Shown here: piece after piece, positions 1 through 64,000 of the stretch
How the letters are laid out: every line of letters starts with the position of its first letter
Position numbering within the stretch: the stretch's first letter is position 1
Origin: an uncultured Lachnospiraceae bacterium
Lineage (GTDB): Bacteria; Bacillota; Clostridia; Lachnospirales; Lachnospiraceae
DNA length: 64,000 bases
Assembly: GCA_947626395.1 (NCBI GenBank)
Contig: CANQRU010000008.1
Span: 24,296 to 88,295, forward strand
Direction: 5' to 3'
Notes under the pieces: model-generated
The model's database searches: none
What the model was told of the DNA's origin: nothing
What the model saw: only the letters and a program-made list of their open reading frames with translations
Made by a program: the position numbers and the translations under genes

Positions 1-2
1 TG

Positions 3-631
3 GTGTTGGTCTGGAAAAAGGCAAAAAAGGAAAAACGATCTATGAATTGCTGGTAGGAGAATGTCAGATGGATGAATGTCTGGAAAGAGACGTTCAGGAG
101 AATCTGGATGTTCTTCCTTCAAATATGGATTTGGCCGGGGCCGAGATTGAACTGTTGGAATTTGAGAATAAAGAGACGATCCTGAGGTCACATCTCAGGG
201 AGATCGAACGGTATTATGATTACATGATCATTGACTGTCCGCCTTCTTTGAATATTCTTACGATCAACGCACTGACAGCCGCCGATACGGTATTGATCCC
301 GATTCAATGCGAATACTATGCGTTGGAAGGATTAAGCCAGGTCTTGAACACCGTGAATCTGGTAAAGCGTAAGCTGAATCCGCAGCTTGAGACAGAAGGC
401 GTAGTATTTACGATGTATGACGCCAGAACAAATCTGTCTCTGCAGGTCGTTGAGAATGTGAAGAATAATCTGAACCAGAATATTTATAAAACGATCATTC
501 CCAGAAATGTTCGTCTTGCAGAAGCGCCGAGCCATGGTATGCCGATCAATATATATGATTCCAGATCCGCAGGTGCGGAGAGTTACCGTCTGTTAGCAGC
601 GGAAGTAATAAGTCGAGGGGAGGATTTCTGA
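3..631 (+). CDS. parA: ParA/Soj chromosome-partitioning ATPase, 5'-truncated by window edge
   Basis: Open frame from window start; YDYMIIDCPPSLNILTINAL (Walker A'/B ParA signature), followed directly by parB. Confidence 0.93.
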   Translation, partial: VGLEKGKKGKTIYELLVGECQMDECLERDVQENLDVLPSNMDLAGAEIELLEFENKETILRSHLREIERYYDYMIIDCPPSLNILTINALTAADTVLIPIQCEYYALEGLSQVLNTVNLVKRKLNPQLETEGVVFTMYDARTNLSLQVVENVKNNLNQNIYKTIIPRNVRLAEAPSHGMPINIYDSRSAGAESYRLLAAEVISRGEDF

Positions 632-1659
632 TGGCAAAGAAGAGAGGATTAGGAAAAGGCCTGGGTGCTATATTTGGAGAAGATGTAGTCAATGAAAGCC
701 GGTCGTCGACCGGTGAGAAAAATGTTTCACGTGAAACATCCGGCGGAAAGATATCCGAAAACAGTAATCATATCTATGAACTGGCCACGGAAGATCATAA
801 TCAGATGATCAGAGAAACCAGTACGAAATATGGCGTGGAAAAACCATCTGCCAAAGAAGAGCCGGGCAAAGAGTATATGGTAAAACTGTCGCTCGTAGAG
901 CCGAACAGCGAACAGCCGCGCAAGAATTTCGATAAAGAACAGATCGTCGAACTGGCAGATTCCATTAAGAAGTACGGAGTTCTTCAGCCACTTCTTGTTC
1001 AGAAAAAGGGAACACGCTACGAGATCATTGCCGGAGAGCGCCGTTGGCGTGCAGCAAGGGAAGCCGGTCTCAAGGAAGTTCCTGTGGTGATAAAGGAATA
1101 TTCCAGGCAGCAGGCGATGGAGATATCCCTGATCGAGAATATTCAGCGTACCGATCTTAACCCTGTGGAAGAAGCGCAGGCTTATCAGCAGCTGATGCAG
1201 GAATTTGATCTGACACAGGAAGAGATTGCTGAAAGAGTTTCAAAAAATCGTTCTACAATTACAAACAGTCTTCGCCTTTTGAAGCTGGACAAGCGGGTCC
1301 TGGATCTTCTTGTACAGAATCAGATCACAGGAGGACACGCCAGAACACTGTTGGGATTGGAAGACCATGAACAGCAATATCAGGCAGCGCTGAAGATCAT
1401 CAACGAGAAGATGAGCGTCCGCGATGTGGAAAAACTGGTAAAACATCTCAATAAGCCTGAGAAGCCGAAAAAGGCAAAGAACGAAGAAAAAGATATTTCC
1501 TTTATTTTCAAGGATCTGGAGGAACGAATGAAGAAGGCGGTAGGAACGAAGGTAACGATCAATCGCCGCGACCGAAATAAAGGAAAAGTCGAAATTGAGT
1601 ATTATTCACAGGAAGAATTAGAACGCATCGTAGAATTACTGGAATCATTACAGCAGTAA
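631..1659 (+). CDS. parB: ParB/Spo0J chromosome-partitioning protein
   Basis: MAKKRGLGKGLGAIFG N-terminus, GERRWRAAREAGLKEVPVV and ENIQRTDLNPVEEA ParB motifs. Confidence 0.96.
   Translation: MAKKRGLGKGLGAIFGEDVVNESRSSTGEKNVSRETSGGKISENSNHIYELATEDHNQMIRETSTKYGVEKPSAKEEPGKEYMVKLSLVEPNSEQPRKNFDKEQIVELADSIKKYGVLQPLLVQKKGTRYEIIAGERRWRAAREAGLKEVPVVIKEYSRQQAMEISLIENIQRTDLNPVEEAQAYQQLMQEFDLTQEEIAERVSKNRSTITNSLRLLKLDKRVLDLLVQNQITGGHARTLLGLEDHEQQYQAALKIINEKMSVRDVEKLVKHLNKPEKPKKAKNEEKDISFIFKDLEERMKKAVGTKVTINRRDRNKGKVEIEYYSQEELERIVELLESLQQ
723..738. promoter_or_regulatory. parS site (TGTTTCACGTGAAACA)
   Basis: Exact 16-bp palindrome matching canonical parS, inside parB. Confidence 0.95.
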
Positions 1660-1781
1660 TACGACAGCAGTTACAAGCAGAGCGCTGCGGCTTTGACGAT
1701 GTGCCTGGCTAATAATGTCAGAGAGTAGTGGGAGAAGATCAATAAGCAGACAAAGTAATCTGAAAAACAAGGAGAAACACT

Positions 1782-2282
1782 ATGGAGAACAGCATGCTAA
1801 ACAGGTGGCCGATCGATCCGGGAATTGTGATCATAAGTCTTGCGGCGGTCACAATTCTGCTTCTGGTCATGGTCATTGTCTGCATCCTGCAGAACAACAA
1901 AATGTACCGCAGATATGATGCGTTCATGCGTGGAAGGGACGCTGAATCACTGGAGCAGGTTATTATGGATATAGTGGAGGAGAACCGTGAGATCAAGCAG
2001 CAGGATCGGGCGACGAAGGAGACGATGAAAGCCGTCACCAAGAGCGTGAAAGGCTCCTTCCAGAAATTCGGTATGGTCAAATACAACGCATTTAAAGGCA
2101 TGGGAGGAAATTTAAGCTTTGCCTTTGCCATGCTGGATCTGAACAATACCGGATTCATTCTCAACTCTGTCCATAGCCGGGAAGGCTGCTATCTCTACAT
2201 CAAAGATGTGGTGAACGGAGAGGCGGAAATAACCCTTGGAAATGAGGAAAAAGAGGCTTTGGAGCAGGCTCTTGGATATTGA
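1782..2282 (+). CDS. DUF4446 family membrane-anchored protein
   Basis: N-terminal TM, then FQKFGMVKYNAFKGMGGNLSFAFAMLDLNNTGFILNSVHSREGCYLYIK; position after parB. Confidence 0.85.
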   Translation: MENSMLNRWPIDPGIVIISLAAVTILLLVMVIVCILQNNKMYRRYDAFMRGRDAESLEQVIMDIVEENREIKQQDRATKETMKAVTKSVKGSFQKFGMVKYNAFKGMGGNLSFAFAMLDLNNTGFILNSVHSREGCYLYIKDVVNGEAEITLGNEEKEALEQALGY

Positions 2283-2291
2283 AAATACTTG

Positions 2292-3699
<1,408 letters not shown>

Positions 3700-3787
3700 T
3701 AAGCAGGAAAACATATTTTAGGAACAGCCCCCGGTTGTGTGCGGGAAATCATTATCAGCGATTTTCCGCGTTTGGATATGATAATAA

Positions 3788-3823
3788 GGAAAAGCCTGCC
3801 GCGAATGACAGGCTTTTCCTTGC
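3788..3823 (+). terminator. Rho-independent terminator-like hairpin downstream of gdhA
   Basis: GGAAAAGCCTG...CAGGCTTTTCC, 11-bp stem. Confidence 0.6.
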
Positions 3824-3932
3824 CGGAGCAGATGAGCTTTCCGGAATGACAGATACCGTGATACGGAAACACCCTGGAACACAGCCCGCATGCGCTGCGG
3901 CGGGTGTATTTCCATATAAATAAGGAGATTTC

Positions 3933-4817
3933 ATGCACAAATATTTGCGCGCCGTAGGCTTTAGCCTGTATCAGAAAAAACATGATATCGAAGGACTGCT
4001 TGAAGAACTGATCCGGGAGGCACAGCCGTCCCAGATCCGAAAGCTTCAGCTTGATTCGGAAACGAATCTGTGCCATGTCCGTATGGAAACAGCGCCGGAT
4101 ATGGGAATTGATATCTATGGCGAGATGGATGAATTCGGTGTGATCCATCCGGAGTATTATCTGCCATACCTGTTAAGCCACGATCTGTCTTCCGAGGCTG
4201 ACTGCAGTATTCAGCGGCACACGGAGAAGGAGACCTACGCCGGTCTGCTGGATGAGTATAAAGTGGGGATCTCTCTTATTTTCTATCTGGAAAATGTAAT
4301 GGAATTCCGCGCCCGCAGTATGGCCCGCGAGTCCACGGATACGAATTATGTAAACCTGGCAGCGTTATCTGTAAAAGGCAAGATCATTCTTCCGGTCAAA
4401 AAGACTGCCAAGCAGGTGGAAATGGCAAAAGTCGCGATCAGGGAGCGCAATAATCTGATGGAAGCGGCGAAGCGCGGGGACGAGGACGCCATGGAAACTC
4501 TGACGATCGAGGATATCGATCTGTATTCCCAGATCTCCAGGCGTGTGATGAAGGAAGACATCTATTCGATCATAGATACCTGCTTTATGCCGTCGGGCAT
4601 CGAGTGCGACCAGTACGCTGTCATCGGCGACATTATTTACATGGAATTGGTTCAGAATAAGATGACCGGCGAGGAGATCTACAATCTGAAGCTGGACTGC
4701 AACGATGTGATTTTCCATGTGGCGATCAACCGCAAGGATCTGATGGGCGAACCGGAGATCGGGCGTCGTTTTAAGGGGCAGATCTGGATGATGGGGACAG
4801 CGAAATTCGTATCTTGA
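3933..4817 (+). CDS. DUF3881 family protein
   Basis: MHKYLRAVGFS N-terminus; full-length ORF with coding-like composition. Confidence 0.7.
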   Translation: MHKYLRAVGFSLYQKKHDIEGLLEELIREAQPSQIRKLQLDSETNLCHVRMETAPDMGIDIYGEMDEFGVIHPEYYLPYLLSHDLSSEADCSIQRHTEKETYAGLLDEYKVGISLIFYLENVMEFRARSMARESTDTNYVNLAALSVKGKIILPVKKTAKQVEMAKVAIRERNNLMEAAKRGDEDAMETLTIEDIDLYSQISRRVMKEDIYSIIDTCFMPSGIECDQYAVIGDIIYMELVQNKMTGEEIYNLKLDCNDVIFHVAINRKDLMGEPEIGRRFKGQIWMMGTAKFVS

Positions 4818-4941
4818 CGAATCGGTATTTTCTGATATAATAGTGTGTGCGGCGATACGCCTTGCTTGTCAGGTTCTGGTTATAAATCGTAACGGATTGT
4901 TGACAGAATCAGTTGTGGGCAGGCGAACCGGGGACAAGCAT

Positions 4942-5015
4942 GTTTCCGTAGCTCAGCAGGATAGAGCGACCGCCTCCTAAGCGGTAGGTCGGGTGTTCGA
5001 ATCACCTCGGGAACG
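4942..5015 (+). tRNA. tRNA-Arg (anticodon CCT)
   Basis: GTTTCCG/CGGGAAC acceptor stem, ACCGC-CTCCTAA-GCGGT anticodon arm, GGTTCGAATC-type T arm. Confidence 0.95.
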
Positions 5016-5025
5016 GATCATATAA

Positions 5026-5060
5026 GCCGAAAATCCAATGCATGGATTTTCGGCTTTTTT
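5026..5060 (+). terminator. Rho-independent terminator after tRNA
   Basis: GCCGAAAATCCA..TGGATTTTCGGCTTTTTT. Confidence 0.9.
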
Positions 5061-5068
5061 CTTTCTGT

Positions 5069-5105
5069 GCAGGCAGAACGTCAGTGACGAGCTGCTCGTA
5101 TTTTT
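5069..5105. repeat. Single copy of dispersed imperfect-palindrome repeat (GTCAGTGACG core)
   Basis: GCAGGCAGAACGTCAGTGACGAGCTGCTCGTATTTTT resembles units at 6859, 21081 and 36308. Confidence 0.45.
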
Positions 5106-5201
5106 ACAAATCGCCTAAAAATTTTAGATCGTTCTGCTCCTTGCCGGGTTCCGGCATGTATGGGTGGAACGCAGCGATTACCGGGAAAAGGTGAAAAATA
5201 A

Positions 5202-5297
5202 CGATCGCACGACATTCGGACGCTGCTGAACGCGATTCTGGGGTACACGAGGCTTCTTAAGCAGGAAAAAGAATCCGCAGAGCAGACGGACGACTAG
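5202..5297 (+). pseudogene. Histidine-kinase H-box (HisKA) remnant
   Basis: Frame reads RSHDIRTLLNAILGYTRLLKQEKESAEQTDD*, cf. SHDIRTPMNAIIG in the intact kinases of this window. Confidence 0.75.
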
Positions 5298-5299
5298 TA

Positions 5300-6589
5300 T
5301 CAATTTTTCAGGCAGCCAATGGGAACCACAAATACGCCGTCGTGACGGCGGTATGCGTAATCTCCGGTTCCTGTCAAAACCATAAGGAACGACGGTGCGT
5401 TCATTTTTTCCGTGTCAAGCTTGGATTCCATTGATTTCAGGCTTTTGGCGCCTTCTTCAATAAGCCTGTCGCCGCCCAGCTTGATTTCAATGAGACCGTA
5501 TTTACCGTTTCTTAAGTGGACAACCGCATCACATTCCTGTCCTTCCTTGTCCCGGTAATGATAAACTGCGCCGTTCAGGGCGTCCGCAAAGACACGAATA
5601 TCCCGGATACATAGAGTCTCAAAAAGAAATCCGAATGTTTTCAGGTCATTGATCAGGTCGTTCGGACCGATACCCAAAGCCGCGGCTGCAATGGAAGGAT
5701 CGACATAGTATCTGGTATCCGATGAGCGAATCGTGGTTTTTGACCGCAGATTGGGATTCCAGGCGGGCATATCTTCCACAACAAAGATTTTACGGAGGGC
5801 ATTGACGTAAGAGGCAACCGTTTCTTCGTTAATCGGCGTCTCATCATTTGCCGCAATATCCTGAGCCAGAACGGTATTCGGAACCTGTCCGCCCTGGTTT
5901 CTCGCATAAGAACGCATAAGACGCCGGACTCTTTCCGGGTTCTTCTGTACATTGTCTGCCCGGTTAATATCAGAGCGGATCACCGCATCGCAGTAATCCA
6001 TAGCCTGTTCAAGAGCAATCTCTTCAGGCATGTCTACAGCCTGCGGCCACCCTCCCCGGCACACAAGAAAGGCCAACCGGTCCATACTAAGGAGTGATTC
6101 TCCGTCTATTTCCCTGTTTCCGTCAAACAGCTCTTTCAGACTGACCTGGCCTGTCGAATCACCGGATTCGTATAAGCTCATTGGTCTCATCGTCAGCCAT
6201 GCGAATCGCCCCGTTCCGGAATGGGCAATCTCTCTGGTGTCAGCGGGGACAGCGGAACCGGTGAGTATAAACTGTCCAAAATCGCCGCGGTGGTCAACTT
6301 CAAAGCGGATCGCATCCCAAAGTTTTGGAGCCAGCTGCCATTCGTCTATCAGCCTCGGAGCTTTTCCCTGTAACAGCCGCTTGGGATTCATCTCGGACAT
6401 AGCCATATTCTGCTCTTTTCTTTCCGGATCATCCATATACAGGACGCTGGAAGCAATCTGTTCGGCAGTCGTAGTCTTTCCGCACCACTTAGGGCCTTCG
6501 ATCAGGACAGCGCCTTTACCTTCCAGCTTTCGCTTCAGGATAGCGTCAGCAATTCTGTTTCTGTAAATCTTCATTTCGGAATGCCTCAT
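5300..6589 (-). CDS. AAA ATPase, DUF4143 family
   Basis: VLIEGPKWCGKTTTAEQIA Walker A, RLIDEWQLAP, C-terminal YHYRDKEGQECDAVVHLRNGKYGLIEIKLGG nuclease-like motif. Confidence 0.93.
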   Translation of the reverse strand: MRHSEMKIYRNRIADAILKRKLEGKGAVLIEGPKWCGKTTTAEQIASSVLYMDDPERKEQNMAMSEMNPKRLLQGKAPRLIDEWQLAPKLWDAIRFEVDHRGDFGQFILTGSAVPADTREIAHSGTGRFAWLTMRPMSLYESGDSTGQVSLKELFDGNREIDGESLLSMDRLAFLVCRGGWPQAVDMPEEIALEQAMDYCDAVIRSDINRADNVQKNPERVRRLMRSYARNQGGQVPNTVLAQDIAANDETPINEETVASYVNALRKIFVVEDMPAWNPNLRSKTTIRSSDTRYYVDPSIAAAALGIGPNDLINDLKTFGFLFETLCIRDIRVFADALNGAVYHYRDKEGQECDAVVHLRNGKYGLIEIKLGGDRLIEEGAKSLKSMESKLDTEKMNAPSFLMVLTGTGDYAYRRHDGVFVVPIGCLKN

Positions 6590-6645
6590 TTCTATTATCG
6601 GGTGCTTGTATTATACGTCGTAATTGTATTTTTTACAACAGATTT

Positions 6646-6737
6646 CCGACGATTGGCGATAAATTTTTCCGATGGTTGGCGAGATTTTATACCGACGATT
6701 AGCGGTAAATATTTCCGATGATTGGCGAAAACAGATC
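6646..6737. repeat. 4 x 23-bp degenerate tandem repeat (CCGAYGATTGGCGATAAATTTTT)
   Basis: CCGAYGRTTRGCGR recurs at exact 23-bp spacing from 6646, 6669, 6692, 6715. Confidence 0.9.
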
Positions 6738-6809
6738 CGGAGTTAAAATTTTTTACAATTCGTCGCCGGCAATGCTTGACACATGGATTGGAGATATGGT
6801 ATATTGCTG

Positions 6810-6825
6810 GTTAGCAAATGCTAAC
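6810..6825. promoter_or_regulatory. Palindromic operator-like site GTTAGCAAATGCTAAC
   Basis: Inverted repeat; second copy at 6951. Confidence 0.6.
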
Positions 6826-6858
6826 GAGTGGTTTTAAGCTGCTTCAGCAAGCGGCCTT

Positions 6859-6937
6859 TATTTCCATAAAAGCAAGGTGCCAGTGACGTCTTGATTGTAT
6901 TTCCATGCAAGCAGAGCGCCGGTGACGCTCTGCTTGC
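6859..6937. repeat. Two tandem units (39/40 bp) of dispersed palindromic repeat TATTTCCAT-arm-GCCRGTGACG-arm'
   Basis: Units 6859-6897 and 6898-6937 share TATTTCCAT...GGTGACG/AGTGACG core with differing arms. Confidence 0.8.
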
Positions 6938-6950
6938 ATTAAGCCGACGA

Positions 6951-6966
6951 GTTAGCAAAAGCTAAC
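6951..6966. promoter_or_regulatory. Palindromic operator-like site GTTAGCAAAAGCTAAC
   Basis: Same inverted repeat as 6810-6825, 141 bp apart, just upstream of CDS 7010. Confidence 0.6.
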
Positions 6967-7009
6967 AGATGGCCAACCGTGCCATTTCGGCAGAAGGAAG
7001 GATGGGATC

Positions 7010-7924
7010 ATGAAAACGAACGCGGAGCGTGCGCGGGAACGGCTGACTTTAACGCCGGCCGCTGAATTTACATTGGAGAAGGACGGTTTTATCGGCGCAC
7101 TGTATCAGCCGGAGCGGGATGAGTATCCGGGGAAAGCCGTTATCATGTTCGGCGGCAGCGACGGGATCTACAATCTAACAAAGCTGGCTGCGGAGCAGTA
7201 TGTGAAGCGCGGCATGACAGTCCTGGCGCTGGCATATTGGAACGAACCGGGACTGCCGGATGGCTTTGAAAAGGTCCCGGTGGAGGCGGCGGAAAAAGCG
7301 GCGCTGTGGCTGCGCGGGCAAGGCTTTGAGAAAGTTGGCTTGTGGGGGATCTCCATGGGCGCGGAGCTGGCGCTTCTGGCCGGCAGCCTGATGCCGGGAC
7401 TGATCTCCTGCGTGACGGCGGTGTGCCCGACGAACATCTGCGGGCAGGGCTTTATGAAGAAAAAGGGAGTCAAACCTCTGGAATGCGCTGCCTTTGGCTG
7501 GCGGGGCGAGGGGCTTCCGTGGGCGAGGCTGAAGTTTTCCAAGACCGCCATTCTTCTGGACAGCCTGCGGGAGCGGAGCGTCTGCATGCGCTCTTGCTAT
7601 GAGGATGCGGTACTTCATGCGCCTGAGGAGGCGCAGATCAAGGTGGAGAACATCGGCGGTCCGGTGCTGCTCATCTACCCGGAGCGCGACGCCATGTGGC
7701 CATCCGAACTGTCGGCGGAGAAAATCAGGGCGCGGCTGAAAGAGAAGAACTTTTCCCACCCCTGCAAGTGCGTCAGCTACAAATACGCCAGTCATATGCT
7801 GATCCCGCTGAAGTCCCGGTCCGCGGTCATGTTCCGGGTAGAGAGGAAATACCCGGAACAGTGCTGGGAGAGCGACATGGACGCCTTTGAAAAGACGCTG
7901 GTGTTCTGGAAAGAGGTCTGGTGA
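7010..7924 (+). CDS. Alpha/beta hydrolase, acyl-CoA thioesterase/BAAT C-terminal-like
   Basis: GLWGISMGAELALLAGSLMP nucleophile elbow; VLLIYPERDAMWPSE acid region; late His. Confidence 0.8.
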   Translation: MKTNAERARERLTLTPAAEFTLEKDGFIGALYQPERDEYPGKAVIMFGGSDGIYNLTKLAAEQYVKRGMTVLALAYWNEPGLPDGFEKVPVEAAEKAALWLRGQGFEKVGLWGISMGAELALLAGSLMPGLISCVTAVCPTNICGQGFMKKKGVKPLECAAFGWRGEGLPWARLKFSKTAILLDSLRERSVCMRSCYEDAVLHAPEEAQIKVENIGGPVLLIYPERDAMWPSELSAEKIRARLKEKNFSHPCKCVSYKYASHMLIPLKSRSAVMFRVERKYPEQCWESDMDAFEKTLVFWKEVW

Positions 7925-7925
7925 G

Positions 7926-8108
7926 ATGATTTTCCGCGCCTATGTGTGTAAGCATGGCCTTGTACCTCCAGGCACAGAGAAATGCGAAGCGTGGAGGCTG
8001 AAAAAGTGGATGCTTGCGCTTGCGCTGCCGGAGCATCTGCTCGGCTGGCCGCTGCTTATGTGTCCGCTTGCCGGCCTTGTCGCGGTAGGCGTTGGCTGGC
8101 TGATCTGA
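7926..8108 (+). CDS. Small hydrophobic protein (60 aa), hypothetical
   Basis: ATG just after the preceding stop; MIFRAYVCKHGLVPPGTEKCEAWRLKKW then a hydrophobic C-terminus. Confidence 0.4.
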   Translation: MIFRAYVCKHGLVPPGTEKCEAWRLKKWMLALALPEHLLGWPLLMCPLAGLVAVGVGWLI

Positions 8109-8146
8109 CAGGATCATTTTCTGATCTAAAAGAGGAGGCGATAAAT

Positions 8147-9058
8147 ATGTCAAAGCAGGCATCAGAATTTCAAGAAAAATCCATGTCCCTTGTTTATCGA
8201 GGAAAAGAAATCTTTAAGCCATTGAACACAGGCCGCATTGACGAGTGTGTGAGCTGTGTCCGGGAATATGTAGCAAATATTTTCTTCTATACCAAAAATG
8301 GCGTCACTATTATGATCGACGCGGGTTACAACTATCCCCGTCTAAAAGAAAAAATGGGCTGGCTGGATTTGAACCCCGCTTCTATCCAGCACATCTTGAT
8401 TACCCATCAGGATACCGACCATGTGGGAGCCGTAGAAACAGACAGTGAAGGCTTGTTCCGAAGTGCCACTCTTTACATTGGGGAAGAAGAAAACCGCTAT
8501 CTTACCGGGGAAAAGCGTCGCCGGGTGTTTGGGGGCCTATATAAACTCCCAATGGTGAAAATCGAAAATAAGAAAAAACTTTTGAAAGACGGTCAGGTTT
8601 TCACGATTGGAGATATAAAAATCGAGTGTTTCCTGGTTCCCGGCCACACCTGGGGGCATCTGGTATATCTCATTGATGATAGTTACCTTTTCACCGGGGA
8701 TACTATCTGGTTTGGGGCGGATGGCGGCAGGAGTTTCATCAATATGTTGGCGGAGGACAACAAACTGGCCATCCGCTCTCTGGCGATGCTGGAGGAAAAA
8801 CTGCGGGGACGTGGCCTGAATCCCATCATTGTCACCGGTCATACCGGGTGGACAGACAATATGGACTTTGCCTTTGCCCACAAGGACAAGGTTTGTAACG
8901 CCTGGCGCAGACAAAAGCCTCATGATCCTGCCGCTCCTTATGACGGCTATGACGAATCGGATGACACTGAGGAAAAAGCCCGGACTGTCCGGCTGCCAAA
9001 GCAGAACACAGAATTCATGACGTTAAAAAACTTATCTGGTTTCCAGAAGCAGAAATAG
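8147..9058 (+). CDS. MBL-fold metallo-hydrolase
   Basis: THQDTDHVGAVETD (HxHxDH-like), VPGHTWGHLVYLID, FTGDT; start chosen at ATG with RBS gaggaggcg. Confidence 0.88.
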   Translation: MSKQASEFQEKSMSLVYRGKEIFKPLNTGRIDECVSCVREYVANIFFYTKNGVTIMIDAGYNYPRLKEKMGWLDLNPASIQHILITHQDTDHVGAVETDSEGLFRSATLYIGEEENRYLTGEKRRRVFGGLYKLPMVKIENKKKLLKDGQVFTIGDIKIECFLVPGHTWGHLVYLIDDSYLFTGDTIWFGADGGRSFINMLAEDNKLAIRSLAMLEEKLRGRGLNPIIVTGHTGWTDNMDFAFAHKDKVCNAWRRQKPHDPAAPYDGYDESDDTEEKARTVRLPKQNTEFMTLKNLSGFQKQK

Positions 9059-9071
9059 AAGAGGATAATAG

Positions 9072-9194
9072 ATGGGAACGGAATTTGTTTTAACAGGACT
9101 ATTTATAGCAGGCGTACTTGCGCTGTGCGGAGCAGTCAAAAGACTTTGCAAAAATATACTCAGAGGGAGAGAGATAAGACATGATGATCGATAA
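9072..9194 (+). CDS. Small single-TM ORF (40 aa) overlapping the ABC transporter start
   Basis: MGTEFVLTGLFIAGVLALCGAVKRLCKNILRGREIRHDDR. Confidence 0.35.
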   Translation: MGTEFVLTGLFIAGVLALCGAVKRLCKNILRGREIRHDDR

Positions 9195-10917
9195 ACGGCT
9201 CCTCGGGCTGGCTCCGGAGAGCAAAAAGTACATCGCGGGAAATGTGGTCCTGCAATGGCTGTCACTTGTAGCCAACATTGGCCTGATGACGGCCATTGCA
9301 CGGCTTTTGGCGGGGCTGTTCACAAAAACAGCAGGACAGCAGCAAATTTTAATGACCGTTCTTGCGGCAGCGGTCTGCGTGGCGGCGCGGTTTTGCTGTA
9401 CCGTCGGGGCCAGCCGCATGAGCTACCTGTCCAGCAAGGCGGTGAAAAGGACGCTGCGGGAAAAAATCTACGGAAAACTGTTGTGGCTCGGCGTATCTTA
9501 CCGGGAACAAGTCGCCACCAGTGAGGTGGTGCAGGTGTCCGTGGAGGGTGTGGAGCAGCTGGAGACGTATTTCGGCGCGTATCTGCCCCAGTTCTTCTAC
9601 GCCATGCTGGCCCCGCTGACGCTATTTATCTATCTCAGCTTCGTGAGTCTCCCGGCGGCCATCGTGCTGTTGGTCTGTGTGCCTCTGATTCCGGTATCCA
9701 TTGCGGCGGTGCAGACCTGGGCGAAAAAGCTGCTCAGCAAGTACTGGGGCCAGTACACCGCTCTTGGGGACACGTTTCTGGAGAATCTGCAGGGCCTGAC
9801 CACCCTGAAGATCTATCAGTCCGACGGCTTCAAGAACGAAGAAATGAACCGGGAGGCGGAGAAGTTCCGCAAGATCACCATGAAGGTGCTGACCATGCAG
9901 CTGAACTCCATCACCATCATGGACTTGATCGCCTATGGCGGCGCGGCGTTGGGCGTTATCCTGGCGGCGACGCAGATGCGCGCTGGCAGGATCGATATGG
10001 CCGGGGCGCTGCTTATCATCCTGCTGGCGGCGGACTTCTTCCTGCCCATGCGGCAGCTGGGTTCTTACTTCCATGTAGCCATGAACGGCATGGCGGCCAG
10101 CGGGAAGATATTCAAGCTGCTTGACCTGCCGGAACCGGAAGAAAAGACTGCCCCCGTCCCTGCCGACTGTTCCATCGTCTGCAAGGACCTATCCTTTTCC
10201 TATGACAAGGAGCGGGAGGTTCTGCACGGCGTTGATCTATCGTTCCCCAAGGGCGGATTCACCGCCATCGTAGGCGAGAGCGGCTGCGGGAAATCCACCG
10301 TGGCGGGCATCCTCATGGGCCGCAGCCGGGGCTATACCGGCTCCGTCGCCGTGGGCGGCACCGAATTATCTCAGATCAATGAAACGGAATTGCTGCGGAG
10401 CTTCACCTACATCAGCCACCAGAGCTATCTGTTCAAGGGCACCGTCCGGGACAATCTGCTGATGGGCAAACCGGCCGCCGCCGATGCGGAACTGTGGGCC
10501 GTCCTGGAGCGGACAAAGCTGGCGGATTTCCTGCGGGCCGAAAAGGGACTGGACACCGCCCTCAACGAGCGGGGCTCCAATCTCTCCGGCGGTCAATGCC
10601 AGCGGCTGGCTTTGGCCAGGGCACTTCTGCACGACAGCCCGGTTTATATTTTCGATGAGGCTACAAGCAATATCGATGTGGAGAGCGAGAATGATATCAT
10701 GGCGGAGATCCACAGGTTGGCGGGGACGAAAACAGTAATCCTTATCTCCCACCGGCTTGCCAATGTGGCCGCGGCGGATAACATTTACGTCATGGAGGCC
10801 GGCCGTGTAGCTGAGAGCGGGACGCATGAGGAACTTCTGGCGCGGGGCGGCGTCTACGCCGGGCTTTGGAACGCCCAGCAGGCCCTGGAAAACTACGCGA
10901 AGGAGGCGAGAATATGA
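9181..10917 (+). CDS. ABC transporter ATP-binding/permease protein (CydD-like half transporter)
   Basis: VGESGCGKSTVAG Walker A, NLSGGQCQRLALARALL signature, VYIFDEATSNID. Confidence 0.95.
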   Translation: MMIDKRLLGLAPESKKYIAGNVVLQWLSLVANIGLMTAIARLLAGLFTKTAGQQQILMTVLAAAVCVAARFCCTVGASRMSYLSSKAVKRTLREKIYGKLLWLGVSYREQVATSEVVQVSVEGVEQLETYFGAYLPQFFYAMLAPLTLFIYLSFVSLPAAIVLLVCVPLIPVSIAAVQTWAKKLLSKYWGQYTALGDTFLENLQGLTTLKIYQSDGFKNEEMNREAEKFRKITMKVLTMQLNSITIMDLIAYGGAALGVILAATQMRAGRIDMAGALLIILLAADFFLPMRQLGSYFHVAMNGMAASGKIFKLLDLPEPEEKTAPVPADCSIVCKDLSFSYDKEREVLHGVDLSFPKGGFTAIVGESGCGKSTVAGILMGRSRGYTGSVAVGGTELSQINETELLRSFTYISHQSYLFKGTVRDNLLMGKPAAADAELWAVLERTKLADFLRAEKGLDTALNERGSNLSGGQCQRLALARALLHDSPVYIFDEATSNIDVESENDIMAEIHRLAGTKTVILISHRLANVAAADNIYVMEAGRVAESGTHEELLARGGVYAGLWNAQQALENYAKEARI

Positions 10918-12617
10918 AACGCAGAAGCGGATTTGTCATTATGACCCGGCTCATCGGACTGGTAAGGCCCTTGACCGGCTTTATGCTCCTGGCGATCACG
11001 ATGGGACTCATCGGAAACCTGTGCGCCACGTTTATCACCATTCTGGGCGGATATGCGGTGCTGAACGTCCTGGGCTTTGAGGTGCCTCTGGCCTTGGGCT
11101 GGATATTCGCCGCCGTGCTGATCTTTGCCCTAGTGCGGGGCGTCCTCCGCTACGCGGAGCAGTCCTGTAATCATTTTATCGCATTCAAGCTGCTGGCCAT
11201 TATCCGGGATAAGGTGTTCCAGGCTCTGCGGAAGCTCTGCCCGGCCAAGCTGGAGGGCCGGGACCGGGGCGATCTGATCTCCGTGATTACCTCGGACATT
11301 GAACTTTTGGAGGTGTTTTACGCTCATACGATTTCTCCGATCGCCATCGCGGCGCTCTTTACGGTCGTGATGTGCCTGTTCATCGGCTCTTTCCACTGGA
11401 CGTTGGGCCTGCTGGCTTTGTGCGCTTATGCGGTCGTCGGTATCGTGATTCCGATGATCGTATCTCATCTCAGCGGAGACGCCGGGATGCGGTTCCGCAC
11501 CCGGTCCGGGGAGTTGGCGGGCTTCGTACTCGACAGTCTCCGGGGGCTGGATGAGACGCTCCAATATGGCCGGGGCGAAGCGCGTCTCGCGGAAATGAAT
11601 CAGCGTACCGACGATCTGTCCGGGGATGAGGCGCAAATGAAGAAGACCGCCGGACGGAATACGGCGGTGACGAATACGGTGATTTTGATTTTTGACCTTA
11701 CCATGCTGTTTGTCAGCGCTTCTTTATATCAGTCCGGCGCGGTGGGCTTTGACGGGGTGCTGATTCCAACTATTGCCCTGTTCTCTTCCTTCGGCCCGGC
11801 GGTGGCTCTGGCGGCGTTGGGAAGCACATTGCAGAGCACCTTCGCCGCCGGGAACCGGGTGCTGGACATTCTGGATGATACCCCGGCGGTAGAGGAAGTC
11901 ACAGGCAAGGCGGCAGTCGCATTCACCGGCGCATCTGTGGAAAACGTGTCCTTCTCCTACGGCGGCGAGGAAGTGCTGCGGGATATGTCCCTGACCGTCC
12001 CGGAGGGGGAGATCATCGGTATCACGGGCCGGAGCGGCAGCGGAAAGTCCACGCTCCTAAAGCTTCTGATGCGCTTCTGGGATGTGCAGAAAGGGAGTGT
12101 TGAAGTCTCCGGCGTGCCGGTTCGTGACATCAACACCGCAAATCTTCGGGACATGGAGAGCTTCGTCACCCAGGAGACGCACCTGTTCCACGACAGCATC
12201 AAGAACAACCTGCGCCTTGCCAAACTGGACGCCACAGACGGGGAAATTGTGGCCGCCTGCAAAAAGGCGTCGGTCCATGATTTCATCATGACTTTGCCCC
12301 AGGGCTATGATACCCCGGTGGGAGAACTGGGGGACACTCTCTCCGGCGGGGAGCGTCAGCGCCTGGGTCTGGCCAGAGCGTTCCTCCATGACGCGCCGCT
12401 GATGCTCTTAGACGAGCCCACCAGCAACCTGGACAGCCTCAACGAGGCGGTGATTTTAAAGTCCCTCCGGGAAGAACGGGAGAGCAGGACGGTAGTCCTG
12501 GTGTCTCACCGGGCCTCCACCATGCGGATCGCCGACCGGGTGATCTCCGTGGAGAGCGGGAGAGGGAAAAGCATTACTTCTTTTTCTTCCATGTCAGTAA
12601 GAACGCCGAGTTTATGA
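10914..12617 (+). CDS. ABC transporter ATP-binding/permease protein (CydC-like half transporter), atypical C-terminus
   Basis: ITGRSGSGKSTLLKLLMRF, LSGGERQRLGLARAFL, LLDEPTSNLD; ATGA overlap with upstream gene. Confidence 0.94.
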   Translation: MKRRSGFVIMTRLIGLVRPLTGFMLLAITMGLIGNLCATFITILGGYAVLNVLGFEVPLALGWIFAAVLIFALVRGVLRYAEQSCNHFIAFKLLAIIRDKVFQALRKLCPAKLEGRDRGDLISVITSDIELLEVFYAHTISPIAIAALFTVVMCLFIGSFHWTLGLLALCAYAVVGIVIPMIVSHLSGDAGMRFRTRSGELAGFVLDSLRGLDETLQYGRGEARLAEMNQRTDDLSGDEAQMKKTAGRNTAVTNTVILIFDLTMLFVSASLYQSGAVGFDGVLIPTIALFSSFGPAVALAALGSTLQSTFAAGNRVLDILDDTPAVEEVTGKAAVAFTGASVENVSFSYGGEEVLRDMSLTVPEGEIIGITGRSGSGKSTLLKLLMRFWDVQKGSVEVSGVPVRDINTANLRDMESFVTQETHLFHDSIKNNLRLAKLDATDGEIVAACKKASVHDFIMTLPQGYDTPVGELGDTLSGGERQRLGLARAFLHDAPLMLLDEPTSNLDSLNEAVILKSLREERESRTVVLVSHRASTMRIADRVISVESGRGKSITSFSSMSVRTPSL

Positions 12618-12789
12618 TCACAAGTATAGAGCCTGCGTTGTGTACGAGAGCGCCGATGACCGGATTCAGAATACCCGGAATTGCCAGTCCGATGGCAATT
12701 ATGGTATAATAGTACCTGCTTGAATATGCTTCGCCATTTGCGCATTCCACACAGATTCCAAATAACCGCCACGCGCATTCCTCATTCAT
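12574..12789 (-). pseudogene. C-terminal remnant of heavy-metal/cation P-type ATPase
   Basis: IAIGLAIPGILNPVIGALVHNAGSILVIINSAFLLTWK resembles the terminal TM pair of P1B ATPases; no catalytic domains present. Confidence 0.75.
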
Positions 12790-12843
12790 GGTTTATCCTA
12801 TAATCACTGACGGAAGTCAGAATCATGAAAGGTGGTATAAAAC

Positions 12844-13206
12844 ATGAAGAAGAAAATGATCGTATTAGTTGTGGCGGTGCTTGCGCTGGCGGTGGGAGGC
12901 GTGACCGCATTTGCAGCCGAGAACGGTGCGTTCAGCTATCTGACCGGTCGTCAGCGCAGCGTCGCCCGAGGCGAACTGTATGCGCAGGCGGATGAGCTGC
13001 CGGAGGATGAGCAGAAGGCTTTTCTTGCTGAGAACGGTATCGCGGAAACGCCCTGGTCCGAGGACGCGGCGGCGTCTTACAGCTACGTCGGCGGCCAGCA
13101 GAGAGGCGCGTCTTACCGGCAGGACGATGATGCGGACAGCACCCAGGATATGTCCGGGTACAGCTACCTGACCGGGCAGCAGCGCGGATCCAGCTATCAT
13201 CAGTAA
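12844..13206 (+). CDS. Small exported protein with three YSYLTGQQRG-type motifs
   Basis: Signal peptide MKKKMIVLVVAVLALAVGGVTAFA; FSYLTGRQRS, YSYVGGQQRGASY, YSYLTGQQRGSSY. Confidence 0.8.
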   Translation: MKKKMIVLVVAVLALAVGGVTAFAAENGAFSYLTGRQRSVARGELYAQADELPEDEQKAFLAENGIAETPWSEDAAASYSYVGGQQRGASYRQDDDADSTQDMSGYSYLTGQQRGSSYHQ

Positions 13207-13230
13207 CAAGAATAACAAGAGGAGGAGATC

Positions 13231-13902
13231 ATGGCTTACCTGTTGGCGGTCGATGACGAAAAGGATATTGTAGAACTCATTTCCCGTTTCGCGGAGCATG
13301 AGGGGCATACCGTCGATACGGCGGGCTCCGGCGCGGAAGCGGTCCGTCTGTGTCAAAAGAACGAATACGATCTGATCATTCTCGACATCATGATGCCGGA
13401 GATGGACGGGTTCACCGCCTGCAAGGAAATCCGCAGGCAGAAGCAGACGCCTATTATCATGCTGTCCGCGTTGGGCTCGGAGTACGACAAGCTGATGGGA
13501 TTTGAGCTGGGCATCGACGACTATGTGGTGAAGCCGTTTTCTCCCCGTGAGCTGATGGCGCGGGTAAAGGCTGTCCTCGCAAGAAATACGGCGGGCAGGC
13601 CGAAGGATGAAATTCTGATACAGGGGCTTCGGATTGATACGCTGGCCCGAGAGGTCTTTGTGGACGGGGTGAAGACGGAACTGACCGCGAAAGAATATGA
13701 GCTGCTGGTCTTCCTTGTCCGGAACAGGGGGATCGCGCTGACGCGGGAAAATATTTTGAATTCCGTATGGGGCTATGATTATTTCGGGGACGACCGCACG
13801 GTGGACTGGCAGATCAAGCTCCTGCGCGGCAAGCTGGGACTCTATCGGAAATGTATCGTAACTTTGCGGGGAACGGGGTATCGGTTCGATGAGAAAGCGT
13901 AG
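13231..13902 (+). CDS. OmpR-family response regulator
   Basis: LIILDIMMPEMDGF receiver; LTAKEYELLVFLVRNRG...TLRGTGYRF winged helix. Confidence 0.96.
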   Translation: MAYLLAVDDEKDIVELISRFAEHEGHTVDTAGSGAEAVRLCQKNEYDLIILDIMMPEMDGFTACKEIRRQKQTPIIMLSALGSEYDKLMGFELGIDDYVVKPFSPRELMARVKAVLARNTAGRPKDEILIQGLRIDTLAREVFVDGVKTELTAKEYELLVFLVRNRGIALTRENILNSVWGYDYFGDDRTVDWQIKLLRGKLGLYRKCIVTLRGTGYRFDEKA

Positions 13903-15391
13903 ATCCTTCGGCGTAAGGCTGTGGCTGTGGTTTGTGGTTTTTTCCGGCGTGATATTCATTGCGCTGTGGCTTTTGCAGACGGTTTTTTTGCAGAGCTTTT
14001 ATAACGATATGGCGATCCGCGGCGCGGAAAAAGCGGCCGGGGAAATAGCGGAACATTTCGATGACGCAGATTTTTACGATGTGATCGATGAGACGGCCGC
14101 GGAAAACTCCCTACTGGTGTTCGTTACGGACGGGCAGGGAAATGTTCTGTACAGCGCCGACGAATACAAGCGCCTTTACGGGAAAGCCGAACACGAACAG
14201 GGGGAGCGCCGGAACGGGAATCCTTATTTTTCCTCTGAGGAGATCATGAACTGGGAAAAAGGCGCTCTGCGGAATCTGCCGTACAGCTATGAATCTTTCA
14301 TTGCGAGACTCAGAGAATCCGGCGCGGACAGCGCGGGCTTCGTCACAGAGGACAACGCGGCCTATGTGACGGGGAGTATTCTGGACGATGGGACGATTCT
14401 TTATGTCAGTATGCCGCTCGGCACAGTCGGCGGGACCGTCAGGATATTGCGGCTTCAGCTTGTGTGGGTCTCCGTTCTGGCCCTGATCCTGGGCTTTGTG
14501 ATTGCTTGGGCCATTTCCAGGCGGTTCGGGAAACCGATAGAGAAAATAGCCGGTTCCGCCAGGGAGATCGCCGCGGGCAACTATCATCCGGAGCTTCCGA
14601 AAGGCTTTTGCACGGAGCTGGATGAACTGTCCGATACGCTGGACGAAATGGCGCTGAGCCTGGAAAAAGCGAAAAACGCCCAGCGGGAATTCCTCGCGAA
14701 CGTCTCCCACGACTTACGGACGCCCCTCACCATGATCAGGGGCTATGCGGAGATGGTTAGAGAAATCTCGTGGAGCGATGCAGAAAAGCGGGAACGGGAC
14801 TTGGACATCATCATGCATGAGGCTGACCGATTGACGGCGCTCGTGAATGAGATATTGGAGTTTTCCGCCATGCAGTCGGGAAGCGCGCCGCAGAAGTTCG
14901 GCGTTATCGACTTGAGCCGCGTGGTCCGCGAGGTGACCGGACAGTTTGCGTCCTTCTGCGAACAGAACGGTTTCGTGATCGAGGCGGAGATCGCGGACGG
15001 CGTCGCTGTGTCCGCCGACGAGGCGCAGATCCGGCGGGTCATTTATAATTTCATCGACAATGCCGTCAATCACACAGATGAAAGCAAAAAGATCAAGGTG
15101 TCGCTGAGCCAGCAGGACGGTTCCGCGCGGTTTGCGGTGACGGACTTCGGGAAAGGTATCACGGATGAAGATATTCCCTATATATGGGAGCGCTATTACA
15201 CGGCCCGGAACAGAAAGAACAAAGCGGCCGTGTCCGGGCTGGGGCTGTCCATCGCAAAGGAGATCCTGACGGCCCATAAGGCAAAATTTGGCGTCGATAC
15301 GCGAAATGGGTGCACGTTTTGGTTTGAGATGGAGAATATGTTGATAAATGACGGCAACATCGGCGGGGCGGCGGTAAAATACGTATATTAA
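13889..15391 (+). CDS. Sensor histidine kinase
   Basis: HAMP region; LANVSHDLRTPLTMIRGYAEM H-box; FGKGITDEDIPYIWERYY; GLGLSIAKEI. Confidence 0.96.
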   Translation: MRKRRSFGVRLWLWFVVFSGVIFIALWLLQTVFLQSFYNDMAIRGAEKAAGEIAEHFDDADFYDVIDETAAENSLLVFVTDGQGNVLYSADEYKRLYGKAEHEQGERRNGNPYFSSEEIMNWEKGALRNLPYSYESFIARLRESGADSAGFVTEDNAAYVTGSILDDGTILYVSMPLGTVGGTVRILRLQLVWVSVLALILGFVIAWAISRRFGKPIEKIAGSAREIAAGNYHPELPKGFCTELDELSDTLDEMALSLEKAKNAQREFLANVSHDLRTPLTMIRGYAEMVREISWSDAEKRERDLDIIMHEADRLTALVNEILEFSAMQSGSAPQKFGVIDLSRVVREVTGQFASFCEQNGFVIEAEIADGVAVSADEAQIRRVIYNFIDNAVNHTDESKKIKVSLSQQDGSARFAVTDFGKGITDEDIPYIWERYYTARNRKNKAAVSGLGLSIAKEILTAHKAKFGVDTRNGCTFWFEMENMLINDGNIGGAAVKYVY

Positions 15392-15431
15392 CATTAGTCA
15401 AAAATGCGTGCTTGCACATTTTTGTCGAAAG
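15382..15431. repeat. Left copy of ~50-bp direct repeat flanking toxin-antitoxin module
   Basis: CGTATATTAACATTAGTCAAAAATGCGTGCTTGCACATTTTTGTCGAAAG. Confidence 0.92.
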
Positions 15432-15530
15432 ACCAGCTATGATGCAATGATGAAAATGGAATTGCATTCTCGAAGCATAGAATAAGCAGCAGGCAATACA
15501 ACGTTTCTCTTATCTTCATCTGAAGAATCG

Positions 15531-15559
15531 TTGACTTTTTGCATACAATGACGTACAAT
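15531..15559 (+). promoter_or_regulatory. Promoter of toxin-antitoxin operon
   Basis: TTGACT - 17 nt - TACAAT. Confidence 0.6.
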
Positions 15560-15596
15560 AATAATACAAATGAATGTCGTAAGGGAGTGAAGGAAT

Positions 15597-15920
15597 ATGG
15601 CATCCAATGTGCTGCAGGTAAGGGTAGACGAAAATCTTCGTGCGGAGGCCGCAGCGATTTATGCGGATCTTGGGATTGACCTACAGACTGCTGTGCGGAT
15701 TTTTCTGAAACGGTCCGTGATGGTAAACGGGCTTCCGTTCAGCATGACACTTGGAGAACGTCAGGATACGGCGGCCGTCGCGGGGATCCGGGCGATTCAG
15801 AGCATGAGGGAGTCAGCGGAAAAGGCTGGTCTTTCCGAGATGAGCCTTGACGAGATTAATGCGGAAATCGCTGCATCCAGGAGAGAGCGCCATACGCGAA
15901 AAGCGGGAGGCGCGGAATAA
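15597..15920 (+). CDS. RelB/DinJ-family antitoxin
   Basis: VLQVRVDENLRAEAAAIYADLGIDLQTAVRIFLKRSVMVNGLPF. Confidence 0.92.
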   Translation: MASNVLQVRVDENLRAEAAAIYADLGIDLQTAVRIFLKRSVMVNGLPFSMTLGERQDTAAVAGIRAIQSMRESAEKAGLSEMSLDEINAEIAASRRERHTRKAGGAE

Positions 15921-15925
15921 GCGAT

Positions 15926-16345
15926 ATGAAATATTATGCCGTTCTGGATACGAACGTATTGGTTTCCGCTCTCCTTGCGAGGAAATCTGTTCCCGCCCAA
16001 GTTTTAGACGAAGCTGTCGACGGAAGGATTGTGCCACTGTACGATGACGAAATACTGGCGGAATATGAAGACGTACTCCGCCGTGACAAGTTCCCATTTC
16101 AGGAGCAGGAGGTCCAAGCAGTCATCAATGCGATCTGCAGGCGGGGAATCTGCGTAGAAGCGGAACCGATAGATATTCTCCTGCCGGATCCGGACGATGT
16201 GGTGTTTTATGCGGTTGTCATGCAAAAGAAGAAGGAAGGGGACGCATATCTTGTGACGGGAAACCAGAAGCATTTCCCACGGGAGCCCTTTATCGTAACA
16301 CCCAAGGAGATGGTCGAGATCATCGAATCCGGGGCGGAAAAATAG
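15926..16345 (+). CDS. PIN-domain toxin (COG1569-like)
   Basis: YYAVLDTNVLVSALL; ILLPDPDDVVFYAVVM; LVTGNQKHFP. Confidence 0.92.
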   Translation: MKYYAVLDTNVLVSALLARKSVPAQVLDEAVDGRIVPLYDDEILAEYEDVLRRDKFPFQEQEVQAVINAICRRGICVEAEPIDILLPDPDDVVFYAVVMQKKKEGDAYLVTGNQKHFPREPFIVTPKEMVEIIESGAEK

Positions 16346-16373
16346 TACAAGCAATAGGAAGAACTGAAACAAG

Positions 16374-16423
16374 CGTATATTAACATTAGTCAAAAATGCG
16401 TGCCTGCACATTTTTGCTGAAAG
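16374..16423. repeat. Right copy of ~50-bp direct repeat flanking toxin-antitoxin module
   Basis: CGTATATTAACATTAGTCAAAAATGCGTGCCTGCACATTTTTGCTGAAAG. Confidence 0.92.
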
Positions 16424-16505
16424 GAGAGGCAGACATGATGCGCTGCCCAAGATATCTCAGCAAGCCAGAGAAAATGGTTTACTCACGAGCAACCATACGT
16501 TCAAT

Positions 16506-16730
16506 ATGAAATATGATCTGGCGGATTATTTTATCAGCAGGTCATCGGAGGGCGCAGCGGCTCTGTCCATTAGGACCAATATGTTTGCCTATGACTGTCA
16601 GGTATCCAAAATGGCAAAGGACGCAGGATATATGTCTATGCTTTATACGGATGCTGATTATACTGCGTCGAATGCCTGTTATGAGAAGATCGGCTATGTT
16701 CTCAGAGGAAAATTGTGTACAATAGGATAA
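16506..16730 (+). pseudogene. GNAT acetyltransferase C-terminal remnant
   Basis: QVSKMAKDAGYMSMLYTDADYTASNACYEKIGYVLRGKLCTI resembles a GNAT C-terminus; N-terminal half absent. Confidence 0.7.
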
Positions 16731-16949
16731 TTAGTCTATTCTATTCGGCGAAACATCGGATTTAACGATACTGATTTTTGTAAAATCGCAAAATCGGGCG
16801 CCTTAACTTGTCAGGAAAGTCTTTTTAAGAGTCAGGACGATTTGGGAGCAGCCAGGTAGCTGGCAGAAGATATCCATTAAGGTCAATATGTTTGCCTATG
16901 ACTGTCTGAATTAAAAAAATGACTACTTGAAATTTGGACGAATCCCGGC

Positions 16950-16955
16950 TATAAT
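16950..16955 (+). promoter_or_regulatory. -10 element of putative leader promoter (TTGAAA at 16927 - 17 nt - TATAAT)
   Basis: TTGAAA/TATAAT with 17-nt spacer immediately before the first leader hairpin. Confidence 0.55.
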
Positions 16956-16963
16956 GATAAAGC

Positions 16964-17018
16964 AACGTGTGGCATTTCAACTGCGTAAATCCGGTTGAAG
17001 GCCACACGTTTATTTTTG
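16964..17018 (+). ncRNA. Leader hairpin 1: stem with CGTAAATCC loop and U-rich tail
   Basis: CGTGTGGC.TTCAACTG-CGTAAATC-CGGTTGAA.GCCACACG-TTTATTTTTG. Confidence 0.6.
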
Positions 17019-17067
17019 CGCATTCCTCCCGGAAAGAGCAGACCGGAGGATATGCCAGAACACAATT

Positions 17068-17120
17068 AGCGCGTGGCCGTCGGCGTAAATCCAGCTGATA
17101 ACCGCGTGCTTATTATTTTT
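17068..17120 (+). ncRNA. Leader hairpin 2: different stem, same CGTAAATCC loop and U-rich tail
   Basis: GCGCGTGGCCGTCGGC-GTAAATCCA-GCTGATAACCGCGTGC-TTATTATTTTT. Confidence 0.55.
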
Positions 17121-17138
17121 GGAAAGGAAGTCATTTTC

Positions 17139-18536
17139 ATGGAAGAACAGACAAATCAGTTTCTCGGGGAGGAGCGTATCAGCGGACTGATGCGGAAATA
17201 CGCGATTCCCTGCATCATTTCGCTGCTGGTGGGCGCCCTCTACAATATTGTGGACCAGATCTTTATCGCCAACGCCTCGTACCTCGGCTCCTATGGAAAC
17301 GCGGCAAATACGGTCGTTTTCCCGCTGACAGTCATCGCGCTGGCGGTCGCGGTCATGATCGGCGACGGCTGCTGCGCGCTCGTGAGTCTCAGCCTCGGCA
17401 TGAAGCGGCCGGAGACCGCCCGAAAGAGCGTCGGCAATTCGGTCGTCATGGTGATCGTCTGCGGCCTGGCGCTCTGCGCGGTGTATCTGATCTTTGGCAG
17501 TCCGATCATTTCCATGTTCGGCGGGACCGTCAATGAGGAAACGTTCCGGTATTCGAAGGAGTATTTCTTTTACATCACGCTGGGAATTCCATTCTATATG
17601 TTCGGGCAGGCGCTGAATCCCATCATCCGGGCCGACGGGAGCCCCCGCTTCGCGATGGCGTCCACGCTGGCCGGCGCGGTGATCAATATCATTCTCGACC
17701 CGGTCTTTATCTTCGTCTTCCGGTGGGGGATGATGGGCGCCGCCGTGGCGACCGTTCTGGGCCAGCTCGTAACCGCGGCGCTGGCGGTCTGGTACATCGT
17801 GCATATGAAACTGGTGAAGCCAGCGAAGCCGGATTTTCGGCTGGACGGCCGCGTCTGCCGGAAGACGCTCGTGCTTGGCATGACCAGCTTTCTGTCGCAG
17901 ATCTCCCTGGTCGCTTCGATGGCCGCGGTCAACAATATGATCCGGAAATACGGCGCGCTCGACCCGGTGTTTGAGCAGGAGCAGTACGCCCAGATCCCGA
18001 TGGCGGTGGTCGGCATTGTGATGAAATTCTTCCAGATCGTCATCTCCATTGTCGTCGGCATGGCTGCCGGGTGCATTCCCATTGTCGGCTTTAATATGGG
18101 CGCCGGGAAGAAGAACCGTGTCCGGGAACTTTTTACCAGACTGCTGACGGCGGAGGCGGCGGTCGGAGCCGCGGCGCTTCTCATCGTGGAGCTGCTCCCG
18201 CGGCAGCTGATTCGTATCTTCGGCGCGGCGAATGAAAGCGTTTATTATACGGATTTTGCGGTCAGGGCGTTCCGCGTCTATCTGTGCATGGTGATCTTTG
18301 CCTGCATCAATAAGGCCTGCTTTATCTTCCTGCAGGCGATGGGCAAGGCGGCGGCATCCACTGCGCTGTCCATGATCAGGGAGATCGTCTTCGGCGTCGG
18401 GTTCGCACTGTTGCTGCCGGTCTTTTTCGGGCTTGACGGCGTTCTGTATTCGATGCCGCTTTCCGATGCGCTGACGTTTGTGATTGCCGTCTGGCTGATC
18501 GTGAGGACGTATAAGGAATTAAGCCGGGAGAATTAG
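17139..18536 (+). CDS. MATE family efflux transporter
   Basis: 12-TM MATE protein: LVGALYNIVDQIFIA, GIPFYMFGQALNPIIRADGSPRFAM; start at ATG after gaaaggaag. Confidence 0.95.
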   Translation: MEEQTNQFLGEERISGLMRKYAIPCIISLLVGALYNIVDQIFIANASYLGSYGNAANTVVFPLTVIALAVAVMIGDGCCALVSLSLGMKRPETARKSVGNSVVMVIVCGLALCAVYLIFGSPIISMFGGTVNEETFRYSKEYFFYITLGIPFYMFGQALNPIIRADGSPRFAMASTLAGAVINIILDPVFIFVFRWGMMGAAVATVLGQLVTAALAVWYIVHMKLVKPAKPDFRLDGRVCRKTLVLGMTSFLSQISLVASMAAVNNMIRKYGALDPVFEQEQYAQIPMAVVGIVMKFFQIVISIVVGMAAGCIPIVGFNMGAGKKNRVRELFTRLLTAEAAVGAAALLIVELLPRQLIRIFGAANESVYYTDFAVRAFRVYLCMVIFACINKACFIFLQAMGKAAASTALSMIREIVFGVGFALLLPVFFGLDGVLYSMPLSDALTFVIAVWLIVRTYKELSREN

Positions 18537-18563
18537 CGCCGCCGTACAGGCAGGCGCTGGCAT

Positions 18564-18671
18564 ACAAGCGGACGCCGCCGAACAAGCGGATGCTGCCGAA
18601 CAAGTGGATGCCGCCGAACAAGCGGATGTTGACGAACAAGCGGATGCCGCCGCTCAGGCAGACGCCGCCAT
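18564..18671 (+). repeat. 6 x 18-bp tandem repeat (ACAAGCGGATGCCGCCGA)
   Basis: Units every 18 bp from 18564; reads (EQADAA)n in one frame. Confidence 0.88.
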
Positions 18672-18815
18672 GCAGGCGACGCAGGTGTCCCTGCTGAAAA
18701 TACGGAAAAACAGAAAAGGAAGCTCCCGCGCGCAAACAGGATATTTACATCGCCGCCTCCGTAGACTATAATGTAAAAATAGATATTATGTTTACCGGGA
18801 AGAGGAGTGATATAT

Positions 18816-20243
18816 ATGGTTACATTTTGCATCGGACTGGCAATCCTTATAATCGGAGGCGCGCTGTACGGAAAAGTGTGCGAGAAGGTTTTCGGGCCGG
18901 ACGACCGCGAAACTCCGGCGGTGCGTTTAAATGACGGAATCGATTATGTACCTATGAAGAAATGGAAGAATTCGCTGATCCAGCTTCTGAATATTGCCGG
19001 AACGGGACCTATCTTTGGGCCGATCCAGGGGATCCTCTTCGGTCCGGTTGCATTTCTTACGATACCGGTCGGCTGTGTCATCGGAGGAGCGTTTCACGAT
19101 TATATGTGCGGCATGATCTCTGTGCGCAGCGACGGTACGCAGATGCCGGTTCTGATACGAAAGTATCTGGGCAGATATGTATATCCGGCTTACAATGTAT
19201 TTGTATGCCTGCTTCTGCTTCTTCTCGGTACGGTGTTCATCTATACGCCGGGCGATCTGTTCATAACGCAGATTCTGGGCGCGAATAACAGCGCCGCGAA
19301 TCCTGTGGTGTGGCTCGTATACGGAGCGATCTTTGCGTATTATGTGATTGCGACGATGTTCCCGATCGATAAGATCATTGGCAAGATCTATCCGATTTTC
19401 GGGATGCTGCTTATTCTGTCGGCAGTCGGCGTGTTCGCCGGTCTCCTTGTGAAAGGCTATCCGCTTGACGAAATATGGACGACCGGCGTTGTCGGCGTTC
19501 ATCCGCAGGGGCTTCATTTTATCCCGGTGTTTTTTGTGACGGTCGCCTGCGGGATCGTGTCCGGGTTTCATTCCACACAGGCTACGCTTATTTCCCGTAC
19601 GATGGGGAGCGAGAAGGAAGGCCGCATGACGTTTTACAATATGATGATTGCCGAGGGATTCATCGCGATGATATGGGCGGCAGCGACGATGGGAGTTATG
19701 AAGCTTGGACTGGCCTCCGCCGAGACAAGTACCACGAATGTTGTCGGTATTATCGCTAAGAATCTGCTGGGTAATGTGGGCGGAATCATAGCGATAACGG
19801 GGATCATCATTCTTCCGATCACATCCGGCGATACGGCGCTTCGTTCGCTTCGGCTTATCATCGCGGACGCGGCGAAGATCGATCAGTCCAGAAAGACAAG
19901 CCGGCTCGGAGTTTCGCTCGCGATATTCGCGGTTGTAGCGGCAGTGCTTGTATTCGCGAAGATCAACGAGGGCGGATTTAATGTACTCTGGCGGTATTTC
20001 GCGTGGGCGAATCAGACGATCGCGGTGTTCGCGTTCGCGATGATCACGGTTTATATGATGCGGAATAAACAGCCGTTTATTATGGCGCTGGCGCCGGGGA
20101 TGTTTTATATGTTCGTGATATCAAGTTTTATCCTGAACGCGGCGATCGGATTTCGCCTGCCCTGGCCGGCCAGTTACGCGGTAGCGGGGATCCTTACGGT
20201 TGGCTATGGCGCGGCCCTGGTGCGCCGGGGCAGGAAGAAATAA
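18816..20243 (+). CDS. Carbon starvation CstA-family transporter
   Basis: LNIAGTGPIFGPIQGILFGP, IPVGCVIGGAFHDYMCGMISVRS; VTVACGIVSGFHSTQATLISRT. Confidence 0.94.
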   Translation: MVTFCIGLAILIIGGALYGKVCEKVFGPDDRETPAVRLNDGIDYVPMKKWKNSLIQLLNIAGTGPIFGPIQGILFGPVAFLTIPVGCVIGGAFHDYMCGMISVRSDGTQMPVLIRKYLGRYVYPAYNVFVCLLLLLLGTVFIYTPGDLFITQILGANNSAANPVVWLVYGAIFAYYVIATMFPIDKIIGKIYPIFGMLLILSAVGVFAGLLVKGYPLDEIWTTGVVGVHPQGLHFIPVFFVTVACGIVSGFHSTQATLISRTMGSEKEGRMTFYNMMIAEGFIAMIWAAATMGVMKLGLASAETSTTNVVGIIAKNLLGNVGGIIAITGIIILPITSGDTALRSLRLIIADAAKIDQSRKTSRLGVSLAIFAVVAAVLVFAKINEGGFNVLWRYFAWANQTIAVFAFAMITVYMMRNKQPFIMALAPGMFYMFVISSFILNAAIGFRLPWPASYAVAGILTVGYGAALVRRGRKK

Positions 20244-20250
20244 CTGCATA

Positions 20251-21606
20251 TTATTTATTTTCCAGCACCGCCAGAATATCCGGGAACGCCTGCAGGCTGC
20301 GCTCCAGGATGCCGTTCATGCAGGCGATGGCGATGCCGTAGTTGACGATGGGGACGCCGGACTGGACGGCGCGGCTGATACGGTGCTTCATTTCCTTTTC
20401 GTTCAGCATGCAGCCGCCGCAGTGGATCACCAGTGTGTAGGCGGACAGATCCTCCGGAAATTCGGTGCCGGAAGTAAAGGTATAGACCGGTTTTGCGCCG
20501 CTGTACGCCTCGATCCAGTGGGGCAGCTTGACGGTTCCGATGTCATTGCACTGGCGGTGGTGGGTGCAGCCCTCGCTGATCAGGACTTTGTCGCCGTCCT
20601 TTAAGCGGGCCAGCTGGGCGGCGCCTTCGACCAGCCGCGGCAAGCTGCCCTTGTAGCGGGCGAACAGGATGGAAAATGAGGTGAGCAGCACGTCGCCGGG
20701 CGTGGCCGCGGCCACTTTCCTGAATGCCTGGGAGTCGGTGACGACCAGCCTCGGCTTTCGGGATAGGTCCGCCAGCGTCTGCTTCAGTTCTTCGGGCTGG
20801 CAGGTGATGAACGTGCAGTGGATATCCAGGATTTCCCGCATGGTCTGCTGCTGAGGCAGGATCAGGCGGCCCTTGGGCGCGGCTTCGTCCACCGGAACCA
20901 CCAGGACGACGATGTCACCGGGGGCCAGAAGATCCGCCAGGATCGACTTGTCTTTCGCGGCGGCCGGCGCGAAGGCGCCGATCTTTTCTTTCAGTTCATG
21001 AATGCCCTCGCGGGTGGCGGCGCTGACGAAGAGTTCGTTGTCTTTGAGCTGCGCCGGGTTATGCTCCGGATGCGTATCTGTATTTTTATGCGGGTATAGC
21101 GCCGGAGTTTCGCTGTTCGTATTTCCAGGCGAACATGGCGCCAGAGATTCACCGTTCGTATTTCCATGTGAGCATGGCGCTGGCGACACATTGCCTGCAG
21201 TTCTGTCTCCCAGCAGATCCGCCTTATTGTAAGCAACCAGATACGGCAGTTTCTTTTCCTCGAATAACGAGATCAGTTCTTCATCTGCTTCCGTTCGGCC
21301 CCGCGTGGAATCGACCACCAGCACGGCGATGTCCGTCTGGGCCAGAATCTGCCGGGCTTTCTTAACCCGCTGCGCGCCCAGTTCCCCTTCGTCGTCCAGC
21401 CCGGGCGTGTCGATGATCACGACCGGGCCCAGCGGAAGCAGTTCCATGGCTTTCTTCACCGGATCGGTGGTAGTGCCCTTTATATCAGAAACGACGGCCA
21501 GATCCTGGCCGGTGACCGCGTTGACCAGGCTTGATTTGCCGGCGTTGCGGACGCCGAAGAAGCCGATGTGCAGGCGTTCGGCGGATACGGTTTCGTTAAG
21601 TCCCAT
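20251..21606 (-). CDS. hydF: [FeFe]-hydrogenase maturation GTPase HydF
   Basis: HIGFFGVRNAGKSSLVNAVTGQ P-loop, DTPGLDD, YNKADLL; C-terminal CTHHRQCNDIG and HCGGCMLN cluster ligands. Confidence 0.97.
   Translation of the reverse strand: MGLNETVSAERLHIGFFGVRNAGKSSLVNAVTGQDLAVVSDIKGTTTDPVKKAMELLPLGPVVIIDTPGLDDEGELGAQRVKKARQILAQTDIAVLVVDSTRGRTEADEELISLFEEKKLPYLVAYNKADLLGDRTAGNVSPAPCSHGNTNGESLAPCSPGNTNSETPALYPHKNTDTHPEHNPAQLKDNELFVSAATREGIHELKEKIGAFAPAAAKDKSILADLLAPGDIVVLVVPVDEAAPKGRLILPQQQTMREILDIHCTFITCQPEELKQTLADLSRKPRLVVTDSQAFRKVAAATPGDVLLTSFSILFARYKGSLPRLVEGAAQLARLKDGDKVLISEGCTHHRQCNDIGTVKLPHWIEAYSGAKPVYTFTSGTEFPEDLSAYTLVIHCGGCMLNEKEMKHRISRAVQSGVPIVNYGIAIACMNGILERSLQAFPDILAVLENK
21081..21197. 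repeat. 3 x 39-bp tandem copies of the dispersed repeat, in frame inside hydF
   Basis: Units 21081-21119, 21120-21158, 21159-21197; encode the APCS(H/P)GNTN(G/S)E-type 13-aa repeat. Confidence 0.9.
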
Positions 21607-21621
21607 AGATAATTTCCCCCC

Positions 21622-21879
21622 TCAGTCGTCGTCCTTTATTTCAGAAAATGCGGTCTTTACGCTGACGCCGTCCAGATTGCCGATCTTGCCTGCCAGCGCG
21701 GAGATCGTGTCCTGGGGCGCGTCGATGGCGATGCTGATGATATTGATGTTCCGCTGCCGGTAAGGAATGCCCATACGGCCGATGATGTACCCGCCGTAAT
21801 CGTGCAGGATGTGGTTCAGCTTCTCCACGGTGTCGCCGCTTTTGACGATGATGCTCATGACTGCGACTCGTGTTTTCAT
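21622..21879 (-). CDS. TM1266-family iron-only hydrogenase system putative regulator
   Basis: MKTRVAVMSIIVKSGDTVEKLNHILHDYGGYIIGRMGIPYRQRNINIISIAIDAP, adjacent to hydF. Confidence 0.9.
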   Translation of the reverse strand: MKTRVAVMSIIVKSGDTVEKLNHILHDYGGYIIGRMGIPYRQRNINIISIAIDAPQDTISALAGKIGNLDGVSVKTAFSEIKDDD

Positions 21880-22008
21880 AACAGGTTCCTCCTTATATTG
21901 TGATCGGTTGCCGTTTTCGGGCGGAAGACGGGGAAACGACCCGCCTTGCGGCTGTTTTCGCTCACGGCGTTGTCTGCCGCAGGCGCATTTTTATGGGCCG
22001 TTATGAGT

Positions 22009-22150
22009 CAAAAAAGCCGCACCCGAACCGGTACGGCTGAAAAGACGGAATAACATGAACAGAAAAATGCAGGGCAGAACCCTCGCAGCTTTCGCTTCAT
22101 GAATGATGCCGTACCTTTCACGCAGACGCAGCGTCTTTGTGTCAGGCAAC
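22009..22150 (-). ncRNA. Candidate structured leader RNA / attenuator upstream of TM1266-hydF
   Basis: Promoter, terminator AGCCGTACC..GGTGCGGCTTTTTT and 8-nt perfect antiterminator partner GGTACGGC upstream. Confidence 0.6.
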
Positions 22151-22156
22151 ATGGTT

Positions 22157-22185
22157 ATTATACATCGTTTTATCGGTAAACGCAA
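22157..22185 (-). promoter_or_regulatory. Promoter for leader RNA (TTGCGT-17-TATAAT on minus strand)
   Basis: Minus strand: TTGCGT, 17 nt, TATAAT. Confidence 0.7.
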
Positions 22186-22405
22186 CTCTTCTTTGAATGG
22201 AGAAACTGCCCGAAAAAGGCAATAATATTTGACAAGTGTTCAAAAGATTTGTATAGTACTTTTATGGAGACCAGTCTGGAACAGGAATGTTAATACATGT
22301 AAGAAAGAACGCTTATTTGGGGAAGCAGCCGAAAGGCCGGGCCGGCCGGCCGCTTCTCAAAACATATGCTGTACATGGGAGACTATCGGAAGGAGAACGG
22401 ATCGC

Positions 22406-25003
22406 ATGGGCAATGATTTAACACAGGATAATTATGCGAAAAAGGATCGGAGCCTGACGGCCACGGGAATCGTGATCGTCGTTATCGCTGTATTGCTGGT
22501 TTCCGCGTTCCTCAGTATTAACTCGGTACTCCGTCAGCGGTCCTTAAGCCGCGTGGAGGAAGGCGCCGATACGGTGATCGAGGAAGTCACGTCCAAGCTG
22601 GCGCGGGACAGCCGGATCTTAAACGCCGCTGCCGATATCATTTCCCAGGCGGATAATTTTGATCCGGAAGCGACGAAGGACGTTATGATGACGATCTCTC
22701 CGCTTCTCGAGACGATGCAGGTGCGCGTTCTCATGCCGGACGACACGATCCTGACGCTGGGCGAGTCGGTCGTCAACAAAACCGACGGCACCGGGATTTC
22801 CTTCGCGGAGGAAGCGCCGCTGGGGGAGCATGTGTCAAACCGTCAGACGAGTCTCACGACCGGGAAACCGGTTCTGCGTCACTATGTGCCGATCGTCCAG
22901 AACGGGCAGACCGCGGCGCTGCTTTATGGTCTTACGGAGCTTTCGACGCTGGAGGACAGTCTGAATATTGATAATATTTACAACGCGAGCGCCAGCGTTT
23001 ACATCATCGACACGCGTACCGGAGATTTCATCCTGGATACCTGGCATGATGAGTTAGGCAATATCGCCGACTACGGCGCATCGGACCGCGAGACGAAAGG
23101 AGACACGACCTGGGATGAATACACAGATGATCTGCTTAAGCTGAAATCTGGCTATGTCGTCTTTCGGACGCCTCAGATGGACGATTGGGAATATATGTAT
23201 TACGCGCCGGCCGGCATCAACGAGTGGTCCATCGCCGTATCCGTGCCGGAGAAGGAGGCGTTTGCCAGCGTGTACGCGGTTCAGCGGGTCTGCCTGATCC
23301 TGGGCGTCCTGATGGCGGTCACGATCATTCTGTACTATCTGTGGGTCCGGCATAACGCGATGCAGATCATGAACCGGGCCGTGGAACAGGCGGTGCTGGC
23401 GGAGAAGCTGCAGAAGGCGGAAGCGGCCGACCGGGCCAAGAGCGTATTTCTTTCGAATATGTCCCATGACATCCGCACGCCGATGAACGCGATCATCGGG
23501 TTCACGACGCTGGCGGAGACGAATATTGACAATAAAGAACGGACCCAGGAGTACTTAAAGAAGATTCTCTCCTCCAGCAATCATCTTCTGAGCCTGATCA
23601 ACGATATTCTGGATATGAGCCGGATCGAGAGCGGGAAGCTGAACATCGAGGAGAAGGAATGCAGCATTTCCGACATTTTCAAGGACATGCGCAATATCAT
23701 CCAGCCGCAGATGCAGTCCAAGCAGCTGAATTTCTTCATGGACACGGTGGATGTGGTGGACGAGGATATCTGCTGCGACAAGCTGCATGTGAATCAGGTG
23801 CTTTTAAACCTTCTCTCCAACGCGATCAAGTTCACTCCGGCCGGCGGAACCATCGCCCTGACGATTAAGCAGAAGCCGCGCGCGCCCAAGGGCTACGGCT
23901 CCTACGAGATCCGGGTCAAGGACACCGGCATCGGCATGAGCGATGAGTTTATCCGCCATATCTTTGAGCCCTTTGAGCGGGAGCGTAATACCACGGTCAG
24001 CGGAATTCAGGGCACCGGCCTGGGCATGGCCATCACGAAGAATATCGTAGACACCATGGGCGGCACCATCGAGGTGCAGTCCGAGCAGGGCAAGGGAACC
24101 GAATTCATTATCAATATTGATTTCCGGCTTCAGACAGAGCCGCAGAAGATCGAGATCGTTGAGGAACTTAAGGGCATGCGGGCCCTGGTCGTGGACGACA
24201 GCTTCGATACCTGCGACAGCGTGACGAAGATGCTGACCCAGATTGGCATGCGGTCCGAGTGGGCCATGCACGGCAAGGAGGCGGTACTCCGCGCCAGGCA
24301 GGCCTATGAAATGGGCGACGAATACCATGCCTATATCATCGACTGGTTCCTGCCGGATCTGGGCGGGCTGGAAGTGGTGCGGCAGATCCGTTCCATCGTG
24401 GGCGACAGCGCGCCGATCATCATCGTCACGGCTTATGATTGGACCGCCATCGAGGACGAGGCGCGGGCTGCAGGCGTGACAGCGTTCTGCAACAAGCCGA
24501 TCTTCTTGTCGGAGCTGAGGGAAATCCTGCTTTCCGCCACCTGCAGTTCAGTTTCGATGCAGCAGGAGAAGGAGAGCCTGATCCCGGATCTGTCGGAGCA
24601 GCTGAAGGGTACGCGCCTGCTGCTGGCGGAGGACAATGAACTGAACCGGGAGATCGCCGTGGAACTTCTGTCGGACAGCGGCTTTGTGGTGGATACGGCG
24701 GAAGACGGCACGGTGGCCGTGGAGAAGGTGAAGAATTCCGAGCCGGGGTATTACGGCCTGATCCTGATGGATATCCAGATGCCGAAGATGAACGGCTACG
24801 AGGCCACGAAGGCGATCCGGGCGCTGAACAGCCCGGTTCTGGCCAATATTCCGATCGTCGCCATGACGGCGAACGCGTTCGACGAGGACCGGAAGCAGGC
24901 GCTCGACAGCGGCATGAACGCGCATATCGCCAAGCCGATCGATGTGGAGAAGCTTCTGGAGGTCATTACGAATATTCTGAACCAGAATAAAATTTCGGGT
25001 TGA
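22406..25003 (+). CDS. Hybrid sensor histidine kinase with two receiver domains
   Basis: MSHDIRTPMNAIIGF H-box; GTGLGMAITKNIV; two REC domains ending in ...IIDWFLPDLGG and LILMDIQMPKMNGYEAT. Confidence 0.93.
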   Translation: MGNDLTQDNYAKKDRSLTATGIVIVVIAVLLVSAFLSINSVLRQRSLSRVEEGADTVIEEVTSKLARDSRILNAAADIISQADNFDPEATKDVMMTISPLLETMQVRVLMPDDTILTLGESVVNKTDGTGISFAEEAPLGEHVSNRQTSLTTGKPVLRHYVPIVQNGQTAALLYGLTELSTLEDSLNIDNIYNASASVYIIDTRTGDFILDTWHDELGNIADYGASDRETKGDTTWDEYTDDLLKLKSGYVVFRTPQMDDWEYMYYAPAGINEWSIAVSVPEKEAFASVYAVQRVCLILGVLMAVTIILYYLWVRHNAMQIMNRAVEQAVLAEKLQKAEAADRAKSVFLSNMSHDIRTPMNAIIGFTTLAETNIDNKERTQEYLKKILSSSNHLLSLINDILDMSRIESGKLNIEEKECSISDIFKDMRNIIQPQMQSKQLNFFMDTVDVVDEDICCDKLHVNQVLLNLLSNAIKFTPAGGTIALTIKQKPRAPKGYGSYEIRVKDTGIGMSDEFIRHIFEPFERERNTTVSGIQGTGLGMAITKNIVDTMGGTIEVQSEQGKGTEFIINIDFRLQTEPQKIEIVEELKGMRALVVDDSFDTCDSVTKMLTQIGMRSEWAMHGKEAVLRARQAYEMGDEYHAYIIDWFLPDLGGLEVVRQIRSIVGDSAPIIIVTAYDWTAIEDEARAAGVTAFCNKPIFLSELREILLSATCSSVSMQQEKESLIPDLSEQLKGTRLLLAEDNELNREIAVELLSDSGFVVDTAEDGTVAVEKVKNSEPGYYGLILMDIQMPKMNGYEATKAIRALNSPVLANIPIVAMTANAFDEDRKQALDSGMNAHIAKPIDVEKLLEVITNILNQNKISG

Positions 25004-25039
25004 CATTTTCTTGAAAGGTGTTTAGAATTACTTTAAACC

Positions 25040-25350
25040 AGTGAAGAGGAAGTTGCGCTTTGAGAACGGTCTTCAGAGAGTCCGGGACGGTGTGATCCGG
25101 GCGATGTCAGTCAGAGCGAGTGGGCCTTGGAGGGCGAGATGAAAGGAGCCGGAAGGATCGGTTGCGCGGGCGGTTAAGGGCCGCAGCGGACCGAAGGCGG
25201 GGCCGAGTAGTTGAGACGCACAGCCAGCGTTAACGGGCGAGGAATGTGATGGCATTCCGGGAGAGTGGGCGTACATATATGTATGTCAATTAAGGTGGCA
25301 CCGCAGGTTAACGGCCTGTCCTTGAAGAGATTCAGGGGCAGGCTTCTTCG
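25040..25350 (+). ncRNA. T-box leader; specifier probably UGG (Trp)
   Basis: T-box motif AAGGTGGCACCGCAGG at 25292; AGAGAGTCCGG motif; competing terminator GCCTGTCCTTGAA..TTCAGGGGCAGGC; inferred specifier loop AG-UGG-G. Confidence 0.88.
25314..25349 (+). terminator. T-box terminator hairpin
   Basis: GCCTGTCCTTGAAGAGATTCAGGGGCAGGCTTCTT. Confidence 0.7.
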
Positions 25351-25404
25351 CGTTTTCGAGGCGGCGCGTACGGGACGCGTATACATTACAGGAGGACACA
25401 GACA

Positions 25405-25752
25405 TTGGACGACAATTTCACCCTATACGACTTAAAAGTAGAAGTGGTCGCGACAGACCGCCCCATGGTCTGCGGCCACAAGCCCGGCGACTATTTCCTG
25501 GTGGAAGGCGAGAATCTGGTATTTCCGCAGACCCGGTCCTTCTCCATGTATTCGCTGGCGGCGCTCCTGCCGCTTCTGCCGGCCAAGCAGCGGCCGCTGC
25601 AGGACAACGACTGGATGCTGTCGGACAGCCTGATCGCCTGTCCGGACCCCAACTGCGGCGCGAAATTTAAGATCACCCGGATCCGGAAGCGGACGCAGAG
25701 CCACGGGGAGTGCACGGTGGTGCCGGTGGGGGAGATGCCGGAGCAGGAGTGA
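25405..25752 (+). CDS. TIGR04076 family protein (TTG start)
   Basis: LKVEVVATDRPMVCGHKPGDYFLVEGENLVFPQTRSFSMYSLAALLPLLPAKQR...CPDPNC. Confidence 0.8.
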   Translation: MDDNFTLYDLKVEVVATDRPMVCGHKPGDYFLVEGENLVFPQTRSFSMYSLAALLPLLPAKQRPLQDNDWMLSDSLIACPDPNCGAKFKITRIRKRTQSHGECTVVPVGEMPEQE

Positions 25753-25890
25753 AGATATGCGCTGCGTTTGCCTGCATAAAGCGGGGCGGCGCGAAAAGAG
25801 GTGTATTTGCGGCCGCGGTATTGAATTGAGCGAAAGCGTTCCGCAGCGCGGTACGCTGCAGCATAGATATAACAAGGAGGAGAACACGAG

Positions 25891-26958
25891 ATGATAGGAA
25901 AGATCACATCATCACGCATCACGCTTGACAACGGCTACAATTTCAGCCGTGTGATCAACGGCGGCTGGCAGCTGTCAGCCGAGCACTGCCTGAAGGGGCA
26001 GCTGGACATCGACGACGCGGTGAAGGCGTTTCACATGCTGAGGGAGCGGGGCCTGACGACCTTCGACTGCGCGGACATCTACACCGGAGTAGAGGAGATC
26101 CTGGGACGCTTCGTCAATGAACTGCGGGCCACCGGCAATTACACCCACGACATGATCCAGATCCACACCAAGTTCGTACCGGACTTAAACATCCTGGATC
26201 AGGTAGATTTCGCGTACACGGAGAAGGTCGTGGACCGGAGCCTTATGCGCATGCACCGGGATTGCCTGGATCTGGTGCAGTTCCACTGGTGGGATTACGA
26301 TGTGCCGGGGATGATGGAGACGGCTTTCGATTTGGTGAAGCTTCAGGAGAAGGGCAAGATCCGCAACATCGCGATGTGCAATTTCGATACGCCCCATCTG
26401 AAAATGATGATCGACGCCGGCATCCGCGTGGTCTCCAACCAGACCCAGTATTCCCTCTTCGACCGGCGGCCGGAGCGGGCGCTTCTGGAATACTCGCGGC
26501 AGCATGACGTCTACTGCTTCTGCTACGGCGCGCTGTCCGGCGGCTTCCTGGCGGAGCGGTGGATCGGCGTGAAGCGCGAGGACTTTGAGCCGGAGACCCG
26601 TTCCCATGTGAAATACCTGCAGATCATCGAGGATTCCATGGGCTGGAACGGCTACCAGAAGCTGCTTCTGTTCCTGAAAGACATCGCCGACCGGCACCAG
26701 GTCAGCATTTCCAACGTGGCGGTCAAATATATCCTGGACCAGCCGGGCGTCGGCGCGGTCATGGTAGGCTGCCGCAACAGCAAACATGTGGAAGACAACG
26801 CGCGGCTGGCGGAGTTCGATCTGACGGACGAAGAGCTTCAGAGCATCCGTGATTTCATTTCCCAGTACCCGACGCCGGAAGGCGAGCCGTTCACGCTGGA
26901 GCGGACGCCCGGATCGCGGTACAGGAATATCATGAAAATGAATCTGAATAAGGCATAA
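25891..26958 (+). CDS. Aldo/keto reductase
   Basis: TFDCADIYTGVEEILGRF, MRMHRDCLDLVQFHWWD, AVMVGCRNSKHVEDN. Confidence 0.93.
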   Translation: MIGKITSSRITLDNGYNFSRVINGGWQLSAEHCLKGQLDIDDAVKAFHMLRERGLTTFDCADIYTGVEEILGRFVNELRATGNYTHDMIQIHTKFVPDLNILDQVDFAYTEKVVDRSLMRMHRDCLDLVQFHWWDYDVPGMMETAFDLVKLQEKGKIRNIAMCNFDTPHLKMMIDAGIRVVSNQTQYSLFDRRPERALLEYSRQHDVYCFCYGALSGGFLAERWIGVKREDFEPETRSHVKYLQIIEDSMGWNGYQKLLLFLKDIADRHQVSISNVAVKYILDQPGVGAVMVGCRNSKHVEDNARLAEFDLTDEELQSIRDFISQYPTPEGEPFTLERTPGSRYRNIMKMNLNKA

Positions 26959-26971
26959 GGAGAATTTCAAG

Positions 26972-28354
26972 ATGAAACAGCAGACCCCCAAATTACAGTT
27001 CCGCGGCGGCATCGCATTCTCGCTGGTCCCCGTGGTGATCTACGTATTCTTCTGTGTGGTACTTTTCATCGGATTCAAGGCTTTTAACATGGAGGCGCTG
27101 GCGGTCGGCGGCTTCCTGGCGCTCCTCGTGGGCGGCCTGTTCTGCACCAGCTATTCCGACTTCTGGGACAGCGTCATCGGCGGCATCTCGTCGGTCACGT
27201 CCGTCTCCGTCGTCGTTATCCTTCTGCTGGTGGGCATGTTCAGTCAGCTGATCAAGACCTGCGGTCTGTCCGGCGGCTTCGTATGGATGGCCAACGCCCT
27301 CGGCATGAAGGGCGGGATCTTCGTGGCCTTCACGTTCCTGGCTACCTGCGTTGTCTCGACGGCCACCGGTTCGTCCATCGGCACCATGTTCATCGCGTTC
27401 CCGATCTTCTACCCGGCGGGCCTGATCCTGGGCGCCAATGAAATGTTCATGGCTGGAAGCATTGTGTCCGGCGCGATCTTCGGCGACAACCTGGCGCCGA
27501 TCTCCGACACCACCATCGCCTCCTCGTCCACCCAGCAGTTTAAGGACGGACGTCCGGCGGATATCGGCGGCGTCGTAGCCAGCCGCGTCAAATATTCCGC
27601 GGTGGCGGGGCTTGCGACCATCGTGATCTTCGCTGTCTTCGGCGGCATGGGCGGCACCTATCAGGGCGGCGCCATCGACGCCATCGCCAACCCCATGTCC
27701 CTGATCATGCTGATTCCGGTGGCGGTCATGCTGGCGGTAGCCACCAAGACCCGCAATATTTTCGAGGGGATCCTGGTAGGCTTAGGCCTTGGCACGATCG
27801 TCGGCTTGGCGGCGGGGCTTTTCCCGTTCAGCGCCGTCTTCGCCAATGACGCGGCCAACAACGCGGCCATTGGCTTTCTGATCGACGGCGTCAACGGCAT
27901 CCTGCCCACCTGCGCCCTGGTCATCTCCGTCTTCGGCATCATGGGCGTGTTAAATGACGCCGGGATGCTGAACCTGATCGCCGACAGGATCCTGAAGAGC
28001 AATCTGGCCCAGACCGATTCCGGCGCGGAGCTGATCTGCATGGCCGGCATCGCCCTGACGACGGTGCTTCTGGGCGGCGTCACCAGCGCGTCCATCCTGA
28101 CCTTCGGACCGATTCTCAATAAGATCGGCTCGGCCAAGAACATTCACCCCTACCGCCGCGCCAACCTGCTGGACGGCACCGCCAACAGTCTTCCGGCCAT
28201 CGTGCCGTTCATGAGCGTCTTCGTCTTCATCGGCGCGGCGCTGACCGGCCTGTCGCCGCTTGTCGTGGCGGGCGGAACGATCTACGGCTTCGCGCTGTTC
28301 ATCGTATTCCTGGCCGCGGTCATCACCGGCTGGGGACGGAAGAAAGAAGAGTGA
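26972..28354 (+). CDS. NhaC-family Na+/H+ antiporter-like transporter
   Basis: Polytopic; SGAIFGDNLAPISDTTIASSSTQ, GTANSLPAIVPFMSVFVFIGAAL. Confidence 0.88.
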   Translation: MKQQTPKLQFRGGIAFSLVPVVIYVFFCVVLFIGFKAFNMEALAVGGFLALLVGGLFCTSYSDFWDSVIGGISSVTSVSVVVILLLVGMFSQLIKTCGLSGGFVWMANALGMKGGIFVAFTFLATCVVSTATGSSIGTMFIAFPIFYPAGLILGANEMFMAGSIVSGAIFGDNLAPISDTTIASSSTQQFKDGRPADIGGVVASRVKYSAVAGLATIVIFAVFGGMGGTYQGGAIDAIANPMSLIMLIPVAVMLAVATKTRNIFEGILVGLGLGTIVGLAAGLFPFSAVFANDAANNAAIGFLIDGVNGILPTCALVISVFGIMGVLNDAGMLNLIADRILKSNLAQTDSGAELICMAGIALTTVLLGGVTSASILTFGPILNKIGSAKNIHPYRRANLLDGTANSLPAIVPFMSVFVFIGAALTGLSPLVVAGGTIYGFALFIVFLAAVITGWGRKKEE

Positions 28355-28380
28355 CTCTAAGAAACTTTCCGATTATGAAA

Positions 28381-28414
28381 GCAGCTGTCAGCTGTGAAGG
28401 CAGCTGACAGCTGC
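28381..28414. repeat. Perfect 14-bp inverted repeat (GCAGCTGTCAGCTG-6-CAGCTGACAGCTGC)
   Basis: Direct reading; lies at the end of convergent genes. Confidence 0.9.
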
Positions 28415-28591
28415 CGGAAACGGAGTATCGGTTTCATAGATCGACCGGCATTTGATCTCGAAAATACTGCCGTCCTCAACGGTGATCGTTATCGTATCGT
28501 TCTGATCCTGAACTTCTATGTCCACGATCTCAAGGCTGTCCCATTCATTGACCAGATCAAACAGACAATCCTTAAAATAATTCAGATTCAT
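28388..28591 (-). CDS. Small acidic hypothetical protein (67 aa)
   Basis: ORF with upstream gaaaggagctgaagcg RBS; MNLNYFKDCLFDLVNEWDSLEIVDIEVQDQNDTITITVEDGSIFEIK. Confidence 0.55.
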   Translation of the reverse strand: MNLNYFKDCLFDLVNEWDSLEIVDIEVQDQNDTITITVEDGSIFEIKCRSIYETDTPFPAAVSCLHS

Positions 28592-28770
28592 ATCGCTTCA
28601 GCTCCTTTCCCAATACTTCGGTTCTATGATGTGTTCCTGACGGCGGCCCGGGTCTTTCCCGGTAAACGCGCTGCCTCAGGGTGCATGATATCGACCGGAT
28701 AGGGAGTACACACGCACCATATCATTATATGGTATCCCCTAGTAAAATACAAGGGGAAGGAGTGACACAA

Positions 28771-28989
28771 ATGATAAAATACGATCGGCTATGGGAAACA
28801 ATGCGCCGGAACGGCGTAAGCCAGTATAGACTGATCAAGGACTACGGGATCGATAAAGCGCAGCTGCACAGGATCCGCAAGAATATGGTAGTCAAGACGA
28901 TCATTTTGAATAATCTCTGCTCCATTCTCCACTGCCGGATCGAGGATATCATGGAGTACGTTCCGGATGAAGAGAAAGCAGATCCGTAA
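28771..28989 (+). CDS. Helix-turn-helix (Cro/C1-type) regulator
   Basis: NGVSQYRLIKDYGIDKAQLHRIRKNMVVKTIILNNLCSILHCRIEDIMEYV; RBS ggaaggag. Confidence 0.9.
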   Translation: MIKYDRLWETMRRNGVSQYRLIKDYGIDKAQLHRIRKNMVVKTIILNNLCSILHCRIEDIMEYVPDEEKADP

Positions 28990-29005
28990 AAGATCACAGG
29001 TCTGC

Positions 29006-31624
29006 TCACAGCCATCTTTCCAGCGTTTCCAGGAGTTTCGCAATTTCTACCGGTTTCGCCACATGATCGTTCATGCCGGCCTCATGCGCCCTGCGGATAT
29101 CGTCCGCGAAGGCGTTGGCGCTCATAGCCACGATGGGCATACTTGCGATGTCTTTACGGTCCAGACTGCGGATCGCACGGACCGCTTCATAGCCGTCCAT
29201 GACCGGCATCTGAATATCCATGAAGATCAGATCATAATAGTTAAGAGGACTGCGCTCTACCATTTCCACGGCAATTCTGCCGTTTTCCGCCTGTTCCACC
29301 GCAACGCCGATCACAGAAAGGAGTTCATCCGCGATCTCGCGGTTCAGTTCGTTGTCTTCCACCAGAAGGACGCGTTTCCCGCTGAAATCAGCCTGCTTAA
29401 GAGCTGCAATATCCGCCCGCTGGCGTCCCGCGCCCGTCTCTGATCCGGCTGCAGACGCCGTTAGACCCGCGGCGTCCTGCGCCGCCACATTTTCTCCGGA
29501 TTCCGTCCCGCTTTCCACGATGTGAAGCGGCACATTCACTGTGAACCGGGATCCTTCGCCTATGGTGCTCTCTACCTGAATGTCGCCGTTCATCATCCGG
29601 ACGATATTCCGCGTGATCGCCATTCCGAGACCGGTTCCTTCTACCTCACGGCTGGCCGAGCTGTCAGCCCGCGTGAACGGATCGAAAATAGTCTTAAGAA
29701 ATTCCTCATCCATGCCGATGCCGGTATCCTGGCAGACGAATTCATAGGAAGTCATCCCTGACGCGCAGATCCCGCATTCCCGCACGGAGAAGGTGATCGT
29801 TCCGCCTTTCGGCGTGAATTTGACCGCGTTGCCAAGGATATTTACCAGAACCTGCCGCAGCCGCAGCGTATCGCCGGACAGGCGGCTGTGGACGATATCG
29901 GATACCTGTATATTCAGCGTCTGGTTCCGGCTGTCTGTCTGCGACTGGATGATCGTGCGGATGCTCTCGATCAGTTCCTGCATCTCGAACGGCTCTTCCG
30001 AGAGCGTCACCTTGCCGCTCTCAATCTTCGACATATCCAGCACATCGTTGATCAGCGCCAGCAGGTGGCGGCTGGAGATCGTGATCTTGTCCAGACAGTC
30101 GTTCAGCCGGTCTTTATCATCCAGATGCATCAGCGCCACGGCCGTCATGCCTATGATGGCGTTCATCGGCGTGCGGATATCATGGGACATCCGGGCCAGG
30201 AAATCGGATTTGGCCTGGTTGGCCGCTTCCGCTGCCGCGGAAGCGTTCTTAAGAGCTGTGCGGATCTGCTGCTCCTGCTCTTTCAGGGCCGTCACATCCT
30301 GGATCGCGTACAGAAGCCGTACGGGAACGCCGTTCTTCCGCTTCAGGCAGAGTACAGAAATATTCTCCCAGCGGTGACCTTCCGTGTCGATCTCATATTC
30401 CCACTGCAGGTAAGGCACATCTTCGGTCAGGTGTTTCTGCACATATTCCCCGGAGATCAGCACGCTCATTTTCTCGCCGTTTGGGCCGTCCGACAGATAA
30501 TGGGCGTCCAGATAGCGGATCAGGTCGGAGTACTTGCCGGTTTCCGGCGCGGAGGTGCCTTTACTTTCCAGATATTCGTAAGTGTCCTTCTCGAGATCCA
30601 CCAGCGCAAAGCGGGTGAACAGAAGCGTCGCCGCGTCCACGATCCGCGAGATCTCCTGGTTTTCGGAAACCAGCTGTTTCTTCTGGTACCGGTTCTTCAG
30701 GACGAGATAGAGAACATAGCACAAAAACGCGATGATCAGCCGGATCTCCAGCCAGATTCCCGCGGAGTTCGCCTGGCGGGACATATCCTTCGTCAGAGAG
30801 GACGGAAAATACTGTACCAGCATCCATTCGCCGTCCTTCAGCGCCGTGATATACGCGCTGCCCGCGCCTTCGGAGCCTTCATAATTAAAGCTGGTCGAGG
30901 TTCCCTGCACGAGCGCCAATACCAGCTTGTGCTGGTCGGCGTCCGACAGCTGGTTCCGGGATGTCAGCGATTCCAGGAGATTCTCAGGATCGGAATCGTC
31001 GCCCGCGGAAATGATCACATTGCCGTTGCGCTCCAGCAGATAGCTGGAAGCCTGCACGCCGAAATAACTGGACGTCAGGATATCGTAGACTGTGTCCCCG
31101 CGCAGGATCCCGCTGAGCACGCCGATGATCTCATTTTCATAATAAAACGGAGAATAGAAGATCAGCAGTGTCTCGTTAGTGATCCTGGAGTTGTAGACCA
31201 CGCACTTGCCGCTGTTGCCGGCCATTCCGTCCAGGAAATATTCCCGGTCCGACAGATCCGCGGTCCTTCCGTCCGCCGTCAGGTCGATTCCGTCCCGGGA
31301 AATGAATTCCACGTAATCGAAGGTCGACCGGTCGATCATATCCTGGAGCATCTCCGAGTCTACCACCGGTTCCGGCATTGTCGTGCCATAAAGGCTGCCC
31401 ATGATCTCAACGCTGCTCTGGGCCATGCTGATCAGGTCGTTGATGCGGTTGCCGGTCTGTTCCGTCACCGATTCGATGAAGCTGTTGTTCTGTTCCAGGA
31501 TCCGCTGGTTGTTGCTCCGTATGAACGAGGCAAATGAGAACGCAATGAACAGAAGGATTGCGCCGACAAACAGGATGTCCAGCAGGACGGGGCGGGTATC
31601 TTTTTTCATGGTCTGGTCTTTCAT
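29006..31624 (-). CDS. Hybrid sensor histidine kinase (Cache-like sensor, PAS-like, HK, REC)
   Basis: MSHDIRTPMNAIIGMTAVA; GTGLGMAITRNIV; LIFMDIQMPVMDGYEAVRAIR. Confidence 0.93.
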   Translation of the reverse strand: MKDQTMKKDTRPVLLDILFVGAILLFIAFSFASFIRSNNQRILEQNNSFIESVTEQTGNRINDLISMAQSSVEIMGSLYGTTMPEPVVDSEMLQDMIDRSTFDYVEFISRDGIDLTADGRTADLSDREYFLDGMAGNSGKCVVYNSRITNETLLIFYSPFYYENEIIGVLSGILRGDTVYDILTSSYFGVQASSYLLERNGNVIISAGDDSDPENLLESLTSRNQLSDADQHKLVLALVQGTSTSFNYEGSEGAGSAYITALKDGEWMLVQYFPSSLTKDMSRQANSAGIWLEIRLIIAFLCYVLYLVLKNRYQKKQLVSENQEISRIVDAATLLFTRFALVDLEKDTYEYLESKGTSAPETGKYSDLIRYLDAHYLSDGPNGEKMSVLISGEYVQKHLTEDVPYLQWEYEIDTEGHRWENISVLCLKRKNGVPVRLLYAIQDVTALKEQEQQIRTALKNASAAAEAANQAKSDFLARMSHDIRTPMNAIIGMTAVALMHLDDKDRLNDCLDKITISSRHLLALINDVLDMSKIESGKVTLSEEPFEMQELIESIRTIIQSQTDSRNQTLNIQVSDIVHSRLSGDTLRLRQVLVNILGNAVKFTPKGGTITFSVRECGICASGMTSYEFVCQDTGIGMDEEFLKTIFDPFTRADSSASREVEGTGLGMAITRNIVRMMNGDIQVESTIGEGSRFTVNVPLHIVESGTESGENVAAQDAAGLTASAAGSETGAGRQRADIAALKQADFSGKRVLLVEDNELNREIADELLSVIGVAVEQAENGRIAVEMVERSPLNYYDLIFMDIQMPVMDGYEAVRAIRSLDRKDIASMPIVAMSANAFADDIRRAHEAGMNDHVAKPVEIAKLLETLERWL

Positions 31625-31947
31625 TCTCTATCTTTCCTACCTATATTGGATGCGGTTCTGCGGCACGCGGTTCAAAGGCGGCGGACGGCCGGCCGGAAAG
31701 GCGGCAGATGTCGGAATGGCTTCGGACTGTCCGGGTTCCGCCGGTCTGAAACAGCGTGTATTCTGATTATAGAACATCCGTCTGATATTTGCAATGCTAT
31801 AATGCCGGATCCGGGTTTGCCGGATGGTTCCGCGGCTGGTGATTGCATTTTTAAGGAATTCGTAGTAAACTGCATTTAATCGGGTATTTTACTGACTATG
31901 CGGACAGTACGGAGACGATCGATTCAGAAACACGGAGGTGAAGGAAG

Positions 31948-33651
31948 ATGAAATTTTCGGAAATGCAGTACACCCGTCCTGATATGGATGAACTGAAGAA
32001 GGAATGTGAGGCATTGATCAGCCGGCTGAAAGCGGCGGAGAGCTATGGCGAGGCCCGCGGGGCGTTTCTTGAGAAAGAGAATCTGGAGGCGGAGATCTCC
32101 ACCCAGGAGACGCTGGCCCATGTGCGTCATTCCATCGACACGCGCGACCGGTTCTACGACGACGAGGCCCATTTCTGGAACGCGGCGCTGCCGGAACTGG
32201 AGGTTTCCATGCAGGAGTGGACGAAAGCGATGCTTGGAAGTCCGTTCCGCGCTGATTTTGAGAAGGAATACGGGAAGCTGATGTTTACGCGGGAGGAGAT
32301 GGCGCTTAAGACGTTCTCACCGGAGATCATTCCGGATCTGCAGCGGGAGAATGAGCTGGTGCAGGAGTACGAGAAGCTCCTGGCGTCGGCGCAGATCCCC
32401 TTCGAAGGCGGCGTCTACACCCTGTCCCAGCTGTCGCCGTTTAAGACGTCGCCCGACGACGCGGTGCGTCTGGCGGCCTGGAAGGCGGAAGGGCAGTGGT
32501 ATAAGGAGCATCAGGACAAGATGGACGAGATCTACGACCAGTTAGTCCATCTGCGGGACAGCATGGGGAAGAAGCTGGGTTATGAGGGCTACACGACGCT
32601 TGGCTATTACCGTATGGGCCGCGAGTGCTACACGAAGGAAGACGTAGAGAAATTCCGCGAGGCGGTGCGGCGTTATCTGGTGCCGGTGGCGGCGTCCATC
32701 TATGAAGCCCAGGCGAAACGGCTGGGAAAGGAATATCCCATGGACTACGCCGACAACGCCCTGCATTTCCGGTCCGGCAATCCCAAACCGCAGGGGACGC
32801 CGGATGAGATCCTGGCTCAGGGCCTGAAATTTTATGATGAACTGTCTCCGGAGACCGGACGTTTCTTCCATATGATGGTGGACAACGAGCTTCTGGATGT
32901 GCTGAGCACCGAGGGCAAGCAGAGCGGCGGCTACTGCACCGGTATCCAGAAATACGGCGTGCCGTTCATTTTCGCCAATTTTAACGGAACGCAGCATGAT
33001 GTGGAGGTCGTCACCCACGAGGCGGGCCACGCGTTCGCGTATTATATGAACCGCGACCGGGTGCCGTCGTCCTACACCTGGCCCGGCATGGAGGCCTGCG
33101 AGGTTCATTCCATGTCCATGGAATTCATGTCGTGGCCGTGGGCGGAAGGCTTTTTCGGGCCGGATACCCGTAAGTTCTATTACAGCCATTTAACGGGGGC
33201 GCTGACATTTATCCCCTACGGCACGCTGGTGGACCATTTCCAGCATGTGGTGTACGAGAAGCCGGATATGACGCCGGCGGAGCGGCATGCGGTCTGGAAG
33301 GAACTGTCGGGCGTGTATATGCCGTGGGCGAAGCTGGACGGGCAGATCCCGTTCTACGGCGACGGCGAGGCGTGGCAGCGGCAGCACCATATCTATTCGA
33401 GTCCCTTCTATTATATCGATTACTGTCTGGCGCAGACCGTGTCCCTGCAGTTCTGGGCGCTGATCCAGAAAGACCGGAAGCTGGCCTGGGAGCGCTATAT
33501 GGCGTACACGAAGCAGGGCGGCAGCAGGGTGTTCACGGATCTTCTGGCGGAAGCGGGACTGGCCAGTCCCTTCGGGGCGGACTGCCTGCGGGACGTCTGC
33601 GAGGAGGCGCGGCAGTGGCTGGAAGAGTATGATCTGGGGGACGTGCGCTGA
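31948..33651 (+). CDS. M3-family oligoendopeptidase
   Basis: VVTHEAGHAFAYYMN (HExxH-type HEAGH); M3 family architecture. Confidence 0.94.
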   Translation: MKFSEMQYTRPDMDELKKECEALISRLKAAESYGEARGAFLEKENLEAEISTQETLAHVRHSIDTRDRFYDDEAHFWNAALPELEVSMQEWTKAMLGSPFRADFEKEYGKLMFTREEMALKTFSPEIIPDLQRENELVQEYEKLLASAQIPFEGGVYTLSQLSPFKTSPDDAVRLAAWKAEGQWYKEHQDKMDEIYDQLVHLRDSMGKKLGYEGYTTLGYYRMGRECYTKEDVEKFREAVRRYLVPVAASIYEAQAKRLGKEYPMDYADNALHFRSGNPKPQGTPDEILAQGLKFYDELSPETGRFFHMMVDNELLDVLSTEGKQSGGYCTGIQKYGVPFIFANFNGTQHDVEVVTHEAGHAFAYYMNRDRVPSSYTWPGMEACEVHSMSMEFMSWPWAEGFFGPDTRKFYYSHLTGALTFIPYGTLVDHFQHVVYEKPDMTPAERHAVWKELSGVYMPWAKLDGQIPFYGDGEAWQRQHHIYSSPFYYIDYCLAQTVSLQFWALIQKDRKLAWERYMAYTKQGGSRVFTDLLAEAGLASPFGADCLRDVCEEARQWLEEYDLGDVR

Positions 33652-33748
33652 GACTGGCTGGGCGGCTGATCAGCCTCGGGTTGTAGCCCTTACAAGACAT
33701 TGTATGTAATAAAAACCACGAAAACGGCGAAAATCCTGCGATTTCCGA

Positions 33749-33777
33749 TTGACATCAGCACAATAAAGCGGTAAAAT
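33749..33777 (+). promoter_or_regulatory. Promoter of opp operon
   Basis: TTGACA-17-TAAAAT. Confidence 0.65.
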
Positions 33778-33943
33778 ATAACCTAGTCTTTTGGCGGCGG
33801 AGGTTTGTTTATCCCGGACGGACAGACAGACCCCCGCTGACGGGGACTTCAAAAACAGTATCATGCAGCGCACTTGGGCTGGTGCGGGACTGATGAACGG
33901 GTCTTACATAGCATAGTTTTATAGAAAAAGAGGAGGAAAAACA

Positions 33944-36238
33944 ATGAAAAAAGCAAACAAAGTGCTGGCCATGGTCCTTTCTGCGGCTATGGTAGCATCT
34001 CTGGCGGCTTGCGGCGGCGGCAGCGGTTCCACCGAGACCACAGCAGCGCCGGCAGAGACGACTACTGCAGCGGCGGCTGAGACTACAGCGGCACCGGCGG
34101 AGACCACAGCACCGGCTGCGGAAGACGACGGAACTCTGATGGCTGACGTCAACACGCAGGACGCCATCGATGTAGAGGCGGAGAGCGAGACATCCGACGC
34201 CCTTTACGATGAGATCTTCGGCGAGTATGTCGAGCATTACGAGAAGGCCCTCGCTGTCGGCGACCAGGGCGAGCGTCTTGGCCTGATGGCGATCGCTGAG
34301 GCGAAGCTTCTGGAGACGGGCGTTGTGCTTCCGTATCAGAACAACGCCGGCAACTACGCGATCAGCCGCATCATCCCGCGTTTCGGTGCTACCGTATCAT
34401 GGGGCATGGACGGCGATTACCGTGTTTATAAAAGCGCTCTGATCGCCGACCGTATCCTTACTCCCGACGAGCGTGCCGCGTTCACCGCGAAGTGGAGCGA
34501 GTGCGCAACCGCCGACGAGTACATCGAGTACGTAAAGCAGTGGTGCGAGGAGAACGATGTGACCCTTCAGAACACCTACACCACGACCTATACTTCCGGT
34601 TATGAGCCCGATGTGTGGGATACCCTTTCCACCAACAAGACGGCTGTCGGCGGCCCTCTTTCCTATACCTGGGAAGGTCTGCTGGCTTATGACGCCAAGA
34701 ACATCCAGCAGCCCGCTCTGGCTGAGAGCTGGGAGAAGTCCGAGGATGGTACGGTTTACACATTCCATATCCGTCTGGGTATGCAGTGGGTTACCTACCA
34801 GGGCACCCCGATCACCGAGGTCAAGGCTGACGACTGGGTAGCTTCCGTACAGCATGCTGCTGACTGCGGCGGTGCCCTCTCCAGCGTTATCTCCCCGATC
34901 GTGAACCTGGATGAGTATGTTTCCGGTGAGATCACTGACTTTGACGAGGTCGGTATCAAGGCTCTTGACGACTACACCCTGGAGGTTACTCTGAAGGAGA
35001 TGACTCCGTGGTTCGAGACCGTTCTTGGCTACAGCGCAATGGCTCCTCTGTGCCGTGAGTACTACACCTCTCAGGGCGGTAAGTTCGGCGCCGAGTTCGA
35101 CAGCTCTGCCGCTGACTACACCTACGGCTCTGACCCGCAGCACATCGCTTACTGCGGTCCTTACCTGATCAGCAACTGGACCTATCAGAACACGATCGCT
35201 TACACGAAGAACCCGTACTACTGGAACGCTGACAATGTGACCCTGGACACCATCACCTACATCTACAACGATGGTACGGATCCTCTGTTCGGATGGAACG
35301 CATTCCTGGACGGCACGCTGAACGGCGGCATCGGCCTTGGTTCCGCTGCTCTTGAGCAGGCGAAGGCTGTTACTGTTCCGGATGATCCTGATGGCAAGAC
35401 CTACTTTGAGAAGTACGCTTACGTAGTTCTTGAGGACGACACCTCCTTCCTGAACTGGGTGAACGTGAACCGTTACGCTTACGCGAACTTCAACGACGAG
35501 TCCGTCATGCGTTCTCCGCAGACGGTTACCCAGGCTGAGCGTACAGCCGCTGCGAAGCTGAATCATAACTTCCGTATGGCTCTGGCTTACGCCCGTGACC
35601 GCGGCACCTCCAACGCCGCCAGCGTCGGCGAGGATCTGAAGTACGCTTCCCTGACCAACTCTTATGTGCCGGGCAGCTTCATCGTTGCCGCTAACGAGTT
35701 CACTGTTGATATCAACGGCACTGCCACCACATTCCCGGCAGGCACATTCTACGGCGAGGTTCTTCAGGCTCAGCTGACCGCTGACGGATATCCCATGAAG
35801 GTCTGGGATCCGGAAGGCAATGACGGCGCAGGCGCAAGCTACGGCTTCGACGGCTGGTATCTCCCCGAAGAGGCAGCCAAGTGCATGGACGCCGCTGTTG
35901 AGGAACTGGCAGCTCAGGGCATCGAGGTTTCCGCTGAGAACCCGATCTACCTTGACTGGTGCTACCGTGACTACAGCACGATCGGTGCTGCTATGGACCA
36001 GGCTACGAAGCAGTCCATCGAGGAAGCTCTGGGCGGACGGGTTATCATTAACCTGGTCTCCTCTGAGGGCGATTCCAACAACGTATCCTATGCCGCTTAC
36101 ATGGGCGACTATGGTTATCAGTTCAACTTCGACTTCGGCGGAAGCTCCGGATGGGGCCCCGACTACGGCGACGCGCAGACTTACCTTGACACCATGCTGC
36201 CGACCGGCGGTATGATGCAGAACGTAGGTCTCTGGTGA
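33944..36238 (+). CDS. ABC transporter substrate-binding lipoprotein (SBP family 5/OppA-like), extended N-terminal region
   Basis: Lipobox SLAACGGG; PALAESWEKSEDGTVYTFHIRLGMQW; KNPYYWNADNVTLDTITYIY. Confidence 0.94.
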   Translation: MKKANKVLAMVLSAAMVASLAACGGGSGSTETTAAPAETTTAAAAETTAAPAETTAPAAEDDGTLMADVNTQDAIDVEAESETSDALYDEIFGEYVEHYEKALAVGDQGERLGLMAIAEAKLLETGVVLPYQNNAGNYAISRIIPRFGATVSWGMDGDYRVYKSALIADRILTPDERAAFTAKWSECATADEYIEYVKQWCEENDVTLQNTYTTTYTSGYEPDVWDTLSTNKTAVGGPLSYTWEGLLAYDAKNIQQPALAESWEKSEDGTVYTFHIRLGMQWVTYQGTPITEVKADDWVASVQHAADCGGALSSVISPIVNLDEYVSGEITDFDEVGIKALDDYTLEVTLKEMTPWFETVLGYSAMAPLCREYYTSQGGKFGAEFDSSAADYTYGSDPQHIAYCGPYLISNWTYQNTIAYTKNPYYWNADNVTLDTITYIYNDGTDPLFGWNAFLDGTLNGGIGLGSAALEQAKAVTVPDDPDGKTYFEKYAYVVLEDDTSFLNWVNVNRYAYANFNDESVMRSPQTVTQAERTAAAKLNHNFRMALAYARDRGTSNAASVGEDLKYASLTNSYVPGSFIVAANEFTVDINGTATTFPAGTFYGEVLQAQLTADGYPMKVWDPEGNDGAGASYGFDGWYLPEEAAKCMDAAVEELAAQGIEVSAENPIYLDWCYRDYSTIGAAMDQATKQSIEEALGGRVIINLVSSEGDSNNVSYAAYMGDYGYQFNFDFGGSSGWGPDYGDAQTYLDTMLPTGGMMQNVGLW

Positions 36239-36273
36239 TGAACCTCTTGCGTTCGCAGGAAATCTAAGCTGAC

Positions 36274-36305
36274 GAGAGGGGGCGGGCAATCCTCGCCCCC
36301 TTCTC
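36274..36305 (+). terminator. Hairpin after substrate-binding protein
   Basis: GAGAGGGGGCGGGCAATCCTCGCCCCCTTCTC. Confidence 0.7.
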
Positions 36306-36307
36306 AT

Positions 36308-36440
36308 ATTACGTCAGTACGCGGGAAAGAGCGCCGGCGGCGCGCTTTCCGTATTTTGTTAGCAGGCAGAAAAGGGTGCCGGCGTCGCGCTTCTGCATTA
36401 CGTCGGTAGGAAGAGAAACTGTCAGTGGCGGGTTCTCTGC
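36308..36440. repeat. 3 tandem 44-45-bp units of dispersed palindromic repeat between oppA-like and oppB-like genes
   Basis: Units 36308-36352, 36353-36396, 36397-36440; arms GGAAAG/CTTTCC, GCAGAA/TTCTGC, GAGAA/TTCTC. Confidence 0.88.
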
Positions 36441-36476
36441 ATTTCCCGAATAAATGAGAGGGCAGAGTGGTGACAT

Positions 36477-38072
36477 ATGGCTAAATATGTATTGAAAAGG
36501 CTTCTCCACGGCGCGGTATCGGTTGTTCTGGTGGTCACGATTGTCATGCTGCTTGTCTACGGTCTTATGAACCGGGACAAGGTATTTGTGGCGGACGGAA
36601 ACTACAACAAGCAGGCCAACAACAACCGTGTTACATACCGCTACAGGCGCTGGGAGGAATTTGGTTATCTGGATTACGTCCCATATGCGGACTATATAAA
36701 TGAACTGGCTGGCAACGGCGAACTCGATGAGGAGACCCGTGCCAAGGCCGTTACGCTGGGCCGTGCAGACGACGGCTCCAACGACAGCGAGATCGCTGCC
36801 GAGTATATTCAGAAATTTACTGACTATTACACGTCCAAAGGATATGTGGTTACGCGTCTGAAGGCGGTTGTTCTGCGGAATAAGCTGGCTGACGGAGGCC
36901 AGCCCGCGCTGTTTGCTTATAAGGACTTTTCGCTGTGGCAGAGGCTGCTGAATTATTTCAAAGGACTGATAGTCATTGACAATATTCATAAGGTGCCGGA
37001 CAATATCGATATCGGTAAGAGGGGGCTCAGCTTTACGCTCTACGATCCGCTGAACGCCGACGCCGAGACCGGAGCGAAGAAGTTCTCGCCCGCGATCACC
37101 GGCAACGGCACTACCCACAAGTATCTTCTTTATTTTGACGATCAGTTTCCGTACATTCATCAGAACTTCCTGACGATCCATCTGGGAACCTCCTTTTCTG
37201 TGACGCAGGGCGTGGATGTATTCCAGACCATGACCCAGAGCCAGGGCTCGTGGATCCAGAGACTGACTACTTATCCGTCGGGACTTACGGAGATGAGCGC
37301 GGATAATCTGCATACCGCTACCTATATCCAGGGGTCTAAGGACGCTAATACGCTGAACGCCGACCGCTTTGAAGACGACTATACCAGCCTGAGCGCGAAG
37401 CGCAACAGTATGTCCCGTATGGGCTTCTCCTTCGTGATCGGTATCATTTCCACTATCTTCGTCTACATCCTGGGACTGCCTCTGGGCGTGCTTATGGCCC
37501 GCTACAAGGAAGGTCTGCTCGATAAAGTAGGAACGGTGTACATCATGTTCATCTCCGCGGTGCCGAGCCTTGCTTACATCTTTATGTTCAAAGGCATCGG
37601 CCGCGCTATGGGCCTGCCGGTCACGTTCATGATGGACAGCGCTACGAAGCTGATGTTCGTAATGCCGATCGTTTCCCTGGCGCTGCCGTCCGTGGCCAGC
37701 ATGATGAAGTGGATGCGGCGCTACATGATCGACCAGATGAACTCGGATTACGTGAAGTTCGCCCGGTCCGGCGGTATGTCGGAGACGGAGATCTTCTTCA
37801 AGCACGTTATGAAGGTGGCTTCGATCCCGATCGTCCAGGGCATCCCCGGCTCGCTGCTGTTCGCGATGACCGGCGCTCTGATCACGGAGCGCGTCTACCT
37901 GATCCCCGGCGCCGGCGGACTTCTGATCGACGCGATTAACCAGTACGACAACGCGGTCATCGTAGGCGTCACGCTGTTCTATGCGATCCTGTCCGTTCTG
38001 TCGCTGATCCTGGGCGACGTGATGATGGCGATGGTTGACCCGAGAATTTCCTTCACAGAGAAAGCGAGGTGA
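36477..38072 (+). CDS. ABC transporter permease (OppB-like) with large extracytoplasmic insertion
   Basis: MAKYVLKRLLHGAVSVV N-terminus; C-terminal FKHVMKVASIPIVQGIPGSLLFAMTGALITERVY permease EAA-type region. Confidence 0.93.
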   Translation: MAKYVLKRLLHGAVSVVLVVTIVMLLVYGLMNRDKVFVADGNYNKQANNNRVTYRYRRWEEFGYLDYVPYADYINELAGNGELDEETRAKAVTLGRADDGSNDSEIAAEYIQKFTDYYTSKGYVVTRLKAVVLRNKLADGGQPALFAYKDFSLWQRLLNYFKGLIVIDNIHKVPDNIDIGKRGLSFTLYDPLNADAETGAKKFSPAITGNGTTHKYLLYFDDQFPYIHQNFLTIHLGTSFSVTQGVDVFQTMTQSQGSWIQRLTTYPSGLTEMSADNLHTATYIQGSKDANTLNADRFEDDYTSLSAKRNSMSRMGFSFVIGIISTIFVYILGLPLGVLMARYKEGLLDKVGTVYIMFISAVPSLAYIFMFKGIGRAMGLPVTFMMDSATKLMFVMPIVSLALPSVASMMKWMRRYMIDQMNSDYVKFARSGGMSETEIFFKHVMKVASIPIVQGIPGSLLFAMTGALITERVYLIPGAGGLLIDAINQYDNAVIVGVTLFYAILSVLSLILGDVMMAMVDPRISFTEKAR

Positions 38073-39058
38073 GCGGTATGGAAGATTTCTGCAAGAAGTA
38101 CAATATGTCGGAAGAAGAACTTTTCGCGCCGATGGACCACAACGATCTGGAATCTGAGAAGATCACCGCTCCCCGGTATTCTTACTGGAAATCGGTGTTC
38201 CGCGTGTTTTTCCGCAATAAGATCAACATCGTGGTGCTGACCATTCTGGCGATCATGATCCTGTTCGCTTATATTTATCCGTCGGCGATCGGTTACGATC
38301 CCGCGGTGGATCCGTTCATCAACGTGAACAATACCGCTTCGTTCCACCTGACTCCGCAGAAGGCCTTCGACCGCCTTGGCCATGACCTTAAGTGGATATT
38401 CGGTACCGGCGGTACGGGCGCGTCCACCTTTAACGCCATCTGGAACGGCTCGCGTATTTCCATTTCCCTGGCTCTTATCTGCGCGGCCATCAATATGTCC
38501 ATCGGAATCATCCTGGGCGCCATCTGGGGTTTCTCCCGGAAGGTGGATATCGTGATGAACGAGGTCTATAATGTGCTGGGCAATATTCCATCCACACTGC
38601 TGATGTCCGTTCTGGTCATGATCTTCTCGCCCACGTTCTGGACGCTGGTTTTCGCCATGACGATCCTGGGCTGGATGGGTATGGCTTATTACATCAGGAC
38701 CCGTGTTATCATTATCCGCGACCATGAATACAACCTGGCATCGCGGTGCCTGGGAACGAATATTTTCAAGATCGCGATAAAGAACATCCTTCCGTTCATG
38801 ACCAGCGTCATCGTTCTGGAGATCGCGGCCGCCATTCCGGGCTACATTTCTTCAGAGGTGTTCTTAAGCTACATCGGCCTCGGTATCAGTGACCTGACTC
38901 TTGGACGTCTGATCTACGAGGCGCAGAACGCGATGGTAACGCCCGGCTGGGGCTGGGAGTTCTGGACGCCTGTGGCTGTAGCTTCCGTTATCACGATCGT
39001 GCTCTATGTGACCGGTCAGAACCTGGGCGACGCCTGCGACCCCAGGACACATATGTAA
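38069..39058 (+). CDS. ABC transporter permease (OppC-like)
   Basis: RNKINIVVLTILAIMILFAYIYP; SRCLGTNIFKIAIKNILPFM EAA-type loop. Confidence 0.94.
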   Translation: MSGMEDFCKKYNMSEEELFAPMDHNDLESEKITAPRYSYWKSVFRVFFRNKINIVVLTILAIMILFAYIYPSAIGYDPAVDPFINVNNTASFHLTPQKAFDRLGHDLKWIFGTGGTGASTFNAIWNGSRISISLALICAAINMSIGIILGAIWGFSRKVDIVMNEVYNVLGNIPSTLLMSVLVMIFSPTFWTLVFAMTILGWMGMAYYIRTRVIIIRDHEYNLASRCLGTNIFKIAIKNILPFMTSVIVLEIAAAIPGYISSEVFLSYIGLGISDLTLGRLIYEAQNAMVTPGWGWEFWTPVAVASVITIVLYVTGQNLGDACDPRTHM

Positions 39059-39071
39059 GGAGGGCATTCAG

Positions 39072-40820
39072 ATGGAAGATAAGAAAGTACTGCTCTCCGT
39101 ACGCAACCTGCATGTGAAATTCCGCGTCCGCGGCCGTATCCTGACCGCGATCCGCGGCATTGATCTGGATATTTATGAGAATGAGTCGATCGCTATCGTT
39201 GGCGAATCCGGTTCCGGAAAGTCCGTATTCACGAAGACCTTCGCCGGTATGCTGGATTCCAACGGCTTCATCTCGGAAGGACAGCTGATATTAAACGATT
39301 CAGAACTGGCGGAGACCTATGTGAAGCTGACGCCGGGAGCGCGGCAGCTGATGCAGGGGACGTTAAGCAGACTGAACGATATTTCCCGCTACGAGCTGGG
39401 CGCCGAGACGTATAAGAAGATGAAGGCGCTGGAGGCGGAGAAGAAGAGCCGTGAGACCATCAGCGATGAAGAGCGGGCGGCGATCGAGAAAGAACTGAAC
39501 GACATGAAGTTTAAGCGGACGAACCTCTTCAACGAGAAGCAGACCTATGATCCGCGCCATGAAAAGGACCGCATCAAGGCGGCCGACCGTGAACTTAAGG
39601 AGTACGACGCCAAGATCAAGGCGCTGGAGAACAAGGAAGCGGAAGAGGAGAAAGCCCGCAAGGCGGAAGCCGCCAGAGACACGGTCTATCTGGAGAACTA
39701 TAAGAAGCAGATGGCCGAACTGAAGGCGAAATACGAGCAGGAGATCAAGGGACAGATCTCCGAGGAGACGAAGAAGCGTAATGAGATCCTCGGCAAGGAG
39801 ATCCGCCTGTCCGTGGGACGCTACAGTCTGGTGAAGCGTATTCAGCTGACCCACGGGCTTCTGGTGGCGCTTAAGAAGGCCATGCAGATCGGCGTGGACT
39901 TAAACGACGAGAATCAGCGCAACAAGGTCTTTGATACGGTGGCGTTCCGCGTAAAGTATCTGGATGAGACGCAGGATCAGCTTCACGGCACCTGCATCCT
40001 GAACCTGGCCAATGTGAAATACGCCCGCGACTGGCAGCAGATCCGCGGCCGCCGCATTGCTACCGTGTTCCAGGACCCGATGACCAGCTTAAACCCGATC
40101 GTTACGATCGGCAAGCAGATCACTTCCGTGATCATGCGGCATCAGGGCTGTTCGGAGGTGGAGGCAAGGCGCCGCGCCATCGAGCTGATGCACAAGGTGG
40201 GAATCCCCAATGCGGAATCGCGTTTTGACGATTATCCGTTCCAGTACTCCGGCGGTATGAGACAGCGTATCGTTATCGCGATCGCCCTGTCCTGCCAGCC
40301 GAAGATCCTGATCTGCGACGAGCCGACGACGGCTTTGGACGTGACGATCCAGGCCCAGATCCTGCAGCTGATCAAGGATATGCAGAAGGAGTTCGGATTT
40401 ACGATCGTATTCATTACTCACGACCTGGGCGTGGTCGCCAATATCGCCGACCGCGTGGCGGTGCTGTACGCCGGACAGGTGGTCGAGCTGGGCAAGGTTG
40501 ACGAGGTCTTCTACGATCCCCGCCATCCGTACACCTGGGCGCTTCTGTCCAGTCTGCCCCAGCTGGCCCAGAGGAATACACAGCTGTATTCCATTACCGG
40601 TACGCCGCCGTCCCTGTACAACAGCATTGTGGGCGACGCGTTCGCGCCCCGCAATCCGCACTGCTTAAAGATCGATACGCTGGAAGAGCCGCCGATGTTC
40701 AAAGTGACGGACACCCACTACGCGAAGACCTGGCTGCTGGATCCGAGAGCGCCGAAGATCGAGAAGCCGGAAGGCATTCACGATATCCACGGCAAGCTTA
40801 TGGAAGCATTTAATATTTAA
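39072..40820 (+). CDS. ABC transporter ATP-binding protein (OppD-like) with ~250-aa charged insertion
   Basis: [63 protein letters not shown]. Confidence 0.95.
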
Positions 40821-40834
40821 GGGAGGAAGGCAAG

Positions 40835-42163
40835 ATGGCAAATACAGAAACAACCAAAAAAGGCCGTTCCCTCTTCCCCGAGCACGGTCCGATCGCAGAG
40901 AACGGCAGGGAGATCCTGCTGTCGATCAAAGATATCGATATTACATTCGGCAAGGGCGACAACGTTGTCCGCGCCGTTACGGACGCGTCCTTCGACATCT
41001 ACAAGGGAGAGACGTTCTCCCTGGTCGGAGAGTCCGGTTCCGGCAAGACCACCATCGGCCGCGCGGTCATCCGCGTGAACCCGCTGGCGGCCGGCGAGAT
41101 CCAGTACAAGGGCGTCCGCATTTCCGGAAAGATCCCTCACGCCCTGGACCGGGAAGTCATCCGCAATGTGCAGATGGTGTTCCAGGATCCGGCGGCGTCG
41201 CTGAATGAGCGCGCCACCGTGGATTACATCATTTCCGAGGGACTTTATAACTTCGGCCTCTTCGAGAATGAAGCGGACCGCGTGCAGAAGGTGGAGAACA
41301 TGATCCACCAGGTCGGCCTTCTGCCGGAGCACCTGACCCGTTATCCGCATGAGTTCTCCGGCGGCCAGAGACAGCGTATCGGCATCGCCCGCGCCATGGT
41401 CATGGAGCCGGAGCTGGTGGTGGCCGACGAGCCGATCTCCGCGCTGGATGTGTCGATCCGCGCGCAGGTGCTGAACCTGATGAAGCAGTTCCAGAAGGAA
41501 AAGGACGTTACCTACCTGTTCATCGCCCATGACCTGAGCGTCGTTCGGTTCATTTCCGACCGGATCGGCGTTATCTATAAGGGCCGTATCGTGGAGGTAG
41601 CAGAAGCGGAGGAACTGTTCAACTTCCCGCTGCATCCGTATACCCACTCCTTGATTTCCGCGATCCCGATCCCGGATCCGCAGCTGGAGAAGAACAAGGT
41701 GCAGTATGTGTATGATCCGTCGATCCATGACTACAGCGTGGATAAGCCGGAATTCGTGAACATCGGCCATGACCACTGGGTCTACGGCAATAAGGCGGAG
41801 ATCGAGAAATACAAAGAGCTTCGCGAGAAGGGCGAGCCGGTGAAGGCCGTTACGATCATTTCTCCGGAAGAGAAGGAGAAAGCAGCCGCGGCCCGGAAGG
41901 CGAACGAGGCGCTGCAGTCGAAGAAGATGGAGAAGGAGCTGGAGGAATTCCTTGCGGCTCCGACACGCGATACCGGAAGCTTCTGGTACGCGCTCATTTC
42001 CTTCTTCCTGCCGATCCTTGGCCTGATCGGGGGGGTTGTATTCAAACATTTCCATTTCAAGAGGAACGCAAGGTCCTGCTTTAAGGGAGCTGTCATCGGT
42101 CTGATCGCGATCGCAGTGATCCTGGTGGTGTTCCTGCTGTTGTTGCTGCTGGCGGTGATCTAG
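40835..42163 (+). CDS. ABC transporter ATP-binding protein (OppF-like) with C-terminal TM segments
   Basis: [49 protein letters not shown]-term [21 protein letters not shown]...[25 protein letters not shown]. Confidence 0.95.
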
Positions 42164-43711
42164 ATGGGCAGAAGAGGGGTTAACGACAGCCCGAAGCCCT
42201 ATCTGGAGCCGGTAGAGAAGATCGAGGTTTCCGAGAAACATTTCGGCCGCAGAGCTATCGCTGCGGCCGTGTTTCTTCTGATCGGGGTCGGAGCGTTTGC
42301 GTATTTTATCGTGGGTCTGGTGCGGGGCGAGCCCGGCTGGACGGAGATCACGGCGCTGTCGTCGAGAGTGAACTGCAGCGGGGATTTCGTCTTCCTGTAT
42401 GAGGTAGGAGCGGAGAGCGGTTCGGCGCAGAGCGAGAGGCGCGACGTGACCGCGGCGTACACGGCCGCGGCGGAGAAGGCGTACTGGATGTTTGAAAATG
42501 TGCGGGCGGCGGGAGACTTTGCGGAAGAGGATGACGAAAGCGGCGCGGAAACAGCGGCTGACGGCACCGGGCAGTCAGAAACATATGGAAATGATGCAGC
42601 CGTGTATGCGAACGAGATCCACGGCTGCGCAGTCGCGGAAACTGTCAACGGGAAAACCTCGTTTCCGGCGGTAGGAAGCGTCCGCTTCCTCAACGATCAT
42701 CCGAATGAAGAGGTCACGATCGACGCACCGTTATACGAGGCGTTCGCGAAGCTGGATGCCGCAGGGGGCCGGTGGCTGTATCTGCCGGCGGTCTACCAGA
42801 CGTACAACAACCTGTATTCCAGTGAAGCAGATTCCATAGCCGCGGAATTCGATCCGCGGGAGAGCGAAGAGGTGGCTGCATACTTTGAGGAAGTTCTGGC
42901 GTACGCGAACGACCCGGCCGCGGTGGATGTGGAGCTCCTGGGCGATAACCGGGTGCGGCTTTCTGTGTCGGAGGAATACCTGGAATTTGCGGCGGAGAAC
43001 GGGATCGACAGTTTTATCGATTTCTACTGGATGAAGAACGCGTTTATTGCGGATTATCTGGCGGAGTCGCTGACGGAAGCCGGATTTACCCGCGGAAGCA
43101 TCTCCAGCTACGACGGATTCGTGCGGAATCTGGATGGGCGGGATGTGAGTTATTCTTTTAATGTTTATGACAGAGCGGTAACCGGGGCGGAGAGTTCCGG
43201 GGAAGACGGCCAGGCGATGACAGAGAATGCGGCAAACAGCCTGAACAGCGGGGATGTGCAGCCGGCTGTTCCGGATAGTGAAACAGAGCCGCAGCAGTCG
43301 GCCGGCCGGATCCTCCAGCTGGCGGTTCTGCAGTACTATGGCCCGGTAAGCCTGGTCTATCTGCATGATTACGCGATAACTTCCATGGACCGGCAGCGCT
43401 ATTATCAGATGGCCGACGGAGAGATGCGGACCCCCTATATCGATCCGAAGGACGGCCTGTGCCGGAATTCCATCAGCAGTCTGGTATCGTATTCCTACGA
43501 TGGCAGCATGGGCTGTGCGGATATTCTTCTGTCGGTGATTCCGATCTATATTGCGGATCGGTTTGACGGGGATGCGGTGAACGCGCTGGCGGAGAACCGG
43601 GCTGCGGTTTATTCGGTATACTGCCAGGATCATACGATCTGTCGGAATGACGCCAAAGCGGAACTGAACAGCATTCGCGAAGGTTATGCGGAGAGCGCCG
43701 CGGCGCGGTGA
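42164..43711 (+). CDS. Hypothetical single-TM extracytoplasmic protein of the opp operon
   Basis: ATG abuts the OppF-like stop codon; TM AIAAAVFLLIGVGAFAYFIVGLV then ~470-aa acidic exported domain. Confidence 0.8.
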   Translation: MGRRGVNDSPKPYLEPVEKIEVSEKHFGRRAIAAAVFLLIGVGAFAYFIVGLVRGEPGWTEITALSSRVNCSGDFVFLYEVGAESGSAQSERRDVTAAYTAAAEKAYWMFENVRAAGDFAEEDDESGAETAADGTGQSETYGNDAAVYANEIHGCAVAETVNGKTSFPAVGSVRFLNDHPNEEVTIDAPLYEAFAKLDAAGGRWLYLPAVYQTYNNLYSSEADSIAAEFDPRESEEVAAYFEEVLAYANDPAAVDVELLGDNRVRLSVSEEYLEFAAENGIDSFIDFYWMKNAFIADYLAESLTEAGFTRGSISSYDGFVRNLDGRDVSYSFNVYDRAVTGAESSGEDGQAMTENAANSLNSGDVQPAVPDSETEPQQSAGRILQLAVLQYYGPVSLVYLHDYAITSMDRQRYYQMADGEMRTPYIDPKDGLCRNSISSLVSYSYDGSMGCADILLSVIPIYIADRFDGDAVNALAENRAAVYSVYCQDHTICRNDAKAELNSIREGYAESAAAR

Positions 43712-43766
43712 AATACTCGGATTTCCGGCCGCGGCTGCGTGGAAAATTGCATATGGCAGGAGCCAG

Positions 43767-43797
43767 AGGACTATGGACGAGTTCCATAGTCCTTTTT
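43767..43797 (+). terminator. Rho-independent terminator of opp operon
   Basis: AGGACTATGGACGAGTTCCATAGTCCTTTTT. Confidence 0.92.
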
Positions 43798-43862
43798 CTA
43801 TGCTTTCCGGAGAAGAAAAGTATCCGGAAATTGCGCTTGACAAATACTATAGCGATATGATA

Positions 43863-43901
43863 ACATCTAACTGGATGTTGGATATCGGATATTGGATACA
43901 A
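43863..43901. promoter_or_regulatory. Operator-like region: 4 x 7-bp (C/T)TGGATR repeats ending TTGGATACAA
   Basis: CTGGATG TTGGATA TCGGATA TTGGATA CAA, downstream of TTGACA/GATAAC-like promoter; IR AACATC-6-GATGTT. Confidence 0.55.
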
Positions 43902-43966
43902 TTCGATTCTCCTATCCCGAAAGTGAAACCAAAAATATATGCAAATGCAAAGGAGGGCACCTAGTT

Positions 43967-45043
43967 ATGAGGAAGCAGATGAGAACGACAGCAGTTTCTT
44001 TGCTGGCAATTGGTTTGCTGGCCGGTTGCGCGAAGGCACCGGCGGAGACTTCAACGGCTGCAGTGACGCAGGAAGCGTCCGTTCAGCAGGAGGCCGATGA
44101 GGGAAACGGAGGAACCGTCGAAGAGTCGGCGGCGGAGGATTCGTTATCGGCGGAGAGTGAGGGTACCGGTTATCCGGTCAGGGACATCCAGTGGCTGATC
44201 CCATATCCCGCAGGAAGCGCTACGGATCTGCCGGCCAGAGTATTTCAGCCGTATTTTGAGAAGGCGCTGGGCGGAACCTTTGTGGTGACGAATATGCCTG
44301 GTTCCGCGGGAACGGTAGCCGCGACGGAATTAATGAACCGCGAGGCGGATGGTTATACTATTTCCAGCTTCCAGCCGTCCTTGCTGATTCCGTATATTCT
44401 GGGATCGGTAGATTTCTATTACGATGATTTTGAAGTGATCTGCCAGTACGGGACGATCAATCATGGCCTGGTAGTCCGGGCCGACTCGCCGTATAACACT
44501 CTGGAGGAACTGCTGGATGCGGCGAACGCTTCGCCTGGGACTTTGAATTTGGGCGGTTCCTTTAATCACGTTCAGCAGATCGCGCTGCTGGAGCTTAAGA
44601 ATCTGTCGGGCGCGGACTTTAATATTGTTGAGATCGGCGGGACGGCGATTAAGGCGCCGGAGCTGCTGAGCGGCCGTGTGGACGGATATATCGACGCGTT
44701 CAGCGCCTGCGCATCCTATATTAATTCCGGAGAATTCAAGTGCCTCGCTGTTTTTGCCGATGAGAGGGATCCGTTTTTCCCCGATATTCCGACTGTGAAA
44801 GAATGCGGTTACGATGTATCTTACGACTTCTCCTTCGCGCTGATGGCGCCGAAGGGAACGCCGGCGGAAGTGATCGCGAAGCTGGAAGCGGCGGCGAAGG
44901 AAGCCTGCGCGGAACCTGGCTATGCGGAAGGGCTGAGCCAGATGTTTACCAATCCGAACTTTATGAGCAGGGAGGAGTATCTGGAATATCTGGATCAGAT
45001 CAAAGGGCGTTTGGAAGACAGTTTAAATAATCTGCTTGAATAA
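43967..45043 (+). CDS. Tripartite tricarboxylate transporter substrate-binding protein (TctC-like)
   Basis: Lipobox LLAGCAKAP; IQWLIPYPAGSATDLPARVFQPYFEKALG; VDGYIDAFSA. Confidence 0.93.
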   Translation: MRKQMRTTAVSLLAIGLLAGCAKAPAETSTAAVTQEASVQQEADEGNGGTVEESAAEDSLSAESEGTGYPVRDIQWLIPYPAGSATDLPARVFQPYFEKALGGTFVVTNMPGSAGTVAATELMNREADGYTISSFQPSLLIPYILGSVDFYYDDFEVICQYGTINHGLVVRADSPYNTLEELLDAANASPGTLNLGGSFNHVQQIALLELKNLSGADFNIVEIGGTAIKAPELLSGRVDGYIDAFSACASYINSGEFKCLAVFADERDPFFPDIPTVKECGYDVSYDFSFALMAPKGTPAEVIAKLEAAAKEACAEPGYAEGLSQMFTNPNFMSREEYLEYLDQIKGRLEDSLNNLLE

Positions 45044-45070
45044 CGGCGGAACGGTAATGGAGGGACGCGT

Positions 45071-45541
45071 ATGGGGGAAATGTTGTTTTGGCTTTTGCTG
45101 CTGGCCGTGGGGGGAATTTTATTTCTTCAGACATTGGATTTTAAAGTGATCGCGATGATGGATCCGGTTATGGGCCCGGCGCGTTTCCCCCGGATCGTTA
45201 TAGGTCTGCTCGCATTCAGCATTCTGGGACTGTTTGTAGTCCGGCTGATCAAAAAGGAGCGGACAGCCTTTGTATTTGGCGAGCTGTTTACGGGGATCCG
45301 GCTTCGGCTGGGTGCGCTTACGGTATGTTATATCCTGATCCTTGAGAAGATCGGTTTTGTGATCGCAACCAGTCTGTTTCTGATCCTTGCGACGATGTAT
45401 CTGTATTTTGTGGAATACGGAAGCATTCCTGTGAAGCGGACGCTTATCCGGTCTGTCGTCATTGTCGGGTCGGTCGTGCTGCTGCAGATGGTCTTTACAA
45501 AGGTTATGGGGGTTATGCTTCCGCTGGGAACTTATTTTTAA
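45071..45541 (+). CDS. Tripartite tricarboxylate transporter TctB-like small membrane subunit
   Basis: 4-TM protein, DPVMGPARFPRIVIGLLA motif, between TctC and TctA. Confidence 0.88.
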   Translation: MGEMLFWLLLLAVGGILFLQTLDFKVIAMMDPVMGPARFPRIVIGLLAFSILGLFVVRLIKKERTAFVFGELFTGIRLRLGALTVCYILILEKIGFVIATSLFLILATMYLYFVEYGSIPVKRTLIRSVVIVGSVVLLQMVFTKVMGVMLPLGTYF

Positions 45542-45558
45542 GGAGGGATGGATAAACT

Positions 45559-47079
45559 ATGGCAGTGGAAGTGATCCAGAATATCTTACAGCCGTCGTCG
45601 CTGCTTTTGATTATTTCCGGCATATGCCTGGGGATCCTGTTCGGCGCGATACCCGGTCTTTCCTCTACTACCGGCGTGGCGCTGCTTATGCCGTTCACTT
45701 ACACGATGGATACGATACCGGCGCTGCTCTTGATGCTGTCGGTCTACTTCGGCGGCATGTCCGGCGGACTGATCCCGGCGATTCTGCTTAAGATCCCGGG
45801 GACGCCGGCTTCGGTAGCGACGACCTTCGACGGCTATCCGATGGCGCAGAAGGGCCGGCCGTCGAAGGCGCTGGGCATTGGGATATCGGCGTCCCTGTTC
45901 GGCGGAATATTCAGCGCGCTGGCGCTTCTGCTGTTTTCGCCGCTTCTCAGTCAGTTTGCCTTATCGTTCGGTCCCTTTGAGTATTTCGGAATTTCCTTTT
46001 TTGCCCTGATGGTGGTCAGCACCATATCCGAAGGGAAGATGTTAAAGGGATTCGTGGCGTTGTCCATCGGGCTTTTAATGTCCTGTGTCGGAACCAGTCC
46101 GATCGACGGCGTAAAACGGTTCCAGATGGGGATCCCGGCGATGAGCGGCGGATTCCAGCTGATGTCCGTGGTGATCGGCGTCTTCGCGCTGGCTGAGATG
46201 CTGAATTCTGTAAAGCTTATCGGCAGCAGCCGGATCCATGTCGACGGAAATGTGGTCCGGAAGAATGATTTCTTCCTGACGGCTGCGGAATGGAAGAAGA
46301 ATCTGGGGACGATGTTCCGATCCAGCGTGATCGGTACGATCGCGGGCGTGCTTCCGGGGCTGGGAGGTGCGGCCGGAAGCATGCTTTCCTATATGCAGGC
46401 GAAAAAAGCGTCGAAGAGGCCGGAGGAGTTCGGCAATGGTTCCGAGGAGGGGATCATTGCCAGCGAGGCGGCGAATAACGCGGTAACCGGCGGGGCGCTG
46501 ATCCCCCTTTTGTCGCTGGGCATACCGGGGGACGCGGCGACGGCTCTTGTCATGGGCGCTCTGACTGTTCAGGGGATCCAGATCGGGCCGGGGCTGTTTC
46601 GTACAAACGGAGAGTTTGTCTACACGACGCTGTATGCGTCCGTGTTCATCAATCTGATCCTGTTCTTTATCGCGGTTATCGCGATGAAGATATTTATCAA
46701 TATCATTAAGATCCCGAAGTACTATCTGATCCCGATCGTGATCGTATTCTGCGTGATCGGGTGCTATACGGCGAATTCCCGGATCTTCGATGTGTATGTC
46801 ATGCTGATCTGCGGTTATATCGGATATATACTGGACAAAAACGGTTATTCGCTGACGGCGCTGGTTCTCGGATTTATACTCGGCACGACGTCGGAGCAGT
46901 ACCTGCGGAGAGCGCTGATCTATTTCGGGTCTTTTGGAAACGCTATGAGAGGGTCTCTGCTGGGCGCCGCCTTTGTGGTGCTGGGCGTTGCGTATCCGTT
47001 GGCGGCGCTGATACGGCAGCGGCTGAAACAAAAGCAGCAGATCCGGGCCGGAAATGATGGAAGGAGAGATGAGAATTGA
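45559..47079 (+). CDS. Tripartite tricarboxylate transporter permease (TctA-like)
   Basis: GILFGAIPGLSSTTGVALLMPFTYTM; GVLPGLGGAAGSMLSYMQAKKASKRPEEFGNGSEEGIIASEAANNAVTGGALIPLLSLGIPGD. Confidence 0.96.
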   Translation: MAVEVIQNILQPSSLLLIISGICLGILFGAIPGLSSTTGVALLMPFTYTMDTIPALLLMLSVYFGGMSGGLIPAILLKIPGTPASVATTFDGYPMAQKGRPSKALGIGISASLFGGIFSALALLLFSPLLSQFALSFGPFEYFGISFFALMVVSTISEGKMLKGFVALSIGLLMSCVGTSPIDGVKRFQMGIPAMSGGFQLMSVVIGVFALAEMLNSVKLIGSSRIHVDGNVVRKNDFFLTAAEWKKNLGTMFRSSVIGTIAGVLPGLGGAAGSMLSYMQAKKASKRPEEFGNGSEEGIIASEAANNAVTGGALIPLLSLGIPGDAATALVMGALTVQGIQIGPGLFRTNGEFVYTTLYASVFINLILFFIAVIAMKIFINIIKIPKYYLIPIVIVFCVIGCYTANSRIFDVYVMLICGYIGYILDKNGYSLTALVLGFILGTTSEQYLRRALIYFGSFGNAMRGSLLGAAFVVLGVAYPLAALIRQRLKQKQQIRAGNDGRRDEN

Positions 47080-48551
47080 AGGCGATTCTGGTATTAATAG
47101 ACAGCCTGAACCGGGAATATTTGAAGGCGTATAATCCGGACGCCTGGACGGTAACGCCGAATCTGAATGCCTTCGCGGAGGAGAACGTTCAGTTCTGGAA
47201 ACATTTCACAGGTTCCGCGCCCTGTATGCCGGCCAGAAGGGATATGATGACCGGAAGGCTGAATTTCCTGGAACGGAACTGGGGACCGATGGAACCGTTT
47301 GATAACTGCTTTCCGAGGCTTTTGAGGGAAAGGGGAATATTTACCCATATTATCACGGACCACGCCCATTATATGGAACCGGGAGGAGAAGGATATCTTC
47401 AGAGCTATCAGTCCTGGGACTATGTACGGGGGCAGGAGTGGGATCCGTGGGTATCCCGCGTGCGTCCGGCTTCGGTGCCGGAGAAGTATTACGGCCAGTA
47501 TTTCGACGAGTACCAGCAGAACCGGGTCAGGTTCACCACGGACGACACGTTCCCGACGCCGGTCTGTTTCCGGCACGCGTCGGAGTGGCTCAGGGACAAT
47601 AAGGATGAGGACGGTTATTTTCTGCAGGTAGAAGTATTTTCTCCCCATGAACCGTTCAACGCGCCGCAGGAGTTTCTGGATCTGTATGAGGATGATTATG
47701 AGGGTCTGCCTTTTGAGACCTCGACGTATCGGAAGGTGACGGAGCCGCCGGAAGCGATCGCGCATCTGAAGAAGAAGTACGCGTCCGGTCTTACCATGGT
47801 GGACAAGTGGTTCGGCCGGTTCATGGATACGGTGCGGGAGCTGGGACTGTATGAGGATACGCTGATCATTGTGACGACGGATCACGGTCATCTGCTGGGA
47901 GAACATGGCTATACAGGGAAGAACTACATGCACCAGTATAACCGCATCGCGAATATCCCTCTGTTTGTGCATTATCCGGGAATAAAAGCGGGAAGGGCGG
48001 AGGAGATCACACAGAATATCGATCTGATGCCGACCATTCTGGAATATTTTAACGTGCCGCTGCCGGACCGCGTACAGGGGACTTCGCTGCTGCCGCTTCT
48101 TACGGGAGGCACTTTCCGTCCGCGGGGGTTTGCTTTATACGGCACGTTCGGAGGGCCGGTCACCATATTTGACGGGAAATACACGTACCACCGGGCGCCG
48201 AAGGATGAGACGAACACGCCGCTTTATTACTATACGTCGATGCCGGTGACATTGCTTAAGTTCCTGGGGAAAGACTGTGCGGACCGGATTGAAATGGGAA
48301 GATTCCTGAAGCATACGGATTATCCGGTATATAAGATCCCGGCGCGGTTTCCGATCATGCAGTTAAGGTCGACGGAACCGTTTAAAGACACGCTTCTGTA
48401 CGACTGGGAGAATGACTGGGAACAGGAGCGTCCGGTTCAGGATCCGGAGATACACGGCGTGATGCGAAAGAAGCTGATCGATATTATGAAATGGGCGCAG
48501 TCGCCGGAGGATCAGTTCCTGCGTCTGGGATTATACGCAAAGGAGGAATAG
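47076..48551 (+). CDS. Type I (Cys-type) sulfatase
   Basis: GSAPCMPARRDMMTG (C-x-P-x-R formylglycine motif), TTDHGHLLGEHG; ATGA overlap with tctA. Confidence 0.93.
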   Translation: MKAILVLIDSLNREYLKAYNPDAWTVTPNLNAFAEENVQFWKHFTGSAPCMPARRDMMTGRLNFLERNWGPMEPFDNCFPRLLRERGIFTHIITDHAHYMEPGGEGYLQSYQSWDYVRGQEWDPWVSRVRPASVPEKYYGQYFDEYQQNRVRFTTDDTFPTPVCFRHASEWLRDNKDEDGYFLQVEVFSPHEPFNAPQEFLDLYEDDYEGLPFETSTYRKVTEPPEAIAHLKKKYASGLTMVDKWFGRFMDTVRELGLYEDTLIIVTTDHGHLLGEHGYTGKNYMHQYNRIANIPLFVHYPGIKAGRAEEITQNIDLMPTILEYFNVPLPDRVQGTSLLPLLTGGTFRPRGFALYGTFGGPVTIFDGKYTYHRAPKDETNTPLYYYTSMPVTLLKFLGKDCADRIEMGRFLKHTDYPVYKIPARFPIMQLRSTEPFKDTLLYDWENDWEQERPVQDPEIHGVMRKKLIDIMKWAQSPEDQFLRLGLYAKEE

Positions 48552-48555
48552 GAAA

Positions 48556-49377
48556 ATGGGAGCGCTTACCATACGTCCGCTGAATACGGGATTTGTAACG
48601 ACGATCCCAAGGCAGTATCTGTATCATCATTCTACGGTGGCCCACCGTCCTGATATACCGGACGAGCGGATCGCGATGCCGGTGTTTACATATCTGGTGG
48701 AGGGCGGAGAAGAGCTTCTTCTGGTCGACACAGGCATGGCGTGGAGCGAACGGGCCAGCAGGTACCATCATCCGGGGTCCTTTCAGCCGGAAGGACATTC
48801 GATCACAGAGCGTCTGGCCGGGGCGGGATACAGACCGGAGGATGTGGGAATCGTCGTGCTGACCCACATGCACTGGGATCATATTTACTATCTGGATCGG
48901 TTTAAGAACGCGAAGATCATTGCCAATAAAAAGGAATATGAGTTCGCCATGGATCCGATCCCTTTGTATTACAAATCCTATGAGCATCCGAAGCTTTACG
49001 CGGACAGGCCGGATAAGATCACAAGGCCCTTCGAGGGGCTTAAGATCACGACGGTAACGGGAGAAACGGAAATCATGCCCGGAGTGAGGGTGTTCGAGAC
49101 GCCCGGGCATTCCCCCGGACATCAGTCCGTAGAGATCGACACCAGACAGGGCAGCTTTATCTGCTGCGGGGATTCTGTTTTTATACTGGACAATATTGAG
49201 CCGATCCCGGAGATCGCGTATGATATCACTCCGCCGGGACGGTACGCGGATATCGTGAGTACCTGGAAGAGTATCGAACTGCAGAAGGCGCGCGTGAGAC
49301 ATCCGGATTTTCTTCTGCCCTGTCACGAGAAGAAGCTGCTTGAACGGATAAAAGAGACCCCGGTGCTGGGGCTGTAG
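48556..49377 (+). CDS. MBL-fold hydrolase, N-acyl homoserine lactonase-like
   Basis: LTHMHWDHIYYLDRFKNAKIIANKKEYEFA; ETPGHSPGHQSVEI; CCGDSVF. Confidence 0.92.
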   Translation: MGALTIRPLNTGFVTTIPRQYLYHHSTVAHRPDIPDERIAMPVFTYLVEGGEELLLVDTGMAWSERASRYHHPGSFQPEGHSITERLAGAGYRPEDVGIVVLTHMHWDHIYYLDRFKNAKIIANKKEYEFAMDPIPLYYKSYEHPKLYADRPDKITRPFEGLKITTVTGETEIMPGVRVFETPGHSPGHQSVEIDTRQGSFICCGDSVFILDNIEPIPEIAYDITPPGRYADIVSTWKSIELQKARVRHPDFLLPCHEKKLLERIKETPVLGL

Positions 49378-49396
49378 AAAGGCGTGAAACAACAGC

Positions 49397-50614
49397 ATGA
49401 AGACGATAGGAATAGCCGCCTGCCTGGATACAAAGCTGTATGAGGCGGCGTTTGTAAGAGACAAGCTTGCCGCCATGGGCTTTCATCCGTTGGTTCTCGA
49501 TATCAGTACGGCGGGAGCGACTCCGGACTGGGCGGATGTCAAAAGAGAACAGATACTGGATCTGGCCGGCTATTCCTGGGAGCAGATGACCGGTCTGACA
49601 AAGGAGCAGGCGATCGGGCGGATGGCGGAAAGCTTCTCTCTGATGCTTTTAAAGCTGTGCCGCGAAGGGGCCATAGACGCGGTCCTGGGCATGGGCGGGC
49701 TACAGAATACCGTGATTTGTTCCCGGGCGATGCAGGCGCTCCCCCTGGGCTTTCCGAAGCTGATCGTCTCGACGGTCGCCAGCGGATCCCGGTATTTTGA
49801 CACGGTCGTGGGGGACAGCGATATTGTGGTCATGCCGTCGATCGTGGATTTCGCGGGGATGAATCCGATCGCGGAGGTGGTCTTAAGCAACGCGTGCGCG
49901 GCGGCCGCGGGCATGGTACGGCACGGCGGCGGACGGATCGACAGCCATGGCCGGCCTCTGATCGGCACGACGCTCATGGGAGTAACGAACGATACGGTTA
50001 TGCGCGCGGCGGACCGGCTGAAAGCGGAAGGGAAGCAGATCGTAAGCTTTCATTCGACCGGGGCCGGGGGCCGTATGCTGGAGAAGATGATCCTGGACGG
50101 CAGCGTGACCGCGGTGATGGATTTGACCCTGCATGAGATGACGGCAGAATACTTCGGCGGATATGGTTACAGCGGCGGAGCCGCGAACCGTCTGTGCGCG
50201 GGCGCGGAAAAGGGAATACCCATGGTGGTGTGTCCCGGAGGGATCGATTTCATATGCCTGCGTCCGGATGAGCTTTTCCCCGATCAGGAGAAGAGAGGCT
50301 ACACCTGGCATAACGCCGGACTGACCCATACCAGACTCTATGAGCCGGAGATCCTTTCCATTGCGGAAACGATCGTTCAGAGGCTGAACCGGGCGAAAGG
50401 AAAGGTCACAGTGATACTGCCGATGAGAGGACTGCGAACGATGAGCCGTCCGGGGGAGTTATTCTATATTCCGGAGACGATCGAAAAGATCGGAAGGCTG
50501 TTTGAAAAAGAACTGAGACCGGATATCCGGCTTAAAAAATATGATCTGAATTTTGACGATCCTGAGTTCGGGGACGCGGCGGCCGGTGAAATGCTCAAAC
50601 TATTGGACAGTTAA
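49397..50614 (+). CDS. Tm-1-like ATP-binding domain / UPF0261 family protein
   Basis: IDAVLGMGGLQNTVICSRAMQALPLGFPKLIVSTVASG; VGDSDIVVMPSIVDFAGMN; LMGVTN. Confidence 0.92.
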   Translation: MKTIGIAACLDTKLYEAAFVRDKLAAMGFHPLVLDISTAGATPDWADVKREQILDLAGYSWEQMTGLTKEQAIGRMAESFSLMLLKLCREGAIDAVLGMGGLQNTVICSRAMQALPLGFPKLIVSTVASGSRYFDTVVGDSDIVVMPSIVDFAGMNPIAEVVLSNACAAAAGMVRHGGGRIDSHGRPLIGTTLMGVTNDTVMRAADRLKAEGKQIVSFHSTGAGGRMLEKMILDGSVTAVMDLTLHEMTAEYFGGYGYSGGAANRLCAGAEKGIPMVVCPGGIDFICLRPDELFPDQEKRGYTWHNAGLTHTRLYEPEILSIAETIVQRLNRAKGKVTVILPMRGLRTMSRPGELFYIPETIEKIGRLFEKELRPDIRLKKYDLNFDDPEFGDAAAGEMLKLLDS

Positions 50615-50631
50615 TTTGACGGAGGAGAAAG

Positions 50632-51249
50632 ATGTACCGTTCGGACGATATAGTGAAGGAACTGGCTGCGGCGGCCGGTGAATTCTGCGATAAAAAACTG
50701 CAGCTTGGCAACGGAGGGAACCTGAGCATGCGGATACCGGGGAAGGACCTGATGGTCGTGAAGGGGTCCGACGTGGCGTTTTCCCAGATTTCCAGATCGA
50801 AGCTGGTCGTTGCGGATTTTGACGGGAATGTGGTGGAAGGAGAGATAAAACCGTCGAAGGAGTCGCTTCTGCACGGCGCGATATATAAAAAAATGCCCGG
50901 CGTTGGGGCAGTCATGCACTGTCATTCGCCGTGGGCGACCAGCTGGGCCGCTCTGCGGAGAGACCTGCCCGCGGCGACGTATCATTCCGTTCTTAAGCTT
51001 GGGGGGCCGGTTCCGGCTTTCGACTCGGGAAGTTACGTCGTGCCGAAGGAATTTTTCCCGGAGATCCTGTCCTGTCTTGAAAGAAATCCGAAGCTGAAAG
51101 CCTTTCTGCTGACAGGGCATGGTCAGGTTGCGATGGGGAAAAACATGGCCGAAGCGAAATTCCTGGCCGAGCTGGTGGAGGAGACGGCCCAGATAGCGAT
51201 CCTGTCCGGTCTTGCGGAAAGCGTTATCTGTCCGGGTCAGACAGGGTAG
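50632..51249 (+). CDS. Class II aldolase/adducin family protein
   Basis: LGNGGNLSMRIPGKDLMVVKGSDV; AVMHCHSPWATSWA; LLTGHGQVAMG. Confidence 0.93.
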   Translation: MYRSDDIVKELAAAAGEFCDKKLQLGNGGNLSMRIPGKDLMVVKGSDVAFSQISRSKLVVADFDGNVVEGEIKPSKESLLHGAIYKKMPGVGAVMHCHSPWATSWAALRRDLPAATYHSVLKLGGPVPAFDSGSYVVPKEFFPEILSCLERNPKLKAFLLTGHGQVAMGKNMAEAKFLAELVEETAQIAILSGLAESVICPGQTG

Positions 51250-51883
51250 ATACGACCAGGGCCAGATGATCGACGATCACTTTCCCGGCGGTGAGGGCGT
51301 CCCTTTTCCTGAGGGCGTCCAGGACCTTTAAATGTTCCTGAATAGAAGCGTCGGTTTTCCCTTTGGTGTGAATATACATATAACGATACGGTTCCACAAG
51401 ATCCCACAGCTGGAAGATATGGCTGACCAGATATTCCCGGCGGCTGAAACTGTACAGCGCGTGATGGAACGAGCGGTTGTCCCGGATGAATTCCGGCAGA
51501 TCGTCGCAGTGCTGCTGCATCTGGTCGTTGATCCGGGTAAGCTCCGCGATATCTTCGTCTGTGATATTCTCACAGGCATATCTGGCAGCCGGGCCTTCGA
51601 GAAGCGCGCGAAGTTCATAGATCTCGGCCAGCTTCTCGTTCGAAAGGCGGGTCACGATGGCTCCCGCGTTAGGACGGACGTCCAGAAGACCTTCGGTCTG
51701 CAGGCGGTTGAACGCGTCGCGGACAGGCGTGCGGCTGACCTGCAGGCGTTCCGTGATCATCTCCTGGCTCAGCCGTTCTCCCGGTTTAAATTCCGAACTT
51801 AAGATGGCGTTACGGATCCATTCGTATACTACATCCGATAATCTGGAATATTTGATAAGAGGAGAACCGTTCTGGGATGACAT
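51224..51883 (-). CDS. GntR-family (FadR-type) transcriptional regulator
   Basis: LSQEMITERLQVSRTPVRDAFNRLQTEGLLDVRPNAGAIV wHTH; FCD-type C-terminus. Confidence 0.95.
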   Translation of the reverse strand: MSSQNGSPLIKYSRLSDVVYEWIRNAILSSEFKPGERLSQEMITERLQVSRTPVRDAFNRLQTEGLLDVRPNAGAIVTRLSNEKLAEIYELRALLEGPAARYACENITDEDIAELTRINDQMQQHCDDLPEFIRDNRSFHHALYSFSRREYLVSHIFQLWDLVEPYRYMYIHTKGKTDASIQEHLKVLDALRKRDALTAGKVIVDHLALVVSTLSDPDR

Positions 51884-51951
51884 ATCAATAGCCTGCCTTT
51901 CTTATGGAAATCACCGAAGGAATTATAAACAGTATAGCATAAATATGCAAA

Positions 51952-51996
51952 AAGGTCAATGGACTTTGGATACAACATCCAAAATCCATTGACCTT
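51952..51996 (-). terminator. 20-bp-stem hairpin, terminator for the pilT operon; contains TTGGATACAA word
   Basis: AAGGTCAATGGACTTTGGAT-acaac-ATCCAAAATCCATTGACCTT, 19/20 complementary, T-run on minus strand. Confidence 0.8.
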
Positions 51997-52012
51997 ATCC
52001 GATTTTCGCCGC

Positions 52013-53071
52013 TTAGATCAGCCGCATCCTCATCTGTTCCGGATCCGTGCTGTAATTGATGCAGGTCTCCTTGTCGATCCTGCCCTGCTGGAACAGGCGC
52101 AGAAGGCTGTTGTTCATGCTGACCATGCCTTCCGACATGCTGGTCGCGATCACATTGTCGATCTGGTGGATCTTGTTCTCGCGGATCATGTTGCGGATGG
52201 CGTTGTTCAGATACATGATCTCAAAGGCGGGAGCCAGATTATTGTCCTTCGTGGTCAGGAGCTGCTGGGAAATAACCGCCTGCAGAACCATGGACAGCTG
52301 TACGCGGATCTGTTGCTGACCATCCGGCGGGAATACGTCCACGATACGGTCAATGGTGTTGGCCGCGCCGACGGTATGCAGCGTGGAAATGACCAGATGG
52401 CCTGTCTCCGCGGCTGTCATGGCGATGCGGATCGTCTCGAAGTCGCGCATCTCTCCCAGAAGAATGACGTCCGGAGCCTGACGCAGGGCGGCGCGGAGGC
52501 CGCTGACATAGCTGTCGGTATCCTGGCCGACTTCACGCTGGGTCACAACGGATTTGTCGTGGCGGTGCAGATATTCGATGGGGTCCTCCAGTGTGATGAT
52601 ATGGGCGCCGCGCTCGTGATTGATCTTATCGATGACGCAGGCCAGCGTCGTGGACTTGCCGCTGCCGGCCGCGCCGGTCACCAGGACCAGGCCCTTCTTC
52701 AGCGACGAGATCTTCATGACGCCGTCCGGAATGCCTAACTGGGTGTAGTTCGGAAGTTCGAAACGGACGATCCGGATGATGGCGCCCAGGGAACCGCGCT
52801 GCTTCATGATGCTGGCGCGGAAACGGGAAAGCCCGGGAAGCGCGAAGGAGAAATCATCGTCGCCGGAGTCCAGGATATGTTCCATCTTCCGGTGGCTGCT
52901 GACTTCGTAGATCTCGGTGATCAGTTTGTCCATGGCGTCCGGGAAGATGCGCTCGTCATTCATGGGGCGGATCTGACCATGCACTTTCATGGAGATCGGG
53001 ATGCCGGGGATCATGAAGATGTCGGAGGCTTCCTGATCGACTGCCTGTTTTAAGATTTCCTGTATGTTCAT
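52013..53071 (-). CDS. PilT-like type IV pilus retraction ATPase
   Basis: LVTGAAGSGKSTTLACVIDKINHERGAHIITLEDPIEYLHRHDKSVVTQREVG; ALRQAPDVILLGEMRDFETIRIAMTAAETGHLVISTLHT. Confidence 0.96.
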   Translation of the reverse strand: MNIQEILKQAVDQEASDIFMIPGIPISMKVHGQIRPMNDERIFPDAMDKLITEIYEVSSHRKMEHILDSGDDDFSFALPGLSRFRASIMKQRGSLGAIIRIVRFELPNYTQLGIPDGVMKISSLKKGLVLVTGAAGSGKSTTLACVIDKINHERGAHIITLEDPIEYLHRHDKSVVTQREVGQDTDSYVSGLRAALRQAPDVILLGEMRDFETIRIAMTAAETGHLVISTLHTVGAANTIDRIVDVFPPDGQQQIRVQLSMVLQAVISQQLLTTKDNNLAPAFEIMYLNNAIRNMIRENKIHQIDNVIATSMSEGMVSMNNSLLRLFQQGRIDKETCINYSTDPEQMRMRLI

Positions 53072-53131
53072 AGTGGAAACATCCTTTCCTGTATAAGATT
53101 CTGTGACTGAAAACTGCTGCTGCGGCGGGAA

Positions 53132-53611
53132 TTACTGCGCCATATCCGCGCCGAACACAGGCATACGCGTATCGATGACATATTCGGTGCTGTTGAAAAC
53201 ATAATAGGACAGGACATTGCGTCCGAAAGCGTCCAGCTCCATACGGAGAGTCTGGCCGTTCTCCAGCGGTACATCGCAGTGAACCGAGCCGTCTTCCGTT
53301 ACGGATATGGCGTAGCCTTCCGGAAGCGCCTGCGCCGCTGTCAGCGCGGCCGTCAGCGCTGCGTCCTGCGAAACGGATGCCGCTGCGCCTGCGGCGTTAT
53401 CCGCGTCTCCAAGCGCTTTCTGATAATCACGGATAAATGTCTGCGCCTGCGCGTCTGCCGCGTAGTAGATCCGAACCGCGTCTGCGTGACGTTCTGAGAA
53501 AGACAGGGCGGTCCTGGCGTCACTTAAGCTCAGCAGGCTGAACACAGCGAGGCACAGGATCAGAAAGATCAGTACGATCGAGGAGATGCCGATACTGATG
53601 CGGTTCTTCAT
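53132..53611 (-). CDS. Single-TM pilin/pseudopilin-like hypothetical protein
   Basis: MKNRISIGISSIVLIFLILCLAVFSLLSLSDARTALSFSERHADAV; within PilT/PilC operon. Confidence 0.7.
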   Translation of the reverse strand: MKNRISIGISSIVLIFLILCLAVFSLLSLSDARTALSFSERHADAVRIYYAADAQAQTFIRDYQKALGDADNAAGAAASVSQDAALTAALTAAQALPEGYAISVTEDGSVHCDVPLENGQTLRMELDAFGRNVLSYYVFNSTEYVIDTRMPVFGADMAQ

Positions 53612-54036
53612 AACGGCCTCCTTTCTGCTGCCGCCCGTGCGCCGTTCAGCGTACAGAGGACCTCGCCGTCCCGCGTATCCGTCGCTTCCACGACAACGGA
53701 GAGAAGCCCGTCCGCCGCGTCAAAGGTAACTTTCAGAGTATAGGTATCTGTGGAAAAAGCGGTCCCGATGCGTTCCGCTTCTGCCGCAAAGCCGTTTTCT
53801 CCGCCGGCGACAGCGTCAAAGCCGGCTTCGCTGACGGCATCGTCAAACGCCGCATAGATCTCTTCTATGGCGTTGGAGGCCGCCAGAGTGGCCTTGTTCA
53901 GCGTCTCCGCCTTACGGCTCATCTGTTCCGCTTTGGCAAAGGCCAGTACAAAGATGCAGGCGCAGATCAGGAAAAACGCGCATACCCACATCATTTCCAT
54001 CAGGAATGCGTAAGAAGGACGTTCCCGCTTCTTCAT
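53608..54036 (-). CDS. Single-TM pilin-like hypothetical protein
   Basis: MKKRERPSYAFLMEMMWVCAFFLICACIFVLAFAKAEQMSRKAETL; overlapping operon organisation. Confidence 0.7.
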   Translation of the reverse strand: MKKRERPSYAFLMEMMWVCAFFLICACIFVLAFAKAEQMSRKAETLNKATLAASNAIEEIYAAFDDAVSEAGFDAVAGGENGFAAEAERIGTAFSTDTYTLKVTFDAADGLLSVVVEATDTRDGEVLCTLNGARAAAERRPL

Positions 54037-54548
54037 GACGCGCCTCCTTCCCGGCGGCTTCGCAGAAGAAGCCTCGCCCTGTTGTCGTCGCCCAGGGAGA
54101 TCGTCAGGATGCGGTCCCCGCCGGAAAGCTCTTCAATGGAGAAAGCGAGAGCCTGGCAGTCCATGATATCCAGACCGTCGTCCACGCTTAAGCCGCTGTC
54201 GGTCCGGGAGAACAGCTCCTTCAGCTTCAGCTGGCCGCCGCTCTCATAGATCCAGGTCTCATAATCGGTATCGCCGTAATGGGAGAGCATAACTAACACA
54301 GAACAGCCGTCGATGTCGCGGACCTCGATGGCGTTCTGTTTATCGCTCTGGCGGATCTTATTCGTGATATAGGCAAGCGCCGTGTCGGTCTCGAAGGAGG
54401 CGTTATCTCTTCCGCGGATATTCTCATAGACACGGCTGCCGATCAGGATCGTAAATATGGTACAGATCAGAAATACAAAAAACAGCAGGGCCGGGAACAG
54501 CTGCTCGGCTCCCTGGGAGGGCCTTTTGGATGCCTTTGGATTCGCCAT
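54033..54548 (-). CDS. DUF4860-like single-TM protein
   Basis: GAEQLFPALLFFVFLICTIFTILIGSRVYENIRGRDNASFETDTALAYITNKIRQSD; ATGA overlap with upstream gene. Confidence 0.75.
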   Translation of the reverse strand: MANPKASKRPSQGAEQLFPALLFFVFLICTIFTILIGSRVYENIRGRDNASFETDTALAYITNKIRQSDKQNAIEVRDIDGCSVLVMLSHYGDTDYETWIYESGGQLKLKELFSRTDSGLSVDDGLDIMDCQALAFSIEELSGGDRILTISLGDDNRARLLLRSRREGGAS

Positions 54549-54886
54549 CACTCTTCCTCCTCTTCCACCGGGATTATCGTGATGTCCGGCATGATGTTGC
54601 TGGCCCATCCGCTGTAGAACACATTATAGGCCTTACGGTCAATGGAAATACCGTAATGTTCTTCCAGATATTCCACGCTGGGCGGGTACCGCCCTTCAAT
54701 GGCATAACACTGAACAGAAGCGCGTTTTACTGCCTCTGTCAGTGCGTTCAGATTCTCCTCTTTCGTCCGCTCGGCCACGCTGCCGGTGCCTGCCGTAAAC
54801 AGATAGAGGCAGGCTGCGATAAGGATTGCGGAAGCCGCAAGACCGATGATGGGGAATTTCTTTTTCTGCCGAACTACATGTATCAT
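54548..54886 (-). CDS. Small pilin-like protein with N-terminal TM
   Basis: MIHVVRQKKKFPIIGLAASAILIAACLYLFTAG...ALTEAVKRASVQCYAIEGRYPPSVEYLEEHYG (pseudopilin-like). Confidence 0.75.
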   Translation of the reverse strand: MIHVVRQKKKFPIIGLAASAILIAACLYLFTAGTGSVAERTKEENLNALTEAVKRASVQCYAIEGRYPPSVEYLEEHYGISIDRKAYNVFYSGWASNIMPDITIIPVEEEEE

Positions 54887-54899
54887 AGACTGAGCCCCC

Positions 54900-55949
54900 T
54901 TAACCGATCGCGGACAGGATGCCGGCTAACGGAAGCATGACGGACAGAAGCACCAGACCGACGGCTACGGCCAGGATCGTGACGATAGCCGGCTCCAGGC
55001 GGGCTACCATGGAATCCAGGGCATCTTCCGTCTTCTGGTCGTAATCATCGGCCAGCTTGCGCAGGATGGATTCCAGCTGGCCGGCGCGGCTGGCCACACG
55101 CAGAAGCTGCAGGTCGAAGCCGGAGAACAGTTCCGCGTCTTTCACCGCGTCGTAGAAACTGCTGCCCTGAAGGACCAGTTCGTTGGTCTTCTTGATAGCG
55201 GCGGATATCTGCGGATGATCCGCCAGCTTCTCCGCCATGTTCATGCCTTCTTCCAGCCGCAGACCGCAGCGCAGCGTCACGGAAATGGTGCTGCAGAAAC
55301 GGCGCAGGGCAGACATCCGGCTGATATTCGAATGGGAACTGATGAAATTCATGACGGCCGTGGCGAACGCCGGCTGTTTGCCGCTGCTGCTTAAGAGGCG
55401 GACGATGACAATGGCCGCCGCCAGGACGACGATGACAACCAGGGCGACGCCGCTTAAGATGCCGCCGATATGGATAGCGGCCTGGGCTACCGGCGGGATC
55501 GCCGCTCCAAGCTGCTCATAGACGCCGGAAAAGATCGGCATGATCCTTGTAAACAGGATAAATAAAATCACAAGAAGCATGAACACCATCATGGCGGGAT
55601 AGGTGAGGGCCCTGCGCAGGCTCTCCGCCAGTCTGGTTTCACGCTCGTAGTAATCGGAGAGTCCCTCCAGGGTCACGTCCAGCGTACCGGTGCGTTCGCC
55701 CAGAACGATCATCTCCACCATATAAGGCGGGAAGCAGTCGGCTTCCGTGACCGCCTGACTGAAAGAGCCTCCCATCCGGATCTTGTCGGACATACCGGTC
55801 AGGAGCTTCTTCTCATTCTCATCGGCGGCGTCCTCTGCCATGACCGCCAGTCCCTCGTAGATCGGGACGGCGGACTTGAACAGCAGTGAGATCTGCATAC
55901 AGAAACCGGCCAGGGCCAGTCCCTTAAACGGTGATTTTGTCTTCGCCAT
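54900..55949 (-). CDS. Type II secretion system F-family / PilC-like membrane protein
   Basis: MIVLGERTGTLDVTLEGLSDYYERETRLAESLRRALTYPAMM; LLRVASRAGQLESILRKLADDYDQKTEDALDSMVARLEPAIV. Confidence 0.95.
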   Translation of the reverse strand: MAKTKSPFKGLALAGFCMQISLLFKSAVPIYEGLAVMAEDAADENEKKLLTGMSDKIRMGGSFSQAVTEADCFPPYMVEMIVLGERTGTLDVTLEGLSDYYERETRLAESLRRALTYPAMMVFMLLVILFILFTRIMPIFSGVYEQLGAAIPPVAQAAIHIGGILSGVALVVIVVLAAAIVIVRLLSSSGKQPAFATAVMNFISSHSNISRMSALRRFCSTISVTLRCGLRLEEGMNMAEKLADHPQISAAIKKTNELVLQGSSFYDAVKDAELFSGFDLQLLRVASRAGQLESILRKLADDYDQKTEDALDSMVARLEPAIVTILAVAVGLVLLSVMLPLAGILSAIG

Positions 55950-55969
55950 GATGATAACCTCCGTTTGTC

Positions 55970-56857
55970 TTAGTAAGTAAACTTCGCGGAGTAATTGACG
56001 GAGTTCTTGATATGCTCGATCATGGCCGGATTGCCCTTGCCGGTGGAGGCGAAGGTCGGATCCATGAAGCGCCAGTCGTTGCCGTTGAAGAAGATAACGT
56101 TGTCGATCCAGCCCTGGGCGTCTGTGTAGACGCTGACCCAGGCGTGATACTGACCGCCGGTATAGCCGATGACCAGCTTGGACGGAATATCCTGCAGCCG
56201 CAGCATGGCGACCATCATGGACGCGTAATCGAAGCAGATACCGTTGCGGGTCGCCAGCGTGCTGTCGATATTGGGCAGATAACCGCTCTGGACGGTAGCC
56301 GCCTTATTATAATCGTAGGACAGGGTGTTCACCGCGTAATTGTACACGGCGGCAACCTTCTGGAGAGGATCCGTAATGCCGGCGCATACGGCGTCGGACA
56401 CGCCGACCACGGCGGACATGGCGTTGTAGTTGCAGAACTGGTTCGGATACAGGAACGGCAGCTTGTCGTTGGAAAGCGTGACGTTGATCGTCTGGTTCAC
56501 CGCCTGTGCGTACATGGTTCCTTCTACCTGCTCAAAGATCGCGACGGTATATGCGCCGTTGCCTTCGGTCAGCGGGAATGTCTCATACGCTCCGGAGACG
56601 TTCAGATCATAGGTATACTGGATACTCTTGGTAATGCGGACCTTGATCCTCCTGGCGCTGCCGGTATATTTGATCATAATATAGCCGTCTGAGGTATGGG
56701 ATGCGTCGATCACGGCGACTCCGTTGCCGTAGGTAACGCTTCCGTCTGCCGACGGAGTCCGTATGACTGCCGCCTGGGCGGTGGAAACCGGCGTCATCGC
56801 GCCAAGCATGAATGCGAGAGCAAGAGCAGCCGCACGGCGAAAGGTTGATTTCTTCAT
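55970..56857 (-). CDS. Secreted transglutaminase-like domain protein
   Basis: Signal peptide; GICFDYASMMVAMLR, YHAWVSVYTD, FMDPTF Cys-His-Asp triad. Confidence 0.92.
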   Translation of the reverse strand: MKKSTFRRAAALALAFMLGAMTPVSTAQAAVIRTPSADGSVTYGNGVAVIDASHTSDGYIMIKYTGSARRIKVRITKSIQYTYDLNVSGAYETFPLTEGNGAYTVAIFEQVEGTMYAQAVNQTINVTLSNDKLPFLYPNQFCNYNAMSAVVGVSDAVCAGITDPLQKVAAVYNYAVNTLSYDYNKAATVQSGYLPNIDSTLATRNGICFDYASMMVAMLRLQDIPSKLVIGYTGGQYHAWVSVYTDAQGWIDNVIFFNGNDWRFMDPTFASTGKGNPAMIEHIKNSVNYSAKFTY

Positions 56858-57151
56858 GATCTTTCAAGTCCTTTCCTGGGAAGTATTATATTACTGTCAG
56901 ATGTCCGGGAGGGACATCGTCTCTTCTGTTAACCTATATTATACAAAAAGTGGTAATAAATTACAAGAACTAAACTATGAAGATTTATAACAACCAGTTT
57001 ACGATGATTAAATTTTTTTAACATTGGCGTCGGACGGTTATGGAAGTACTGGAAATCCTTCCAGACGTTCCCTATGGAATTCCCAGAGTCTGTATGATAC
57101 GATAATTTTGTAACAGAAATGTAAAAAACATGTAACACAGGAGGAAAGTAG

Positions 57152-58267
57152 ATGAAAAGGATTATTTTTTATGCGGCGGCAGTGGGAATTTTCGTATCGA
57201 GCGTGTTGGCGAAGCCGGCCCGCGGAGCAGGATGGACGGCCGGATGTCCGGACTGGAGCCGGATGTGCGGGAATGCCGGGAGTGTCTGTGAGGCGGATGC
57301 CGTCCCGGGAATCGCAGGGAATGAGCAGGGAGTGGAGTGGTTCCCGGGGCAGGGCCCGGAAATGAGCCAGGCGCCGGAAGTACAGGAGCCGCTGGCACAG
57401 GATCAAGGGGCGGAGTGGTTCCCGGGCCAGGGCCCGGAAATGAGCCAGACGCCGGAGGCACAGGAACCGCCTGCGCAGGATCAGGGAACAGAGTGGTTCC
57501 CGGGCCAGGTTCCCGGAATGAATCAGACGCCGGAAGTGCAGGAGCCGCCGGCGCAGGAACAGGGAACGGAGTGGTTTCCGGGCCAGGTTCCCGGAATGAG
57601 CCAGACGCCGGAAGTGCAGGAGCCGGATATGCAGAATCCGTGGACAGACTGGTTCTCCGGTCAGAATCCGTGGACAGACTGGTTCCCGTGGCTGAACGGC
57701 CAGAGTGGGAATTCCTGGCAGCAGGGCGGCAGTCAGAATGGTTTCTGGTGGTGGAATGGTTCAGGGCAGGAAAATAACGGCGGTTCTCAGTCCGGCGGAA
57801 CACCGGGCGGCAGCTCAGGCGGCGCTCAGTCCGGCGGCGTGCCGCAGACGCCGGGAACAGGCGCAGGCGGCCAGTCCGGGGACAGCGGGACGATGGCTTC
57901 CTATATTACCCGCATTGTAGAGCTGGTCAATGTTCAGCGCGCCGCGGCGGGTCTCTCTCCGGTGACGGCTTCCGCGGTGCTTTCCGCGGCGGCAGACGTG
58001 CGCGCGCAGGAGATCGTGGGGAATTTCTCCCATTATCGCCCGAACGGAACCTATTTTAACACAGTTCTTGATCAGCGCGGCATCTCCTATAACGGCGCCG
58101 GCGAGAACATCGCTTACGGCTATGACACGCCGGAGCGGGTCATGACGGAATGGATGAACAGCGCCAGCCACCGCGCGAACATTCTGGACAGCCGCTACAC
58201 AAAGCTGGGTGTCGGATATTATGAGCAGGGAGGCGTGAAATACTGGACACAGATGTTTACATATTAA
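57152..58267 (+). CDS. CAP-domain (SCP/PR1) secreted protein with N-terminal repeats
   Basis: IVELVNVQRAAAGLSPVTASAVLSAAADVRAQEIVGNFSHYRPNGTYF; GENIAYGYDTPERVMTEWMNSASHRANILDSRYTKLGVGYY. Confidence 0.95.
   Translation: MKRIIFYAAAVGIFVSSVLAKPARGAGWTAGCPDWSRMCGNAGSVCEADAVPGIAGNEQGVEWFPGQGPEMSQAPEVQEPLAQDQGAEWFPGQGPEMSQTPEAQEPPAQDQGTEWFPGQVPGMNQTPEVQEPPAQEQGTEWFPGQVPGMSQTPEVQEPDMQNPWTDWFSGQNPWTDWFPWLNGQSGNSWQQGGSQNGFWWWNGSGQENNGGSQSGGTPGGSSGGAQSGGVPQTPGTGAGGQSGDSGTMASYITRIVELVNVQRAAAGLSPVTASAVLSAAADVRAQEIVGNFSHYRPNGTYFNTVLDQRGISYNGAGENIAYGYDTPERVMTEWMNSASHRANILDSRYTKLGVGYYEQGGVKYWTQMFTY
57335..57646 (+). repeat. 4 x 78-bp coding repeat (26 aa: EWFPGQxPxMSQTPEVQEPPAQDQGT)
   Basis: Units start at 57335, 57413, 57491, 57569. 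Confidence 0.93.
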
Positions 58268-58488
58268 GAATTGTCAGTTATCTTGTATAGATTTTCATTT
58301 ATATAGTCTCTGTACACAAACGGAAAACTATGCTATACTGTCCACACAGGTGTCTCATGTATTTTTGTCCGGACGAACGGCCCGCCGTGTCAGAAGATGC
58401 CTGCGGGCGGGTTTGACGCCTGTTTCGGCACGCGTTTCCCGCCGCCCGGACGAAAATATTCATAACGTGAAAATGGGCAGGGCGCATA

Positions 58489-59475
58489 ATGAGCAGTACG
58501 TACATTGTGTTCGACCTGGAATGGAACCAGAGTCCGGGCGGAAAAGAGAATTCCATAGAGCATTTCCCCTTTGAGATCATTGAAATAGGCGCGGTGAAGC
58601 TTGACGGGCAGCTGCGGATCGTTTCGGAATACCACCAGCTGGTGACGCCGCAGGTTTATACCCAGCTGCACTATCGGATCATTCAGGTCACGCATCTTCG
58701 GATGAAGGATCTGATAAGCTGCGGCAGCTATTTTCCGGATGCGGTGAAGGATTTCTTTGAATGGTGCGGCGAAGACGCCGTATTCTGTACCTGGGGATCC
58801 ATGGATCTGGTGGAACTGCAGCGGAATATGGATTACTACGGGCTGGAGAATCCGTTTGAGTTCCCGCTGTGCTACTATGACGTGCAGAAGCTGTACGCGC
58901 TCCAGCTGGGCGAAAGCAGCGAAAAGCTGTCTTTGGACCGGGCGGTCGAAGAGCTCGGGCTGGAAGAGGAGCGGCCGTTCCACCGCGCGCTGGACGACGC
59001 TTATTATACCGGTAAGGTGATGCAGGCGCTGGATTTCGGGACGCTTAAGGATTACCTGTCGGTGGATTATTACCGGCTGCCGCAGAGCGCGGAAGAGGAG
59101 ATCCGGCTGGTATTTCCGACGTATCTGAAGTATGTCTCGCGGGAGTTTCCGTCGCGTGACGACGCGCTGGCGGATAAGAATGTGACCGATATGGTCTGCC
59201 GGGAATGCCGGCGGATGCTGCGGAAGAAGTTTCAGTGGTTCGCGGTCAATTCCAGGCAGTACCTCTGTCTGGCGGTCTGCCCGGAGCATGGGTATGTGCG
59301 CGGTAAGATCCGGATCCGGAAGAAGGAAAAGGACGATGACAGCGTCTATGTGGTGAAGACCATGAAACTGGTAAATGAAGCCGCCGCGCAGGAGGTATTT
59401 GAGAAACGCGAGGAACACCGGCAGAAGAAGCGTGAACACAGCCGGGAGCGGCGGAAGGCGGCGAAGAAATCGTGA
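58489..59475 (+). CDS. 3'-5' exonuclease-domain protein (DnaQ-like)
   Basis: YIVFDLEWNQSP ExoI; EIIEIGAVKLD; HRALDDAYYTGKVM ExoIII. Confidence 0.9.
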   Translation: MSSTYIVFDLEWNQSPGGKENSIEHFPFEIIEIGAVKLDGQLRIVSEYHQLVTPQVYTQLHYRIIQVTHLRMKDLISCGSYFPDAVKDFFEWCGEDAVFCTWGSMDLVELQRNMDYYGLENPFEFPLCYYDVQKLYALQLGESSEKLSLDRAVEELGLEEERPFHRALDDAYYTGKVMQALDFGTLKDYLSVDYYRLPQSAEEEIRLVFPTYLKYVSREFPSRDDALADKNVTDMVCRECRRMLRKKFQWFAVNSRQYLCLAVCPEHGYVRGKIRIRKKEKDDDSVYVVKTMKLVNEAAAQEVFEKREEHRQKKREHSRERRKAAKKS

Positions 59476-59526
59476 AAGCGGCGGAATTCCGCCGCTTTTC
59501 TATGAGGTCAGTATACATAAGACATT

Positions 59527-61032
59527 CTATAGGAAAGGATCTCCCGGCCGTTTCGGCCGCTTCCCGCGGGAACGTTTCCTGGCGGTATAGTAATTCCGCC
59601 GCCGTTCCATTTCCAGATCGATATCCACTGCAGATACGCCGTCGCCCATGCGCGCCATGCGCTTCTGCCGTCTGCGCATGCGGGCTTCCGCTTCCTTTTT
59701 CTCCTGATAGGAACGGACCGCCACGAAGACCGCGAACACCGCGCCGAGGATGGCGAGAATACCAAGCGCGATAAAGACGACCGGAGGGATATAGAAAGGA
59801 GCCCGCTCCGGCTGCTCGGCTGCCGTGGACTGCTCGGCGTCGCTTTCGGCCTGGAGCGTGATATCGCGGATCTCTTCCAGCATGGAAGCGGGAATGGAAA
59901 TGTCGTCTCCGCCGACCGTATTCATGGTCAGATAGGCGCATCCCAGCGTCCGGTCGCCCCACTTGTAGTCAACGCGGGCGATGGCGCCGGACGGCGCGTT
60001 CTCCGACAGATCGTAGGTCAGGTAGGACGTTACGGAAGAAGGGTCACCGGATTTGGGCAGCGTCAGCGCCCCGGCCGGGTCAAGCTGCAGACCGGACAGT
60101 TCCGCCGCGGGAAGTCCCGCGATGACCATATCATTTTCCACCGCGGTATAGGATGAATCAAAATCCGCCGCCCTGACCGTCTGGAAATTCTGGAAACCGA
60201 AATCCAGAAGAGCCTTTGTATCCCGGTAGTGGGACTGGTGGCCGTTCAGAACGACGGCGACCAGACGCATGCCGTCCCTCTCCGCGAAGGTGACAAGGGT
60301 ATTGCCGGCCAGGGATGTATAGCCGGTCTTGCCGCCCAGACAGCCGCTGTAATATTCCGGCATATTTTTCTTAAGCATCTTGTGGCCCGGATAGATACGG
60401 ACGCCCTCCGGATTCCGCTTTGTGACCGGCAGATCGTAATAGAGCGTAGAGTCGATCTTCATGAAGGTCTCATTCTGCAGCGCCGCCTGGCCGATCAGGG
60501 CCATGTCGTGGGCGGAGGTATAATGCTGCTCGTTATTCAGCCCGCTGGGATTGGCAAAATGGGAATCCACGCAGCCCAGGGATCTGGCCTTTTCATTCAT
60601 CATTACCGCGAAATCATCGATGCTTCCGGCCACATGTTCGGCCAGCGCGTTGGCGGCCTCGTTGGCGGACTTTAAAAGCAGGGCGTAGAGACAGTCGCGC
60701 ACGCTTAACGTATCGCCTTCATCCAGTCCGGCGCTGGTGCTTCCGGCCTCGACATTATAGACCGCGTTGTGGGAGAATGTGACCGTCTCGTCCAGACTGC
60801 AGTTTTCCAGCACGATAAGAGCCGTCAGGATCTTGGTGATACTGGCGGGGAAATAGGCGTTATGGATGTTCTTGCCGTAGAGGATCGCGCCGGTGGCGGC
60901 ATCGATAACGATGCCCCCTTCCGCTTCGATACTCACATTTTCCGGCCACTCTCCCGCCGCGCGGGATTCCCGCACCGGCAGCAGACCCAGCGTCAGGACA
61001 AGGCACAGAAGAACGGAAATGATTCTCTTCAT
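59527..61032 (-). CDS. D-alanyl-D-alanine carboxypeptidase (DacF-like)
   Basis: YFPASITKILTALIVLE (SxxK), KSANEAANALAEHVAG (SxN), KTGYTSLAGNTLV (KTG). Confidence 0.95.
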   Translation of the reverse strand: MKRIISVLLCLVLTLGLLPVRESRAAGEWPENVSIEAEGGIVIDAATGAILYGKNIHNAYFPASITKILTALIVLENCSLDETVTFSHNAVYNVEAGSTSAGLDEGDTLSVRDCLYALLLKSANEAANALAEHVAGSIDDFAVMMNEKARSLGCVDSHFANPSGLNNEQHYTSAHDMALIGQAALQNETFMKIDSTLYYDLPVTKRNPEGVRIYPGHKMLKKNMPEYYSGCLGGKTGYTSLAGNTLVTFAERDGMRLVAVVLNGHQSHYRDTKALLDFGFQNFQTVRAADFDSSYTAVENDMVIAGLPAAELSGLQLDPAGALTLPKSGDPSSVTSYLTYDLSENAPSGAIARVDYKWGDRTLGCAYLTMNTVGGDDISIPASMLEEIRDITLQAESDAEQSTAAEQPERAPFYIPPVVFIALGILAILGAVFAVFVAVRSYQEKKEAEARMRRRQKRMARMGDGVSAVDIDLEMERRRNYYTARKRSRGKRPKRPGDPFL

Positions 61033-61086
61033 AAATGATAAGCTGATCCTTTCTCGCTATGCAAAGCGGGCGATGCCGCAGTTATA

Positions 61087-61785
61087 TTATGGTTTCTGCT
61101 TTTTACGGCGTCCGGCCAGAACGATCCCGAGGCATACCAGGAAGACGGCCGCCACGGATATTCCATAGGTTATGGCGATCCGCGCCGCGGTATCCATGAA
61201 GAACGGCTCCGGTACGATGTTGATCAGCAGATCGGTCCGGGGATCCAGGATCCACAGGTCATTATCAAAGAAGATATGGTGGAAGATAATAAAATACTTT
61301 GAAAAATCCGAGAAAATAACCGCCGCCAGGATGCAGACAAAGGCAAAGAACAGTCCGGTTCCCGCACAGACGGCTCTCGGAAGCACATGGCGCAGATCGG
61401 CCTTCGTCAGGGCCATGACAGCCAGGCAGACCACAATGGCCGCGACACACAGGAGGCGAAGGCGCAGTCCGCCGATGAAGAGGCCGCGCACATCTTCCAT
61501 ATGCGCGATCTCCCGGTCATTGAAGAATTCCCGCGGCTGGCCGTTCACGACCGTCGGTACGTGCAGGTCATCGCGCCGGCCGCGCAGATAGGCCATCATC
61601 TCATCGGTCACTTCCAGCAGATCGTCCATCTCCATCTGTACGGCGGCCGTGACATTGTATTTGGCGTATTCTTTTTCATAGTAGCCCGGCGTCCAGTAGG
61701 CGACAGCTTCCACGGAGGTGAGCAGAAGAGCGATCATCAGGCAGAAGGTCAGCAGAACGCCCAGGGCATAATGGAGATATTTCAT
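61087..61785 (-). CDS. TIGR01906 family membrane protein
   Basis: Polytopic; FNDREIAHMEDVRGLFIGGLRLR; HHIFFDNDLWILDPRTDLLINIVPEPFF. Confidence 0.88.
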   Translation of the reverse strand: MKYLHYALGVLLTFCLMIALLLTSVEAVAYWTPGYYEKEYAKYNVTAAVQMEMDDLLEVTDEMMAYLRGRRDDLHVPTVVNGQPREFFNDREIAHMEDVRGLFIGGLRLRLLCVAAIVVCLAVMALTKADLRHVLPRAVCAGTGLFFAFVCILAAVIFSDFSKYFIIFHHIFFDNDLWILDPRTDLLINIVPEPFFMDTAARIAITYGISVAAVFLVCLGIVLAGRRKKQKP

Positions 61786-61958
61786 GATTTTTCACCGGTC
61801 CTGTTATAAAAACTACTTTTCAGTATAGTGGAAAACGGCCTGTTTGTCAATGTTTGCGGGATCCCCCGCCTCCGCGCTCCTCCGCCTCCGCGCGGGGGAG
61901 TATGGGATTACTGTATCAAAAAGGCCGCGCGGGCGCGGCCTTTCAGGATCCGTTATGG

Positions 61959-62849
61959 TCAGTCCTGTGTCAGATACTGCCGGGATACATATGCCTGTGT
62001 GCCTTCATAATTAATGATGGCCCAGGTCTCATCGTAATTGCCGACATAGTCGACGACGGTATCTGTATCCAGAACGCCCAGCCGCCGGCTGCTGGTACTG
62101 GGCTCCGCGCGGACGTTCAGGTAATCGGTGGTCTTATAGACCGGTGCGGGAGTCGTCTCCGCCATGGTCTCGGGAGCGGCTGTCGTCGGAATCTCTTCTT
62201 CCGCGGCCGTCGTTTCGTCGTTGGCCACGGATTCTGTCGATACCGTGGGAGTGGTCTCTTCCGGCGCAGAGTCGTCAGAACGCAGCAGGCGTACAAGCGC
62301 GATCACGATGATCACCGCGACGACAACGACAGCGATGCGCATCAGATCCGTGCTGGACAGGGGGAAACCCTCCTGGGAGCGTCTGCGGCTCCTTGCCGCG
62401 TTCGAACGGGGCCGCTGCTGGCCGCCTCCGGACGGGCGCTGCTGGGAACTGCGCTGCTGCGGTCTCTGCGGGGAAGCATTCATATAATCTTTGGAGAAGG
62501 TAACCACTTCGTGGGAGAGAAGCTGGCATGCCTGATTGGCGTCGTAAGCGTTCTCATTGCCTTCGTGAGCGGCTTTATTGCCAAGCATACGGATCTTGTG
62601 GTAATGTTCGCAGGTGGTTTTGCTGATCCAGCGGTTGGAATAAAGTTCATCGATCAGGGATGACAGATCCTGGTTCGAATTGGTCGTGGTGATGGCGGCT
62701 TTATCGCACAGATCCTGTACCATAAATTCAAGAGTCTGACGGCACTTGATCATGGACAGATTGTATTTCCTCTGGCTGTTTAAGAGCTGGGCGTCCTTGA
62801 GACCCTTGCGGATCCTTTCCCAATTATTACCCGAAACTGGTGCTGGCAT
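61959..62849 (-). CDS. DUF4145-like N-terminal region + TM + C-terminal SH3-like domain protein
   Basis: CRQTLEFMVQDLCDKA...RMLGNKAAHEGNENAYDANQACQLLSHEV; TTDYLNVRAEPSTSSRRLGVLDTDTVVDYVG. Confidence 0.85.
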   Translation of the reverse strand: MPAPVSGNNWERIRKGLKDAQLLNSQRKYNLSMIKCRQTLEFMVQDLCDKAAITTTNSNQDLSSLIDELYSNRWISKTTCEHYHKIRMLGNKAAHEGNENAYDANQACQLLSHEVVTFSKDYMNASPQRPQQRSSQQRPSGGGQQRPRSNAARSRRRSQEGFPLSSTDLMRIAVVVVAVIIVIALVRLLRSDDSAPEETTPTVSTESVANDETTAAEEEIPTTAAPETMAETTPAPVYKTTDYLNVRAEPSTSSRRLGVLDTDTVVDYVGNYDETWAIINYEGTQAYVSRQYLTQD

Positions 62850-63093
62850 AGATACCCTCCTTCTCGGCGATTCCGTATCATGTAGGCGTCCTGACCGGCC
62901 GGATGCGGCACGATGGTACACCTTTCTTTTCATTATACTATTAAACGACAAAATATGCACTAAAAATTTTCGAAAACTGTAGAAAAATTTAAAAATGTGG
63001 AAAAAATATCGGTTGAAATGGGGAAAAAGTAATGATATACTGGCCGCGAAGAAGCAGGAACGCATCCACAGACAGCACAAGGAGACGAGAATT

Positions 63094-63741
63094 ATGAGAT
63101 TACGCCACATCACGGGCGCGGAACAGCGGATCGCCGAAAGCATCCATGTGGTTTCAGATCCGGAAACGCACCGGGGCCGCTGGCCGGAGGTGTACGGGAA
63201 TGGCCATCCGATCCATGTTGAGATCGGCATGGGGAAGGGGAAGTTCCTGATGGAACTGGCGCGGCAGAACCCGCAGATCAATTACCTGGGCGTGGAGATC
63301 TATTCCTCCGTACTTCTGAAGGCAGTGCAGAAACAGGAGGAAGAACAGCTTCCCAATGTGCGGTTTCTCTGCGTGGATGCGCTTCGTCTGGCGGATATTC
63401 TGGGGCCCGGCGAGACGGCGAAGATCTATCTGAATTTCTCGGATCCCTGGCCGAAGGACCGGCACGCCAAGCGGCGCCTGACGTCGCCGCGCTTTCTGGC
63501 GGTCTATGACCGGATCCTGACGCCGGACGGTACGGTGGAATTTAAGACGGACAACAAGGAGCTTTTTGCGTATTCTCTGGAATCGGTTCCCGCGGCCGGG
63601 TGGGAGATCATTTACTCCACGTTCGATCTGCATCACAGCGAATATGCCGAGGGCAACGTGATGACGGAATACGAGGAGAAATTCGCCGCGGAGGGCAAAC
63701 CGATCTGTAAACTGGTTGCAACCCGGCGGAAAATAGAGTAA
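63094..63741 (+). CDS. trmB: tRNA (guanosine(46)-N7)-methyltransferase
   Basis: HVEIGMGKGKFLMELARQNPQINYLGVEIYSSVL; YLNFSDPWPKDRHAKRRLTSPRFL. Confidence 0.97.
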   Translation: MRLRHITGAEQRIAESIHVVSDPETHRGRWPEVYGNGHPIHVEIGMGKGKFLMELARQNPQINYLGVEIYSSVLLKAVQKQEEEQLPNVRFLCVDALRLADILGPGETAKIYLNFSDPWPKDRHAKRRLTSPRFLAVYDRILTPDGTVEFKTDNKELFAYSLESVPAAGWEIIYSTFDLHHSEYAEGNVMTEYEEKFAAEGKPICKLVATRRKIE

Positions 63742-63773
63742 AATATAGAAAAGCGGTAAAACTGGTGATATAG

Positions 63774-63920
63774 ATGGGAATGCGCGAGACGGTCCTGACG
63801 AAGCTGCAGCAGGCCACCTGCGATAAACCGGAACTGAACCGGAGGTTTCTGCGGATCTGGAAGTCGCTTAAGAACGTGGAGAAGGCGATTCAGGGCGGCG
63901 GAGACGGCAAAGGAAAATAA
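63774..63920 (+). CDS. Small hypothetical protein (48 aa)
   Basis: MGMRETVLTKLQQATCDKPELNRRFLRIWKSLKNVEKAIQGGGDGKGK. Confidence 0.35.
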   Translation: MGMRETVLTKLQQATCDKPELNRRFLRIWKSLKNVEKAIQGGGDGKGK

Positions 63921-63930
63921 TATATAGGTA

Positions 63931-63993
63931 ATTGCGAAACGAGTTCGCAATCTTGATTCCAAACAAGGAAGAAATCCTGCAGAGCAGGATTTC
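63931..63993. repeat. Two adjacent perfect hairpins (ATTGCGAA-5-TTCGCAAT; GAAATCCTGC-3-GCAGGATTTC)
   Basis: Direct reading of inverted repeats at 63931-63951 and 63971-63993. Confidence 0.8.
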
Positions 63994-64000
63994 AAGGATA

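Follow-up and report, generated by a model that had tools for sequence, protein, structure and literature searches.

The analysed stretch of DNA, called the window throughout, comprises 64,000 nt from an uncultured Lachnospiraceae bacterium and carries on its minus strand an operon that begins with genes for a TM1266 family protein and the H-cluster maturation GTPase HydF. The features of this operon and of its leader, in the direction of transcription and with the evidence for each, are as follows.

22157..22185, minus strand: promoter TTGCGT-17-TATAAT (sequence; same-genus leaders L002, L004, L007 and L009, and G002)
22114..22146, minus strand: 5′ hairpin of 33 nt, putative sensor or anti-antiterminator (match to covariance model R1, covariation, matches in held-out genomes)
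22108..22115, minus strand: antiterminator 5′ strand GGTACGGC (sequence, complementarity in 59 leaders, alternative folds)
22052..22100, minus strand: long spacer hairpin CAUGAA...UUCAUG, containing GCGAAAGC (fold; outer stem common to near relatives only)
22030..22037, minus strand: antiterminator 3′ strand GCCGTACC, identical to the terminator 5′ arm (sequence, complementarity, folds)
22010..22038, minus strand: intrinsic terminator, stem-loop 22038–22015 plus U-tract 22014–22010 (sequence; kept in homologous leaders)
21622..21879, minus strand: TM1266 family protein, 85 aa, operon gene 1, putative regulator (TIGR03959, 116.7 bits; PF21699; weak NikR_C; relative of PDB 2NZC)
20251..21606, minus strand: HydF, operon gene 2 (TIGR03918, 554.6 bits)

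The leader spans ~270 nt from promoter to TM1266. Its promoter, which a first-pass annotation of the same DNA had proposed, lies where it was described: TTGCGT at 22185–22180 is followed by a 17-nt spacer and TATAAT at 22162–22157, and transcription is expected to start near 22150. A consensus promoter scanner passed over it, as the −35 box agrees with the consensus at only three of six bases; comparison of leaders showed that it is kept in sister species. Across homologous leaders, the commonest placement of a −10-like box is with its end 10–12 nt 5′ of the hairpin (31 of 59). Divergent from the leader lies a hybrid histidine kinase gene (22349–25003, plus strand) with promoter-like TTGACA-17-TATAGT at 22229–22257; a relative of this kinase is found at the equivalent position in G012, G021 and G002. 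Within HydF, residues ~140–190 form a repetitive low-complexity insertion of APCSxGNTNxE repeats after the GTPase domain, apparently missing in G021.

Between promoter and gene lies an intrinsic terminator, AGCCGTACC-GGTTCG-GGTGCGGCT followed by TTTTT (22038–22010), as the first-pass annotation had claimed. Upstream of it, the 8-mer GGTACGGC (22115–22108) is perfectly complementary to GCCGTACC (22037–22030) in the terminator 5′ arm, and its first two bases are the 3′ end of the outermost helix (P1) of the 5′ hairpin, so that one AGG strand is common to hairpin and antiterminator. The resulting antiterminator excludes the terminator and shares bases with both sensor and terminator. Over 145 nt, the leader is more stable than dinucleotide shuffles by 3.9 standard deviations (z = −3.9). 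When the transcript was folded up to the terminator 5′ arm, the minimum free energy (MFE) structure was the antiterminator, at −40.6 kcal/mol compared with −39.9 kcal/mol with the 5′ hairpin closed, and the two folds thus remain balanced within 0.7 kcal/mol until the terminator 3′ arm is transcribed. Once that arm was added, the MFE structure flipped to 5′ hairpin plus terminator (−56.0 kcal/mol), in agreement with the mutually exclusive folds proposed earlier.

The same architecture recurs in homologous leaders. Each of the 59 leaders has a terminator-like hairpin downstream of the 5′ hairpin and ahead of the gene, although the automatic search probably took the wrong hairpin in a few of them. 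In most, the 3′ strand of the 5′ hairpin, from 2 nt up to GUGAAAGG, together with the bases that follow it, pairs with the terminator 5′ arm, for example over 12 bp in L049 and 13 bp in L058. This complementarity is specific to each leader: over the 59 leaders it scored 1034, compared with 915 ± 25 when leaders were permuted, and none of 5,000 permutations did as well. The MFE structure of the full leader lacked a closed P1 in 20 of the 59.

The element recognised as conserved in these leaders is the 5′-terminal hairpin, CCUGAC...GUGAAAGG, which the first-pass annotation had missed while describing the attenuator pairing correctly. It consists of P1 (CCU/AGG), an internal loop (GA/AA), 3 bp (CAC/GUG), a second internal loop (AA/GC), P2 (AGACG/CGUCU) and a CUG hairpin loop. 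Upstream regions of TM1266 in other Clostridia share the 5′ element CCUGACAnnAAG-loop-CUGMGUGAAAGG, whose copy in the window lies at 22146–22114. Covariance model R1 matched TM1266 leaders of many gut Clostridia; for the window leader it gave 52.9 bits at 22108–22149, a score obtained with the window sequence itself in the training set. In an alignment of 35 sequences (A1; P1 CCU/AGG, loop GA/AA, 3 bp, loop NA/GM, P2), 90.1% of cells were paired, with 41 double changes compared with 18.3 in shuffles, and the paired fraction fell to 26–44% in slid controls. As the pattern used to choose these sequences fixed P1, covariation was recounted on 58 covariance-model matches (A2), of which 89.4% of cells were paired, with 63 double changes compared with 26 in shuffles. 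In L045, the first P1 pair is replaced by U-A. The middle 3-bp helix is mismatched in some leaders, and the internal-loop bases GA/AA and G[C/A] are near-invariant across orders. The outcome that the first-pass annotation had named as a refutation, orthologous leaders devoid of conserved structure, did not occur. The leader holds a structured, covarying putative sensor of the kind found in riboswitches.

The intervening GCGAAAGC hairpin, which the first-pass annotation had counted as part of the switch, did not share this conservation. It is not kept even within the genus, and the outer stem of the spacer hairpin that contains it is visible in L002 and missing from distant leaders; we rejected it as a functional part and regard it as incidental.

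Two alternative readings fare poorly. Chance complementarity with no regulatory element can point to the finding that promoter-like matches in the region are no commoner than in shuffles, but conservation, covariation, the permutation test and genome-wide context contradict it, and we give it almost no credence. A leader-peptide attenuator, in which a stalled ribosome would pick the fold, is scarcely more credible: a reading frame running through the window leader begins at an ATG close to the expected start, but no ribosome-binding site was seen in front of it, and the hairpin loop varies in length by steps other than multiples of three, with its flanking bases, rather than codons, conserved.

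We scanned genomes at five taxonomic levels with R1: 392 from the class, 150 from the family, 26 from the genus, 51 from the order and 399 from the phylum (partly overlapping sets; ~1,000 genomes in total). The large scans scored only the top candidates of each genome and may therefore have overlooked some weak copies. Most loci were collected via TM1266, which biases their gene context; the genome-wide scans alone are unbiased in this respect. All R1 matches above 31 bits preceded either TM1266 with hydE, hydG or hydF next in line or, in G366 and G646, a hydE-hydG pair lacking TM1266. A 30.0-bit match in G354, with a terminator present, precedes aspA-hydF; AspA is already known to accompany hyd operons (PMC11736057). 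Matches in held-out genomes, outside the training set, likewise lay upstream of TM1266-hydE/hydG, hydE-hydG or aspA-hydF. The motif is single-copy in each of 36 motif-bearing genomes, which had been found via TM1266. Weak covariance-model matches (L130, L131, L132, L152, G619:C36 and L189, the last of 30.2 bits and inside an ORF), most of them within ORFs, were treated as noise.

Elsewhere, the operons behind the element are TM1266-hydE-hydG-hydF, hydE-hydG, aspA-hydF, TM1266-ECF S-component and TM1266-FecCD. TM1266 is followed by the S-component of an ECF transporter in L048, L057, L059, L064, L069, L088, L100 and L107 (identified by a significant match to Pfam PF12822 in L057 and L088 and by sequence similarity in the rest). 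A non-hyd operon under the element (L101:2875-5841) encodes TM1266, a FecCD permease, an ABC ATPase and a NifH-like ATPase. In L048, the element stands directly downstream of an ORF that, judged from its sequence, resembles the large subunit of [FeFe]-hydrogenase.

A further reading is that the leader has no dedicated effector. Read-through might instead be fixed by folding kinetics, temperature or transcription rate, or the terminated leader might be an sRNA acting elsewhere; the balance of the two window folds and a ~140-nt terminated product with its own promoter speak in favour of this reading. However, internal-loop bases that hardly vary across orders imply specific recognition, and the constant position of the hairpin in cis to TM1266 or hyd genes makes a purely trans-acting RNA unlikely. 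We consider attenuation without a dedicated effector improbable.

The element has also been lost or altered in some relatives. In G002, hydF has the same promoter region and a shortened leader without the terminator, with no TM1266 in front (L037, G002:C268). In G013, G018 and G017 the element is gone and TM1266 (83–91% identical) lies directly behind another gene; in G013 and G018, a relative of the histidine kinase closely precedes TM1266 in the same orientation. In L042, upstream of 3001, the 3′ half of the hairpin and the terminator are intact, but the 5′ half of that hairpin seems to have been moved or inverted; a chimeric assembly may be the cause. A divergent version with shorter P1 conservation occurs in L108, L125 and L190, where the antiterminator is UGAAAG against the terminator loop; TM1266 of L125 and L190 has I-G at positions 8–9 instead of M-S.

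Taken together, we propose with a probability of about 80% that the leader is a transcription attenuator, an OFF switch for the H-cluster maturation genes and TM1266. Comparison among leaders establishes the conserved hairpin, the terminator, the competing pairing and the link to these genes; the binding of an effector to the hairpin, and the OFF state as its consequence, are inferred. The 20 leaders in which P1 is not closed and the mismatches in the middle helix of some leaders count against the proposal. RNA polymerase would first produce the small 5′ hairpin with its two 2×2 internal loops. Were this hairpin not stabilised, its AGG strand and the following bases would pair with the terminator 5′ arm, forming the antiterminator and allowing the operon to be read. 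An effector that stabilised the hairpin would lock the AGG strand, so that the terminator would form and transcription would stop before TM1266. The fold preferences before and after synthesis of the terminator 3′ arm suggest, from structure, that stabilising the hairpin should cause termination.

Several known systems resemble this scheme. In pyr attenuators, the gene for the regulator PyrR also leads its operon. In the PyrR-dependent attenuators of Bacillus, a protein-stabilised hairpin acts as an anti-antiterminator and causes termination (PMC4347634). The hairpin of the TM1266 leader is likewise a predicted anti-antiterminator, as the 3′ strand of P1 overlaps the antiterminator. Its sequence is different and it serves another pathway, and in the family searches run TM1266 did not come out as a homologue of PyrR; binding of a protein to the hairpin is a prediction. 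Like the TM1266-leader element, the RAT of LicT/BglG is a small hairpin that has two internal loops and overlaps an alternative terminator pairing. However, the RAT has a different sequence and, when bound, is itself the antiterminator and switches expression ON; the TM1266-leader hairpin excludes the antiterminator and would switch expression OFF, placing it outside the RAT type. Riboswitches of the transcription-terminating OFF type also have a sensor helix strand in common with the antiterminator, so that a ligand would give termination, but the sensor here is a single short hairpin that matches no Rfam family.

The first-pass annotation had been unable to match the leader to T-box, THF, SAM, purine, c-di-GMP or ykkC classes by eye, which database scans bore out. 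With Rfam 15 at the gathering threshold, a tRNA was the sole match in the window, and permissive scans of the window leader and 10 motif-bearing homologous loci gave no relevant match. Openly accessible journal papers, searched for hydF or hydG riboswitches, TM1266 and candidate structured RNAs, gave no description of the leader element or of any RNA regulation of H-cluster maturation genes. The mechanism is of a known type; the RNA family, as far as could be tested, appears to be new.

Two candidates for the effector stand close together. TM1266 was previously called a putative hydrogenase regulator with no known target, and openly accessible literature yielded no RNA leader or RNA-binding activity for TM1266, TIGR03959 or PF21699. 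Nearly all loci have it as the first gene after the element, no matter which genes follow (hyd, ECF S-component or FecCD), though G366, G354 and G646 do not, and all motif genomes checked encode it, two of them at an unlinked site. With 2NZC as a solved relative and a sub-threshold match to the NikR C-domain, TM1266 may serve as a ligand sensor that lacks a DNA-binding domain. The hairpin also has a pseudo-twofold symmetry, both strands reading CUGM-NNN-NAAG and agreeing at 6.7 of 8 outer positions (a post hoc test gives P(≥6) ~0.02 as the random expectation); this is suggestive of a possible site for a homo-oligomer. First-gene position, universal presence, possible ligand-sensor fold and pseudo-symmetry together favour a PyrR-like autoregulator, and our tentative first choice is that TM1266 acts on its own leader, probably when carrying a small ligand.

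Co-occurrence itself was rejected as proof of this role. In class genomes, TM1266 was found in 61% and the motif in ~2%; TM1266 does not need the RNA element, and its presence in all motif genomes is weak evidence. Residue differences between the TM1266 proteins of motif and non-motif loci (S9, for instance, occurs in 81% versus 21%) are confounded by ancestry.

A true riboswitch, with the 5′ hairpin itself as the receptor for a small molecule or metal ion that would turn the maturation genes off, is a serious though somewhat weaker possibility. Where operons are split, the hairpin stays with the maturases rather than TM1266 (G366, G646 and G354), and the TM1266 genes of G366 and G354 have no copy of their own; with the 61% and ~2% base rates, this makes a direct riboswitch nearly as likely as TM1266. 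The transporters among the cargo and the almost invariant internal-loop bases also favour it. However, a small lone hairpin that is pseudo-symmetric and has few conserved unpaired bases looks more like a protein site, no Rfam riboswitch matched, and no TM1266-free motif genome was found among those checked. Candidate ligands from H-cluster assembly are SAM or its by-products, tyrosine, cysteine, Fe2+ and ammonium or aspartate, or alternatively the solute of the ECF or FecCD transporters in some operons; the Fe–S-related signal suggested in the first-pass annotation is unsupported. We lean slightly towards the TM1266 protein, with the direct riboswitch close behind. The earlier proposal of a riboswitch or attenuator controlling the TM1266-hydF operon thus holds for a conserved attenuator-type switch; its narrower reading as specifically a metabolite riboswitch is unsupported, a TM1266 protein effector being at least as likely.

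The element is probably a new class of regulatory RNA devoted to the maturation of [FeFe]-hydrogenase: it would either act as a riboswitch, with a ligand tied to H-cluster assembly, or be the RNA that TM1266 binds. If TM1266 does bind RNA, it would represent a new family of sensor proteins that bind RNA and have a NikR-C-like fold. The losses in G002, G013, G018 and G017 provide natural comparisons for expression. An RNA of ~40 nt with a defined readout would make both the signal that stops hydrogenase cofactor synthesis in hydrogen-producing gut bacteria and the role of TM1266 testable in vitro.
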